A DNA stretch of 64,000 nucleotides, from NCBI GenBank assembly GCA_021773645.1, contig JAJFJU010000012.1, positions 186,001-250,000 on the forward strand, in the 5' to 3' direction. How positions within the stretch are numbered: the first letter of the stretch is position 1; every line of letters begins with the position of its first letter. This document shows, in pieces, positions 1-64,000 of this stretch. The notes under the pieces were generated by a model, which saw nothing but the letters and a program-made list of their open reading frames with translations, did no database searches and was not told where the DNA came from. This stretch comes from Gammaproteobacteria bacterium. Its GTDB lineage: Bacteria; Pseudomonadota; Gammaproteobacteria; HK1. The position numbers and the translations under genes were made by a program.

Positions 1-2
1 TA

Positions 3-1759
3 CAGGCGGCCCGGGTGGCGCGCAATATGGATGCTGCCGTCGATGTGGATAGCAGCGAACACTATCGATGGAAGGTGGTCGCTCATATATCACCATCGGT
101 CTTACAGGCTACGCCACTTATTTTTCTGCAGCGGAACCTGCTGCTGTACATCACCATGTTCACCTTGCTGGCGATTGCATCGGTATTTCTTGCGCGTAGC
201 CAGATCCGGCACCGACAGATGGCCGCTGAGCGTGAGTATGAGCGTCGCTTTCGCCGTACCCTGGAGAACGTGCAGTTGGCTGCCGTGACCCTGGACATGA
301 ACGGCAAGATAGCCTTCTGTAACGAATTTCTCCTGCGCCTGACTGGATGGGGTCATGAGCAGGTCTACGGACATGATTGGTTTGAGACCTTCATCCCACC
401 GGAGCGGCGCGCTGCCAGCCGGGAGCAGTTGCTGAATCCGGAACGGGGAGGGAGGTATGCCGCATCATACCGGGATGAAATCCTTAGCCGTGAGGGCAAA
501 GCGTTGACGATTTCCTGGAATCGGACGCTGTCCCTGAATTCCGCAGGGGTGGCCATTGGAATTACCTGTATTGGCGAGGATGTCACCGATCAGGAGCGCG
601 CCGAGCAGGAATTGCGCCAGCTCTCACGTGCGGTGGAGCAAAGCCCGAGTACGGTGATGATCACCAGTCGGGACGGCATCATTGAGTACGTTAATCCCAA
701 GTTTGCCAGCCTGACCGGTTATTTGCCGGAAGAGGTGATGGGCAAAAACCCGAATATGCTCAAGTCGGAGAACACTAGCGCGGATGAGTACCGCGAGTTG
801 TGGGACACGATCTCCGCCGGCGGCGAGTGGCGTGGTGAGTTCCAAAACCGGAAAAAGAACGGGGAGCTTTACTGGGAGACGGCTTCTATCTCGGCGGTGC
901 GGGACGCGGATGGTGAGATCACCCATTTTGTGGCGGTGAAGGAGGACATCACCGAGCGTAAGCGCCTGGAGCAGGAAGTGGAAGCGCACAACCGGCAATT
1001 GGCCCGGTCTCAAGCGCTGGCGGCCATGGGGCAGGCGGCCTCGATGATCGCCCATGATCTGCGTAACCCGCTGTCGTCCATCAAGATGACGCTACAAATG
1101 CTGGGCAGGAAGCCGGCAGGGAAGTGGGGAGGCGACGAGCAGGAATTGCACCAGATTGCGCTGGAGCGAGTGCGCTATATGGAGGACATTCTCGCCGATC
1201 TGTTGACCTACTCGCGGCCCGATGCCCTCAAGCCCGAATGGATTGCTATCGATAAGCTGATGGAAACGGCCATTAGCCTGTCCCAGAAACGCATCGATGA
1301 GTACGGGGTTGAGGTGGTCACCCATTTTCGCCCGGGCCTCCCCACCCTACACGGGGACAGCACGAAATTACGGCAGGTGTTTTCAAATCTCATCATTAAT
1401 GCCGCGCAGGCAACCGAAGGGGTCGAACAGGGGCGTGCCGAGATCAGTATTCATACCCGTCTGGAATTGACCCCTGCCGGCTCCAGAATTCAGGTGGATA
1501 TTTGTGATAACGGGCGGGGTATCGATGCGGAGCTACAGGAGCAACTGTTCGATCCGTTTTTTACCACCCGAGCCTCCGGTACCGGGCTGGGGCTCGCCAT
1601 TGTCAAACGTATTCTTGATCAGCATGGTGGAGATATTGTGTTGAGATCGGGGGAGTTGAGGGGCACCTGTGCCGTGGTCACTTTGCCCACCGGCCCCATC
1701 AACGGGTTGACGGTGACCGATACAAACAGGACGCCGGTGACGGAGCTTAGCGAGCCGCT

Positions 1760-1763
<4 letters not shown>
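3..1763 (+). CDS. PAS-containing sensor histidine kinase (5' end cut by window)
   Basis: Membrane sensor kinase that should autophosphorylate and pass phosphate to the regulator encoded next. The reading frame is open to the window edge, so the N-terminal sensor part is missing; a GTG at 15 is only the first start codon inside the window. Counting from that GTG: a membrane segment at about residues 41-60, PAS domains at about 80-190 and 205-315, a HisKA H-box (IAHDLRNPL, phospho-acceptor His347), an ATPase N-box around Asn462, a G1 box DNGRGID (498-504) and a G2 box GTGLGLAI (522-529). All catalytic boxes are intact. The stop codon overlaps the regulator start by 4 nt (ATGA), which supports translational coupling. 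The signal sensed cannot be deduced. Confidence 0.9.
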
Positions 1764-3163
<1,400 letters not shown>

Positions 3164-3327
3164 CTAGCAACGTTAGCGGGGTTGAAGTAATACGATATTT
3201 AATCGTTATTGAGAAATCAGTGTGGCAACAAGAAAACTAACTTCATCTTTACGTTCATCAAGTTGACGATGCACAACGAAAGATCTGGCTCCGTGATCCG
3301 CGGTTGTGGGGGTTGGCTATATCAATC

Positions 3328-3358
3328 GGATTAGGTGGAAAATATTCGGCCTAAATCC
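3328..3358. repeat. Inverted repeat upstream of the small membrane protein gene
   Basis: GGATTAGG (3328-3335) faces CCTAAATCC (3350-3358), pairing over 8-9 bp with one bulge and an AT-rich loop. Immediately afterwards GTTAGGT (3360-3366) fits the integron core-site consensus GTTRRRY, 5 nt before the gene start. The rest of the 207-nt gap 3164-3370 shows no gene. Confidence 0.4.
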
Positions 3359-3370
3359 TGTTAGGTGACT

Positions 3371-3745
3371 ATGTCTTACACCATAAAGTACGCTTATTCC
3401 GCTGCTGCTTGGTTCATACTCGTTCCGAGTATTGCAATCACGATGTTCTCACAAGAAATGCCGCTGGATAGTTTGTCGGTGTCGGTTTTGTGGGTTGGTG
3501 GTTTATGTGTTTTCTTTTACTTGTGGGCCTCACGGGATGCGATGATCTATCAAGTAACAAAAAGGTCGGTAATGTGGTTTTCTGCAGCGTCGATCGCGAT
3601 TCCGATTGTAGTTGTAATTCCGTATCTATACTTCTCCCGAGGTCTGTCTCGCGGCTCGATAGCGGCGGTAAAGTATCTAATATTTTGCGTGGCATGTTGG
3701 AGCGGTTTGGCGCTAATTGTGATGGTTTCCAATTTTGTCACCTAA
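3371..3745 (+). CDS. Small integral membrane protein, function unknown
   Basis: A 124-aa protein with four predicted membrane helices (about residues 8-25, 34-51, 66-86 and 98-120) and no recognised domain. ATG 3371 is preferred over the GTG two codons earlier. The gene is visibly AT-richer than its neighbours and has different codon use, which suggests acquisition. Its stop codon TAA lies inside the sequence ACCTAAC (3740-3746), and GTTAAAC follows about 70 nt later, the arrangement seen in integron gene cassettes. A second frame (3490-3825) begins with a lipobox-like stretch but overlaps this gene and is less convincing. No function is proposed. Confidence 0.65.
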   Translation: MSYTIKYAYSAAAWFILVPSIAITMFSQEMPLDSLSVSVLWVGGLCVFFYLWASRDAMIYQVTKRSVMWFSAASIAIPIVVVIPYLYFSRGLSRGSIAAVKYLIFCVACWSGLALIVMVSNFVT

Positions 3746-3820
3746 CCAGCGAAATCAGTTTGCACTCTCTGCGCAAGTGCCGGACCGGCGTACAGCCTGC
3801 CGCTGTTGCGGGCGTTAAAC
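3740..3820 (+). repeat. Candidate attC-like recombination site (81 bp)
   Basis: Begins with ACCTAAC (fits RYYYAAC) and ends with GTTAAAC (fits GTTRRRY) preceded by GGGC. The 81-bp length lies in the usual attC range. The internal GCCG..CGGC and TTGC..GCAA inverted pairs are short, and the overall arms do not pair strongly, so the folded structure expected of attC is only partly visible. No integrase gene is in the window. Confidence 0.35.
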
Positions 3821-3877
3821 GATGATAATTATATCTAGAGAATGACTGAAAAAACCAGACTGGAGAATAAATAAACT

Positions 3878-4753
3878 ATGTCTGACAGATTACGAGTGAA
3901 GCAGGCTTCTGGTCTACTCACTTTTCTCAACACTCAGCTAAACGGCTGGACTCGCAACAAAATAAAACAACGGTTGAAAACAGGATGCGTGGCCGTCAAC
4001 GGCCAGCCTGTCATGCAGCATGATCATGAGCTTAACGCCGGCGATGATGTGGAAGTTCGGGCGGCGAAAAAGAACATGCAACATGGAACGTCCCGGCTGG
4101 AAATCTTGTATTCGGATAGGGAACTTGTCGTCATCAATAAACCTGCAGGCTTGTTGTCAGTGGCATCAGCCGATGAAAACAAACAGCATGCGCTTGCAAT
4201 GCTTCGCAACCAGCTCTCACGCCCCAAACGCCCCGTTAAACTATGGCCTGTTCACCGGCTCGATCGCGATACCTCGGGTGTCTTGTTGTTTGCCACTTCT
4301 CGCGAGATGCGCGAAGCCGTTAATGCGGGATGGTCCGGGGCCGAGAAAATCTATCTTGCGGTAGTTGAAGGTTGCCCCAGCCCAAGTCAAGGGCGCATTG
4401 ACCAGCCCTTGAGAATGGATTCAGAGAAGTATCAGATGATTGTTGGTCCACATCGGGAAGCCAAAAAAGCCATCACGCGTTTTAACACCCTGCGGACTTT
4501 CAAGGATCGGGCACTGCTTGAAGTTCAACTGGAGACCGGTCGACAACATCAAATCCGCGCCCACATGGCCTGGCTAGGGCATCCGGTGATTGGCGATCCC
4601 CGTTATGGTACTGATGGCCCCCGCATGGGGCTGCATGCATTGCGCCTAAGTATTACGCGACCAAAGACCGGCAAGCGACTCACCTTTGAGACACCGGCAC
4701 CGGGTGAATTTCTTGATCTGCTCCAAATACGGGGAGGCAATGAGGGGTACTGA
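3878..4753 (+). CDS. RluA-family RNA pseudouridine synthase
   Basis: Converts uridine to pseudouridine in rRNA or tRNA. A 291-aa protein with an N-terminal S4 RNA-binding domain (about 1-62) and the RluA-type catalytic domain. The catalytic motif HRLDRDTSG spans 126-134, with Asp129 as the expected nucleophile. The later motif LETGRQHQIRAHMA is also intact. RluA, RluC and RluD cannot be separated from the sequence alone. The gene stands alone between the cassette-like region and the distal 31-bp repeat, so it may have arrived with that patch rather than belong to the ancestral gene order. Confidence 0.88.
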   Translation: MSDRLRVKQASGLLTFLNTQLNGWTRNKIKQRLKTGCVAVNGQPVMQHDHELNAGDDVEVRAAKKNMQHGTSRLEILYSDRELVVINKPAGLLSVASADENKQHALAMLRNQLSRPKRPVKLWPVHRLDRDTSGVLLFATSREMREAVNAGWSGAEKIYLAVVEGCPSPSQGRIDQPLRMDSEKYQMIVGPHREAKKAITRFNTLRTFKDRALLEVQLETGRQHQIRAHMAWLGHPVIGDPRYGTDGPRMGLHALRLSITRPKTGKRLTFETPAPGEFLDLLQIRGGNEGY

Positions 4754-4775
4754 GTTTTCGGGCATTGTAAACTAG

Positions 4776-4806
4776 GGCCACGCCTCAGGCGTCTGATCAG
4801 TCAGTA
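4776..4806 (+). repeat. 31-bp direct repeat, copy 2 (HTH gene fragment)
   Basis: 30 of 31 identity to 3063-3093. The single difference (C to T at 4792) is synonymous in the regulator frame. Read in that frame the copy gives GPRLRRLISQ followed at once by TAA, so it looks like a leftover C-terminal fragment of a regulator gene or an attachment-site-like duplication. It lies only 4 nt from the end of the convergent GGDEF-EAL gene. Confidence 0.85.
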
Positions 4807-4810
4807 ACCG

Positions 4811-6897
4811 TTAGATCTTCCAACTCGCATCAGGCTTCCAATTTGCAGCCCATGCAGGAATATCGCTTGCAGGCATTGGTCGGGCAATTCCATACCCCTG
4901 AGCAAGCACACAGCCCATGGACACCAATTGAGTGCCGTGGGCAATGGTCTCTACCCCCTCGGCAATTACCTGACGTTGGAAGGCTGCAGCCAAACCAATC
5001 ACACCGACCACAATAGCCCGATCATCCGGATCGTCCAGCATATCTCGCACAAAGCTCTGATCGATCTTTAGCAGGTCGGCAGGCAGGCGTCTGAGATACG
5101 TTAGTGACGAGTAGCCTGTACCGAAATCATCCAGCGCAAAGCACACTCCAAGTTCGCGGCAGGCGTGCATGATGGCTGAAACTTCTGTTATATCTTCCAG
5201 CGCGCTGGTTTCCAGTATTTCGAGCTCCAGCCAATCAGGCTGCACCTCGGGATGCTTGGCGAGTAGCGCAGACAGTGTCGGAATAAAATTATGTTGCAAC
5301 TGAAGGGCACCCACATTCACGCTAACAGGAATAGCGAGTCCAGCGGACTGCCATTTAGCCATTTGGGACAACGCTGTATCGATCACCCAATCCCCCAAGT
5401 CCACGCTGATCGGGTCACTCTCTATGATGGGCAGGAAGTCTCCGGGGGCACTAAGCCACGCTCTGGATGCTGCCAACGAATCAGTGCTTCGGCACCGAGC
5501 ACTTCACCGTTTTGCATGTTCACTTTGGGCTGGTAATACAGAACAAACTCGTGTCGTTCGAGAGCGCGCCTAATACGTTCCAGACTCTCCCTCTGAGTTT
5601 TAATAGCCGCGTCTTGATGAACGTCAAATAGATGGTAACGGTTCTTGCCTGTCTGTTTGGCCACATACATGGCTTGATCGGCATGACGCATGAGCTGCTC
5701 GGCATCGGCCTCGTCCTGAGGGTAGAGTGTGACGCCAATACTGGCGGAGACCTGCAGGGTGGTGTTCTCCACAGTGACTGGGTCGGCCGTCGCCTGTAGC
5801 AGATGTGTCAATATCGGTTCACAGTCCGCCATCCTTTCTATTCCAATCAGAACCGCTACAAACTCATCACCGCCGATGCGGGCTAGCGTATCGCCTTTAC
5901 GCAGGACTTCTTTCATGCGCTGAGAGAGAGCGATCAATAATTGATCGCCCACTTCGTGGCCATGGGAATCGTTGATGGTTTTGAAGCCGTCAAGATCAAG
6001 ATAGGCTACCGCTAGTGATTGCTCACTCTGGCTCATGATTTGCTTCAGGCGGTCAGCCAACAGAACGCGATTGGGTAGATTGGTTAATACATCGTAATGG
6101 GCGATGTGTTCGAGTTGTTTCTTTTGCTCCTTCATCGGCGTGATGTCGGTGAACAGGGAAACATAACTCTGTGTCTCGCCATTGACATCGCATATAGCAC
6201 TAATCGTGGCCATTTGGGCGAAGACATCACCATTTTTTCGCCGATTCCACAGTTCTCCAGACCAGTACTTTCTTTCCAGCAGTGACTTCCACATGGCGGC
6301 GTAGAAATCTTTGGATTGGCGCCCTGATTGGAAGATGCGTGGGTTCTTTCCTAGCGCTTCTTTGCGGCTATAGCCGGTGATGCGGCAGAAAGCGTCGTTG
6401 ACTTCGATGATGGAACCGGCGGTATCGGTGATCAGGATGCCCTCACGGGCGTGGGTGAAAACGCTTGCGGCGAGTATTAATCTATCTTCGGATTGTTTGC
6501 GCTCGGTGATGTCCAACGCGGATGCTATGGAACCGACAATTTTGCCGTTCCCATCACGTACTGGGGAAATTTGGAAGTCGACGGGAACGAGCTTGCTATC
6601 CATTTCTACCACCGCGTCAAAACGTGCTTTTTTGCCAAGCTTTGTCGCGTCTACTGTCTCAACGATCTGTGTCTGCAGAACTGGGTCATAGGCCCACCAG
6701 GGAGCATCATAGAAATACTTCCCAACGATATCCCCAAGCTCTAATCCGCTCTGCCTACGTGCCGTTTCGTTAACGGTCACTATTCTTCCATCCGAATCCA
6801 TAAGTGCTATGTGGCTGTGAAGATTGTCAAGAATAGTATGGGTGCTGTAGGCGCCCTGTTGTAACGCTTTATGCATGCCCTGAAAGCTATCGTCCAT
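4811..6897 (-). pseudogene. PAS-PAS-GGDEF-EAL cyclic-di-GMP protein, split by a -1 frameshift
   Basis: Two overlapping frames together encode one protein of about 695 aa: two PAS domains (about 20-140 and 145-265), a GGDEF domain with an intact GGDEF motif and an RKGD inhibitory site five residues before it, and an EAL domain with EALIRW, DDFGTGYSSL and EGVET. The first frame ends after RWQHPERGLVPPETSCPS. The second carries the continuation from PGDFLPIIE. The break is at a run of five Cs (5444-5448, read as G on the plus strand); six Cs would restore the frame as RGLVPPGDFLPII. It may be a true inactivating mutation, a slippage site or a sequencing error. If unrepaired, the product keeps GGDEF but loses most of EAL. 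Confidence 0.85.
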
Positions 6898-7082
6898 CAC
6901 TGCTGCCCCGCTAACAGTAGTAAAAAAGAAGCCTGATTTGATTCCGGGAAATACAATAAGGTTGTTTGTAACTTGTTGTATAAGCAGAGGTAATCAGGTC
7001 ACATCCCATTGTAATGAGATCTTATCTCAAAGGCTAAAACATGTGCTGAGGGGATACTGCAGGAGGTGCTGAAAAGCATGCT

Positions 7083-7169
7083 TGGTGCCGGGAGCGAGAC
7101 TCGAACTCGCACACCCTTTCGGATACCAGATTTTGAATCTGGCGCGTCTACCGGTTCCGCCACCCCGGC
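7083..7169 (-). tRNA. tRNA-Leu (anticodon CAA)
   Basis: Folds as a class II tRNA of 87 nt including encoded CCA. The acceptor arms GCCGGGG/TCCCGGC pair (one G-U), and the anticodon stem CCAGA/TCTGG encloses the loop TTCAAAA, giving anticodon CAA, which reads UUG. The long variable arm of leucine tRNAs and the T-loop TTCGAGT are present. It is divergent from queA, a position conserved in several gammaproteobacteria. The rest of the gap 6898-7281 holds only promoters and nothing else recognisable. Confidence 0.95.
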
Positions 7170-7194
7170 ACGGGGAGAATACTTAAGCGGCGCT

Positions 7195-7223
7195 AGTATT
7201 CAGTAATCCCTTTGCCGCGGCAA
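7195..7223 (-). promoter_or_regulatory. Probable promoter of tRNA-Leu
   Basis: On the minus strand TTGCCG (7218-7223) and AATACT (7195-7200) are separated by 17 nt and followed by a GC-rich stretch, as is common for stable-RNA promoters. The tRNA begins 25 nt downstream. Confidence 0.5.
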
Positions 7224-7281
7224 GTCTTTTACAGGCCATTTTCCTTGTGCACGGCAGCCCATCTGCTACCATCCGCGCCCC

Positions 7282-9413
<2,132 letters not shown>

Positions 9414-9470
9414 AAGGACGCCCCGCTGTACCGCAGGCATCGATCTGCGCCCCTTTCCCCTACCGCATTA

Positions 9471-9482
9471 ATTGTCGACATA
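9471..9482. promoter_or_regulatory. Candidate GntR operator, box 1
   Basis: ATTGTCGACATA is a near palindrome around GTCGAC. It resembles two further boxes at 9495 and 9544, and short palindromes of this kind are typical targets of FCD-subfamily GntR regulators such as the one encoded at 11643. Confidence 0.45.
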
Positions 9483-9494
9483 TTCGTGGTTAAT

Positions 9495-9504
9495 ATGTTG
9501 ACTA
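9495..9504. promoter_or_regulatory. Candidate GntR operator, box 2 (overlaps -35)
   Basis: ATGTTGACTA is a degenerate copy of the same box and overlaps the -35 hexamer TTGACT. Its centre lies about 23 nt from box 1. Confidence 0.3.
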
Positions 9505-9525
9505 CAGCCGAATATCGGCTATAAA
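9498..9525 (+). promoter_or_regulatory. Probable prp operon promoter
   Basis: TTGACT (9498-9503), a 16-nt spacer, then TATAAA (9520-9525). The spacer carries the inverted repeat AGCCGA-ATA-TCGGCT (9506-9520), a possible further operator. It lies about 190 nt upstream of prpE. Confidence 0.5.
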
Positions 9526-9543
9526 CTGACATTAACTTTATTT

Positions 9544-9555
9544 ATTGTTGACAAT
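9544..9555. promoter_or_regulatory. Candidate GntR operator, box 3
   Basis: ATTGTTGACAAT is palindromic apart from its centre and is the best-formed of the three boxes. It lies just downstream of the proposed transcription start, where bound repressor would block transcription. Confidence 0.45.
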
Positions 9556-9712
9556 ATATCCTGCATGGCTGTTTGGAGTTTGGCTCAAAACCTGCGGGAG
9601 AAGGTGAGCAGACTGATTCGATCGCATGACGGGATGGACACTGCCACGATATCTCCATCCGCGATCATGCCCCGTTAGCGACGTGTCTAAACCGTGTGTG
9701 GAGGGTATGTCA

Positions 9713-11608
9713 GTGAGTAACTACCAACAGATTTATCAGCGTTCCCAGGATGACCCGGAGGGTTTTTGGGCCGAAGCAGCCGAGGAGATCGACTGGTACC
9801 GCAAGTGGGACCGGGTCCTCGATGACAGCAACCCACCTTTCTACCGCTGGTTTGATGGCGGCGAACTGAACACCTGCTACAACGCCGTCGACCGGCACGT
9901 TGAGAGCGGCCGCGGCGAGCAGGCGGCGATCATCTACGACAGCCCGGTGACTGACCAGCAGCGAACCACTAGTTACCGCGAACTGCAGTCCCAGGTTGCA
10001 GCCTTTGCCGGTGTGCTACGCCAATACGGCGTGGCCAAGGGCGACCGGGTCATCATCTACATGCCGATGGTGCCCGAGGCCGCGGTCGCCATGCTCGCCT
10101 GCGCCCGGCTTGGGGCTATCCACTCGGTGGTGTTCGGCGGTTTTGCGGCTCGGGAGCTGGCGACCCGGATTGATGACACCAAACCAAAAGTTATTGTCTC
10201 CGCTTCCTGCGGCATCGAGCCCAATCGAGTGGTGGAGTACAAGCCGCTGCTGGACCAGGCTATCGAGTACTCGGCGCACAAGCCGGATCACTGCATCATT
10301 CTGCAACGGCCGCAGGCGGTTGCCGGGATGAATGCGGGGCGGGATATCGACTGGACTACGGCGGTGGCGAGCGCCGAGCCAGCGGACTGTGTGCCGGTTG
10401 CCGCCACCGACCCGCTGTACATCCTCTACACCTCGGGGACCACCGGTGAGCCCAAGGGGGTGGTGCGCGACAATGGCGGTCACGCGGTGGCGATGAAATG
10501 GTCTATGCAGCATGTCTATGGCGTGGAGCCGGGGGAAGTCTACTGGACGGCCTCTGATCTTGGTTGGGTCGTGGGGCATTCCTACATCGTTTACGGACCC
10601 TTGCTCAATGGCAGCACTACCATCCTGTTCGAGGGCAAGCCGGTGGGAACACCCGACCCCGGCACCTTTTGGCGGATCATCGGCGAGCACAAGGTTCGCG
10701 TGATGTTCACCGCGCCTACGGCCTTTCGCGCCATCAAGAAGGAAGATCCCGACGGCGTTTACATTAAAAAGTACGACCTCACGAATTTCCGCACCCTGTT
10801 CCTGGCAGGCGAGCGCTGTGACCCGGACACCCTGTTTTGGGCTCAGGATCAGCTAAAGGTGCCGGTCATCGATAACTGGTGGCAGACCGAAACCGGCTGG
10901 GCCATCGCCGCTAACTGCATGGGCATCGAGCAGCTTGAGGTCAAGCCGGGTTCGCCCACCAAGGTGGTGCCGGGCTACAACGTTCAGGTGCTCGACGAGC
11001 AGGGTGACGAGGTTGCCAAGGGCGAGATTGGCACCATCGTGCTCAAGCTGCCCATGCCTCCGGGCACGTTGATGACCCTGTGGAACGCCGACCAGCGTTA
11101 CATCGATTCCTACCTGAGCCAGTATCCGGGTTACTACCTGACCGGTGATGCCGGGTTCAAGGATGAGGACGACTACCTGTGGATTATGAGCCGCATCGAT
11201 GACGTTATTAACGTCGCCGGTCACCGGCTCTCCACTGGCGGTATGGAGGAGGTATTGGCCTTCCACCCGGAGGTAGCCGAGTGTGCGGTATTCGGAGTTG
11301 CCGACCCGCTCAAGGGTGAATTGCCGCTGGGTCTGGTGGTGCTCAAGTCCGGGTCCGAGATAGCGGAGCAGGTGTTGCGTAAGGAGCTAATTGCCCTGGT
11401 TCGCGAAAGAATTGGTCCCGTTGCCGCATTCAAGCTGGTGACCCCTGTGCAGCGACTGCCCAAGACCCGTTCCGGCAAGATCTTGCGCGGTACTATGAAG
11501 AAGATCGCCGATGGCAACACATGGAAGATGCCGGCCACCATCGACGACCCGGCGATTCTTGATGAGATTACCGAGGCTTTGGCCAGTCTTGGCTATCCGA
11601 AGAGCTAG
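9713..11608 (+). CDS. prpE: Propionyl-CoA synthetase
   Basis: Activates propionate to propionyl-CoA with ATP and CoA, feeding the methylcitrate cycle encoded downstream. It has the acyl-CoA synthetase phosphate-binding motif YTSGTTGEPKGV and the C-terminal catalytic-lysine motif KTRSGKIL. The start is set by the ribosome-binding site: GGAGG at 9700-9704 lies 8 nt before GTG 9713 but only 2 nt before ATG 9707. GTG gives a 631-aa protein beginning SNYQQIYQRS, the normal PrpE N-terminus and length. Longer frames reaching 9626 have no family support. First gene of the prp group. Confidence 0.93.
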   Translation: MSNYQQIYQRSQDDPEGFWAEAAEEIDWYRKWDRVLDDSNPPFYRWFDGGELNTCYNAVDRHVESGRGEQAAIIYDSPVTDQQRTTSYRELQSQVAAFAGVLRQYGVAKGDRVIIYMPMVPEAAVAMLACARLGAIHSVVFGGFAARELATRIDDTKPKVIVSASCGIEPNRVVEYKPLLDQAIEYSAHKPDHCIILQRPQAVAGMNAGRDIDWTTAVASAEPADCVPVAATDPLYILYTSGTTGEPKGVVRDNGGHAVAMKWSMQHVYGVEPGEVYWTASDLGWVVGHSYIVYGPLLNGSTTILFEGKPVGTPDPGTFWRIIGEHKVRVMFTAPTAFRAIKKEDPDGVYIKKYDLTNFRTLFLAGERCDPDTLFWAQDQLKVPVIDNWWQTETGWAIAANCMGIEQLEVKPGSPTKVVPGYNVQVLDEQGDEVAKGEIGTIVLKLPMPPGTLMTLWNADQRYIDSYLSQYPGYYLTGDAGFKDEDDYLWIMSRIDDVINVAGHRLSTGGMEEVLAFHPEVAECAVFGVADPLKGELPLGLVVLKSGSEIAEQVLRKELIALVRERIGPVAAFKLVTPVQRLPKTRSGKILRGTMKKIADGNTWKMPATIDDPAILDEITEALASLGYPKS

Positions 11609-11642
11609 CGATGACGCTGATCTGCCAAAAGGTATTGCCAGG

Positions 11643-12338
11643 ATGAGCAGGCCATCAGCGCTGCATGTAACGGAAGAGCCCGTGACCATTGCCGAGCGGG
11701 TATTCGCCCAGATCCAGAAGGCCATTGTTGAGGGTGAGATAGCGCCGGGCAGCAAGCTTAGCGAGCCGGAATTGGCGCGTACCTACGGTATCAGCCGGGG
11801 GCCGCTACGCGAGGCCATGGGTCAGCTCGAGGCCCGTGGCTTGCTGACCCGCCGGCCTAACGTCGGAGCCCGGGTGGTGACCCTCTCCAGTGAGCAGTTG
11901 CTGGAGATCTACCGGGTGCGCGAGGCCCTGGAGGGGATGGCAGCCCGGCTGGCTGCAGAGAATATGAGCGAGACCGAGGTCGATGACTTGCGGGAACTGT
12001 TGGAGCAGCACCAGACGCAGATTGAGCAGCAGCAAGGGCTGGCCTACTTCCAGCAGGAGCACGACCTGGATTTTCATTACCGCATCGTCCAGGGCAGCAA
12101 GAACAGCCGCATGATCGCGTTGCTCTGCAATGATCTCTATCACCTGGTACGGATGTACCGTTACCAGTTTGGCATGGCTAGTTTGCGCGCCACCCGTGCC
12201 TTTCGTGAGCACCAGCATATCGTTGATGCCATTGCTGAAGGTGATGGCGAGCTGGCTGAACTGCTGATGCGCCACCATATCCGCGCTGCACGCAAAAACG
12301 TCGAACGCCGGCTGGCTGAGCGCCAAGTAAAGGAATGA
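11643..12338 (+). CDS. GntR-family transcriptional regulator (FCD subfamily)
   Basis: Probable local repressor of the methylcitrate genes. A 231-aa protein with an N-terminal winged helix (about 15-80, with the GntR signature [33 protein letters not shown]) and an all-helical FCD effector domain (about 85-225) whose His and Asp/Glu residues normally hold a metal. ATG 11643 gives the family N-terminus; upstream in-frame codons overlap prpE. It lies between prpE and prpB, within the operon it likely controls, with matching palindromes upstream of prpE. The inducer is inferred to be a propionate or methylcitrate derivative. This differs from the enteric sigma-54-type PrpR. Confidence 0.88.
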
Positions 12339-12342
12339 AATA

Positions 12343-13233
12343 ATGACCAACAGACAAACGCCCGGTGTGCGCTTCCGGCAGGCCGTGGAAACTGAGCAAC
12401 CGCTGCAGGTGGTCGGTGCGATCAACGCGTACCACGCACGATTGGCCGAGGCCAGCGGCTTTAAGGCTCTCTACGTTTCCGGTGGTGGCGTCGCTGCCGG
12501 CTCTTGTGGCATCCCGGACCTTGGCATTACGGCGTTGGAGGATGTGTTGATCGATGTGCGTCGGATCACCGATGTCACCGAGCTGCCGCTACTGGTGGAT
12601 ATCGACACCGGCTGGGGCGGTGCCTTTAACATCGCCCGCACCATCCGCTCGATGATCCGTGCCGGCGCCGCCGGCATCCACATGGAAGATCAGGTGGCGC
12701 AAAAGCGCTGTGGTCACCGCCCGTCCAAGGCGCTGGTTTCGCAGCAGGAGATGGTGGACCGGATAAAGGCCGCGGTGGACGCCCGCAGCGATCCCGACTT
12801 CGTGATCATGGCGCGTACTGATGCCCTGGCGGTCGAGGGCATGCAGGCAGCGATCGACCGTGCCTGCGCCTGTGTCGAGGCCGGTGCCGATATGATTTTT
12901 CCCGAGGCGATGACCGAGCTGGAACAGTACCGACAGTTTGTCGATGCGGTGCAGGTTCCGGTGCTGGCAAACATTACCGAGTTTGGCTCCACGCCATTGT
13001 TTAGCACCACGCAGCTGGCCGAGGCCGGGGTTAGTCTGGCGCTCTACCCACTCTCGGCATTTCGCGCCATGAATGCCGCCGCGCTGCGGGTCTACCGGAC
13101 ACTGCGCGAGGAGGGAAGCCAGAAGAATGTCATCGACATCATGCAGACCCGCGCTGAGCTCTATGACTATCTGGGCTACCACGCCTTCGAGCAGAAACTC
13201 GATGAGCTATTTACGAATACGCAGGAGGACTGA
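12343..13233 (+). CDS. prpB: Methylisocitrate lyase
   Basis: Cleaves 2-methylisocitrate to pyruvate and succinate. The 296-aa protein belongs to the isocitrate lyase/PEP mutase superfamily and has the catalytic-cysteine motif KRCGHRPSK, the metal-binding aspartates in [11 protein letters not shown] and HMEDQ, and the MARTDA motif. It starts 4 nt after the GntR stop and ends 3 nt before prpC, so it is clearly co-transcribed. No oddities. Confidence 0.95.
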
Positions 13234-13236
13234 AGC

Positions 13237-14391
13237 ATGAACGCCACTGAATATCTGTCCAAAAAGAAGAAAAAATCCGTCGCCCTGTCCGGCACTGTTG
13301 CCGGCAATACCGCGATCTGTACCGTTGGCCGCACTGGCAATGATCTGCATTACCGCGGTTACGATATTCTCGACATCGCCGAGACTTGTGCCTTTGAGGA
13401 GGTCGCCCATCTGCTAGTGCATGGCCACCTTCCCAACCCTGCCGAGCTGCGCCAGTACCAGGCCAAGTTGAAGGCGCTGCGCGGCCTGCCAGCACCGGTC
13501 AAGGCCACGCTTGAGGCGATTCCACCCTCGGCCCACCCCATGGACGTGATGCGTAGTGGGGTCTCGGTGCTCGGTACCTGCCTGCCGGAACACGACACTC
13601 ACCCGGCCGCTGGTGCCCGTGATATTGCTGATCGCTTGATGGCCAGCCTCGGTTCAATGCTGCTCTACTGGTATCACTATGCGCAGAACGGCAAGCGCAT
13701 TGAGGTGGAGACCGACGATGAGTCTATCGGTGGCCACTTCCTGCACCTGCTGCACGGCCACGAGGTAGATGAGTCCTGGGTGCGTGCCATGCACACCTCG
13801 CTGAACCTCTATGCGGAGCACGAGTACAACGCCTCGACCTTCGCCGGGCGCGTCATTGCGGGCACCGGTACGGATATCTATTCGGCCATCACCGGGGCCA
13901 TCGGCGCACTGCGCGGTTTCAAACACGGCGGTGCCAATGAGGCTGCATTTGAAATCCAGTCGCGCTACGAGGATGCCGATGCCGCCGAGGCTGATATCCG
14001 CGAACGCGTCGCCAACAAGGAGATCGTGATGGGCTTTGGGCACCCGGTCTACACCATCAGCGATCCACGTAACCAGGTGATCAAGCGGGTGGCCGAACAG
14101 CTCTCCGAGCAGGCCGGCAACCGCAAGCTATTCGACGTTGCCGACCGGCTCGAGAGCGTCATGTGGGAGACCAAGAAGATGTTTCCCAACCTCGACTGGT
14201 TCAGTGCCGTCAGCTACCACATGATGAGGGTGCCTACGGCGATGTTCACTCCGCTGTTCGTCATCGCACGAACTTCCGGCTGGGCTGCCCATATTATTGA
14301 GCAACGCATCGATAAGAAGATTATCCGTCCAGCTGCCAACTATACTGGCCCGGAGAACAAGAAATTCGTTCCCATCGACGAACGCGGCTGA
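13237..14391 (+). CDS. prpC: 2-methylcitrate synthase
   Basis: Condenses propionyl-CoA with oxaloacetate to 2-methylcitrate. The 384-aa citrate-synthase fold has the catalytic regions [11 protein letters not shown] and GFGHPVYT (active-site histidines). The length and the close neighbours prpB and prpD point to PrpC rather than housekeeping GltA. GGAGG lies 7 nt upstream of ATG 13237. Confidence 0.95.
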
Positions 14392-14395
14392 GCTC

Positions 14396-15844
14396 ATGAG
14401 CGGACACTTAGCTGATTCCAGCGTGCGACCGGCCCCGGATCAGGAGTTGGTCGATATCGCCAACTACGTAGCCGATTACGTCATCCATAGCGACGAGGCT
14501 TACGATACCGCCCGTCACTGCCTGATGGACACCCTCGGCTGCGGCTTCCTTGCCCTGCGTTTTCCCGAGTGCACCAAGCACCTCGGGCCCATCGTGCCGG
14601 GAACCACGGTGCCGAACGGCGCCAAAGTGCCTGGCACCCAGTTCCAGATGGACCCGGTCAAGGCCGCCTTCGATCTCGGCGCCATGGTGCGCTGGCTGGA
14701 CTTTAATGACACTTGGCTGGCTGCCGAATGGGGCCACCCGTCGGATAATCTTGGCGGCATCCTGGCTCTGGCCGATTACCTCAGTCGCAAAAATATCAGC
14801 GAGGGCAAGGCCCCGTTGACCATGCGTGACGTACTGACCGCTATGATCAAGGCACACGAGATCCAAGGTGTGTTGGCGCTGGAGAACAGCTACAACCGGG
14901 CTGGCCTAGACCACGTGTTGCTGGTCAAGGTGGCCTCAGCGGCGGTGGCAGCGCAGCTGCTTGGTCAGAGTCATGCGCAGATCGTCGACAGTGTTTCCCA
15001 GGCCTGGGTCGATGGCCAAAGTCTGCGTACTTACCGTCATGCCCCCAACGCCGGTTCACGCAAGAGCTGGGCTGCCGGTGACGCTTCCAGCCGTGGCGTG
15101 CGCCTGGCGATGATGGTCTCGAAGGGTGAGATGGGTATTCCCACTGTGCTCTCGGCCAAGGGCTGGGGCTTCTACGATGTGCTTTTCAAGGGCAAGTCGT
15201 TCACATTCCAGCGCCCCTATGGCAGCTACGTCATGGAGCAGATCCTGTTCAAGATCTCCTATCCGGCGGAGTTTCATTCCCAGACCGCAGTAGAGTGTGC
15301 CTGCCAGTTGCATGAACAGGTTAAGGGTAGGCTCGACGACATCGATTATGTGGAACTGGAGACCCAGGAACCGGGGGTGCGAATCATCTCCAAGGATGGG
15401 CCGCTGAACAACCCGGCCGACCGCGATCACTGCCTGCAGTACATGGTTGCCGTGCCACTGATCTATGGCGATCTGAGTGCCGAATGTTATGAGGACAGCT
15501 TCGCCGCGGACCCGCGCATCGATGCCCTGCGCAAGAAGATGCAGGTCACCGAAAACCTCCGCTTCACCACCGAGTACTACGACCCGGATAAGCGCGCCAT
15601 CGGTAATTCGGTGCAGGTGTTCTTCACAGACGGCACGAGCACCGACAAGGTCTCGATTGACTACCCCACCGGCCACCGCCGCCGTCGTGTAGAGGGCATC
15701 CCCTTACTAAAGGCCAAGTTCAGAAACGCCCTCGAAACCCGCTTTCCCAAAGGCCAGGCCAAAGCGGTCTACGAGACATGTCTCGATGCCGACAAGTTAC
15801 ACGGCACCCCGGTCAACGAGTTCGTCGACATGATGGTGAGCTGA
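14396..15844 (+). CDS. prpD: 2-methylcitrate dehydratase
   Basis: Dehydrates 2-methylcitrate to 2-methyl-cis-aconitate. An MmgE/PrpD-family protein of 482 aa from ATG 14396, equal to the usual length; the frame continues upstream to 14297 but only inside prpC. It carries the family stretch [19 protein letters not shown]. With PrpD present, neither acnD nor prpF is found nearby, so aconitase (elsewhere) must rehydrate the product. Last gene of the prp group; no clear terminator follows. Confidence 0.95.
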
Positions 15845-15894
15845 TTCAGCAGCTAAGGGCTACGAAGAAACTCCGCCTCACAAGGCAAAAGGAA

Positions 15895-16053
15895 AGACCT
15901 GACCCTACAAACCTCTATGCGAGTTTTTAAGAAAAAATCTTAGCTCTCGGGGTCAGGCTTTGCATCGTAGAATTTGGCCCAACAGCACATGGGCCTTGCA
16001 AATCTAGTCAGCGAACTTTGATGCTTCCACCGCCACAATGAGAGACCTGACCC
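15895..16053. repeat. REP-like cluster with AGACCTGACCC / GGGGTCAGG units
   Basis: AGACCTGACCC occurs at 15895-15905 and 16043-16053, with the inverted unit GGGGTCAGG at 15949-15957. Between them are the hairpins TAAGA/TCTTA and GGCCCA/TGGGCC (15976-15995). This fills the 240-nt gap after prpD. Similar words often mark REP or MITE elements mobilised by Y1 transposases; no transposase is in the window. Confidence 0.5.
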
Positions 16054-16084
16054 TGATTCCCTGCACGAGCAATACAAAAGAGCC

Positions 16085-16564
16085 ATGAATTACAACGAGT
16101 TTGTTATCGCAAGAATTATCCACATCCTTGCCGTAGTGCTTTGGATCGGAGGTGTTGCATTTGTTACCACGGTGCTAATTCCTACTATCAGAAGAGATAA
16201 AAACCCTGAAAATCGCTTGAAAGTATTTGAAGGGCTGGAAGGGAAGTTTGGCCTTCAGGCGAAAGCGACCACCTTGATAGCTGGCTTATCAGGCGCGTAT
16301 ATGTTGGAGGTGATGGATGCCTGGTCAAGATATGCGGACATTCAATTTTGGTGGCTTCATCTTATGACGTTTGTTTGGATAATCTTTTCCGTCGTCTTAT
16401 TTGTCTTAGAACCATTATTTCTCCATAGATGGTTTCATCAACAGGCAACTAAGGATAGCGAAAGGGCTTTTTCCGTACTTCAAATTATGCATATTGTTTT
16501 ACTGTGTTTAAGTCTGCTTGCAATTACTGGTGCAATGGCAGGTGCACATGGATATAAATTTTAA
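16085..16564 (+). CDS. Four-helix membrane protein, CopD/DUF2269-like
   Basis: A 159-aa protein with four predicted membrane helices (about 8-30, 60-78, 88-112 and 132-152) and a conserved-looking His in the first (IIHILAVVLWIGG), a pattern shared with CopD/DUF2269-type membrane proteins. The assignment rests on pattern only. The gene is noticeably AT-richer than prpD before it and stands alone after the REP-like cluster, which suggests acquisition. The function is unknown; copper or haem handling would be speculation. Confidence 0.7.
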   Translation: MNYNEFVIARIIHILAVVLWIGGVAFVTTVLIPTIRRDKNPENRLKVFEGLEGKFGLQAKATTLIAGLSGAYMLEVMDAWSRYADIQFWWLHLMTFVWIIFSVVLFVLEPLFLHRWFHQQATKDSERAFSVLQIMHIVLLCLSLLAITGAMAGAHGYKF

Positions 16565-16671
16565 GAATACACTGCTAACAATAAGATTCCCCCGGCCTTT
16601 TTCTGCATTGTTTTGCGCCGCTCTAAAAGGCAGATGACACGAGACCTTGGATTTCAAGCAGGAGTATTGAG

Positions 16672-17544
16672 GTGAAAATAGAAGTCCCCATCGTTAATGC
16701 CTTCGTTGACGAGAAGGTCGGTGGCAACCCCGCTGGGGTTGTGCTGGATGCCGAGCAATATTCCCAGGATCAGAAGAGGCGAATTGCCGCAACTGTTGGC
16801 CTCTCAGAGACTGCGTTTGTCTCGCCCTCCTCCACGGCGGATTTCAAACTCGAGTTCTTTACTCCAACTCGTCAGATTGCTCATTGTGGTCATGCCACAA
16901 TCGCGGCATTTAGCTATTTGCGACAGACCGGCGCTCTGCCAAATGACCATACGTCCAAAGAGACCATCGATGGCCGGCGCGAAATTCTTATGGAGGGCGA
17001 TGCTGCCTACATGGAGCAATTGGCACCTCGATATACGGAATTGAGCCAAGAGGAGCAGCTTCGGGCAATGGATTCCCTCGGCCTCAAGGCATCGGACCTG
17101 TTGGAGGATGCGCAGCCATGTGTGGTCAATACGGGTAATTCATTTCTGGTGATTGCACTTCGGAGCTCGGATGTTGTCACATCCATCAGCCCGACGATGA
17201 AACTGGTTGCTGCAATCAGCGAAGAATATGACCTTATCGGGTATTACGTCTTCTCGCCGCAGGCGGTTAAAGAGGGTAGGGATGCGGGTGCCCGGATGTT
17301 TGCACCGCGCTATGGCATTGATGAAGAAGCGGCGACCGGGATGGCGGCGGGGCCACTAGCTTGTTATTTGCATGACAAGCTCGGGAGTGAGAAGGGTGAA
17401 TATCTAATCGAGCAAGGCCGTTTAATGTCTCCACCCTCCCCGAGCGTCATCGCCGTAAGGCTCGAAACTGAACACGGCGCTATCTCCCGCCTCATGGCGG
17501 GAGGCAAGGCGGCAGTCAGCGAAGTCAGAGCTGTTGAAATCTAA
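16672..17544 (+). CDS. PhzF-family isomerase-like protein
   Basis: A 290-aa member of the PhzF/diaminopimelate-epimerase-fold family, whose best-known member isomerises an intermediate of phenazine synthesis. Visible hallmarks are NAFVDEKVGGNPAGVV at the N-terminus, the GLSETAFV segment holding the expected catalytic Glu, and CGHATIAA. GTG 16672 is supported by GGAG 7 nt upstream. No other phenazine genes are present, so the substrate is unknown; most such solitary homologues are uncharacterised. Confidence 0.85.
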   Translation: MKIEVPIVNAFVDEKVGGNPAGVVLDAEQYSQDQKRRIAATVGLSETAFVSPSSTADFKLEFFTPTRQIAHCGHATIAAFSYLRQTGALPNDHTSKETIDGRREILMEGDAAYMEQLAPRYTELSQEEQLRAMDSLGLKASDLLEDAQPCVVNTGNSFLVIALRSSDVVTSISPTMKLVAAISEEYDLIGYYVFSPQAVKEGRDAGARMFAPRYGIDEEAATGMAAGPLACYLHDKLGSEKGEYLIEQGRLMSPPSPSVIAVRLETEHGAISRLMAGGKAAVSEVRAVEI

Positions 17545-17589
17545 CCATGCTATGGATTGTCATTTGAAGAATTAAGAGGTTTAGGCGGT

Positions 17590-18678
17590 ATGGAAGAGAA
17601 CAAAATGTTTGAGCTGGTATCCATTGGCAAATATCAGCTGAAAAATCGGATTGCGTTAGCGCCGATGACCCGTGGGCGTGCGGGAACGGAACGTGTGCCT
17701 AATGACCTTATGGCTGAGTATTATTTGCAAAGAGCTAGTGCGGGTCTGCTGATAACCGAGGCGACGGTGGTTTCAGAGCAGGGTGTTGGGTGGGTTGATT
17801 CACCAGGAATTTACACCCAAGAGATGGTTGAGGGTTGGCGAAAGGTTACGGATAAAGTTAAACCCACAGGCACTCCGGTCTTCCTGCAGCTTTGGCACTG
17901 CGGCAGGGCGTCGCATAGTGATTTCCATGATGGCAATAAGCCTGTTTCCGCCTCTGCCGTAAAGTTAAACGGGGAACATATCAGTACGCCGCTGGGCAAC
18001 AAACCCTACGAAACCCCGCACGCGCTGACCGTGAGTGAGATTAAGGCAACCGTCGATGATTATCGGCAAGCGGCAGAAAATGCCAAGGCCGCCGGTTTCT
18101 CGGGGATAGAGGTGCACGGCGCCAATGGCTATTTGATCAATCAGTTTCTTGATGCGACGACCAATCACCGTGAAGATCAATATGGCGGCAGCTTTGAAAA
18201 CCGCTTCCGCTTTTTCAGAGAGGTGCTTGAGGCCGTCCTTGAGGTATGGCCGGCAGAACAGGTTGGGGCTCGTATCTCACCCAACGGGGTTTTTAATGAC
18301 ATGGGCTGCGATGACTATCGGGAACTCTACCTTTATGTCACCAAAGAGATAAATAAGTTAAAGCTCGGTTATCTGCACATCATGGATGGTCTGGCCTTTG
18401 GTTTTCACGAAAAAGGCACGCCGATGACCTTGGCTGAATTTCGGCCGTTATTTCAGGGCGTTATCATTGGCAACTGCGGTTATACCAAGGAGACTGCCGA
18501 AGAGAGAATTGCTGAAGGCACTGCCGACATTATCGCCATAGGCCGGCCTTTTATCACAAACCCTGATCTGCCCGAAAGATACAGAAAGGACTGGCCTCTG
18601 AATGCTGCAGACGACATGTCGCTCTGGTATACCTCTGGCCCTGAAGGGTATACGGACTATGCTCCTTATAAGGCATAA
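17590..18678 (+). CDS. Old Yellow Enzyme family flavin oxidoreductase (NemA-like)
   Basis: An FMN-dependent ene-reductase, about 362 aa, expected to reduce activated C=C bonds or nitro compounds with NAD(P)H. It shows LKNRIALAPMTR near the N-terminus, the substrate-binding pair in EVHGANGYLINQFL (His plus Asn) and the C-terminal FMN phosphate region GNCGYT and IAIGRPF. ATG 17590 is chosen (AGAGG lies upstream); ATG 17605 is also possible, while the TTG at 17557 lacks family support. It follows the phzF-like gene by 45 nt and may share its transcript. Confidence 0.88.
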   Translation: MEENKMFELVSIGKYQLKNRIALAPMTRGRAGTERVPNDLMAEYYLQRASAGLLITEATVVSEQGVGWVDSPGIYTQEMVEGWRKVTDKVKPTGTPVFLQLWHCGRASHSDFHDGNKPVSASAVKLNGEHISTPLGNKPYETPHALTVSEIKATVDDYRQAAENAKAAGFSGIEVHGANGYLINQFLDATTNHREDQYGGSFENRFRFFREVLEAVLEVWPAEQVGARISPNGVFNDMGCDDYRELYLYVTKEINKLKLGYLHIMDGLAFGFHEKGTPMTLAEFRPLFQGVIIGNCGYTKETAEERIAEGTADIIAIGRPFITNPDLPERYRKDWPLNAADDMSLWYTSGPEGYTDYAPYKA

Positions 18679-18983
18679 CCCCATGCCTGCGATATAGGGG
18701 GCCTGCGGGATTGAGCTGGACCCGCCTTAACCCGGATCTATCGGGCTGCCAAAAAGGTAACTCTGGGTAACCCTCCCAAACGGTGGTGAGAAGCTGATGG
18801 GCCGGTGGTGATGCGGGTCCTTTAGTCTGGGTAGGCTTAGGTGGGCGCCACGATGTGAGTGCTCACGGCACCGGCAGGTCAATCACCGCGTACGCCTGGA
18901 ATCGGCCGCTCGCACGCAAGACAGTTTTCCACCTTCCCATGTATACTCGCGCCCTTTGACCAAAATCCTCACGGGAAGTATTT
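18679..18983. other. Gap between the OYE gene and yajC
   Basis: No gene is seen. The gap contains an inverted pair GGACCCG ... CGGGTCC about 90 nt apart and, at its 3' end, the yajC promoter. The rest is unremarkable. It marks the right border of the block that separates tgt from yajC. Confidence 0.6.
18918..18947 (+). promoter_or_regulatory. Probable promoter of yajC-secDF
   Basis: AAGACA (18918-18923), an 18-nt spacer and TATACT (18942-18947), 36 nt before the yajC start. A promoter here would be needed because the genes are cut off from the queA-tgt transcript. Confidence 0.5.
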
Positions 18984-19319
18984 ATGGACTTTTTTATCGC
19001 CAATGCCTACGCACAGACGGGTGCGGGCCCTGCAGGCCCTGGAATGGGGGACCTGGTGTTCCTCGTTATCCTCTTTGTGGTGTTCTACTTCATTCTTATC
19101 CGGCCGCAGCAGAAGCGAGCCAAGGAACACAAGCAGATGGCGGCTGGCTTGAGTAAGGGTGACGAGGTGGTTACCAATGGTGGCTTGCTGGGGCGCATCA
19201 CTGGCGTAGATGACGACTTCGTCACCCTGGAACTTGCCAAGGGGATGGAGGTCAAGGTACAGCGTCAGGCGGTCAGCACCTTGATGCCCAAGGGCACCAT
19301 CAAATCTCTGGCCTCGTGA
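18984..19319 (+). CDS. yajC: Sec translocon accessory protein YajC
   Basis: Small inner-membrane partner of SecDF in the Sec holotranslocon. The 111-aa protein has one membrane helix (about 22-39, FLVILFVVFYFILIRP), the following conserved RPQQKRAKEHKQM and a soluble GDEVVTNGG domain. It is followed 40 nt later by secD in the universal order yajC-secD-secF. Confidence 0.95.
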   Translation: MDFFIANAYAQTGAGPAGPGMGDLVFLVILFVVFYFILIRPQQKRAKEHKQMAAGLSKGDEVVTNGGLLGRITGVDDDFVTLELAKGMEVKVQRQAVSTLMPKGTIKSLAS

Positions 19320-19359
19320 GGCAACTCCCTCCTAATACTATTCCCATGCAGGGACGCTC

Positions 19360-21219
19360 ATGCTGAATCAATTTCCATTGTGGAAGAATTTGCTCATCCT
19401 CGGAGTGCTGCTGGTGGGGGCGTTTTTCGCTCTGCCCAATGTTTTTGGGGAAGACCCGGCGGTGCAGGTATCGCTATCCCGTGGCGCTCCGGTAGAGGAA
19501 GACCTGAAAGCCCGGCTGGGAGAGATCCTCAGTGCTGCGGAGATCACCGCCAAGGCGACGGAGCAAGGCGAGAATCGTTTGTTGCTGCGCTTTGTGGATA
19601 CTGAGACCCAGTTACAGGCGGCTGATTTGCTGCGGGAAAAGCTTGGTGGTGATTACGTGGTTGCGCTCAATCTTGCGCCGGCCATGCCGAACTGGCTCGC
19701 ACAGTTGGGTCCGCGGCCGATGTATCTGGGGCTGGATTTACGTGGCGGTGTGCACTTTCTAATGGAAGTGGATATGGCGGCGGCGGTGAGTCAGGCGGAG
19801 GCACGATATACCGGTGATCTGCGTACCTTGATGCGTTCCGAGAAGCTGCGCTACAAATCTATATCCCTGCAGCGCGGCAGTGGCATCAAGCTGAGTTTCC
19901 GTAGCGCGGAAGTCCGCGATCAAGCCAGGAGCGTGGCGCAGCGGGAATATCCGGCACTGTTATTCGAGTCGCAGGATGAGGGCGCCGAATTTCGTCTGCG
20001 CGCGCGCCTCAACCCCACCGCGGTGGAAGAGGTGCGTCGCTTTGCCCTGCAGCAGAACATTACGACCTTGCGTAATCGGGTGAATGAGCTGGGGGTGGCC
20101 GAGCCGGTCATTCAGCAGCAGGGGAAGAATCGTATCGTAGTGCAGTTGCCCGGGGTGCAGGATACGGTGCGCGCCAAGGAGATTATCGGTGCCACTGCGA
20201 CGCTGGAATTTCGTATGGTCGATGAGGACCACGACGCTCGGGCCGCCCAGTCGGGACGGGTTCCACCCGGTGCCAAACTTTTCCGCGAGCGTAACGGCCG
20301 GCCCATTCTGCTGAAAAAGCAGGTGATGCTCACCGGTGATTACATTACCGATGCCGCCTCGGGTTTCGAGCAGCAGACCAATACGCCGGCGGTGTTTATC
20401 ACCCTGGATAGCAAGGGCGCACGGATTTTCTCCAACCGCACCAAGAATGCCATCGGCAAGAGCATGGGTGTGGTGTTCATTGAGAACAAGACCGAGACCC
20501 GCAGGGTGAGCGGCAAGCTGGTGCGTCAGAAGCGGGTTGTTGCGGAGGTTATTAATGTTGCGGTGATCCGTGACCGTCTCGGCAAGCGTTTCCAGATCTC
20601 AGGTCTCGATAGCTCCACCGAGGCACGTGACTTGGCCTTGTTATTACGTGCCGGCGCCTTGGCTGCTCCCATTGAGATTATTGAGGAACGGACCATTGGC
20701 CCGAGCCTGGGTCAGGAGAATGTAGATCAGGGTTTCCTTTCGGTGATCATCGGTTTCTGTCTGGTGCTGGTGTTTATGGCCTTCTACTACCGTGGTTTTG
20801 GCCTAGTAGCGAATCTGGCGCTGGCGATGAATCTGGTGATGATCGTCGCGGTACTATCCATGCTTCAGGCGACTCTGACCCTGCCCGGCATTGCTGGAAT
20901 TGTGTTGACGGTGGGTATGGCGGTAGATGCTAACGTGCTGATATTTGAGCGTATTCGTGAAGAGCTGCGTAATGGCAATTCACCTCAGGCGAGCATTCAT
21001 GCGGGCTACGAAAAGGCCTTTTCCACCATTATGGATGCCAATGTCACTACCCTGATTGCCGCTGTGGTGCTATTTGGTTTCGGCACCGGGCCGGTGAAGG
21101 GCTTCGCCATTACCTTGGCCATCGGCATTATCACCTCCATGTTTACTGCGCTGATGGGTACCCGGGCAGTGGTTAACCTGATCTATGGCGGTAAACGGGG
21201 GCGGGCACTCTCTATATAA
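19360..21219 (+). CDS. secD: Protein-export membrane protein SecD
   Basis: Proton-driven component that pulls secreted proteins from the periplasmic side of SecYEG. The 619-aa protein has an N-terminal membrane helix, large periplasmic P1 domains (with LGLDLRGGVHFLMEVD) and a C-terminal RND-type bundle of five helices from about 455, including GMAVDANVLIFERIREE, the conserved Asp motif for proton use. Complete and normal length. Confidence 0.97.
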   Translation: MLNQFPLWKNLLILGVLLVGAFFALPNVFGEDPAVQVSLSRGAPVEEDLKARLGEILSAAEITAKATEQGENRLLLRFVDTETQLQAADLLREKLGGDYVVALNLAPAMPNWLAQLGPRPMYLGLDLRGGVHFLMEVDMAAAVSQAEARYTGDLRTLMRSEKLRYKSISLQRGSGIKLSFRSAEVRDQARSVAQREYPALLFESQDEGAEFRLRARLNPTAVEEVRRFALQQNITTLRNRVNELGVAEPVIQQQGKNRIVVQLPGVQDTVRAKEIIGATATLEFRMVDEDHDARAAQSGRVPPGAKLFRERNGRPILLKKQVMLTGDYITDAASGFEQQTNTPAVFITLDSKGARIFSNRTKNAIGKSMGVVFIENKTETRRVSGKLVRQKRVVAEVINVAVIRDRLGKRFQISGLDSSTEARDLALLLRAGALAAPIEIIEERTIGPSLGQENVDQGFLSVIIGFCLVLVFMAFYYRGFGLVANLALAMNLVMIVAVLSMLQATLTLPGIAGIVLTVGMAVDANVLIFERIREELRNGNSPQASIHAGYEKAFSTIMDANVTTLIAAVVLFGFGTGPVKGFAITLAIGIITSMFTALMGTRAVVNLIYGGKRGRALSI

Positions 21220-21261
21220 GGGCGAGTGCCGGCACTGGACACAGTTTAAAGAGATGGAAAT

Positions 21262-22206
21262 ATGCATTTATTAGGTAAGGCTCCCCACTTCGATTTTATG
21301 GGCCGTCGTCGCTTGGCGCTGATGTTCTCTGCTGCCTTGCTGGTGCTGTCTCTGGGCTCTCTGGGCGTGCGTGGCCTGAGCCTTGGCATTGATTTCACCG
21401 GTGGCACCCTGATTGAGCTGGGTTATCAGCAATCGGCGGAGCTAGAGGGGATTCGTGAGGTGTTGAAGGCCGATGGCTTCCCTGGAGCCACGGTGCAGCA
21501 TTTTGGTACTACCCGTGAGGTGCTGATACGAATCGCCCCGCGTGAGGGCTTGAGCAAGGCGGAGCTCAGCAGTCGCGTGGTCCGCGGGCTTGAGGCCCAG
21601 AGTGGTGGGGGCTTGGATCTTCGCCGGGTGGAGTTTGTGGGACCTCAGGTGGGCGAGGAATTGACCGAGGACGGTGGTCTGGCCATGCTTATCGCTCTAT
21701 TCGGAATCATGCTCTATGTGTGGATGCGTTTTGAGTATCGTTTTGCCTTGGGTGCGGTGGCGGCGTTAACCCACGATGTCATCCTGACCCTTGGTCTGTT
21801 TTCCGTTCTGGGCCTCGATTTTGACCTAACCGTGCTGGCGGCGGTGTTGGCGGTGATCGGTTATTCCCTGAACGATACCGTGGTGGTTTACGATCGGGTC
21901 CGGGAGAACTTTCGCAAGCTACGCAAGGGTGAGCCCGTTGAGATTGTCAACGTCTCCCTCAACCAGACTTTGGCACGGACCTTGACCACCTCGTTAACCA
22001 CCTTGCTGGTGCTGGTGGCACTGTTTTTCCTCGGTGGAGAGCTGATTCATGGCTTTGCCACTGCGCTGATTGCCGGCGTCGTGGTGGGTACCTACTCCTC
22101 CATCTATGTGGCCAGTACCTCGGTACTGGCGCTGGGCATCAGTAAGGCTGACCTGATGCCGGTGAAAAAAGAGGTAGAGGGCGAGGAAGTCGATGCGCGC
22201 CCCTGA
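21262..22206 (+). CDS. secF: Protein-export membrane protein SecF
   Basis: Partner of SecD. The 314-aa protein has six helices and the family motifs GIDFTGGTLIE in the periplasmic domain and IGYSLNDTVVVYDRVREN in helix 4/5. It ends 27 nt before mlaF, so the Sec and Mla genes may be co-transcribed, an unusual join: mlaF is usually preceded by lpt/kds genes. Confidence 0.97.
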   Translation: MHLLGKAPHFDFMGRRRLALMFSAALLVLSLGSLGVRGLSLGIDFTGGTLIELGYQQSAELEGIREVLKADGFPGATVQHFGTTREVLIRIAPREGLSKAELSSRVVRGLEAQSGGGLDLRRVEFVGPQVGEELTEDGGLAMLIALFGIMLYVWMRFEYRFALGAVAALTHDVILTLGLFSVLGLDFDLTVLAAVLAVIGYSLNDTVVVYDRVRENFRKLRKGEPVEIVNVSLNQTLARTLTTSLTTLLVLVALFFLGGELIHGFATALIAGVVVGTYSSIYVASTSVLALGISKADLMPVKKEVEGEEVDARP

Positions 22207-22233
22207 GCTTAAATCTGTTTTCGGGGCTGCTGC

Positions 22234-23058
22234 GTGAGCTCGAATATATCCGAGGGAAGTCCCCTCGTTTCCATTCGTGATCTGCATTTTTCCCGTGCCG
22301 GGCGCACCATCTTTGATGGCATAGACATCGAGATCATGCGCGGGAAGGTGACCGCCATCATGGGCCCCAGTGGTACCGGCAAGACCACCCTGTTGCGCCT
22401 GATCGGTGGCCAGATTCGTCCCGACCAGGGTACCGTCGAGGTGGACGGCGAGGTGGTGCACAAGCTTTCCCGCGAAAAGCTGTTCCAGCTGCGCCAACGC
22501 ATGGGCATGTTGTTTCAAAGTGGCGCATTGCTGACGGATCTCACGGTCTTCGAGAATGTCGCTTTTCCGCTTCGCGAGCATACCGACCTACCCGAAAGTG
22601 TGTTGCGCAATCTGGTGCTGATGAAGCTGGAGGCGGTGGGGTTGCGCGGTGCCCACGGTTTGTTGCCGCGAGAACTTTCCGGCGGCATGGCGCGGCGCGT
22701 TGCTTTGGCACGGGCCATCGTGCTGGATCCCAAGATGGTGATGTATGACGAACCTTTTACCGGCCAGGATCCTATCTCTATGGGGGTGCTGGTAAAGCTC
22801 ATTCGCGAGTTGAACGACGCCTTGGGGCTTTCCAGCATCGTGGTTTCCCATGATGTGCGCGAGACCCTCGCCATTGCTGATTATGTCTACGTTATTGGCC
22901 ACGGCAAGGTGGTGGGGCACGGTACACCCGAGGAGATCTCTAACACCGATTCACCTTGGGTAGAGCAATTCGTTAAGGGCCTGCCCGATGGCCCCGTCTC
23001 CTTTGATTACCCGGCACCAGAATTTATCGATGAATTGATGCACGGAGCCGAGTCATGA
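22234..23058 (+). CDS. mlaF: Phospholipid ABC transporter ATPase MlaF
   Basis: ATPase of the MlaFEDB complex that moves phospholipids between the inner and outer membranes to keep outer-membrane asymmetry. A 274-aa ABC domain with Walker [10 protein letters not shown], signature [14 protein letters not shown], Walker B MVMYDEPF and a switch His in VVSHDV. It starts at GTG 22234 with only a weak upstream GGGG. Its stop overlaps mlaE (ATGATGG). Confidence 0.95.
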
Positions 23059-23834
23059 TGGACCTGCTGCAACAACTGGGCCAGGTCGGTTTGCAGGCCT
23101 TTCAGCGTTTGGGACGGGGTAGCCTGTTCTTCTTTCAGGTCCTGCTGGGTTTTCCAGATCTGATTCGACGCTTTCATCTGGTAGTGGTGCAGCTGTGGTC
23201 GGTGGGGGTGCGCTCGCTGCTACTTATCGTGGTGGCTGGCACCTTTGTGGGCATGGTACTGAGCCTGCAGGGTTATAACACCTTGGTGGATTTTGGGGCC
23301 GAGGAATCTCTTGGGGTGTTGGTTGCGCTGTCGCTGGTGCGTGAGCTGGGGCCGGTGGTGTCAGCGCTGTTATTTGCCGGTCGGGCGGGTTCTGCGTTGA
23401 CTGCGGAAATTGGCTTGATGAAGGCCACTGAGCAATTGGCGGGTATGGAGATGATGGCGGTGGACCCGTTGCGCCGCATCGTTGCACCGCGTTTGTTGGG
23501 CGGTATTTTGGCTATGCCTCTGTTGGCTGCGCTATTTAGTGCGTTAGGGGTGATTGGCGGTTATTTCGTAGGCGTTGGTCTGTTGGGAGTGGATGACGGT
23601 GCCTTCTGGTCACAGATGCAGACTAAGGTAGATTTGAACGATGACATTCTTAATGGTGTCATTAAGAGCGTGGTATTTGGCGTTGCGGTGACCTGGATCG
23701 CGGTGTTCGAGGGTTACGATGCGGTGCCTACCTCAGAGGGGGTCAGCCGGGCTACGACCCGTACCGTGGTGCATTCATCCCTGGCGGTGCTCTGTCTGGA
23801 TTTTGTGCTGACCGCGCTCATGTTTAACGGCTAA
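23055..23834 (+). CDS. mlaE: Phospholipid ABC transporter permease MlaE
   Basis: Integral permease of the Mla transporter, 259 aa, with the MlaE/DUF140 domain and about five membrane helices. The family stretch [26 protein letters not shown] is visible near residue 95. Its start overlaps the mlaF stop by 4 nt and mlaD follows 13 nt later. Confidence 0.95.
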
Positions 23835-23847
23835 GAGGAAAACACAG

Positions 23848-24318
23848 ATGCACAACAGAACCCTGGAAATCGGTGTCGGCGTGTTTGTCGCCCTGGGTCT
23901 GGCCGCGTTACTCATGCTGGCCATGAAGGTAAGCAACCTTGGTGCCTTGTCAGGTGACGGTGGCTATGAACTGAGCGCCCGTTTCGACAATATTGGCGGA
24001 CTTAAGGTGCGTTCTCCGGTCACCATGGCGGGTGTGCGCATCGGGCGGGTGCTGGATATTAGTTTTGATAATGAAACCTACGAAGCAGTAGCTCGATTTG
24101 CCATTGAGCCGCAATATAATCGCCTACCCAAAGATACCTCTGCGAGCATTTTCACTGCAGGGCTTTTAGGTGAGCAGTATTTGGGGCTGGAGCCGGGTGG
24201 AGAGGAGGATTTTCTGCAGGCGGGTGATGAGATCCGTATGACCCAGTCGGCGGTGGTGCTGGAGCAGATTATTGGCCAGTTCCTGTATAGCAAGGCGTCC
24301 GAGGGTGAGGATAAATAA
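23848..24318 (+). CDS. mlaD: Phospholipid-binding MCE protein MlaD
   Basis: Inner-membrane-anchored periplasmic lipid-binding subunit; six copies form a ring on MlaFE. The 156-aa protein has an N-terminal membrane anchor (about 8-27) and an MCE domain (about 38-118, with GLKVRSPVTMAGVRIGRV). It ends shortly after the MCE domain, as is normal for MlaD. Confidence 0.95.
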   Translation: MHNRTLEIGVGVFVALGLAALLMLAMKVSNLGALSGDGGYELSARFDNIGGLKVRSPVTMAGVRIGRVLDISFDNETYEAVARFAIEPQYNRLPKDTSASIFTAGLLGEQYLGLEPGGEEDFLQAGDEIRMTQSAVVLEQIIGQFLYSKASEGEDK

Positions 24319-24400
24319 GGTTTATTGGACGCTGGTTGAACATGCCGCAAATATACGAGTCCTAGCCAGGGATGTGCTTGACTAAAGAAGGAGGCTACAT

Positions 24401-25009
24401 ATGTACCGAATGAAAAGTTTTCTGCTGGGTCTGGTGGTCCTGTGTTGGAGCGCTACGCTGACGGCAATGCCTGCGCACCCGGCGGAGCAGGTGGTGCGTG
24501 ATACCACCAAGCGGGTACTGACGGCGCTGGATGATGAGGCTCTGGGTATCCGTAAGGATCTACCGAAGCTCTACGCGCTGGTTAATGAGACAGTTTTGAC
24601 CCATTTCGATTTCCAGCGGATGTCGCGGCGGGTGCTGGGGAAACATTGGCGCAAGGCGAATGCTGATCAACGCGAGCGCTTTGCCAAGGAATTCCAGGTC
24701 CTCTTGGTGCGCACTTACGCGACCGCGCTATTGGAATATTCTGAGCAGAAGATTGCCTATTTGCCGGTTCGCAAGGGTTCCCGTGCTAGCGAGACGGTGA
24801 TTCGTACCGAGGTGCGGCCCCCTGGGGGCATGCCAATTCCCATCAGTTATGCCATGTATGACAGTGGTGGTGAATGGAAGGTCTACGATGTTTCCATCGA
24901 TGGTGTCAGCCTGGTGATTAACTATCGTTCTTCTTTCAATTCACAGATTCGACGCCAGGGTCTGGACGGCTTGATCGGTAAGTTGGCCCAGCGCAACAAG
25001 GCGCAGTAA
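24401..25009 (+). CDS. mlaC: Periplasmic phospholipid shuttle MlaC
   Basis: Carries phospholipid between the outer-membrane Mla complex and MlaFEDB. The 202-aa protein has a signal peptide (about 1-22, hydrophobic FLLGLVVLCWSATLTAMPA) and the MlaC/Ttg2D fold (RRVLGKHWRKANADQRERF, WKVYDVSIDGVSLV). A strong AAGGAGG lies 7-8 nt before ATG 24401. Complete. Confidence 0.94.
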   Translation: MYRMKSFLLGLVVLCWSATLTAMPAHPAEQVVRDTTKRVLTALDDEALGIRKDLPKLYALVNETVLTHFDFQRMSRRVLGKHWRKANADQRERFAKEFQVLLVRTYATALLEYSEQKIAYLPVRKGSRASETVIRTEVRPPGGMPIPISYAMYDSGGEWKVYDVSIDGVSLVINYRSSFNSQIRRQGLDGLIGKLAQRNKAQ

Positions 25010-25011
25010 AA

Positions 25012-25317
25012 ATGACTGAAGGGAGTATCCAGGCGGTGGGGGAGCATCAGTTTGCACTGAGTGGTTCGCTGTCTTTTGCCTCGGTGCGTAGTCTTTGGCT
25101 ACGAGGGCAGATGCTGTTTGATGAGGGCGAGACGATTAGTCTGGACCTCAAAGAAGTCACCCATACCGATAGCGCTGGTTTGGCATTGTTGGTTGAGTGG
25201 GTGTGCGTGTTGCAGCGGGCTAAAGGCCGCCTGCAGCTGCATAATGTACCGCAACAATTAAGCGTGATTGCCCGTACCAGCCGGATGGATGAGTTGCTCC
25301 AGCTAGACGGGTCTTAG
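25012..25317 (+). CDS. mlaB: STAS-domain subunit MlaB
   Basis: Small cytoplasmic regulator that stabilises the MlaF dimer. A 101-aa STAS domain with VTHTDSAGLALLVEW around the conserved Ser. It starts 2 nt after mlaC, keeping the order mlaFEDCB. Confidence 0.93.
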   Translation: MTEGSIQAVGEHQFALSGSLSFASVRSLWLRGQMLFDEGETISLDLKEVTHTDSAGLALLVEWVCVLQRAKGRLQLHNVPQQLSVIARTSRMDELLQLDGS

Positions 25318-25329
25318 AGAGGACAAAAA

Positions 25330-25566
25330 GTGGAACCGGAAGTATTAAAAACCCTGATTGAAGAGAGCATGCCGGGTAGCGAGGCACGGGTGCGTGGTGA
25401 TGGGCGGCACTTTGAGGTGCTGGTGATTAGCGCGGACTTTGCTGGCAAAGGTACCTTGCAACGTCACCGCAGTGTCTATGCAGCCCTGGGAGACAGTTTT
25501 CAGACTGATGCCGTGCATGCGGTGTCGCTGAAAACCTGTACGCCAGATGAAGCCCCCGGGGGTTAA
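25330..25566 (+). CDS. ibaG: BolA-family protein IbaG
   Basis: A 78-aa BolA-like protein; family members bind glutaredoxins and Fe-S clusters. It has the BolA core (GDGRHFEVLVISADFAGKGTLQRHRSVYAAL). GTG 25330 is preceded by AGAGGA. Its place between mlaB and murA is the standard one for ibaG (yrbA) and separates it from stand-alone bolA. Confidence 0.92.
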   Translation: MEPEVLKTLIEESMPGSEARVRGDGRHFEVLVISADFAGKGTLQRHRSVYAALGDSFQTDAVHAVSLKTCTPDEAPGG

Positions 25567-26832
<1,266 letters not shown>

Positions 26833-26844
26833 GAGGGTAGTTGA

Positions 26845-27489
26845 TTGAACACTGCAGATGGCATCACGATTGCCTTGTCCAAGGGGCGCATTTATCGAAA
26901 GACTTTGCCTTTGCTGGCGGAGGCTGGCATTGAGCCGCTGGATGATCCGGATACCAGCCGCAAGCTGATACTCCGAACCAATCAAGACAATGTCCGCTTG
27001 CTGGTTATCCGGGCCACTGACGTGCCCACTTTTGTGGAGCATGGCGCAGCGGATCTCGGGGTGGCGGGTAAGGATGTGCTGCTTGAGCATGAGGGTGCGG
27101 CCTTATACGAACCTCTGGATCTTGAGATCGCGCGCTGCAGCTTAATGGTTGCCGGCCGGGTGGGAGAGCCTGAGCCACGGGGCCGGATGCGCATTGCCAC
27201 CAAGTTCGTGCACACTGCTCGCCGTTTTTTCGCCCAGAAGTCCCAACAGGTGGAGATCATCAAGCTCTATGGTGCGATGGAATTGGCACCATTGGTGGGC
27301 CTTGCGGATCGCATTGTCGATTTGGTGGAAAGCGGCGACACCCTGCGTGCCAATGGCATGGCTCCGTTGGAGCACATCACCGATATCAGCTCACGGTTGG
27401 TGGTCAACCGGGCGGCCATGAAGATGAAACATGCACCGGTATCTAAGTTGATTGAACAGTTAACCGCGGCAGTCGCCGCCCGCCGCTAG
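26845..27489 (+). CDS. hisG: ATP phosphoribosyltransferase, short form
   Basis: First step of histidine synthesis: ATP plus PRPP to phosphoribosyl-ATP. At 214 aa it is the short (HisG-S) type lacking the C-terminal regulatory domain, which works only with HisZ. No hisZ is in the window. TTG 26845 is the only in-frame start with family fit ([18 protein letters not shown] follows). It is 12 nt from murA. Confidence 0.94.
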
Positions 27490-27521
27490 AAAAATCCTCA
27501 TGCGGCACCATTCCACTCTCA

Positions 27522-27677
27522 GGCATCCATGCCATCGTGGTATAAGTGCGTCCATGCACAAAACTGCGTTAAAAACCGGCTCAAAATGCTCACTTACTAA
27601 ATGTGGGGTCGCTCGCGCACATCCATGTGCTTCGCGACCTAAGGCCATCCATGGCCAAAGCTTTTTCGCCAGTTTTT
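27522..27677. repeat. Cluster of palindromes with an ATCCAT core
   Basis: Four hairpins share a CC centre flanked by AT but differ in their outer arms with compensating changes: GGCAT-CC-ATGCC (27522-27533), GTGCGT-CC-ATGCAC (27546-27559, one G-U), GGTCGC..GCACAT-CC-ATGTGC..GCGACC (27607-27639) and GGCCAT-CC-ATGGCC (27643-27656). The last two are enclosed by AAAAACCGGC (27571-27580) and GCCAGTTTTT (27668-27677). It fills most of the 246-nt gap between hisG and hisD. A 73-codon frame here is not a gene. Confidence 0.75.
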
Positions 27678-27735
27678 GCCTTGTCTGGCACTCGCCTGAG
27701 ACCTTTTCTTTTATCTATTAGGCCACTCTGAATAA

Positions 27736-29070
27736 ATGGCAGTTTCAGCAAAATTCTCTCTGCGTAGGCTCGATAGCCAGGCTGCTCACTTTGTGCGGGA
27801 GTTTGAGGCCTTGTTGGCTTGGGATCTGCCAGCTGACGATAGTCTGGAGCAGACGGTGCGGGCTATCATCAATGAGGTGCGGCGGCGTGGTGATGCCGCT
27901 TTGGTGGAGTACACCAACCACTTTGATGGACGCAAGCTGCGTTCGGCAGCAGAATTGGTGTTGCCCAAGGCGCGTCTGAAAGAGGCACTGGCAGTTATCA
28001 GCAGTACCGAACGGGATGCCCTTACCGAGGCTGCCGTGCGTATCCGCGCCTTCCACGAACATCAGAAACAGGCCTCCTGGTCTTACACCGAATCCGACGG
28101 CACCGTGCTTGGCCAGCAGATTACCCCGCTTGATCGGGTCGGTGTCTACGTGCCAGGCGGCAAGGCCGCTTATCCCTCTTCAGTACTCATGGGTGCGATT
28201 CCGGCCCAGGTCGCGGGGGTCGATGAGATCATTATGGTGATGCCTACCCCAGGGGGTGAGGCCAATGATTTGGCCCTGGCGGCGGCCTGTATCGCTGGCG
28301 TCGACCAGGTTTATACCGTGGGTGGTGCTCAGGCCGTAGCGGCCCTGGCCTACGGAACAAAAACCATTCCACGGGTGGATAAGGTAGTGGGTCCGGGAAA
28401 TCGCTTTGTAGCGACTGCCAAACGTTTGGTCTTCGGAGCCGTGGGCATCGATATGGTCGCTGGTCCCTCAGAGATTCTGATTCTTGCGGACGGCAGTGTG
28501 CCACCAGACTGGATTGCCATCGATCTCTTTTCCCAAGCGGAACATGACGAGGCTGCGCGTGCGATCCTGATTTCTTCCGATGCAGACTATCTCAATCAGG
28601 TGGAGGCTGAAATACAGCGCCTGCTGCCGGGCATGGAGCGTGCCGCCATTATCCGCGCCTCACTGGCGGCTAACGGAGCTTTGGTACACGTGCGCGACTT
28701 GGAAGAAGGTTTGGAGTTAGTCAATCGCATGGCCCCGGAACATCTGGAGCTGGCGCTTGAAAATGCCGAATCTCTGGCCCCACGGGTGCGTAATGCGGGA
28801 GCGATCTTTATCGGTCGCCATACTGCGGAGGTGTTAGGGGATTACTGCGCAGGGCCTAATCACGTCTTGCCCACTGCATCTACTGCGCGTTTTTCCTCGC
28901 CCCTCGGAGTCTATGATTTTCAGAAGCGGACTAGCCTGATTCAATGTTCACCACAGGGTGCGGATCGCCTCGGTCGGGTGGCGGTTACACTGGCACGTGG
29001 CGAGGGCCTGAGTGCCCACGCTCGTTCTGCCGAACTACGCCTAAGTGCTGACGCGGAAGAGCCGTCTTGA
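27736..29070 (+). CDS. hisD: Histidinol dehydrogenase
   Basis: Zinc enzyme for the last two steps of histidine synthesis, oxidising histidinol to histidine with NAD. The 444-aa protein has [41 protein letters not shown] and the zinc/catalytic region SQAEHDE and MAPEHLEL. The next gene overlaps by 4 nt. Confidence 0.96.
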
Positions 29071-30155
29071 ACGAACAAACCGGCCAATTAGTACAGCAGT
29101 GGATTCGTCCTGAGCTGCGCGAGCTTTCTGCCTACCACGTGCCTCCGGCCACCGGGCTTATTAAGCTTGATGCCATGGAAAACCCCTATGTATTGCCCGA
29201 GGAACTGACCAGCGAGTGGCTCGATTGCCTGCGGGAGGTGGAGCTCAATCGTTATCCGGATCCTTCTTGCGGCGCGCTGAAGGAACGCCTGCGCAAGGTG
29301 ATGGCCATTCCAGAAGGCATGGAGCTATTGTTGGGTAACGGTTCCGATGAACTGATCCTGCTCATCGCCCTGGCGCTGCAGGGTGAGGACCGGCTGCTGT
29401 TGGCGCCGGAACCCTCCTTCGTGATGTACCGCATGATCGCCCTAGCCGCGGGGCTGCGTTACCACGGTGTGCTGCTGCGGTCGGATGACTTTTCACTCGA
29501 CCTCAAAGCCATGCTGGCTGCCTGTGAGCAACACCAGCCGGCGGTTATTTTCATCGCTTATCCCAATAATCCCACCGCCAATTTATATCCTGAGGAAGAC
29601 CTGAGGCGACTCATCGAGGCTGCTCCCGGGCTGGTGGTAATTGACGAGGCCTATGCTCCCTTTGCTGAGGCTAGCTTTCTACCCCTGCTTGCCGAATATC
29701 CTAATCTGTTGGTGATGCGCACGGTATCTAAGCTGGGTTTGGCAGGGTTGCGCCTTGGTCTGCTGGCGGGTGACCCGGCGTGGATAGCGGAGTTGGAAAA
29801 ACTGCGTTTGCCCTACAACATCAACGTATTAACCCAGGCCAGTGCCCAATTCCTACTGGGCCATTATGAAATCCTGGAGGGGCAGACCGCCCGTATTCGC
29901 CGCGACCGGGAGGTACTGTTCACCCAACTGGCCGAAATGGATGGCATTCATGTCTGGCCAAGTCGTGCCAACTTCCTGCTATTCCGGGTGCCAGCGGGTC
30001 GCGCCGCCACCATCCACACCGGCCTGCAGGATGCTGGTGTACTGATCAAAAAACTCCACGGCAGCCACCCGGCGCTAGCTGATTGCTTGCGGGTAACCGT
30101 CGGCACTCCTGAGGAAAACCATTGTTTCATCGAGGCCCTGCAGCCGCTCCTCTAA
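29067..30155 (+). CDS. hisC: Histidinol-phosphate aminotransferase
   Basis: PLP enzyme converting imidazole-acetol phosphate to histidinol phosphate. The 362-aa fold-type I aminotransferase has GNGSDELI, the substrate-side [18 protein letters not shown] and the PLP lysine in [14 protein letters not shown] 29067 overlaps the hisD stop (TTGA). Last gene of the murA-hisGDC group. Confidence 0.95.
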
Positions 30156-30234
30156 GTCTCTCCACCAGGCATGACGGGTGGTGTAGGGTGACCCGTGGCC
30201 GCCAACTCTCACAGTCTTGCCACACGCACAAAGG

Positions 30235-30247
30235 CGGGCACGGCCCG
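30235..30247. terminator. Possible terminator hairpin between convergent hisC and the protease gene
   Basis: CGGGC-ACG-GCCCG (30235-30247), with an alternative wider pair GGCGGG/CCCGCC (30233-30258). There is no clear U-run, so the call is weak. The 94-nt gap otherwise holds nothing recognisable. Confidence 0.3.
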
Positions 30248-30249
30248 TC

Positions 30250-31410
<1,161 letters not shown>

Positions 31411-31468
31411 GGCTGAATCTGCCGCAAGCTTCGATGCTCGCATGGTACTGAAATCAGGAGGTCGCCGC

Positions 31469-32227
31469 ATGGTGTCTTTGAGTGAAATCGTTGCCTATCT
31501 CGATAGCCATCTGGAGGTGGAGAAATTCAGTGACTACTGCCCCAACGGCTTGCAGATAGAGGGGCGTGGCCAGATTCGGCGCATCGTTAGCGGGGTGACT
31601 GCCTGTTACCCCTTGCTGGAACGGGCCCTGGAACTTGAGGCCGACGCGATTCTGGTGCATCACGGCTATTTCTGGAAGGGCGCATCGCCGTGCCTCACTG
31701 GGTTGCATCGGCAGCGCGTGGCAACTCTGCTGGCAGCAGATATCAGCCTGCTTACTTACCATCTGCCCTTGGATGCTCATCCCGTGTTGGGCAATAACGC
31801 TCAATTGGCCGCCCGACTTGGATTAACCACCGTTGGACATTTTGAGCAGGGCCCCCTTGCAGGCATTGCTTGCCACGGCACGCTGGACACCCCCCTGGAT
31901 GCTGCCGCGTTTGCTGATCGAATTGAGGAGAAGCTGGGGCGCGTCCCACTCCATATAGCTGGTGGCCCTGCCGCCATTAGCCGCGTGGGCTGGTGTACTG
32001 GTGCAGCGCAGGGGGGGATCGAGACCGCTGCCGCTCTGGGTTTGGATGCCTATATTAGTGGTGAGATTTCAGAGCCTACCGTGCATCTGGCGCGGGAGGC
32101 AGGGATTCACTACTTTGCTGCGGGGCATCATGCCACCGAGCGTTATGGCGTGCGCGCTCTGGGGGAGCATTTGGCAGAGCATTTTGAGCTGGAGCATATT
32201 GCCGTCGACATCGACAATCCCGTATAG
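31469..32227 (+). CDS. Nif3-like dinuclear metal-centre protein (YbgI family)
   Basis: A 252-aa member of the Nif3/YbgI family, often labelled GTP cyclohydrolase I type 2 homologue; its cellular role is unclear. Metal-site motifs are visible: ILVHHGYFWKG, TYHLPLDAHP and GHHATER. Start ATG 31469 is fixed by a strong AGGAGG at 31456-31461; earlier frames overlap the divergent protease. This position next to a DegS/AlgW protease is conserved in Pseudomonas-like genomes. Confidence 0.9.
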   Translation: MVSLSEIVAYLDSHLEVEKFSDYCPNGLQIEGRGQIRRIVSGVTACYPLLERALELEADAILVHHGYFWKGASPCLTGLHRQRVATLLAADISLLTYHLPLDAHPVLGNNAQLAARLGLTTVGHFEQGPLAGIACHGTLDTPLDAAAFADRIEEKLGRVPLHIAGGPAAISRVGWCTGAAQGGIETAAALGLDAYISGEISEPTVHLAREAGIHYFAAGHHATERYGVRALGEHLAEHFELEHIAVDIDNPV

Positions 32228-32282
32228 ATATATCCGGTAGTTTTCGCCCCCTTTGCTACACTTAATAGCAGAGGTGGACGCC

Positions 32283-32654
32283 ATGAAAATTCTACTCAAA
32301 ATTGCCGTCTCGCTGCCGTTTTTAGCCTTGCTCTTGGGCTGTGAACAGCCGGTTAGTTACAGTCGTGATGTGGTGCCGATTCTCCAGACGAACTGTGTAG
32401 ATTGTCATACAACTTCAGGGCAGGGCTTAGTGAAAAGCGGGCTGGATCTGGGTAGTTATGAAGGACTGCTGAAGGGCACTCGCTATGGCCCCGTAGTCAA
32501 GCCAGGAGACAGCTTTACCAGTGCCTTGGTGATGCTAATAGAACATCGGGTAGATCCCTCCCTGAAGATGCCCCATGGTCGTAAGAGTCGCATTGAGCAG
32601 GCAAAGATCGAGCGTTTAAAAAAGTGGATAGATCAAGGTGCCAAGAACAACTGA
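32283..32654 (+). CDS. Lipoprotein with a single c-type haem motif
   Basis: A 123-aa protein with a lipoprotein signal (lipobox LLLGC, Cys20) and one haem-binding motif CVDCH (38-42), followed by a distal PHGRKSR region whose Met in LKMPHG could serve as the axial ligand. It resembles the short cytochrome domains found in planctomycete-type (PSCyt1) proteins. It lies just upstream of petABC, so a role in electron transfer at the outer membrane or periplasm is plausible but not shown. Confidence 0.8.
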   Translation: MKILLKIAVSLPFLALLLGCEQPVSYSRDVVPILQTNCVDCHTTSGQGLVKSGLDLGSYEGLLKGTRYGPVVKPGDSFTSALVMLIEHRVDPSLKMPHGRKSRIEQAKIERLKKWIDQGAKNN

Positions 32655-32844
32655 AGGTTCAGTTTTAGGCCCCTTTGAACCCCCGCTCCAAGCTTGACCT
32701 GAAACCCCACTTATAGGAAGCTACCGCGCTTTGTGGGCCGTTCCCGCTTGCGTGGCTGGGATGGATAATTTTAAGACTTGTGTAGGCGGTCAACGGGCAT
32801 GCTTGCGCACGGTTTCAGACATATCTCCGGGAGTTTCCCCCCCA

Positions 32845-33441
32845 ATGAGTGAAAAGGAAGTGGATCTGCGGCGACGCCGGTTTCTCACCTCCTCGGTATC
32901 GGTAGTCGGTGGCGTAGGTGCGGCTTTTGTGGCCGTTCCTTTTGTTGCTTCCTGGCAGCCGAGCGAGCGAGCCAAGGCCATCGGTGCGCCGGTAGAGGTA
33001 GAGTTCGGCAAGCTGGAAAAGGGGCAGATGCTCCGGGTTAAATGGCGCGGCAAACCGGTATGGGTTTTGCGTCGTGGTGCGGAAACATTGAGTGCCCTTG
33101 AGAAGCAGGCCGACCTGTTGCGTGACCCGGGTTCTGATGTGGTTGCCCAGCAACCGGGATATGCACAGAACGCGCATCGTTCCATTAAGCCTGAGATATT
33201 GGTGCTGGTGGGTATCTGTACTCATTTGGGTTGCTCCCCCCAATACATCAAGTCGAACGATCCCCATGCTCTGGGTGATGACTGGCCAGGTGGTTTCTTT
33301 TGCCCCTGCCATGGTTCCAAGTTCGATCTCGCGGGCCGCGTTTATAAGAGCGTGCCGGCACCGAGCAACCTAGTGGTGCCACCGCATAGTTTCCTCAGCG
33401 ATACCCGTATCGTGATCGGCGTAGACCAAGGGGCCGCCTGA
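32845..33441 (+). CDS. petA: Ubiquinol-cytochrome c reductase iron-sulfur (Rieske) subunit
   Basis: Rieske subunit of the bc1 complex. A 198-aa protein with an N-terminal twin-arginine-like RRRRFL plus membrane anchor (about 10-32) and the [2Fe-2S] motifs CTHLGC and CPCHGS. Start ATG 32845 (GGGAG about 11 nt upstream) is chosen; the open frame extends to 32731 but that part has no family character. The 190-nt gap before it shows no clear promoter. Confidence 0.95.
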   Translation: MSEKEVDLRRRRFLTSSVSVVGGVGAAFVAVPFVASWQPSERAKAIGAPVEVEFGKLEKGQMLRVKWRGKPVWVLRRGAETLSALEKQADLLRDPGSDVVAQQPGYAQNAHRSIKPEILVLVGICTHLGCSPQYIKSNDPHALGDDWPGGFFCPCHGSKFDLAGRVYKSVPAPSNLVVPPHSFLSDTRIVIGVDQGAA

Positions 33442-34841
33442 TGAATAAACTTCTCACCTGTCTACTCGGCTGGGTCGATGATCGTTTTCCGCTGACCAAG
33501 CTGTGGAATGAGCATCTGGCCAAGTATTACGCGCCAAAAAATTTCAATTTCTGGTACTTCTTCGGTTCCCTGGCGCTGCTGGTACTGGTGATGCAGTTGC
33601 TCACCGGTATCTGGCTCACCATGCATTACAAGCCGGACGCAGAGCGTGCCTTCGCTTCGGTGGAATACATCATGCGCGATGTGGACTGGGGGTGGCTGAT
33701 TCGCTATCTGCATTCCACCGGTGCTTCGGCCTTTTTTGTAGTGGTTTATCTGCACATGTTCCGGGGGCTGGTCTACGGCTCTTTCAAGCAGCCACGGGAG
33801 TTGATCTGGCTGTTTGGCATGGCCATCTACATGTTGCTGATGGCTGAGGCCTTCATGGGCTATCTATTACCCTGGGGACAGATGTCCTTCTGGGGGGCTC
33901 AGGTCATCATCTCACTGTTTGGTGCCCTGCCTTTCGGTATCGGGGAGGCCCTGTCGCTGTGGATTCGTGGCGATTACGTGGTTTCCGATGCCACTCTTAA
34001 CCGCTTTTTCTCACTCCATGTGATTGCCTTGCCGCTGGTGCTGGTGGGGCTGGTGGCGGCCCATGTGATGGCGCTGCACGAGGTGGGTTCCAACAACCCG
34101 GACGGGGTGGAAATCAAGAAGGTGAAGGGCTCCGACGGTATTCCAAAGGACGGCATCCCCTTCCATCCCTATTACACCGTAAAGGACATTATGGGGGTCA
34201 TTGCCTTCCTATTCTTCTTTGCCTTCGTGGTGTTTTTTGTGCCGGAGATGGGCGGCTGGTTCCTGGAGCACGCTAACTTCGTTCCGGCGAATCCGCTGAA
34301 GACCCCGGAGCACATCGCGCCAGTGTGGTATTTCACTCCCTTCTACGCGATTTTGCGGGCCATCCCGGACAAGCTGATCGGGGTTATGGCCATGGGTGGC
34401 TCCATTGGCTGCCTGTTTCTGCTGCCGTGGATTGACCGTCATCCGGTGAAATCCATCCGCTTCAGGAGCCCGCTGTTTTTCTGGCTTATCACGGTGTTTA
34501 TCCTGAGCTTCGTTATCCTGGGTTACTTGGGTACTCAGCCGGCCACGATGGTCTTCACCGAGACGGGCTTCCGCTTGGCGGAGCTGTATTTCACCTTCTT
34601 CCTGATTTTGGCTATCTACAGTAGTGAAAGTCGTGGGGCAGGGGCCTACATCAGCTGGTTTGTGGTGTTGGTGGGCGCACTCTTGGTCATCGACTTTTTG
34701 CGCTTTGACCCGGTTAAGAGTTCGTTGATTATGGGCAGTGCCCTGTTACCGCTGGCCTACCTAGCCGTCTTCCTGTTGGGGCCGGCGTTTACCCGTCTCA
34801 ATGAGTCCCGGCCGGTGCCGGAAAGGGTGGTGTGGAAATGA
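33441..34841 (+). CDS. petB: Cytochrome b of the bc1 complex, C-terminally extended
   Basis: Quinol-oxidising subunit holding two b haems. It has the eight standard helices, paired haem histidines in helices B and D (YLHSTGASAF, FFSLHVIALP) and the Qo-site motif PEWYF replaced by PVWYF. At 466 aa it is about 50-60 residues longer than typical proteobacterial cytochrome b: after helix H (ELYFTFFLILAIYSS, ending about residue 395) come two further hydrophobic segments (about 404-420 and 429-450) before the usual tail RPVPERV. It overlaps petA by 1 nt and petC by 4 nt. Confidence 0.95.
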   Translation: MNKLLTCLLGWVDDRFPLTKLWNEHLAKYYAPKNFNFWYFFGSLALLVLVMQLLTGIWLTMHYKPDAERAFASVEYIMRDVDWGWLIRYLHSTGASAFFVVVYLHMFRGLVYGSFKQPRELIWLFGMAIYMLLMAEAFMGYLLPWGQMSFWGAQVIISLFGALPFGIGEALSLWIRGDYVVSDATLNRFFSLHVIALPLVLVGLVAAHVMALHEVGSNNPDGVEIKKVKGSDGIPKDGIPFHPYYTVKDIMGVIAFLFFFAFVVFFVPEMGGWFLEHANFVPANPLKTPEHIAPVWYFTPFYAILRAIPDKLIGVMAMGGSIGCLFLLPWIDRHPVKSIRFRSPLFFWLITVFILSFVILGYLGTQPATMVFTETGFRLAELYFTFFLILAIYSSESRGAGAYISWFVVLVGALLVIDFLRFDPVKSSLIMGSALLPLAYLAVFLLGPAFTRLNESRPVPERVVWK

Positions 34842-35581
34842 AAAATTTCCTCGGTGTCATATGTCTGGCGCTAATGATTGGCGGCAGTGGAACGGTGCTA
34901 GCCTCGGGCGGAGGGGTACAACTCCAGAAGGCCCATGTGGATCTCTCGGATACCGCATCCTTGCAGCGCGGGGCAAAGCTTTTCGTCAACTACTGCCTCA
35001 GCTGTCATAGCGCTCACTTCATGCGCTATAACCGCGTGGGTCGGGACCTTGGAATTTCTGAAGAACTGCTGCAAGAGCATCTGATGTTCGCTAGCGACAA
35101 GAGTGGCGAAGTGATGAATGTTGCCATGTCTGTTGAGGATGGCGAACGCTGGTTTGGGGTAGCCCCACCGGATCTGTCAGTCATTGCCCGCTCGCGCGGT
35201 GCCAACTGGCTGTACACCTACTTCCTGTCTTTCTATGAGGACTCAAACCCTTCGCGTCCCTTTGGCGTCAATAATCTGGTTTTCAAGGACGTGGGTATGC
35301 CGCACGTGCTGTGGAAGCTGCAGGGGCGTCAGGTGCCGGTATATGCCGAGGATGAACACGGTAAGAAGCATATCGAGAGCCTGAAGTTGGTGGAGCCAGG
35401 CATCCTGAACGCGGATGAGTATCGCCGTGCCATGCGGGATCTGACTGGTTTTCTGGTCTATGTCGGCGAGCCGGCCAAGCTGGTGCGCTACGGCATCGGT
35501 TTCTGGGTGCTGTTATTCCTAGCGGGATTTTTCTTGCTCACGCGTCTGTTGTACCGGGAATATTGGAAGGACCTACATTAG
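34838..35581 (+). CDS. petC: Cytochrome c1
   Basis: Haem-c subunit of the bc1 complex, 247 aa. Signal peptide (about 1-22), haem motif CLSCH (about residues 49-53), axial Met in VGMPHVLW and a C-terminal membrane anchor (about 215-238). ATG 34838 overlaps the petB stop (ATGA). A terminator hairpin follows, closing the petABC operon. Confidence 0.95.
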   Translation: MKNFLGVICLALMIGGSGTVLASGGGVQLQKAHVDLSDTASLQRGAKLFVNYCLSCHSAHFMRYNRVGRDLGISEELLQEHLMFASDKSGEVMNVAMSVEDGERWFGVAPPDLSVIARSRGANWLYTYFLSFYEDSNPSRPFGVNNLVFKDVGMPHVLWKLQGRQVPVYAEDEHGKKHIESLKLVEPGILNADEYRRAMRDLTGFLVYVGEPAKLVRYGIGFWVLLFLAGFFLLTRLLYREYWKDLH

Positions 35582-35617
35582 TTCCGTTTTCATTTGGAAC
35601 GGAAGCTTTCTTTTTTG
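35582..35617 (+). terminator. Rho-independent terminator after petABC
   Basis: TTCCGTT (35582-35588) pairs with AACGGAA (35598-35604) across a 9-nt loop and is followed by GCTTTCTTTTTTG. Confidence 0.75.
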
Positions 35618-35645
35618 TGTGATTGAATTGAACTAAGGTTTTTTT

Positions 35646-36293
35646 ATGGCGCTCTTGGCTAACCGTCGTTCAATGATGACCCTGTACTCGGACCCTATTG
35701 GGGCTTCGAGTCATGCGGTGCGTTTCGTTCTGGCTGAAAAGGCCATCAAGGTGGAAATCCATCAGGTTGAGGGTGATGAACGCCCCGAAGATCTGCTCGA
35801 TCTGAATCCCTACGATGCGGTGCTTACACTGGTGGATCGGGAGTTGGTGCTATACGAACCTCAGATCATCATGGAGTATCTGGATGAGCGTTTTCCGCAT
35901 CCGCCGTTGATGCCGGTCGATCCGGTCACGCGGGCGCGCAATCGTCTTTATCGCTATCGTATCCAGCGGGATATTTGTGATCTTGCTGTGGCGCTGGAAG
36001 GGGCCAAGGACAAGCAGGCTACGGCCTTGCGTAAGGAGTTGCGTGATCAACTCACTGCCATTGCCCCGATTTTTGCTCAGACCCCTTACTTCATGAGCGA
36101 GGATTATTCCCTGGTTGATTGTTTGCTTGGCCCGGTATTGTGGCGCTTGCCGCACTTAGGCGTTAATCTGCCAGCGCAGGCAGATCCTTTGGTCGACTAC
36201 GCGGAGCGTTTGTTCGAGCGTCCGGCCTTTCGCAGCAGTGTAAGCGCGGATGAAGCAGAGATGCGTGAGGAATACGGGCTGGAACTGGATTAG
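35646..36293 (+). CDS. sspA: Stringent starvation protein A
   Basis: RNA-polymerase-associated protein of glutathione-S-transferase fold used in starvation and stress. The 215-aa protein has the thioredoxin-like N-domain (MTLYSDPIGASSHAVRFVLAEK) and the helical C-domain. Its place directly before sspB and after petABC is the conserved gammaproteobacterial order. Confidence 0.94.
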   Translation: MALLANRRSMMTLYSDPIGASSHAVRFVLAEKAIKVEIHQVEGDERPEDLLDLNPYDAVLTLVDRELVLYEPQIIMEYLDERFPHPPLMPVDPVTRARNRLYRYRIQRDICDLAVALEGAKDKQATALRKELRDQLTAIAPIFAQTPYFMSEDYSLVDCLLGPVLWRLPHLGVNLPAQADPLVDYAERLFERPAFRSSVSADEAEMREEYGLELD

Positions 36294-36330
36294 CCAGTAA
36301 ACTCTTTTCATCTGCTCTTGATAGCTCCCA

Positions 36331-36720
36331 ATGACCCCCAACCGACCCTATCTCATTAGGGCTATTCACGAGTGGATTCTCGATAACGAGCTGACACCGC
36401 AACTTATCGTTGATGCCGAGATGGAGGGGGTCAGTATCCCGCCCGGCTATGCCGTTGATGGCAAGATTGTCCTCAATGTTTCCACCAGTGCCACTCAGGG
36501 CCTGGAATTATCCAATGAGGGCGTGTGTTTCAGCGCTCGTTTCGGAGGTAAACCCTACCCTATCGATGTGCCAGTTCGGGCTATTCTTGCCATCTATGCA
36601 CGGGAAAATGGGCGCGGATTGGAATTCAAGGATGCGGATTTTGATGATGACGAGCCGCCTCCAGAGTCTCCTAAAACTGATGATCGGGCACCCCCGCCCT
36701 ACTTGCGAATAGTGAAGTAA
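36331..36720 (+). CDS. sspB: ClpXP protease specificity-enhancing factor
   Basis: Adaptor that delivers ssrA-tagged proteins to ClpXP. The 129-aa protein has the SspB fold (RPYLIRAIHEWILDN..., VPVRAILAIYARENGRGLEF) followed by an acidic flexible linker and the C-terminal ClpX-binding motif PPYLRIVK. It lies 37 nt after sspA and is co-transcribed. Confidence 0.95.
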   Translation: MTPNRPYLIRAIHEWILDNELTPQLIVDAEMEGVSIPPGYAVDGKIVLNVSTSATQGLELSNEGVCFSARFGGKPYPIDVPVRAILAIYARENGRGLEFKDADFDDDEPPPESPKTDDRAPPPYLRIVK

Positions 36721-36775
36721 CTCACTCTGTAAGCTGTTGTCTCCCCACTGCTTTCTAAGCTACCTTCTCTGACAG

Positions 36776-36934
36776 GGAATCTCTGATTTATTCTGGGCGA
36801 AGTAGATTTTGATTCAAAATGCTCAGATTTGAGGCGCCGATCGCACGTAATAGTTAGCTATTGCGAAGATCGGTAACGAAAAATCTGGACATTTTGGGCA
36901 CAAGATACGAGTTCACGAATAGATCAGAGATTCC
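36776..36934. repeat. 159-nt MITE-like long hairpin element
   Basis: The terminal arms match at 17 of 18 positions (36776-36793 against 36917-36934; GGAATCTCTGAT.. facing ..ATCAGAGATTCC). Inside, CAAAATG..CAGATTT (36815-36830) pairs with 36881-36896 at 14 of 16, CCGATC (36837-36842) with GATCGG (36868-36873), and GTAATAG (36847-36853) with CTATTGC (36858-36864) around a TTAG loop. It occupies the 231-nt gap between sspB and the macrodomain gene. No coding frame of note. Confidence 0.85.
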
Positions 36935-36951
36935 TTAGAGAGGGTAATCCC

Positions 36952-37449
36952 ATGATTAAAGTTCTGGTTGCAGATATCACTAGGCTGCGGGTAGATGCCG
37001 TCGTTAACGCCGCTAATTCCTCCTTGTTGGGTGGCGGTGGCGTCGATGGGGCGATACATCGGGCCGCTGGTCCTGAATTACTCAAGGCCTGTCGTGCCCT
37101 GCACGGCTGCGCTACCGGAGAGGCAAAGATCACGCCGGCCTTTAACCTTCCCGCTCACTGGGTGATTCATACCGTTGGTCCTGTATGGCACAACGGTACA
37201 GAAGGTGAGCCCCGGTTATTGGAAAATTGCTATCGCAACTCCCTGGAACTCGCGCTTGAAAACGGCGCCCAGAGTATTGCCTTTCCAGCTATTAGTACGG
37301 GTATATATGGCTATCCTAAGGCACAGGCGGTAGCCATAGCCTGTGCGCTAATGGGCGAATATATGGCGCGCTTTAAATCGATAACTGCTTGCTGTTTTAG
37401 CGAGGGTGATGCGAGTTTGTATCGAAGAGAGTTGGGTGGGGGAATTTGA
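36952..37449 (+). CDS. Macrodomain protein (ADP-ribose-binding, YmdB-like)
   Basis: A 165-aa stand-alone macrodomain. It shows the ADP-ribose-binding motifs [21 protein letters not shown] and [10 protein letters not shown], as in O-acetyl-ADP-ribose deacetylases such as YmdB. Expected to remove or bind ADP-ribose groups; the physiological substrate is unknown. ATG 36952 follows GAGAGGG. It follows the long-hairpin element and is not part of the usual backbone order, so it may be accessory. Confidence 0.88.
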
Positions 37450-37492
37450 GTTTGGCATACCCCCATCCCTAGGGGTGCGCCGCATCTGTTCC

Positions 37493-38065
37493 CTACCGAT
37501 ATTCGAATAGTTTGACGACGCGTTGGACTCCAGATATCTGGCGGGCCAGTTCCGTTGCGGCCTCGGCTTCAGCCTGGCTTACCAGGCCGAGGAGATAGAC
37601 GATTCCACGCTCGGTAACCACCTTTACCCGGATGGCTGTCACCGCCTTAGCCTGAAGCAGGCTGGCCTTTAATTTGCTGGTAATCCAAGTGTCGCTGGAG
37701 CGGGCTAGCAGGGAGCTGGGCGCGGCAAGGGCCGTTTCATCATGGACTTGGCGAACCTTTTCGATGCCCCCCGCGAGGGCTACTGCTCGGCGTTTGAGAT
37801 TCTCCTCGGGAATCTCACCACTTAGCAATACGATGTTGTTGTAGCTGGTGACATTGATATGGCTGCGTTTCCATAGCGTTTTATCTTTATGGAAGGCATC
37901 AATCGTCTTGAATTCAATAAGCTGGTCATCGACCAGGGTCCCGGTAGTACGCCGGTCGAGGACTACCGTGGTACTACCACCCGCGGCACCGACAGCGCCC
38001 GCAGCACAACCTTGTAACTGCCAACTCAGGATCCCCAATACAGCGATGTACAGTATATTTTTCAT
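37493..38065 (-). CDS. dolP: BON-domain outer-membrane lipoprotein DolP
   Basis: A 190-aa lipoprotein (lipobox LQGC near residue 20) with two BON domains (about 45-110 and 120-190), as in DolP (YraP), which supports outer-membrane integrity and the BAM complex. An AAGGAG lies just before ATG 38065. It is read together with yraN and lpoA on the minus strand. Confidence 0.92.
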   Translation of the reverse strand: MKNILYIAVLGILSWQLQGCAAGAVGAAGGSTTVVLDRRTTGTLVDDQLIEFKTIDAFHKDKTLWKRSHINVTSYNNIVLLSGEIPEENLKRRAVALAGGIEKVRQVHDETALAAPSSLLARSSDTWITSKLKASLLQAKAVTAIRVKVVTERGIVYLLGLVSQAEAEAATELARQISGVQRVVKLFEYR

Positions 38066-38086
38066 GCGTGTGTACTCCTTTATTTC

Positions 38087-38446
38087 TTAGGCCTCAAAGG
38101 CATTTTCGATCCAGTCGATTTCAGCGCTACCTAGCTGGCCAGAAACGGATATAACATCAAAGCGGCAGGGGGGAGGCAGATCGCCCTGGCCACGTAAGAA
38201 ATAGCTCGCTGTAGCCACAAGTTTTTGTTGCTTGCGGTAATCCACGCTGGCCGCGCCACTACCAAAGCCACTGCGGCGACGATAGCGTACTTCAACAAAG
38301 ACCAGACTTTCCTGGTCTTTCATCACAAGATCGATCTCCCCCAAACGGCAGTGAAAATTACGCTCTAGCAGATCTAGCCCCTGCTTCTCGAGGAAGGCCA
38401 AGGCCAGGTTTTCGGCCTCGGCACCCCGTTCTGCCGCGGTATTCAC
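38087..38446 (-). CDS. yraN: UPF0102 family protein YraN
   Basis: A 119-aa protein with a restriction-endonuclease-like core: GEIDLVMKD and FVEVRYRRR hold the usual acidic residues. The function is not established; nuclease activity has been suggested for relatives. Its start overlaps the lpoA stop by 4 nt. gmhA, usually next to it in Pseudomonas, is absent. Confidence 0.92.
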   Translation of the reverse strand: MNTAAERGAEAENLALAFLEKQGLDLLERNFHCRLGEIDLVMKDQESLVFVEVRYRRRSGFGSGAASVDYRKQQKLVATASYFLRGQGDLPPPCRFDVISVSGQLGSAEIDWIENAFEA

Positions 38447-40338
38447 CGTGCTGCTTCATTCAGCAAGCGGGGCAGGCCGCGGACGAATTTAGCCCACGAC
38501 AGGGTGCGTCGGATTCGGCGATTTTCAGTAACGCCAAGACGTCCACTAAGGCCGGGAAACTCAGTCCCGGACTGGGCGTGCAGGCGTCCTAGATGGGGGA
38601 TAATGTTGTAGGCATCAATGCCGAAGGCATAGAGTCGCGATAAGGTTGGAAAGGTCTCTGGCCAAGTGGTGTGCAGACGCTGGTGTAGTGGCTTCTCTTC
38701 CGCCTGAAGTGCCCAGGGCATGTCGGCAAAGCGTATGCCGTTTAGATCGCGGTCAAGGCGTGGCTCGCTAAGCCCGCTATAGCTGTGAGAGGTGGCATAG
38801 ATCGGCAGACGTGAGGCGTGGTGAAACTTGAGTTGTGGGCGCAGTTGTCGGGCCTCGGCGGGGTAGGCGGCAAGGAAGACAAAGTCCACATCCTCGCGTG
38901 GCCGGGTCTCGTATTTAAGCTCCGGCCCCAGCAGTTTCTGGAGGCGGCGGCGGCGGCGTTCACTGTCGTCAATGTTCAACAACTGGGCAACGGGCTTGGA
39001 CATATCCTGGGCGCTGGCGGTATAACGCTGGCTTTCAATGAGGACACCCCCAAGCTCGGTCCAGGCGGCACTGAAGCTGGCAAGCACACGGCTGCCCCAA
39101 TTTCCGGATGGCACCAGCATCGCGGCACGGCCGTGGCCATCAAACCAGGCCCGTTCAGCGACCTGTCGAGCCTCGTCTTCAGGAGAGAGGGCGAATAGAT
39201 AGAGATTTTCAGCTGCAGGAGCCAAGGCACCACCGCCATTTATTTGCCCTCCCGATGGTGGATAGTTGAGAGCCAGTGTAGCCAGGGCTAGTGGGGCTAA
39301 ATTTTCCAGTTCCTGTACGCGTTCCCTTCGTAGCGGCCCGACGACAAAATCGGCTCCCGCGGCCCTTGCCTGGGCATAGAGATTGGCCAGCTCTGCGTTA
39401 TGGCTGTCATACAGACTGATGATGGGCCGGGTCTCCAGGCCTTCCTCAAACCAGGCACTGACGAAGCCGTCACGTATGGCTGCTGCTGCGGTGGCAAAGG
39501 GGCCCGTGAGCGGCAGTAGCAGGGCGACATGTTGGCGCGATATAACCGCTACGGCGTTGGCACGGGCTAGCTCCGGAATTAGTTCCAGGTGAGCGCTATG
39601 TTCGGGCCAGGTGCTGGTCCAAGCGGCAAGTGCCTGCACAAAACTTTGTGGCTCATCCAGATAGCGTTTGTTAATGCTGGCCAATGCTATCCAGCCGCCG
39701 AGGGGATCTGGTGATGGTAGTTGTGCATACTCCAGCGCGGTGGCCGTCAGGCGGGAAAGGGCATCCCAGAGGATGCGTCGGTTTTCCATGCGTTCTTCTG
39801 GACTGAGGAGGAATTCCCCCAGAGCGACGCGCTCACGTGCGACTTCCAAGTGGTTGCCAGTGCTTGCATAGGCCCTGGCACGCAGGCGATGAAACCAGGC
39901 TCGGTATGAAGGCTCTTGGCTGAGGGCCAGTTCCGGGTTCAGCAGGCTGAGCACTTGGTCTGTGCGGTGACGGGCGAGGGCAACTCGGGCAGATAGAATT
40001 TGGTGGCGGGCGCGTTGGCTACGAGAGAGGCTATGAGGGTCTATTTCCAGCACTATACCCTCAGCGCCCGGGATGTTTTCCAGCGCTAGCCAAGCCTCGG
40101 CAGCGGACAGACGGTAATTATTACTGGTTGCTACAGAGGCCGATTCAGCCAAGCGCAACCAGGTTGCAGCGGCGCGGGCGTAAGCACCTTCGGCATAGAG
40201 ATTGCGCGCGGCATAATCGTCGCCAATGGGCTCGCCCCCCAGTGGCTTTTGCGAGGGCATCTCGGCACAGCCACTGAGCAGCAGCATCAGCACAGAAAAT
40301 AATAAGCGCCAGCGCGCGCCAGAGGGGAAATAATGCAT
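38443..40338 (-). CDS. lpoA: Penicillin-binding protein activator LpoA
   Basis: Outer-membrane lipoprotein that activates PBP1a. From ATG 40338, about 631 aa: signal with lipobox LLLSGC, an N-terminal TPR-like helical region (to about 250) and a C-terminal type I periplasmic-binding-protein fold (from about 275, HVALLLPLTGPFATAAAAI). The frame extends to 40389 but that would overlap the divergent rsmI start. Typical place next to yraN and opposite rsmI. Confidence 0.92.
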   Translation of the reverse strand: MHYFPSGARWRLLFSVLMLLLSGCAEMPSQKPLGGEPIGDDYAARNLYAEGAYARAAATWLRLAESASVATSNNYRLSAAEAWLALENIPGAEGIVLEIDPHSLSRSQRARHQILSARVALARHRTDQVLSLLNPELALSQEPSYRAWFHRLRARAYASTGNHLEVARERVALGEFLLSPEERMENRRILWDALSRLTATALEYAQLPSPDPLGGWIALASINKRYLDEPQSFVQALAAWTSTWPEHSAHLELIPELARANAVAVISRQHVALLLPLTGPFATAAAAIRDGFVSAWFEEGLETRPIISLYDSHNAELANLYAQARAAGADFVVGPLRRERVQELENLAPLALATLALNYPPSGGQINGGGALAPAAENLYLFALSPEDEARQVAERAWFDGHGRAAMLVPSGNWGSRVLASFSAAWTELGGVLIESQRYTASAQDMSKPVAQLLNIDDSERRRRRLQKLLGPELKYETRPREDVDFVFLAAYPAEARQLRPQLKFHHASRLPIYATSHSYSGLSEPRLDRDLNGIRFADMPWALQAEEKPLHQRLHTTWPETFPTLSRLYAFGIDAYNIIPHLGRLHAQSGTEFPGLSGRLGVTENRRIRRTLSWAKFVRGLPRLLNEAAR

Positions 40339-40367
40339 CGCGGCGAGTATCTGTTGCAGTCTATAGT

Positions 40368-41216
40368 GTGTCAATGACAGCGGGCGCACTCTATATCGTC
40401 TCTACCCCCATCGGTAACCTGGGGGATATTAGTCAGCGTGCCCTGGATACGCTGGCGGCGGTGGATCTGGTGCTTGCCGAGGACACCCGGCGTAGTGGAC
40501 GATTACTCGGCCACTACGGTATACGCACCCCCTTAATGGCGTTGCACGAGCATAACGAGCGGGCCTTGGTCGACAAGCTGAGTAAGCGACTGCAGGCGGG
40601 TGAACAAATGGCGCTGATCTCGGATGCCGGCACTCCGTTGATCAGCGATCCCGGCTTTTTACTGGTGCGGGAGCTGACCCAGCAGGGCGCGCGGGTGGTG
40701 CCTATTCCTGGGCCAAGCGCGGTTATTTGCGCCCTCTCAGTGGCCGGTTTACCCACGGACCGTTTTGTCTTTGAAGGTTTTCTGCCAGCCCGCGCCCAGG
40801 CCCGTGAAACGCGTCTGCAAGAACTTTCCCGAGAGACCCGTACGCTGGTTTTTTATGAGGCCCCACACCGGGCATTGGATACTCTACAAGCACTGGCTAA
40901 GGTCTTTGGCCCCGAGCGCTTGGCCACGGTAATGCGTGAATTAACCAAGGCCTACGAAACCCTGCGTCACGGTGAGTTGCAGGTGCTAAGTACCTGGCTG
41001 CATGAGGAACCCGCCCAGCAGCGCGGCGAATTTGTCATTGTGGTGGCGGGTGCGCCAGTAGAGGAGGCTGAGGGTGATGAGGCGGTCAGGGAAACCCTGC
41101 AACTGTTGCTGGAGGAGTTGCCGCTCAGCCGAGCAGTAGACTTGGCCGTTCGCCTAAGTGGTGAGAAACGTAACCGTATCTACCGCATAGCCTTAGCTTT
41201 ACAACAATCGTCGTAG
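40368..41216 (+). CDS. rsmI: 16S rRNA (cytidine-1402-2'-O) methyltransferase
   Basis: Methylates the ribose of C1402 in 16S rRNA with S-adenosylmethionine. The 282-aa tetrapyrrole-methylase-fold protein has YIVSTPIGNLGDIS, LAEDTRRSGRLL, ISDAGTPLISDPG and VPIPGPSAVICAL. GTG 40368 or ATG 40374 may be used. It is divergent from lpoA; rnpB follows. Confidence 0.95.
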   Translation: MSMTAGALYIVSTPIGNLGDISQRALDTLAAVDLVLAEDTRRSGRLLGHYGIRTPLMALHEHNERALVDKLSKRLQAGEQMALISDAGTPLISDPGFLLVRELTQQGARVVPIPGPSAVICALSVAGLPTDRFVFEGFLPARAQARETRLQELSRETRTLVFYEAPHRALDTLQALAKVFGPERLATVMRELTKAYETLRHGELQVLSTWLHEEPAQQRGEFVIVVAGAPVEEAEGDEAVRETLQLLLEELPLSRAVDLAVRLSGEKRNRIYRIALALQQSS

Positions 41217-41257
41217 GCCGCTTGCATCTGCTGTGGGCAGGCTCCAGACTCCGCATC

Positions 41258-41632
41258 GGAAGTCGGCTGGGCAGTCGCTTCATCGCTCACGCGGTGGGGA
41301 GGAAAGTCCGGGCTCCGCAGGGCAGGGTGCCAGGTAACGCCTGGGGGATGTAAATCCACGGAAAGTGCCACAGAAAATATACCGCCATCGGCCTTTGGGC
41401 TGGTGGTAAGGGTGAAATGGTGCGGTAAGAGCGCACCGCGCCGTTGGCAACAACGGTGGCAGGGTAAACCCCACCCGGAGCAAGACCAAATAGGGGAGCA
41501 CATTGCGCTTTGGCGCGAGAAGGCGCGGCCCGCGCTGGCTCCCGGGTAGGTTGCTTGAGGCGTACGGCGACGTGCGTCCCAGATGAATGACTGTTCCCGA
41601 CAGAACCCGGCTTACAGGCCGACTTCCACTTC
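41258..41632 (+). ncRNA. rnpB: RNase P RNA (type A)
   Basis: Catalytic RNA of RNase P. Diagnostic stretches are GAGGAAAGTCCGGGCTCC, GGGTGCCAGGTAACGCCTGG, GGTAAGAGCGCACCG, CCGGAGCAAGACCAAATAGG, GGTAGGTTGCTTGAGG and GATGAATGACTGTTC...ACAGAACCCGGCTTA. The ends pair (GAAGTCGGC near 41259 with GCCGACTTC near 41619). Frames read across it on the minus strand are not genes. The location between rsmI and mraZ is conserved. Confidence 0.97.
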
Positions 41633-41640
41633 ACACTTCG

Positions 41641-41676
41641 ATTCGGGGGCAGAACATGCCCCCGAATACTATTTTT
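41641..41676 (+). terminator. Rho-independent terminator of rnpB
   Basis: ATTCGGGGGCA (41641-41651) and TGCCCCCGAAT (41657-41667) form a perfect 11-bp stem with the loop GAACA, followed by ACTATTTTT. The remaining gap to 41838 shows no gene. Confidence 0.93.
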
Positions 41677-41838
41677 CCCACGGCAATATCCGTTGATTTC
41701 AGCAACACTTAATGCAATTTATTAAGTATCTAAGTCAACCTAATGATCCTGCTGGACGTTCCTTCCGTAAAACCACATAAAACCTGCTGTTATTGCGCTA
41801 AGTCATTGTCTGGAAAGAAAGATTTGTGATCTCCCGGC

Positions 41839-41868
41839 TTGACACTCGGGGAAATCTGCACCCATAAT
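41839..41868 (+). promoter_or_regulatory. Main dcw (mra) promoter
   Basis: Consensus -35 TTGACA (41839-41844), an 18-nt spacer and CATAAT (41863-41868), just upstream of the MraZ boxes. Confidence 0.75.
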
Positions 41869-41877
41869 CGCTTCTGG

Positions 41878-41902
41878 TGGGGAATTGTGGGGAAAATTGG
41901 AT
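41878..41902 (+). promoter_or_regulatory. MraZ-binding repeats
   Basis: Three direct repeats at 10-nt spacing: TGGGGAATTG, TGGGGAAAAT and a weaker TGGAT. MraZ in other bacteria binds such TGGG-type repeats at its own promoter, so autorepression of the dcw operon is likely. Confidence 0.7.
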
Positions 41903-41923
41903 CTCCACATATAACAAATGGGG

Positions 41924-42388
41924 ATGGCGGTGTTCCGAGGCGAAAGCACGCTCAACATGGATAACAAGGGACGGCTTGCCGTACCGCGACGTTACCGTGC
42001 CCAGCTGGGGGAGATGTGTGGTGGGGCGCTGGTGGTCACCATCAGTCTCCTCAATCGTTGTTTGGTGGTCTATCCCTTTAGCCACTGGCAGGACATCGAA
42101 CAGGAATTAAAGAACCTTCCCGCGCTGGATCGCAAGGCCCAGGCCATTCGCCATCTACTGATTGGCCATGCCACCGAGTGTGAACTCGATGGTCAGGGAC
42201 GCATTCTCGTGAGCCAATCACTGCGCGAATTCGCGAATCTGGAAAAGCGCGTGAAAATGATTGGTCAGGCCGGAAAATTTGAGCTTTGGAATGAACAGGC
42301 CTGGGCTGATCAGCGAGACGAGTTGCTGGCCGATGTGGGTGCATTGCTCGCCGAGCCTTCGGATGAATTACGTGCATTAGTACTTTAG
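41924..42388 (+). CDS. mraZ: Transcriptional regulator MraZ
   Basis: DNA-binding regulator at the head of the dcw cluster, with two AbrB-like domains (FRGESTLNMDNKGRLAVPRRYR and ATECELDGQGRILVSQSLR), each with the DxxGR motif. The start is uncertain: ATG 41918, ATG 41924 and GTG 41930 are in frame, and the family usually begins MFRG, which would favour 41930. ATG 41924 is given as a compromise, about 154 aa. A hairpin array separates it from rsmH. Confidence 0.93.
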   Translation: MAVFRGESTLNMDNKGRLAVPRRYRAQLGEMCGGALVVTISLLNRCLVVYPFSHWQDIEQELKNLPALDRKAQAIRHLLIGHATECELDGQGRILVSQSLREFANLEKRVKMIGQAGKFELWNEQAWADQRDELLADVGALLAEPSDELRALVL

Positions 42389-42392
42389 TGAA

Positions 42393-42536
42393 GCCCTGAT
42401 TAATACATCCATGAATTATCAGGGCAAGCACAAGGCAAAATGCGATTTTACCTTGTGCTCCATTTTCAATGGCTTAGGCGCCATCAAAAATGGCAGCACA
42501 TCCTTGTGCTGCCGAAACTCTGTTTAATCAGAGTTT
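42393..42536. repeat. Five consecutive hairpins between mraZ and rsmH
   Basis: Almost every base is paired. H1 42393-42425: GCCCTGAT..ATCAGGGC, inner CAT-CC-ATG. H2 42427-42459: 14 of 15 pairs with the loop GCG. H3 42460-42493: 12 of 14 pairs with a 6-nt loop. H4 42492-42513: GGCAGCACA-TCCT-TGTGCTGCC, perfect. H5 42515-42536: AAACTCTG-TTTAAT-CAGAGTTT, perfect and followed by TCTTAG. The outer ends CCCTGATTAAT and TTTAATCAGAG are themselves inverted copies. Confidence 0.9.
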
Positions 42537-42571
42537 TCTTAGACCGTAGCTGATACGGGAGGAATGGCCGG

Positions 42572-43540
42572 ATGGTAGAGCAGGCGCTGGTGCATGTGCC
42601 GGTCATGATGGAGGAGGTGCTGCGGCTGCTGGCACCGAGACCGGGTGGCACTTATCTGGATTGTACCTTTGGCCACGGTGGTCACAGTCGCGCATTGCTG
42701 AACTTGGTTGGTGAAAAGGGGCGGGTGATGGCCATGGACAGGGACCCGTGGGCGGTAACCGAAGGGCAGCGACTGGCGGCGGTTGAGTCACGCTTTTCTA
42801 TTACGCGTAGTGCCTTTTCTGATCTGGATACGGTGGCCAGTGCATGCGAGATAGTCGGGAAGGTAGATGGTGCGCTGTTTGATCTCGGGGTTTGTTCCAG
42901 CCAGTTGGATGAGGCCGAACGTGGCTTTAGCTTTCGTGGCGACGGCCCTCTGGATATGCGTATGGATCCGGAGACCGGCATCAGTGCTTGCCAGTGGTTG
43001 GCGAGAGCCCCTGAGCGGGATATTTCCCACGTTATTAAAGATTTTGGTGAGGAGCGTTACGCCCGTCGTATCGCCCGTGCCATTGTTTCGGCCCGCAGTG
43101 AGGAGGCCATTGAGACCACTGCACAGCTGGCAGAAATCGTACGTCGGGCTGTGCCTTCACCGAAGCGAAGCCCTGCTAGTCGCCGCCGAGGTGCCGCGTT
43201 GATACATCCCGCTACTCGTACCTTTCAGGCGATACGCATCTATATCAATCGGGAGCTCGAAGAAGTGGAGTCGGCGCTGCACAAGGTGGTGGAGGTGCTT
43301 GCTCCCGGCGGTCATTTGGCGGTGATTAGTTTTCATTCCCTTGAGGATCGCATCGTCAAACGCTTCATGCGCGATCAATCGCGCCCGCCGCGGGCCCCTC
43401 GTGGCCTGCCTTTGCCGGAGCCGGTAGCACCCCCCGCCCTTAGATTGCTGGGCAAGCTGCAACGTCCGGGGTCGGCTGAGATCGCGGTTAATCCACGTGC
43501 CCGCAGTGCCTTGTTGCGGGGGGCAGAAAAATGCGCCTGA
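42572..43540 (+). CDS. rsmH: 16S rRNA (cytosine-1402-N4) methyltransferase
   Basis: Methylates N4 of C1402, the same nucleotide modified by RsmI encoded just upstream. The 322-aa (MraW) protein has HVPVMMEEVL, the SAM loop DCTFGHGGHSRALL, DLGVCSSQLDEAERGFSF and SFHSLEDRIVKRFM. GGGAGG lies about 10 nt before ATG 42572. It overlaps ftsL by 10 nt. Confidence 0.96.
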   Translation: MVEQALVHVPVMMEEVLRLLAPRPGGTYLDCTFGHGGHSRALLNLVGEKGRVMAMDRDPWAVTEGQRLAAVESRFSITRSAFSDLDTVASACEIVGKVDGALFDLGVCSSQLDEAERGFSFRGDGPLDMRMDPETGISACQWLARAPERDISHVIKDFGEERYARRIARAIVSARSEEAIETTAQLAEIVRRAVPSPKRSPASRRRGAALIHPATRTFQAIRIYINRELEEVESALHKVVEVLAPGGHLAVISFHSLEDRIVKRFMRDQSRPPRAPRGLPLPEPVAPPALRLLGKLQRPGSAEIAVNPRARSALLRGAEKCA

Positions 43541-43809
43541 TGACGGGATCTCTCGGTACTGGCCTTATTGCATTGGCGGTGTTTGTTTCGGCGTTAGCGG
43601 TAGTTTCAGTGAGCCATCGCAATCGTCAGTTATTTAGCGAACTACAGGTGTTGGAGGCCGACCGCGACCAAATGCTGGTGGAGTGGGGACAGCTGCAGCT
43701 GGAACAGAGCGCTTGGGGAAGCCACGAGCGAGTATCGGTTATTGCGGCGCGACAACTCGACATGAAGACTCCTGAACCAGCGGCCATCGTGTTGGTTAAG
43801 TCCCGGTGA
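43531..43809 (+). CDS. ftsL: Cell division protein FtsL
   Basis: Small bitopic division protein that joins FtsB and FtsQ to recruit and activate FtsWI. The 92-aa protein has one membrane helix (about 5-25) and a periplasmic coiled coil (RNRQLFSELQVLEADRDQMLVEWGQLQLEQSAW). It is nested between rsmH and ftsI with overlaps on both sides. Confidence 0.93.
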   Translation: MRLMTGSLGTGLIALAVFVSALAVVSVSHRNRQLFSELQVLEADRDQMLVEWGQLQLEQSAWGSHERVSVIAARQLDMKTPEPAAIVLVKSR

Positions 43810-45536
43810 GTGAAGTACACGATATCCGCTTTCGCGGCCGGCAATTTTTGGTGCTGGCAGTGATGGGCCTGTTAGCGGGTGCTTTGTTGTGGCAGGCGGT
43901 AGATTTGCAACTGAGTCATCAGGGTTTTTTGCAGCGCCAAGGCACGGCGCGCCATCTGCGTAGCGTCAAGATTCCAGCTCATCGCGGCATGATTCTCGAT
44001 CGTCATGGTGAACCCCTGGCTATCAGTACGCCGGTGAAATCGGTGTGGGCCCATCCGCGGGAATTGCTGGCCTCGACGCCGGACTGGCGACAGCTGGCAC
44101 GCTTATTAGACCGCGAACCAAAACGCTTGCAACGACTGGTGGAATCCCGTCAGCAGCGGGAGTTCATTTATCTCAAGCGCCACGTGGAACCGGTGCTAGC
44201 GGGCAAGCTCAAGAGCTTGAAGCTGCCGGGTATTTACCTGCAGCGTGAATACCGGCGCTACTACCCGGCGGCAGAAGGGGCGGCCCACGTGGTGGGCTTC
44301 ACCAATGTGGACGATCAGGGGCAAGAAGGCCTGGAACTTGCCTTCGATGAATGGCTGCGCGGGGTGGATGGCCGCAAACAGGTGATCCGTGATCGTCTGG
44401 GGCGCGCGGTGGAAGAGGTGGCGCGCATCGCTGCACCCCGTCCGGGGCGTGATCTGGTATTAAGCATGGACCTGCGCATCCAATCATTGGCTTACCGCGC
44501 GCTCAAGACGGCGGTACAGCGCCATCGTGCCCGTGCCGGCTCGCTGGTGTTGCTTGATGTCACCAGTGGTGAGGTGCTGGCGATGGTTAATCAGCCCTCT
44601 TACAACCCTAATAATGGTGCCGAGCGGGTCAGTGCCCGCTTTCGCAATCGTGCGGTGACCGATGTGTTTGAGCCGGGTTCCACCCTCAAGCCACTCACCA
44701 TCCTGAGTGCTCTGGAAAGCGGTCTATACCAACCGAGTAGCGTGATCGATACCGCACCTGGTCACTTTATGGTGGGTCGCTACACGGTCAAAGATCACCG
44801 CAATTATGGGCCGCTGAGCGTGGCCGAGGTAATCAAGAAATCAAGCAACGTCGGGGCCAGCCGCATTGCCCTGAATATCCCGTCAGAGCAGTTGTGGCAG
44901 AACTTCGCGCTCATGGGTTTGGGGGAGGTTCCGGGTAGCGCCTTCCCGGGTGAGGCCGCTGGGCGCTTTAGTCATTTTTCCACTTGGGGCGAGATCGAAC
45001 AGGCCACGCTGGCCTTTGGCTACGGTTTGTCGGTAAGCACGCTGCAGTTGGCGCGCATTTATGCGGCCATTGGCAATGGTGGTGTGATGCCGGAGCTGAG
45101 TTTTCAGCGCCGTGATGGTGTGGTGCCATCCCGCTCGGTGGTGGCTCCGGAAATTTCCCGCCAAGTGGTCTCTATTCTTGAAGGCGTTGTAGCCCCAGGT
45201 GGCACCGGAGGGCGGGCGCGGGTGGCGGGTTACCGGATAGCGGGCAAGACCGGCACCGTGCGCAAGAGCGCGGACGGGGGTTATTCCGACAACCGCTATC
45301 TCGCCATCTTTGCCGGGCTCGCACCGGCTAGCCGGCCACGGCTGGCGGCCGTCGTCACCATCGACGAGCCCGCTGGCGATGAATATTACGGCGGCCAAGT
45401 AGCGGCACCGGTATTTTCAAAATTGATGGCGGGCGCCCTACGCTTGCTCGGGGTTGCCCCCGATGAGCAAGCTACGGTACTGGCCGTGAACGGCCAGCTA
45501 TTGTCATCGCCCCCGGCCGGGACTTCGATGCACTGA
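43806..45536 (+). CDS. ftsI: Peptidoglycan transpeptidase FtsI (PBP3)
   Basis: Septal transpeptidase working with FtsW. The 576-aa protein has a membrane anchor (about 15-35), the PBP dimerisation domain, and transpeptidase motifs STLK (in FEPGSTLKPLTI), SSN (in KKSSNVGAS) and KTGT (in AGKTGTVRK). GTG 43806 overlaps ftsL by 4 nt; the stop overlaps murE by 1 nt. Confidence 0.96.
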   Translation: MSEVHDIRFRGRQFLVLAVMGLLAGALLWQAVDLQLSHQGFLQRQGTARHLRSVKIPAHRGMILDRHGEPLAISTPVKSVWAHPRELLASTPDWRQLARLLDREPKRLQRLVESRQQREFIYLKRHVEPVLAGKLKSLKLPGIYLQREYRRYYPAAEGAAHVVGFTNVDDQGQEGLELAFDEWLRGVDGRKQVIRDRLGRAVEEVARIAAPRPGRDLVLSMDLRIQSLAYRALKTAVQRHRARAGSLVLLDVTSGEVLAMVNQPSYNPNNGAERVSARFRNRAVTDVFEPGSTLKPLTILSALESGLYQPSSVIDTAPGHFMVGRYTVKDHRNYGPLSVAEVIKKSSNVGASRIALNIPSEQLWQNFALMGLGEVPGSAFPGEAAGRFSHFSTWGEIEQATLAFGYGLSVSTLQLARIYAAIGNGGVMPELSFQRRDGVVPSRSVVAPEISRQVVSILEGVVAPGGTGGRARVAGYRIAGKTGTVRKSADGGYSDNRYLAIFAGLAPASRPRLAAVVTIDEPAGDEYYGGQVAAPVFSKLMAGALRLLGVAPDEQATVLAVNGQLLSSPPAGTSMH

Positions 45537-47044
45537 TGCAGCCTCATTACACCACCGCCAGCTGGCCGCTGCATGCGCTGTTCCAGGGTCTTGCACCAGT
45601 TCCTGCCTCAGAAAAATGCCGCGTGCGTGGGCTCAGTTTGGACAGCCGCAGCGTGCAGCCTGGCGAGGTCTTTTTTGCCCGTCGAGGGCAGAGTGTGGAT
45701 GCCCGTCAACACTTGGCAGAGGCGGCTCATGCAGGTGCCGTCGCGTTGGTGCTGGAGGGTGAAACGCCGTCCTGTGAGCTGCATGAGGGTATACCACTGC
45801 TCAAGGTGCGCCAGCTTGAGGCCAGTATTGGCCGGGTGGCTCATCGCTTTTTCCGCAAGCCTTCTCAGGCGCTACAGGTCATCGGTGTAACTGGCACCAA
45901 TGGCAAGACCTCGGTTAGCCATTTTATCGCCCAAGGGCTGGCTCAGTGGGCCGGCAGTTGTGGTCTGGTAGGCACTCTGGGACGTGGCCTCTACGGTTCG
46001 CTACAAACAACGAATCACACCACCCCCGATGCAATTCGTCTGCATTGCGCGCTCGCTCAGGTTCGCGATAGCGGTGCCCGTCATTTGGCTATGGAGGTGT
46101 CCTCCCATGGCCTCTCTCAGGATCGTACTGCGGGGATCGCCTTCGATGTGGCGGTGTTCACCAATCTAAGCCGTGATCATCTGGACTATCACGGTAATCT
46201 CGCTGCCTATGGCCGTGCCAAGCGCCGCCTGTTTGAACAACCGGGGCTGCGTTATGCGGTACTCAATGGCAATGACCCCTTTTCCCGGGAGCTAAAGCAA
46301 AGCCTACCGGCGACCGCCGAGTTGCTGGATTTTGCCCTTGCGGGTGGGCGGTGTTGGACCGGTGCCTCGGCACTTTGGGGCGAGCTATTGAAAGCGACGC
46401 CTGATGGCCTGGAAATGCGGGTGCGGACACCCTGGGGGATCGCCGAGTGGCTTAGCCCCTTATTGGGGCAGTTCAACGCGGAAAATTTGTTAGCGAGCCT
46501 TGCCAGCCTGTTGGCCTGCGGCATGCCACTTCCGCGCGCTATAGCAGCATTGGAAGGCGTTACGCCGGTGCCGGGAAGGATGCAGCGAGTGGCGGCCGCT
46601 GGTGGTGTACAAGTGGTGGTGGATTTCGCCCACACACCGGATGCCTTGCGCCTGGCGCTGCAAAGCTTGCGAGGCCATACCCGGGGTCGTCTGTGGTGCG
46701 TGTTTGGTTGTGGTGGTGATCGCGATCAGGGCAAACGTTCGCAAATGGGGCGGATTGCCGAGCAGGGCGCGGATGTGGTGGTGCTCACCGATGACAATCC
46801 GCGCTCCGAGGACTCCCAGCAGATCATCGACGACATCCTCGGCGGCGTGGCCGAGCCGAGCAAAGTGCGCCTTATTCCGGAGCGGGCAGAGGCGATACAA
46901 AGCACCATCGCCGCCGCCAAGGCCGATGATTTAGTGCTCATCGCTGGCAAGGGACATGAGGCTTGGCAAGAGATTAACGGTGTACGCAAGGCCTTTAGTG
47001 ACGTGGCCATCGCCAGCGCTGCCCAGGGAGGGACACAAGAATGA
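45536..47044 (+). CDS. murE: UDP-MurNAc-L-Ala-D-Glu:meso-DAP ligase
   Basis: Adds meso-diaminopimelate to the peptidoglycan precursor. The 502-aa Mur ligase has the ATP loop GVTGTNGKTSVSHF and the DNPR motif (in LTDDNPRSED) that marks meso-DAP specificity. Overlaps ftsI by 1 nt and murF by 4 nt. Confidence 0.96.
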   Translation: MQPHYTTASWPLHALFQGLAPVPASEKCRVRGLSLDSRSVQPGEVFFARRGQSVDARQHLAEAAHAGAVALVLEGETPSCELHEGIPLLKVRQLEASIGRVAHRFFRKPSQALQVIGVTGTNGKTSVSHFIAQGLAQWAGSCGLVGTLGRGLYGSLQTTNHTTPDAIRLHCALAQVRDSGARHLAMEVSSHGLSQDRTAGIAFDVAVFTNLSRDHLDYHGNLAAYGRAKRRLFEQPGLRYAVLNGNDPFSRELKQSLPATAELLDFALAGGRCWTGASALWGELLKATPDGLEMRVRTPWGIAEWLSPLLGQFNAENLLASLASLLACGMPLPRAIAALEGVTPVPGRMQRVAAAGGVQVVVDFAHTPDALRLALQSLRGHTRGRLWCVFGCGGDRDQGKRSQMGRIAEQGADVVVLTDDNPRSEDSQQIIDDILGGVAEPSKVRLIPERAEAIQSTIAAAKADDLVLIAGKGHEAWQEINGVRKAFSDVAIASAAQGGTQE

Positions 47045-48387
47045 TCCAGATGCGCGTATCCGAGGCTGCAGCGGTGCTTTCGGCTCCCTATCGCGGGGAT
47101 GACATCGAGTTTCAGGGGGTGGGGACGGATTCCCGCTGCCTGCGTCGTAACGCGCTGTTTGTAGCCCTGCCCGGAGATAAATATGACGGCGGTATATTCG
47201 TTGAGCATGCCTGTCAGCGCGGTGCGGCGGCGGTGTTGACCGAGCACGATGAGGTTTGTGCCGTTCCCTCTATCCAGGTGCCTGATAGCCGGCTTGCATT
47301 GGGTTACCTCGCTGCGGCTTGGCGGCGGCGCTTCTCCATACCGGTGGTGGGGATTACCGGCAGCAATGGCAAGACCACGGTGAAAGAGATGTTGGCGGCG
47401 ATGCTGCGGGTGGAAGGGGATGTGCTGGCCACCCACGGCAACTTTAATAACGAGATCGGTTTACCGCTCACCCTGTTGCAGCTGGCCAAGCGCCACCGCT
47501 ATGGGGTGATTGAGATGGGGGCGAGTCGCGCTGGTGATATTGCTTATTTGAGCAATATCGCAAAACCCACGGTGGGGATATTGACCTTATGTGCGCCCTC
47601 CCATTTGGAAGGTTTTGGCAGCATTGAGCAGACCGCCCGTGCCAAGGGTGAATTACTGGAGGCGCTGAGCGCCGATGGCATCGCGGTGATCAATGCAGAC
47701 GATGCCTACGCTGACTTGTGGCGGGAGCTTGCCGGAGCGCGCCAGATTCTGACCTTTGGGCTGGAGCAAAGCGCTGATGTCAGTGCCAGCTGGCAGCCCA
47801 GTGGCATGGGTAGTGAATTGGAAATCCGTACTAAGGATGGAGTGATCTGCCAAGCCAAGTTAGCGTTGCCCGGACGCCATAACGTTATGAATGCCTTGGC
47901 CGCTAGCGCCGCGGCGTTGGCTTTGGGTGCCTCTGGTAAGAGCATTTGTTGTGGGTTGGAGGCGATGGAGCCCATTCCAGGCCGTTTGTACTGCGCCCAA
48001 GGCGTCAATGGCATCACCCTAATCGATGACAGTTATAACGCCAATCCCAATTCTCTCAATGCCGCTCTTGAGGTGCTTGTTGCGAGCCCTGGAGAGCATT
48101 GGCTGGTGCTTGGCGATATGGCGGAGCTCGGCGAGCAGACAGAAAAACTGCATCGTCAGGCGGGAATAGCGGCTAAAGAGCAGGGCGTGGTCCGGCTCTT
48201 TAGCCTTGGCACCCACAGCAAGCTGGCAACCGGCGCCTTTGGGGTGGGTGCTGAGCATTATTCGAGCGAGGAAGCACTATTGGCGGCATTGCAGGGCAAT
48301 CTCCATTCACGGGTCTCGCTGTTGATTAAGGGCTCACGAATGATGGGGCTGGAACGGGTGGCTCAGGCCTTGCGGGGAGAACTCTAA
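47041..48387 (+). CDS. murF: UDP-MurNAc-tripeptide:D-Ala-D-Ala ligase
   Basis: Completes the UDP-MurNAc-pentapeptide. The 448-aa Mur ligase has the ATP loop GITGSNGKTTVKEM, the NFNNEIGLPLTLL motif and LIDDSYNANPNSL. ATGA overlap with murE; mraY begins 3 nt later. Confidence 0.96.
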   Translation: MIQMRVSEAAAVLSAPYRGDDIEFQGVGTDSRCLRRNALFVALPGDKYDGGIFVEHACQRGAAAVLTEHDEVCAVPSIQVPDSRLALGYLAAAWRRRFSIPVVGITGSNGKTTVKEMLAAMLRVEGDVLATHGNFNNEIGLPLTLLQLAKRHRYGVIEMGASRAGDIAYLSNIAKPTVGILTLCAPSHLEGFGSIEQTARAKGELLEALSADGIAVINADDAYADLWRELAGARQILTFGLEQSADVSASWQPSGMGSELEIRTKDGVICQAKLALPGRHNVMNALAASAAALALGASGKSICCGLEAMEPIPGRLYCAQGVNGITLIDDSYNANPNSLNAALEVLVASPGEHWLVLGDMAELGEQTEKLHRQAGIAAKEQGVVRLFSLGTHSKLATGAFGVGAEHYSSEEALLAALQGNLHSRVSLLIKGSRMMGLERVAQALRGEL

Positions 48388-48390
48388 GCC

Positions 48391-49473
48391 ATGTTGTTAT
48401 TGATCTTGGATAGCCTAATCGACATCCATAGCGGCTTTGCGGTGCTGCAGTATCTGACCCTGCGGGCGATCCTCGGGGTGCTCACGGCGCTACTGATCTC
48501 TTTTGTGGTTGGGCCGGCGCTAATACGTTGGCTGGAGCACTACCAGATCGGTCAGACCGTGCGTGACGATGGCCCACAGACGCATTTGGTGAAGGCCGGC
48601 ACACCCACCATGGGCGGCGTGCTAATTCTCGTAGGCATCGCCTTTAGCACCCTGTTATGGGCAGATTTGAGCAATCGTTTTGTGTGGGTGGCGCTTATCG
48701 TTACGCTGCTGTTCGGGGTAGTGGGCTGGGTGGATGACTACATCAAGCTGGTACGTGGTGATCCCAAAGGGCTGCGCTCGCGCAAAAAATTCTTTTGGCA
48801 ATCGCTCATTGGCTTTGGCTGTGCCTTGTTTCTCTATCTAAGTAGCAATTCTGCCGCTGAGGTGCAGCTGTTGATACCGATGATGCGCGATGTGGCCATT
48901 CCGCTGGGCTGGGGTTTCGTGGTGCTCACCTATCTGGTGGTAGTTGGAACCAGTAACGCGGTTAATTTGACCGATGGCCTCGATGGTCTGGCTATCTTAC
49001 CGACGGTAATGGTGGCTGGCGCTCTGGGGATCTTTGCCTATGTCACCGGGCACCTAAATTTTTCCGCTTATCTTGGCTTTCCCTACATTGCCGGTACCGG
49101 TGAGTTGGCGGTGTTCTGCGGTTCTATCGTCGGTGCGGGCCTTGGCTTCCTCTGGTTCAACACCTATCCGGCGCAGGTCTTCATGGGTGATATCGGTGCC
49201 CTGGCACTGGGTGCTGCCCTTGGCATCGTCGCGGTGATCGTGCGTCAGGAACTGGTGCTGGTGCTCATGGGCGGGGTATTTGTGGCAGAGACGGTGTCGG
49301 TGATCCTGCAGGTGGGTTCCTACAAGCTCACCGGACGACGGATTTTTCGTATGGCACCTTTGCACCATCACTTTGAGCTCAAGGGTTGGCCCGAGCCGCG
49401 GGTCATCGTGCGTTTTTGGATCATCACCGTGATCCTGGTACTGGCCGGTCTTGCGACCCTGAAGATTCGGTAG
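48391..49473 (+). CDS. mraY: Phospho-MurNAc-pentapeptide translocase
   Basis: Transfers phospho-MurNAc-pentapeptide to undecaprenyl phosphate, making lipid I. A 360-aa membrane enzyme with about ten helices and the motifs [37 protein letters not shown] and [13 protein letters not shown], which include the catalytic Asp and His residues. Confidence 0.96.
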
Positions 49474-49526
49474 TCATGGGCCATGCACAATTACAAGCAA
49501 CCATGGCGAAACGGGGGATTCCACCC

Positions 49527-50882
49527 ATGAACCGCCAGCCGTTATTGGCAGGGGGCAAGGCGGTGATCGTGGGGCTCGGTCTCACCGGCCTGTCGGTAGC
49601 CCGCTATCTCGCGGCCAATGGGGTCGACTTTACGATGGTAGACACTCGCAAGCAGCCACCGGCACTGGAAGAGTTTTGCCATGAGTTTTCCGGGATGGTG
49701 GTTCACACAGGTGAGCTGGACGAGGCCGTATTAGAGGCGGCCGATGAGATCGTGCTCAGTCCCGGTATGCCGCGCAGCCATCCGGTGATACAGCGTGTGT
49801 TGCAACAAGGCGTCTCAGTAATCGGTGACGTGGAGCTGTTCGCCCGTGCGGTGCATGCCCCGGTGATCGCAGTGACTGGCTCCAACGGCAAGAGCACCGT
49901 CGTCACTTTGCTGGGTGAGATGGCCCGCAGCGCCGGCATAGCGGTGCGTACCGGCGGCAATCTCGGGCCGCCAGCGCTGGATTTGCTGGCGGATAACGCG
50001 GCAGAACTCTACGTCCTCGAACTTTCCAGTTTCCAATTAGAGAGTCTGGATGCCCTCGCGCCATGCGCCGCCACGGTGCTGAATATAAGTGCAGATCACC
50101 TCGATCATCATGGCGATATGGCGGCTTATATCGCTGCCAAGCATCGTGTTTTTCGCGGCGCCACAAGTTGGGTGCTGAATCTCGATGACTCCTTAGTCTG
50201 CGGCATGACCGGAGCCGGGGCGCGTATCGGCTTTGGCATGGGGATTCCGCGTGAGGGAGATTTTGGCCTCATCGAAGCCGCTGGTGAATCCTGGTTGGCC
50301 TGGGGTTCACGTCGCCTCATGCGGGTAGGCGACATGGCTCTCGCCGGCGCCCACAACGCGGCCAATGCCCTGGCGGCACTGGCACTGGGCAACGCCGTGG
50401 GGATTCCACGTACCGCCATGTGTGAGGCCTTGCGCCGTTTTGGCGGTTTGCCCCATCGCTGCCAGCGGGTGGCTGAGTTTGATGGTGTCGCTTGGTACAA
50501 CGATTCCAAGGCCACCAATGTGGCCTCCACGGTGGCGGCCATTTATGGCCTTTCCGATAGCGGTGAAAAACTGCTGTTAATTGCCGGTGGTAAGGGCAAG
50601 GGTGCGGATTTTTCAGCGCTTACCGAGGCGGTTTCTGAGCGTGTGCGGGCCGTGGTGCTGATCGGCGAGGATGCGGGGGTTATTGCCAACACACTGGGTG
50701 ATGCCGTGCCGTTGGTACGGGCTACTTCCATGGCGGCGGCGGTGGCGGTGTGTCGGCGTCTTGCGCACCGAGGGGATCGTGTGTTGCTGGCCCCTGCGTG
50801 CGCCAGCTTCGATATGTTTGCGGACTATCGCGCCCGTGGTGAGGCTTTCATTGCCGCGGTAATCGCGGAGCAGACGCCATGA
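49527..50882 (+). CDS. murD: UDP-MurNAc-L-Ala:D-glutamate ligase
   Basis: Adds D-glutamate to UDP-MurNAc-L-Ala. It has a Rossmann-like N-domain (KAVIVGLGLTGLSVARYL), the ATP loop AVTGSNGKSTVVTL and YNDSKATNVAST. In-frame ATGs at 49476, 49503 and 49527 are possible; 49527 has GGGGA 8 nt upstream and gives a normal 451-aa length. Overlaps ftsW by 4 nt. Confidence 0.94.
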   Translation: MNRQPLLAGGKAVIVGLGLTGLSVARYLAANGVDFTMVDTRKQPPALEEFCHEFSGMVVHTGELDEAVLEAADEIVLSPGMPRSHPVIQRVLQQGVSVIGDVELFARAVHAPVIAVTGSNGKSTVVTLLGEMARSAGIAVRTGGNLGPPALDLLADNAAELYVLELSSFQLESLDALAPCAATVLNISADHLDHHGDMAAYIAAKHRVFRGATSWVLNLDDSLVCGMTGAGARIGFGMGIPREGDFGLIEAAGESWLAWGSRRLMRVGDMALAGAHNAANALAALALGNAVGIPRTAMCEALRRFGGLPHRCQRVAEFDGVAWYNDSKATNVASTVAAIYGLSDSGEKLLLIAGGKGKGADFSALTEAVSERVRAVVLIGEDAGVIANTLGDAVPLVRATSMAAAVAVCRRLAHRGDRVLLAPACASFDMFADYRARGEAFIAAVIAEQTP

Positions 50883-52051
50883 GCAGTTATCCCGGCGCAC
50901 AGGCCGTCTCTCTAAATGCGCTATCGGCGCAGCGCCGGCAGCGCCCGCTGGACGGTTATTTGCTGGGTATTGCCACGGTATTGCTGGGGCTGGGTCTGGT
51001 GATGGTGGCCTCGGCCACGGTGACCCATGGTGCGCGTGATTTTTCTGAGCCACTGCATTTTTTCTGGCGTCAGCTAGGGCATGCAGGGATCGGGCTGTTA
51101 TGCGGTTTTGTGGTGTTGCAGGTGAAGCTGGAAAGCTGGCAGCGGGGCAGTGGGTATTTACTGCTCGTCGGTATCGTGCTGTTGGCGTTAGTGCTGATTC
51201 CCGGTATCGGTCGCGAGATTAACGGCAGCATGCGTTGGCTGGTGCTGGGGCCGATACGGATACAGCCATCGGAGCCAGTGAAGTTGCTGATGCCGATCTA
51301 TCTGGCGGGCTATATGGTGCGTCGCAGTACCGAGGTACAGACCACCTTGTGGGGCTTTGTGAAACCTCTGGTAGTGCTTGCGCTGATTGCCGTGTTATTT
51401 CTCATGGAACCCGATTACGGTGCCACCGTGGTGCTGTTTGCCACCATCCTCGGGATGTTATTTCTGGGTGGGGTACCGCTGCCTATTTTCTCCATTTGGG
51501 TGGCAGCTATTAGCGGAGTGATGGTGGCCATCGTTGTTGCCGCACCTTATCGGGTTGAACGCCTGACCACCTTTATGAATCCCTGGGCCGATCCCTTCGA
51601 TAGTGGTTTCCAACTCACCCAAGCGCTTATTGCCATCGGTCGTGGTGAGTGGTTCGGCGTGGGCCTGGGGGAGAGTGTGCAGAAGCTTTTCTATCTGCCT
51701 GAGGCACATACGGATTTTCTATTTGCGGTGTTGGGAGAGGAGCTAGGTTTTGTCGGCATGGCCTTCGTCATCATCGCCTTTAGTGCGCTGGTGTGGCGTT
51801 GCTTTGTTATCGCTCACCGTGCCGAGCGTCGTGGCCAATCCTTTGCCGCCTATCTTTGCTATGGCCTTGGGCTGGCCTTCGGACTGCAGGCCTTCATTAA
51901 TATCGGTGTGAATATGGGCTTGTTGCCCACCAAGGGGCTGGTGTTGCCGTTAATGAGTTATGGCGGTTCCAGCCTGGTGATGAACTGTATTGCCGTGGCG
52001 TTCATTCTGCGTGCCGGCCACGAGGCTGGGAGGACTGACGATGAGCGTTGA
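50879..52051 (+). CDS. ftsW: Septal peptidoglycan polymerase FtsW
   Basis: SEDS-family glycosyltransferase of the divisome. A 390-aa protein with about ten membrane helices, PSEPVKLLMPIYLAGY, the catalytic-Asp region LMEPDYGATVVLF and GLLPTKGLVLPLMSYGGSSL. Overlaps murD by 4 nt and murG by 11 nt. Confidence 0.95.
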   Translation: MSSYPGAQAVSLNALSAQRRQRPLDGYLLGIATVLLGLGLVMVASATVTHGARDFSEPLHFFWRQLGHAGIGLLCGFVVLQVKLESWQRGSGYLLLVGIVLLALVLIPGIGREINGSMRWLVLGPIRIQPSEPVKLLMPIYLAGYMVRRSTEVQTTLWGFVKPLVVLALIAVLFLMEPDYGATVVLFATILGMLFLGGVPLPIFSIWVAAISGVMVAIVVAAPYRVERLTTFMNPWADPFDSGFQLTQALIAIGRGEWFGVGLGESVQKLFYLPEAHTDFLFAVLGEELGFVGMAFVIIAFSALVWRCFVIAHRAERRGQSFAAYLCYGLGLAFGLQAFINIGVNMGLLPTKGLVLPLMSYGGSSLVMNCIAVAFILRAGHEAGRTDDER

Positions 52052-53144
52052 GCGGGCACAGATTCTCATCGCCGCAGGCGGCACCGGGGGGCACGTCTAT
52101 CCGGCATTGGCGGTGGCGGAGGAATTGCGCGCACACGGTTATGGCGTTGCCTGGCTCGGCACTCGCAATGGCCTGGAAGCTCGGGTGGTACCCGCCGCTG
52201 GCTTTGAAATTGAATTTCTGCCCGTACGGCCATTGCGCGGCGGACGAATCGTTAATCGCTTGCTGGCACCCTGGCATTTGCTGGTCGCAATGCTGCGGGT
52301 ATTTGGCTTTATCCGCCACTATCGGGCTCATGCCGTCTTGGGCTTGGGGGGTTACGTATCTGGCCCGGCGGGAATTGCCGCGCGCCTGGCCGGTTGCCGT
52401 TTGTTGGTACATGAACAGAACGCTATTCCTGGCCTTACCAATCGTATCCTCTCGCGCCTGGCACATCGGCTGATGGAAGGTTTCCCCGGTAGTTTCCCCC
52501 ATGCCCGGGCGGCCATTCATACCGGCAATCCGGTGCGCGACGCCATCGTCGCCACAGAAGACCCACAGCAGCGGTTGACGGATCGCCACGGGCCGTTGCG
52601 CCTGTTGGTGTTGGGTGGCAGTCAGGGGGCCGAGGCCTTGAACCAGGCGGTCCCCGCCGCTTTGGCGGCACTGCCGGAAGGCGTTGCCATCGAGGTGCGC
52701 CATCAGGCCGGGGCCGGAAAACTTGCGGATACCGAGGCAGCTTATAGCGCGCGCGATCCAGAGATCTCCAAGCAGACTTATACGGTAATGGCCTACATCG
52801 AGGATATGGCTGCGGCCTATGACTGGGCCGATCTGGTGCTATGCCGGGCCGGGGCGATGACCATCGCGGAGCTGGCAGCGGCGGGCCGCGGGGCCTTGCT
52901 GGTGCCTTATCCCCATGCGGTGGATGACCATCAGACCGCTAACGCGCGTTATCTGACTAACCAAGGTGCGGCTATTTTGTTGCCTCAGACTGAACTCGAT
53001 GGTCAATCTCTGGCGCGGCTGTTGGCCGAGCTTTCCCATGCGCGGGAACGGGTACTGGCCATGGCGCTCGCCGCCTACCGCCTGGCGTGCTCCGACGCGC
53101 GGATGCGGGTAGCACAAATTTGTATGGAGGCCTGTGATGCCTAA
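52041..53144 (+). CDS. murG: Lipid II-forming N-acetylglucosaminyltransferase
   Basis: Adds GlcNAc to lipid I to make lipid II at the inner face of the membrane. The 367-aa GT-B protein has the N-terminal [47 protein letters not shown] and [27 protein letters not shown] 52041 is chosen; the frame runs upstream only inside ftsW. Confidence 0.96.
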
Positions 53145-54594
53145 GTCTCGCAAACAACGATCAGCGTTGCCGGGAGTGGGTGGTGAAATGTCGCGCTGGA
53201 TGCGGCGCATTCGACGCATCCATTTTGTCGGTATCGGTGGTGTGGGCATGGGCGGCATCGCCGAGGTGATGCATACCCTGGGCTATGAGATCTCCGGTTC
53301 CGATGCGCGTGAGGGGGCCATGACCTTGCGGCTACGGGAGCTGGGTATCAGCGTCTATATCGGCCATGCCGCTGAGCAGGTGAGTTGCTGTGACGTCATC
53401 GTGGTGTCCACTGCAGTGGCGGCCGACAATGCGGAGTTAGTGGCGGCTCGGAAGGCGCATATTCCGGTGGTGCCACGTGCACAGATGCTCGCGGAGCTCA
53501 TGCGCTTTAGCTACGGCGTTGCGGTAGCCGGCACCCACGGCAAGACCACCACCACCAGCCTAGTGGCCAGTCTGCTTGCTGAGGGCAATTTGGATCCGAC
53601 CTTTGTCATTGGTGGGCGTCTCACCGGTGCCGGTTCTCATGCACGTCTCGGTAGTGGCAGTGTGTTGGTAGCGGAGGCGGACGAAAGCGATGCCTCCTTC
53701 TTATGCCTGCAGCCCATCATCGCCGTGGTGACGAACATCGATGAGGATCACATGGCCACCTACGGCGGTGATTTTGCCCGCCTGCGTGCCAGCTTCCTGG
53801 AATTTCTCCATCACCTACCCTTTTACGGCCTTGCAGTGCTGTGTGTGGATGACCCTGTGGTGCGTGAGATGTTGCCCGAGGTGGCGCGACCTATAGTGAC
53901 TTATGGCATTGAAACCAAAGCAGATTTCAGCGCCCGCAACATCCGTCGCGAGGGTGGGCGCACGTGTTTCGATGTGCATATGGCGGATAGCGCTGAGCCG
54001 TTAGCGCTCGAACTCAATCTGCCCGGACATCACAATGTTGCCAACGCCTTGGCGGCCATCGCCATCGCTAGAGAATTGGGGGTGAATGATGACGCCCTGG
54101 TGCGTGGCTTGCGGGAATTCCAGGGCATTGCCCGCCGCTGCCAGATGCTCGGTGAAATACCAGCTGGCGATGGTAAGGCACTGCTCATTGACGACTACGC
54201 CCATCATCCCCGCGAGATTGCCCCCACCCTGGAGGCGGTGCGTGAGGGCTGGCCGGGTCGACGCCTGGTGGTGGTGTTCCAGCCCCATCGCTATACCCGT
54301 ACCCGGGATTTATTTGAGGATTTCGCTCAGGTGCTTTCCAGCGCGGATGTGTTGTACATCCTGGAAGTTTATGCGGCTGGCGAGACCCCCATTAGCGGTG
54401 CCGATGGTCGTGCTCTGAGCCGCGCGGTGCGTGCCCGTGGCCAAGTGGAGCCGGTATTTATCGTCGAGCACGACGAACTTAATGCCGCCCTAAAGGCCAC
54501 GTTAATGGCCGATGACATCGTGCTGACTCTGGGGGCTGGGGACATCGGTGCCCTAGCCAAGAGTCTTGCTGAAAACGGGGTGCATGCGGGATGA
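53137..54594 (+). CDS. murC: UDP-MurNAc:L-alanine ligase
   Basis: First Mur ligase, adding L-alanine to UDP-MurNAc. About 485 aa, with [17 protein letters not shown], the ATP loop [13 protein letters not shown], and [14 protein letters not shown] 53137 has GGAGG 6 nt upstream and beats the GTG one codon earlier. It overlaps murG by 8 nt and murB by 4 nt. Confidence 0.95.
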
Positions 54595-55517
54595 ATGCAC
54601 AATCGCCTTCCGTCCCAAGCTATCGGCTGCGCGGAGAGCTGTTACCTGGCGAGCTGCTGGCGCAATACACCACTTGGGGTGTGGGGGGTGCAGCGCGGCA
54701 ACTTTATCGGCCAGCGGACATTGATGATCTTGCTGCCTTTGTTGCCGGGCTGCCGGTGAGTGAGCCGCTGTTTTGGCTGGGGTTGGGCAGCAATCTGTTG
54801 GTTCGTGATGGTGGCTTTGCCGGCACCGTGGTGCTCACCGCTGGCCTGCTATCCGGGCTGGAGGTGATGGATGAAAACCGGATTTATGCCGAGGCCGGGG
54901 TGGCGTGCCCAAAAGTGGCGCGCTTTAGTGGACGGCAGAATCTCCATGGGGCGGAATTTTTGGCCGGTATTCCCGGCACTCTCGGCGGTGCCCTAATGAT
55001 GAATGCCGGCGCCTTCGGTGGTGAGACCTGGGACATTGTGCAGCGGGTCGAGACCCTGAGCCGTGCCGGGCGGCGCCAGTGGCGTAGTCCGGCGGATTAC
55101 CGCGTGGGTTATCGCTCTGTGAAAGGGCCCGCTGAGGAATACTTTATCGCCGCAGAGTTAGGGCTTAAATCAGGTGCCGGTGAGCAGGCCTTGGAGCGAG
55201 TCAAGGCCTTGCTGCGGCGGCGTAACGAGACCCAACCCACAGGGCTGCGTAGTTGTGGTTCGGTGTTTCGAAATCCCCCGGGAGACTATGCGGCACGGCT
55301 GATTGAGGCCTGTGAACTAAAGGGCGAGCGGATAGGTGGTGCGGTGGTATCGGACAAGCACGCGAATTTCATCATCAATCAGGGGCAGGCCAGTGCCAGC
55401 GACATCGAAGCACTGATTCAGCACGTGGTCGAGACCGTGCAAGTGCGTTTTGGGGTCAGCCTGCAGACCGAGGTACGCATGATCGGTGAGCCGGCAGATG
55501 AGGGGGAGAGGACATGA
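54591..55517 (+). CDS. murB: UDP-N-acetylenolpyruvoylglucosamine reductase
   Basis: FAD enzyme reducing the MurA product to UDP-MurNAc. A 308-aa type II MurB with NTTWGVGG-like [11 protein letters not shown], the FAD-binding [14 protein letters not shown], and [19 protein letters not shown] with the catalytic Ser. Overlaps on both sides within the dcw cluster. Confidence 0.95.
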
Positions 55518-56452
55518 AGCACTCACCCCGTCAGCTTAGTGATGCCAAGGCCTTTGGCAAGGTGGCGGTGCTGTATGGCGGCTCATCATCGGAGCGAGCG
55601 ATTTCCCTTAAAAGCGGCGCTGCGGTGCTGGCTTCGCTGCAAAAATCCAGCGTCGATGCGGTGGGTATAGACGCAGGACGCGATGTGGTTGCACACCTGG
55701 TGGCGGAGAATATCGAGCGCTGTTTCATTGCCTTGCACGGGCGTGGCGGCGAAGACGGCACTCTCCAGGGTGCTCTGGAAGTGGCGGGCATTCCGTATAC
55801 CGGCAGTGGGGTCTTGGCCTCGGCGCTGGCGATGGATAAGTGGCGGGCAAAGACCATCTGTGAGGCGAGGGGGATTCCGACACCTGCCAGCCGGTGTTTG
55901 GATAGCGAGGAAGTACTGCCGGCAGTCGCTGAGGTACTGGGCTTTCCGTTGGCGATTAAACCGATTCATGAGGGCTCAAGCATCGGCGTTGCGCGGGTAG
56001 ATAGCCTTGAGGAAATGCAGCTCGCTTGGCATGCGGCGCGAGAGCTCGATAGCGCGGTGCTAGCCGAGCGCTGGGTCGAGGGCACGGAATATACCGTGGC
56101 GCTGCTCGATGGCGAGGCCTTGCCGGTGATTCGGCTGGAGATGCGAGGGGCTTTTTACGATTACCACGCCAAGTATGACGATGATGCAGGCACCCGCTAC
56201 CACTGCCCTAGTGGCCTGTCGGCGGCGGAGGAAGAGGCAATGCAGCAACTTGCCCTGGAGGCTGCCGACACCTTGGCCATGGCCGGTTGGGGTCGTGCTG
56301 ATTTTTTCCGTGACGCCAATGGCCAGAACTGGTTTCTGGAACTCAATACCACGCCGGGGATGACCGCCCACAGCCTCGTGCCTATGGCTGCCCGTGTGGC
56401 GGGAATGGACTTTGACCGACTGGTTTGGCGCTTGCTGGAGAGCAGTCTGTGA
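55514..56452 (+). CDS. ddl: D-alanine:D-alanine ligase
   Basis: Makes D-Ala-D-Ala for MurF. A 312-aa ATP-grasp enzyme with VLYGGSSSERAISLKSG, LHGRGGEDGTLQG, PIHEGSSIGVARV and FLELNTTPGMTAHSLVP. The cluster position corresponds to DdlB. The stop overlaps the ftsQ GTG. Confidence 0.95.
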   Translation: MKHSPRQLSDAKAFGKVAVLYGGSSSERAISLKSGAAVLASLQKSSVDAVGIDAGRDVVAHLVAENIERCFIALHGRGGEDGTLQGALEVAGIPYTGSGVLASALAMDKWRAKTICEARGIPTPASRCLDSEEVLPAVAEVLGFPLAIKPIHEGSSIGVARVDSLEEMQLAWHAARELDSAVLAERWVEGTEYTVALLDGEALPVIRLEMRGAFYDYHAKYDDDAGTRYHCPSGLSAAEEEAMQQLALEAADTLAMAGWGRADFFRDANGQNWFLELNTTPGMTAHSLVPMAARVAGMDFDRLVWRLLESSL

Positions 56453-57222
56453 TCAGGGGACGTACTGATAATGCGGGGATATTGATGACGCTGGATATCA
56501 GCCGATTAGTGCGCTTGGTAATGCTGCTATTGGCGTTTGGTTTGTTGATTGCCTTTGCGGTACAGCGGCTGGGGCAATCGGGGTGGATGCTATTGCCGAT
56601 CCGTTCGGTGGTGGTTAGCGGGGCCTTCGTACAAATGTCGAAAGGTGAACTGGAAGCGGCGGTGAGAGCTGAACTTCAATCTGGCTTTCTGGCCCTCGAT
56701 CTGGAAGCCATCCAGCGGGCCGCCATGGGTTTGCCTTGGGTCAAGCAGGTATCAGTACGGCGGGTGTGGCCGGACCAAGTGCGTATTGCGGTGACGGAGC
56801 GCAAGGCGGTGGCGCGTTGGGGCGACAAAGGTTTTGTGGATACCGATGGGCTGCCTTTTTATCCCGCTTCGGCTAAAGGCCTGGAGGCCTTGCCGGTGTT
56901 GCGGGGACAAGAAACGGGTGCGGCCGTGGCGCTGGCGCGATTGCGTGAATTGCAGCCAGTACTGGCAGGTGCCGATTTGGCAGTGGCGCGGCTTGAATTA
57001 TCGTCCCGCCATCGGCTGGAATTGGTAGCAAATAACGGCATGGTGGTGGTGATGCGGCGCGATCAACCGGCTCTAGTGCTAGCCCGCTTTATCAGTCAGT
57101 TACAACGCTTGCAGGCGGCCTATGGTGTGCTGCCGCAGCGGGTGGATTTACGTTATGACAATGGCTTTGCGATTCGCTTTGAGACATCGCCGCCAGGAAT
57201 TCCAGAGGGGAAGAGCGGGTGA
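56449..57222 (+). CDS. ftsQ: Cell division protein FtsQ
   Basis: Bitopic divisome scaffold. About 257 aa: cytoplasmic N-terminus, one membrane helix (about 22-42), a POTRA domain (about 52-125) and the FtsQ beta domain ending RVDLRYDNGFAIRF. GTG 56449 (GTGA overlap with ddl, GGAGAG 7 nt upstream) is preferred; ATG 56485 is a possible alternative. Confidence 0.93.
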   Translation: MIRGRTDNAGILMTLDISRLVRLVMLLLAFGLLIAFAVQRLGQSGWMLLPIRSVVVSGAFVQMSKGELEAAVRAELQSGFLALDLEAIQRAAMGLPWVKQVSVRRVWPDQVRIAVTERKAVARWGDKGFVDTDGLPFYPASAKGLEALPVLRGQETGAAVALARLRELQPVLAGADLAVARLELSSRHRLELVANNGMVVVMRRDQPALVLARFISQLQRLQAAYGVLPQRVDLRYDNGFAIRFETSPPGIPEGKSG

Positions 57223-58451
57223 AAAAGAACGCCAGAAATATGATTGTGGGCCTCGATGTAGGCACCTCCAAGGTGGCAGCCATTGTTGGCGAGATCACCG
57301 ACGAGGGTGAAATCGAAATCGTGGGTATTGGTTCCTGTCCATCGCGCGGCCTAAAAAAGGGTGTGGTGATCAATATTGAGTCCACGGTGCAATCGATCCA
57401 GCGTGCGGTGGAGGAAGCGGAATTGATGGCCGGCTGTCAGATTCAGTCGGTATATGCGGGTATCGCAGGCAGCCATATCCGCAGCCTCAATTCCCACGGC
57501 ATCGTGGCTATTCGCGATAAAGAGGTCACGGCGAGCGATGTGGACCGAGTGATTGATGCGGCGCGAGCGGTGGCCATTCCCGCGGACCAGAAGATCCTGC
57601 ACATCCTGCCGCAGGAATTCATCATCGATAACCAGGAAGGCATTCGGGAGCCGGCAGGAATGTCTGGAGTGCGGCTCGAATCCCGCGTTCATATCGTCAC
57701 CGGTGCGGTCAGTGCGGCGCAGAACATCATCAAATGCGTGCGCCGCTGCGGGCTGGAGGTGGATGACATCATTCTCGAACAGCTGGCTTCCAGCTACGCG
57801 GTGCTCATTGACGACGAAAAAGAGTTGGGCGTGTGTCTGGTGGATATTGGCGGTGGTACCACCGATATAGCGGTTTTCACCGAGGGTGCCATTCGCCACA
57901 CCGCGGTAATCCCCATTGCCGGCGATCAAGTGACCAATGATATTGCCGTGGCCCTACGCACACCGACCCCACATGCCGAGGAAATCAAGATTAAGTACGC
58001 CTGCGCGTTGGCGCAGCTGGCCAGTGCTGATGAAAGCATTGAGGTGCCAAGCGTGGGTGATCGGCCGGCACGGCGGTTAGCACGGCAGACGCTGGCAGAG
58101 GTAGTGGAGCCCCGCTACGAGGAGCTTTTGAGCTTGGTGCAGGCGGAGCTGCGGCGCTCGGGATTTGAGGATTTGATTGCTGCCGGGGTGGTGCTTACCG
58201 GTGGTAGTTCAAAGATGGAGGGACTGGTGGAGCTGGCGGAAGAGGTGTTTCACATGCCGGTGCGCCTAGCACTTCCCCACACCGTGACCGGCTTGGTCGA
58301 CGTGGTGCGTAATCCGATTTACGCCACTGGTGTGGGTTTGCTGCTATTTGGTCATCAGCACCTTCAGCAACGGGGGCAGGAACGGGTGGTTAATGGTGGT
58401 TTTGCGGGTGTGTTGGAACGTATGAAGAGTTGGTTTCAGGGCAATTTCTGA
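57219..58451 (+). CDS. ftsA: Cell division protein FtsA
   Basis: Actin-like membrane tether for FtsZ. A 410-aa protein with the ATPase phosphate loops VGLDVGTSKVAAIVGE and LVDIGGGTTDIAVF, the LTGGSSKMEGL motif and a C-terminal amphipathic helix (ERMKSWFQGNF). GTG 57219 overlaps ftsQ by 4 nt. Confidence 0.95.
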   Translation: MKKNARNMIVGLDVGTSKVAAIVGEITDEGEIEIVGIGSCPSRGLKKGVVINIESTVQSIQRAVEEAELMAGCQIQSVYAGIAGSHIRSLNSHGIVAIRDKEVTASDVDRVIDAARAVAIPADQKILHILPQEFIIDNQEGIREPAGMSGVRLESRVHIVTGAVSAAQNIIKCVRRCGLEVDDIILEQLASSYAVLIDDEKELGVCLVDIGGGTTDIAVFTEGAIRHTAVIPIAGDQVTNDIAVALRTPTPHAEEIKIKYACALAQLASADESIEVPSVGDRPARRLARQTLAEVVEPRYEELLSLVQAELRRSGFEDLIAAGVVLTGGSSKMEGLVELAEEVFHMPVRLALPHTVTGLVDVVRNPIYATGVGLLLFGHQHLQQRGQERVVNGGFAGVLERMKSWFQGNF

Positions 58452-58484
58452 TTTTTTCGGTGTAGATGTTATGGAGGGGTAATC

Positions 58485-59633
58485 ATGTTTGAACTGGTAG
58501 ATGAATATAGTGAGAGCAGCGCGGTCATCAAGGTCATTGGTCTCGGCGGTGGTGGTAGCAATGCACTGGAACACATGTTGGGCAATAGCGTGGAGGGGGT
58601 CGAATTTGTCTGTGCCAATACCGATGCACAGGCACTAAAAAACTCCTCGGCACGCACGGTGCTACAGCTGGGAAATTCCATTACCAAGGGGCTGGGCGCG
58701 GGTGCTAACCCTGAGGTGGGTCGTCAAGCGGCGCTGGAGGATCGGGATCGTATCGTCGAGGTGCTCGAAGGTGCTGACATGATCTTTCTTACCGCAGGCA
58801 TGGGTGGTGGTACCGGCACGGGTGCAGCACCCGTGGTGGCGGAGTTGGCCAAGGAGATGGGCATACTCACCGTTGCCGTGGTGACCAAGCCCTTCTTTTT
58901 TGAACGCCGGCGACGGATGCAGGTGGCAGAGGAGGGAATCCGTGAGCTTTCCAAGCATGTGGATTCATTGATTACTGTGCCTAACGAAAAATTGCTTAGC
59001 GTGCTCGACCCCAATATCACCTTGCCGGAGGCATTCCGGGCTGCCAATGATGTGTTGCTAGGGGCAACTCAGGGGATTGCCGAATTGATTACCCGACCGG
59101 GAATGATCAATGTCGATTTCGCGGATGTGCGTACGGTGATGTCGGAACAGGGGCGCGCGATGATGGGCTCGGGCAAGGCCAGTGGTCCTGACCGGGCGCG
59201 TGCGGCAGCGGAAGCGGCTATTGCCTGCCCGTTATTGGAGGACATTAATCTCAAGGGTGCGCGCGGGGTACTGGTTAACATTACTGCCGGTTCGGATCTG
59301 GGCATGGCGGAGTTCGCAGCAGTGGGCGACGCCGTGGGTGAATTTGCCTCTGATAATGCCTTGGTAGTGATTGGTACTGTCATCGATGAGAGTGAACGCG
59401 ATGATCTGAGAGTGACCGTGGTGGCTACTGGCTTGGGTCAGATGGAACAAGCTGAGCAGCCGGACATTCGCGTGGTGGTGCCCAATAAGCGGGGCGAAGT
59501 GGACTACGCCGATTTTGAGCGCCCTACGGTGCAACGCAATCAGCCCCAGGAGGATGTGGTCAGTATTCCGGCCAACCAGGCGGAGCCCGACTATCTAGAT
59601 ATCCCAGCGTTTTTGCGCCGTCAGGCTGACTGA
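58485..59633 (+). CDS. ftsZ: Cell division protein FtsZ
   Basis: Tubulin-like GTPase forming the division ring. A 382-aa protein with the GTP tubulin signature [21 protein letters not shown]-terminal [14 protein letters not shown], the T7 loop [11 protein letters not shown] and the C-terminal peptide [14 protein letters not shown] that binds FtsA and ZipA. GGAGGGG lies 7 nt upstream. Last gene of the dcw cluster. Confidence 0.96.
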
Positions 59634-59727
59634 GACTGTCTGGCGGGCAGTGTTCGGCGTGTGGCAGGGCATATCACCGCGCCCTGGAAGCATGGTAGTA
59701 TTCGCCGGATTTTTTCCGCCGTGATCC

Positions 59728-59746
59728 CTCCGCCTTAGGCGCGGAG
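59728..59746 (+). other. Hairpin in the lpxC leader
   Basis: CTCCGC-CTTAGGC-GCGGAG, about 45 nt before lpxC in the 158-nt gap after ftsZ. There is no U-run, so it is not a clear terminator. It may act in the leader or be incidental. Confidence 0.3.
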
Positions 59747-59791
59747 TATGAGTCGGCGGTTGTTGACGACGGGAGTTTGGAACCGCCCACA

Positions 59792-60712
59792 ATGATTAGA
59801 CAGCGCACGCTTAAAAACGTGATTCGTGCCACCGGTGTTGGCCTGCATACGGGGAAGAAAATCTACCTCACCTTGCGGCCTGCGCCGGTCAATAGCGGCA
59901 TCATATTTCGGCGCGTCGATCTGGATGCCCCGGTTGAAATCGAGGCTCGCCTCGACAATGTAGGCGACACTCGTTTGTCTACGACGTTGGTTAATGGCGA
60001 GGTACATGTTTCCACCGTGGAACACCTGCTCTCGGCTATGGCTGGTTTGGGGATTGACAATGCTTATGTCGATCTTAGTGCCGAAGAAGTGCCGATCATG
60101 GATGGCAGTGCCGGCCCCTTCGTGTTTCTTATCCAGTCAGCGGGTATCGAGGAACAGGCGGTTGCCAAGCAATTCATCCGTATTAAGCGCCCGGTACGTG
60201 TAGAGATGGACGATAAATGGGCCGAGTTTCGCCCCTTCGATGGCTTCAAGGTCTCCTTTAGTATTCAGTTCGATAATCCGGTATTCACCGACCGGGCCAG
60301 CAAGGCCAGCATTGATTTTTCTACCACCTCATTCGTCAAAGAAGTTAGTCGGGCCCGTACCTTTGGGTTTATGGGGGATTTGGAGTTTTTGCGCGAAAAC
60401 GATCTCGCCCGTGGTGGCAATCTCGACAACGCGGTTATCTATGACGAGTACCGCGTGTTGAATGAAGACGGCCTGCGTTATGAAGACGAGTTCGTAAAAC
60501 ACAAGATGCTGGATGCCATCGGTGATCTTTACCTGCTTGGGCACAGCCTGATTGGCGAGTTCAACGCCTATAAATCGGGTCATGCACTGAACAATAAGTT
60601 GCTCCGCACCCTCATTGCTGATGAGTCTGCATGGGAGATGGTGAGTTACGAGGACGAGGGCAAAGCCCCCATTATCTATGGTCAGCCGGTGGGTGGTGGC
60701 GCATTAGCCTGA
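59792..60712 (+). CDS. lpxC: UDP-3-O-acyl-GlcNAc deacetylase
   Basis: Zinc enzyme for the first committed step of lipid A synthesis. ATG 59792 gives 306 aa and the standard N-terminus [19 protein letters not shown]; the frame's TTG at 59777 lacks support. Zinc and catalytic residues lie in [18 protein letters not shown], in [16 protein letters not shown] and in the final HALNNKLL. Its place after ftsZ is conserved. Confidence 0.96.
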
Positions 60713-60714
60713 AT

Positions 60715-61158
60715 CTATTGCTCGTCAGAGAGGCGTAGCAGAGCCTTACGTAGCGATGAATTGGTGCTAGCCTCGGCGACGCTACGCAATAGCTCCCTGG
60801 TTTTAACTGAAAGCGGCGTGGCTGGATTGAGAGAGAGCTGTTTTGGGATGCCAGCTGGGGCAATACGTAATTCCAGGGTGGCTTGACGGCAGGATGAGCA
60901 GCGTTGCCGCAGGAAATCTTGTAGCTGGGGAATGCAGAAGCGTATGCGTGCATGCCAGGCCGCTGAATCGACATGCGCAATGATCTTTTCAGGCATGACA
61001 TTGGCGATACGGCAGTGCTTGGCCAGAGCAGGATCCAGAAACTCGCGCAGCACCGTGTCCACCTTACGGATTTGTTCCAGGTGGGCGAGTTCGTTGGCGA
61101 GGCAGTGGGAAAGCAGACCCTTGGCAGGCCGGGGGCCGGAAAATTTTGAGTCGTTCAT
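60715..61158 (-). CDS. DUF721 (DciA-like) protein
   Basis: A DUF721/DciA-family protein of about 147 aa from ATG 61158; ATG 61185 is an alternative and neither has a good ribosome-binding site. DciA proteins help load the replicative helicase in bacteria lacking DnaC. The N-terminal helical core (LAHLEQIRKVDTVLREFL, HVDSAAWHARIRF) is the typical part. The convergent position between lpxC and secA is conserved in gammaproteobacteria. Confidence 0.82.
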   Translation of the reverse strand: MNDSKFSGPRPAKGLLSHCLANELAHLEQIRKVDTVLREFLDPALAKHCRIANVMPEKIIAHVDSAAWHARIRFCIPQLQDFLRQRCSSCRQATLELRIAPAGIPKQLSLNPATPLSVKTRELLRSVAEASTNSSLRKALLRLSDEQ

Positions 61159-61192
61159 GGCGAGATGGTGTTCACAGACGAGCATAGACTAG

Positions 61193-62113
61193 ATGGAACT
61201 GATTCTAATCACAAACAATAAGCCCCGGCACTTCCAAATACGGCGTCTTGGCTTTTTCATGGTCATGCTGACGGCATTAGCGACGATCATGGGCACTTTG
61301 GGTGCAGGGGTTTATTTTGGGCGTTCCATGGGATGGGTAGAGAGCGCACAGGTGGTGGATTTCTGGAAGGATGAACTGGTTGGCCAGCAACAAACGGTGG
61401 TGAACGCACGCCGTAGTGCCGAAGATCATCTAGATGCGCTAGCCCTGCGTTTGGGCCGTTTGCAGGCACATGTGACGCGCCTTGATGCCCTTGGGCTGCG
61501 TTTGACCAAGATGGCAAAGCTGGATGCCGGGGAGTTTGATTTTAGTCATCCGCCAGCACTGGGTGGGCCAGTGGCATTGGCCGGGGAGGCCGCGGCTAAT
61601 ACGGTGCCTGATTTTCTGAGCGATTTGGATCAGCTCGCTTTCACCTTGAACGATCGTATCCCCAAGTTGGAGGTGATTGAAGAGGTGCTGCTGGATCGCC
61701 ATTTGCAGACCCAAACTCGCCCTACCGGTCGCCCCATTGAGCGTGGTTGGTTGTCCTCTCATTTTGGTTTCCGCAATGACCCCTTTACTGGCAAACGTGC
61801 TTATCATGAGGGTATTGATTTTGCGGGCAAGGCAGGCAGTGGTGTGATTGCTGTGGCTGCTGGAATTGTCACCCGGGTCGGGCATCAACGGGGATTTGGT
61901 CGCTTTCTAGAAATCAACCATGGCAATGGCTTGGTGACTCGCTACGGCCATAACCGTGAGGTGCTGGTGGAGGTAGGAGAGACGGTGCCAAAGGGTAAAC
62001 GAATTGCCCTGATGGGCAGTACCGGGCGCTCTACCGGGCCTCATCTGCATTTTGAAGTACTACGTAATGGCAAGGCCATCAACCCGGCCCGCTTCATCCG
62101 TTCCCGGAGTTGA
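61193..62113 (+). CDS. M23-family peptidase (LytM-like), membrane-anchored
   Basis: A 306-aa periplasmic endopeptidase or LytM-type factor. It has a short cytoplasmic start, one membrane helix (about 21-43), a helical linker (about 50-180) and an M23 domain (about 185-305) in which all zinc and catalytic residues appear intact: the His/Asp of YHEGIDFAG, the RYGHN histidine and HLHFE. It could cut peptidoglycan cross-bridges or act in division; the target is inferred. Such a gene precedes secA in many gammaproteobacteria. Confidence 0.88.
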   Translation: MELILITNNKPRHFQIRRLGFFMVMLTALATIMGTLGAGVYFGRSMGWVESAQVVDFWKDELVGQQQTVVNARRSAEDHLDALALRLGRLQAHVTRLDALGLRLTKMAKLDAGEFDFSHPPALGGPVALAGEAAANTVPDFLSDLDQLAFTLNDRIPKLEVIEEVLLDRHLQTQTRPTGRPIERGWLSSHFGFRNDPFTGKRAYHEGIDFAGKAGSGVIAVAAGIVTRVGHQRGFGRFLEINHGNGLVTRYGHNREVLVEVGETVPKGKRIALMGSTGRSTGPHLHFEVLRNGKAINPARFIRSRS

Positions 62114-62127
62114 GTTATTTCCGAAAG

Positions 62128-62189
62128 ACGGCTTAACCCCAAATTGCTGTGAGCCGTTTAATCGTTGTTGAGGAGTTTGCCTCAAGCAA
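62128..62189 (+). other. Leader hairpins upstream of secA
   Basis: ACGGCT (62128-62133) pairs with AGCCGT (62152-62157), and TTGTTGAGG pairs with CCTCAAGCAA around AGTTTG (62165-62189, one bulge). There is no U-run. They occupy the 154-nt gap before secA and could be a leader structure; function unproven. Confidence 0.35.
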
Positions 62190-62267
62190 TGGTTAACCTG
62201 GGTTTTCGTCAACAGCCTTTAAATTCTCGCGCCAGATGGCGTCATTCACCTATTATTTCCTATCAAT

Positions 62268-64000
62268 ATGATCGCAAATTTCATTAAGAAGATCGTTGGC
62301 ACGCGCAATGACCGACAGTTAAAACGTATGGGCCGTACAGTGGTCCAGATTAACGCCCTGGAAGCGGAGATCTCCGCGCTCAGTGATGAGGAGTTGGCGG
62401 CACGAACTCCTGCGCTTCGCGAGCGCCATGCGGCGGGCGAAGACTTGGACGCCTTGTTGCCAGAGGCCTTTGCGGTGGTTAGAGAGGCCGCACGTCGGGC
62501 ACTGGATATGCGCCATTTCGATGTTCAGCTCATTGGCGGCATGGTGCTTCACGAGGGTCGGATCGCGGAGATGCGTACCGGTGAAGGCAAGACTTTGGTA
62601 GCTACCCTAGCGGCCTATCTCAATGCCTTCGCGGGCAGCGTGCATGTGGTCACGGTGAACGATTACCTGGCTCACCGTGATGCCGCGTGGATGGGTGAAA
62701 TCTTCAAATTCCTGGGAATGCGTACCGGCGTGGTGGTGGCAGGTATGAGCCCCGAGGATAAACAAGCCGCCTATGCTGCTGACATCGTTTACGGCACAAA
62801 CAACGAGTTCGGCTTTGATTATCTGCGCGACAACATGGCTTTCACCCGTGACGAAAAAATGCAGGCCGATCTCGGCTTTGCCATCGTCGATGAAGTGGAC
62901 TCGATTCTTATCGATGAGGCACGCACTCCGCTGATTATTTCCGGGCCCACCGATGACAACTCGGATCTCTATACCCAGGTTGATCGGCTGATTCCTACGC
63001 TGGAGAAACAGCAGGAAGAGGAGGGGCCCGGGGATTATTCGGTAGACGAAAAGTCCCGCCAAGTACATCTCACCGAGGACGGCCACGAACGTGTAGAGGC
63101 GATGCTGGAAGAGGCAGGACTGCTCGCTGCCGGTGAGAGTCTTTATGGTGCAGCCAATATTGGCTTGATGCACCATGTGTATGCCAGCCTGCGGGCCCAT
63201 GCGTTATTTCAGCGCGATGTGGATTATATGGTCAAGGATGGCCAAGTGGTTATTGTCGACGAGTTTACCGGCCGCACTATGCCAGGCCGGCGCTGGTCTG
63301 AAGGGCTGCATCAGGCGGTGGAGGCCAAGGAGGGAGTGGCCATCCAGAATGAGAATCAGACGCTGGCGTCCATTACCTTTCAGAATTATTTTCGACTGTA
63401 TGGAAATCTTTCAGGCATGACCGGTACGGCGGATACTGAGGCGGCAGAATTTCAGCAGATTTACGGTTTGGAAGTGGTGATTATTCCCACTCATAAACCG
63501 ATGACTCGCGAGGACAATAGCGATCTCGTTTACCTTTCTAAGGCTGAAAAATTCGCGGCTATCAGTGAGGATATTAAAGACTGCCAGCAGCGTGGGCAGC
63601 CGGTGCTGGTGGGTACCGCCTCCATTGAAACCTCGGAATATCTCTCGGGACTGCTCAGAAAGCAGCACATAGAGCACCAGGTGCTCAACGCAAAGCACCA
63701 TGCCAGTGAGGCGGAGATCATCGCTCAGGCAGGCCAGTCCGGAACGGTGACCATTGCCACGAATATGGCGGGTCGTGGTACCGACATCGTGTTGGGTGGC
63801 AATCTCAAGGTCGAGCTGGAGACGCTGGGGGAAGATGCCGACGAGGTACAGATTGCAGCGGTAAAGGCCGATTGGCAGCAGCGTCACGAGGCAGTACTCG
63901 CCAGTGGTGGTCTGCACATCGTTGGCTCCGAGCGGCACGAATCTAGGCGTATCGATAATCAATTACGTGGACGCGCTGGTCGTCAGGGTGATGCGGGTTC
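62268..64000 (+). CDS. secA: Protein translocase ATPase SecA (3' end beyond window)
   Basis: Motor ATPase that drives proteins through SecYEG; partner of the YajC-SecDF proteins encoded earlier. About 577 residues are visible from ATG 62268 ([21 protein letters not shown]). They include Walker [14 protein letters not shown], Walker [20 protein letters not shown], the pre-protein cross-linking region, NBD2 motifs ([27 protein letters not shown]) and the helicase motif [11 protein letters not shown]. The helical wing, scaffold and zinc tail lie past the window. No stop or frameshift is seen. Confidence 0.97.

Follow-up and report, generated by a model that had tools for sequence, protein, structure and literature searches.

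The window, here the whole analysed stretch of 64,000 nucleotides (contig JAJFJU010000012.1, positions 186,001 to 250,000), contains a part of the dcw operon in which the mraZ–rsmH gap (144 nt) is filled by five adjoining hairpins, as read from the sequence and from folding. The features of the locus are as follows.

41918–42388, plus strand: mraZ (PF02381)
42385–42388, plus strand: left target-site duplication TTAG, which includes TAG, the stop codon of mraZ (TTAG present once at the empty site of genome G002)
42389–42538, plus strand: 150-bp five-hairpin element, almost certainly a MITE, with IS5-type terminal inverted repeats (covariance model R2, built on the five hairpins, matches at 228389-228538 of contig C4 with 123.5 bits)
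42393–42425, plus strand: hairpin H1, stem made of the left terminal repeat (folding, covariation)
42406–42413, minus strand: H1 loop, CAUGGAUG, with an A(N)GGA motif (sequence, loop conservation)
42427–42459, plus strand: hairpin H2, with a GYG loop (folding, loop conservation)
42461–42491, plus strand: hairpin H3 (folding, covariation)
42492–42513, plus strand: hairpin H4, the best conserved of the five (folding)
42498–42507, minus strand: H4 loop, ACAAGGAUGU, identical to the core of the SELEX consensus for CsrA, RUACARGGAUGU (consensus from PMC7652899)
42514–42538, plus strand: hairpin H5, stem made of the right terminal repeat (folding, covariation)
42539–42542, plus strand: right target-site duplication TTAG (copies aligned with flanks; empty site)
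42572–43540, plus strand: rsmH (mraW; PF01795)

Folding of positions 42380–42570 gave −74.8 kcal/mol on the plus strand versus −46.1 kcal/mol in shuffles (z −6.8) and −79.6 kcal/mol on the minus strand (z −7.8), and the real fold was better than that of every shuffle. The five adjacent hairpins that the original prediction had placed between mraZ and rsmH are thus borne out. The T-rich stretch that it had seen after the last hairpin (GTTTTC followed by TTAG) is actually the transposon end together with the target duplication. The sole terminator-like call within the element falls on hairpin 4 of the minus strand, and its T-run is not kept across the family.

Alignment of copies with their flanks revealed sharp limits, with ends of the form GGAAgCTCTGA...TCAGAGnTTCC bordered by 4-bp direct repeats, mostly YTAR; the 4-bp flanks were identical in 33 of 48 copies. 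The host genome holds two strong copies of the five-hairpin element, the second of which (85% identity by BLAST) lies between a CBS-domain gene and hemL, as named from their translations. In a search of 38 relatives, G031, a genome from another family of the class, returned about 20 copies at 70–76% identity, and two congeners returned no full-length match. The same mraZ–rsmH junction is present in the congeners G001 and G002 with the element absent, and the insertion is consequently specific to the source lineage. It left mraZ intact, because the duplicated TTAG contains the stop codon of the gene. The element is non-coding, with stops in frame 1 and no open reading frame of 90 aa confined to it. 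In combination, terminal inverted repeats matching those of IS5-family insertion sequences, a YTAR duplication with a corresponding empty site and dispersed non-coding copies identify positions 42389–42538, with near certainty, as a 150-bp non-autonomous transposon of the MITE type, the mobility of which is established at the level of sequence comparison. A putative IS5-family transposase recognising GGAA.CTCTGA ends and duplicating YTAR would move the MITE in trans, and in the source lineage the element would recently have entered the TTAG holding the mraZ stop codon. Both copies in the host genome (window 42385–42388; locus L002, 1494–1498) sit exactly at a TTAG stop codon preserved by the duplication. 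A general insertion preference for stop codons was considered and rejected, as the enrichment was weak (19/46 vs a 28% background, p 0.05) in a test that scored open frames in short loci.

Candidate partner insertion sequences were found in other carriers. Genome G318 contains a 1171-bp insertion sequence with ATAA flanks and the ends GGAACCTCTGATTAATT, and G276 contains one of 1220 bp with GGAAACGCTGA ends and CTAG, CTAA or TTAG duplications, matching the GAAACGCTGA ends of the element in the same genome. In G140, an insertion sequence with GGATGCTCTGAACAAG at one end adjoins a copy of the element via a common CTAA (L141, 1323–2641). All three encode IS5-family transposases (NF033581, 326–353 bits; cut-off 140) of the DDE type (PF01609). 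No insertion sequence with such ends was found in the source genome, where the single PF01609 gene found is without them. Another MITE of 158–160 bp, which forms a single hairpin but has the same ends, is also present in the source genome in 15 or more copies. One of these lies in the window at 36776–36934 (159 bp, a single long hairpin, GGAATCTCTGA ends, flanked by ACAG on the left and TTAG on the right), and end matches of this MITE are also abundant in the congener G002. An 865-bp unit with CTAG on both sides, GGAAGATCTG/GGAAGCTCTGA ends and a Ysc84-domain gene (PF04366) was observed at L060, 1333–2197 (G000 contig C4), and is possibly a MITE-like unit with a passenger gene. At L199 (6450–6752) and L231 (2450–2753), copies of the five-hairpin element form direct tandem pairs with about 4 bp between them.

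The supposition that the structure is preserved was strongly upheld by covariance analysis, in which 44–47 of the 54 pairs covary. Double changes were seen at 47, 46 and 44 pairs in alignments of 55, 62 and 29 sequences, with covariation scores of 0.46, 0.52 and 0.49, respectively, against 0.13–0.15 in shuffles; none of 500 shuffles scored as high, and the signal was lost when the partner column was slid by one. All three alignments were fitted to the five-hairpin structure, which favours that structure, and the 29-sequence set comes from genomes outside model building, yet found with one of the models. An end-to-end pairing returned by RNAalifold on the first alignment arose from the mutually complementary terminal hairpins and was set aside for the five-hairpin structure. 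Among 35 sequences not picked by loop pattern, the H4 loop reads TCC in all 35, and its flanking TG and C are likewise present in all 35; the H1 loop reads C-N-T in all 35, followed by C in 33, and the H2 loop reads GYG in 34. The same conservation was repeated in the 29 outside sequences. Stem sequences are hence exchanged almost freely with compensation, and two loops hardly change.

The core formed by H1–H4 and their loops also occurs within other terminal repeats. It lies between CAGGATGTTGAAAAA...TTTTTCAACAGCCTG at five loci (L193, L209, L222, L242 and L164), of which L193 and L164 show TTAA or TTAG duplications as judged by eye, inside AGGGTGTCGCAAAAG ends at L101/L207, and inside GGCAATCAAATAG and similar ends at L226, L238 and L240, of which L226 is the one variant-end copy found in Halomonas cupida DSM 4740. 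In these variant-end copies the H1 stem is formed by the new end sequence and the H1 loop is still TCC. The conserved unit is therefore the folded core, rather than one transposon.

In an even sample of 369 species of Gammaproteobacteria, the R2 model matched 73, about one in five, with E values down to 1e-54. Copy numbers at E ≤ 0.1 reached 132 in G031, 59 in G008 and 52 in G037, many genomic copies being what the original prediction had expected of a mobile repeat. A second covariance model, R3, was positive in 48 of the 398 genomes sampled from the phylum, and 44 of these belong to other classes. Among the matches listed in a pattern scan were Thioalkalivibrio, Sedimenticola, Halothiobacillus, Halomonas cupida, Marinobacter, Candidatus Tenderia, the Olavius algarvensis Gamma 3 symbiont and others. 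Copies were also observed in metagenome-assembled genomes labelled Nitrospirae (L188, L225) and Klebsiella pneumoniae (L171, L224, L234), reflecting either horizontal transfer or mislabelled bins. No Rfam family scored above its gathering score for the family, and the window copy returned nothing; the Csr/Rsm models of Rfam gave no match, with RsmV reaching 10 bits only. Plasmid and phage collections gave no match to the one family member used as query, and the open-access literature, subscription papers being outside the scope, held nothing on CsrA together with a MITE or on a five-hairpin repeat. This is a widespread transposon family that shares a conserved folded core and was not previously described in the libraries and open-access papers searched.

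The two conserved loops are distinctive on one strand. On the minus strand, A(N)GGA occurs in the H1 loop of 52 and the H4 loop of 55 of 59 genomes and in H2, H3 and H5 of at most two; on the plus strand the loops carry it in 0–3 of 59. The H4 sequence CANGGANG, present in 50 of 59, corresponds on the minus strand to an ANGGAX hexaloop closed by C-G. The high-affinity motif of RsmE is likewise an ANGGAX hexaloop set directly on a stem, with C-G closure in RsmZ (PMC4005645). Two CA(N)GGAHG sites were found on the minus strand in 25 of 35 sequences and on the plus strand in none, at a frequency of 0.06% in shuffles. Independently of the motif, the minus strand gave the better fold in 46 of 59 (p 6e-7), and the predicted folds contain 122 G-U pairs on the minus strand versus 63 on the plus strand. 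Before any correction, G.T and A.C mispairs are equally frequent (86:86), and a tilt to the minus strand (39:70, p 0.004) emerges only once four pairs that adjoin loops or have an ambiguous register are excluded, so that the strand is supported rather than proven. A first reading of the mispairs as acting at the DNA level only was revised after the loop-adjacent pairs were dropped and both strands were folded. The minus strand is probably the RNA strand.

The RNA of the element is, on the strength of these loops, a candidate ligand of CsrA/RsmA, to which we give slightly less than an even chance; the reading was made only once the loops had been seen. The H4 stems of about 8 bp count against it, since most CsrA SELEX ligands have stems of 4 bp or fewer (PMC7652899). 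CsrA is encoded in 26/26 element-bearing genomes of a first set and 44/49 of a second (70/75), and the five carriers without it are drafts of 240–470 contigs that are 69–95% complete. CsrA is missing from 35 of the 80 genomes in which no element was detected (Fisher p 1e-7), and within family f207 the split of element versus CsrA is 34/2 v 7/5 (p 0.007); this co-occurrence is confounded by phylogeny, and shared ancestry inflates both p values.

Simple ORF calling placed 80 intergenic insertions, of which 48 lie between tandem genes; the others comprise 23 in convergent and 9 in divergent settings. The tandem cases are divided equally between the same and the opposite orientation (24 each), and there is therefore no sign that host transcripts were selected to carry one strand. 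The mRNA of mraZ–rsmH bears the plus strand of the element, which places the proposed CsrA sites antisense to that mRNA, and no effect of CsrA on the dcw mRNA is expected. The original prediction had offered a control device, an RNase processing site or a mobile hairpin array. The mobile array is what the second copy, the duplications, the empty site and the copy numbers support, and a control device of the dcw operon is not. The related proposal of attenuation or specific control of the wall and division genes fails, given that the gap is empty in both congeners, the other copies lie near unrelated genes in both orientations and the T-tract is not conserved. A host-specific RNA device or attenuator for the dcw operon, suggested by the site between mraZ and rsmH, is largely refuted by the empty sites, and the unrelated neighbours of the other copies also speak against it.

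The explanation we prefer is that the conserved content is a structured RNA of five hairpins on the strand opposite mraZ and rsmH, in which H1 and H4 would display A(N)GGA loops, mostly with C-G closure, as a recognition element for CsrA/RsmA/RsmE. A transcript in the minus orientation should then bind CsrA, and binding would tie the RNA of the element, or a host transcript containing it, to the Csr/Rsm system; transcription, binding and its consequence are what we infer. That all parts hold jointly, namely an IS5-mobilised MITE, a structured minus-strand RNA and loops that bind Csr/Rsm proteins, appears evenly balanced. The wider possibility is put forward tentatively that the element is a regulatory RNA on the move, whose five hairpins form a module for Csr/Rsm binding that spreads through Gammaproteobacteria and other classes via several unrelated sets of transposon ends, titrating CsrA or adding CsrA sites to host transcripts where it inserts.

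The hairpins could instead act as DNA, forming cruciforms or single-stranded hairpins in transposition or replication, with a protein reading the loops and no function as RNA. Stem changes that run nearly all from Watson-Crick to Watson-Crick pairs with very few G-U intermediates, the equal raw mispair counts, the unbiased orientation and the making of the H1 and H5 stems from transposon ends would all agree with this. However, folding is better on the minus strand, whose predicted folds hold about twice as many G-U pairs, the conserved loops fit an established consensus for RNA binding, again on the minus strand, and the IS5-family partners use a DDE transposase rather than a hairpin-reading HUH enzyme, so that we regard a purely DNA-level role as rather unlikely. 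Less probable still is that the palindromes were perfected by mutation, through template switching between arms, in a MITE without any function of its own whose loops are alike through recent kinship. The scarcity of G-U intermediates and the unconstrained orientation would fit, but the loops are almost invariant despite many altered positions in the arms, and this holds across more than one class and inside various transposon ends, and the occurrence of the same motif in two separate loops is left unexplained.

A bidirectional terminator or insulator, making insertions tolerable and favouring convergent gene ends, would account for the smaller number of divergent than convergent contexts (9 v 23, p 0.02) and for the ATTTTT that follows H4 on the minus strand of the window copy. 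Against it, H4 is followed by a T run in some lineages and by an A run in others, owing to a swap of A for T in the H3 arm there; the window copy lies inside an operon, ahead of rsmH and the cell-division genes; and the loop motifs find no explanation. This role is accordingly very improbable.

IS5-family MITEs in general, and prokaryotic MITEs as a group (PMC10969869), are likewise short and without an ORF, with terminal inverted repeats, a 4-bp YTAR duplication, many intergenic copies and, in some genomes, a partner insertion sequence with matching ends. Unlike them, the element has an interior of five separate covarying hairpins with near-invariant loops, rather than a deletion remnant or one long hairpin, and the same interior is found with unrelated terminal repeats. 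Correia/NEMIS, ERIC, RU-2 and QMITE fold mainly by pairing of their ends and have narrower host ranges. These (ERIC also as RU-1) resemble the element in being small and mobile, with transcripts that fold and may affect nearby mRNAs (PMC10969869; PMC2759123). The five independent hairpins with conserved loops set the element apart from them, as judged by their general descriptions. REPs are not known to have terminal repeats flanked by target duplications. Together with BIMEs and RAYT transposases they share with the element intergenic palindromes in many copies; REPs measure 20–40 bp (PMC3733652). The partners of the element are DDE IS5 transposases.

CsrB and RsmX, Y and Z likewise have A(N)GGA hairpin loops with C-G closure (PMC4005645, PMC7652899), several on one strand, as for the two minus-strand loops here. 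They differ from the element in that it is mobile, has only two such loops, up to 132 dispersed copies and no Rfam match, and shows neither a promoter nor a terminator of its own: a simple scan for sigma-70-like sites inside it found none, and the terminator T-run is not conserved. The gyrA RNA motif (RF01740) was matched by the minus-strand H2–H1 of G025 copies (L101, 455–606) at 39.5–41.7 bits. Membership was rejected, the best score lying below the gathering score of 45; the consensus loop of RF01740 lacks GGA, and the window genome and most carriers gave no match to it. The Pseudomonas gyrA RNA motif might be a domesticated relative of the element.

Small non-autonomous transposons are usually seen as junk derived from insertion sequences. 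Here, the very strong covariation, two near-invariant loops, interchangeable ends and a spread over more than one class imply that selection acts on the folded product as such, and the loops point to the global regulator CsrA as a partner that can be tested. If true, this would supply a structured family missing from Rfam, and it would provide a transposable route to rewire or titrate a global post-transcriptional regulator.
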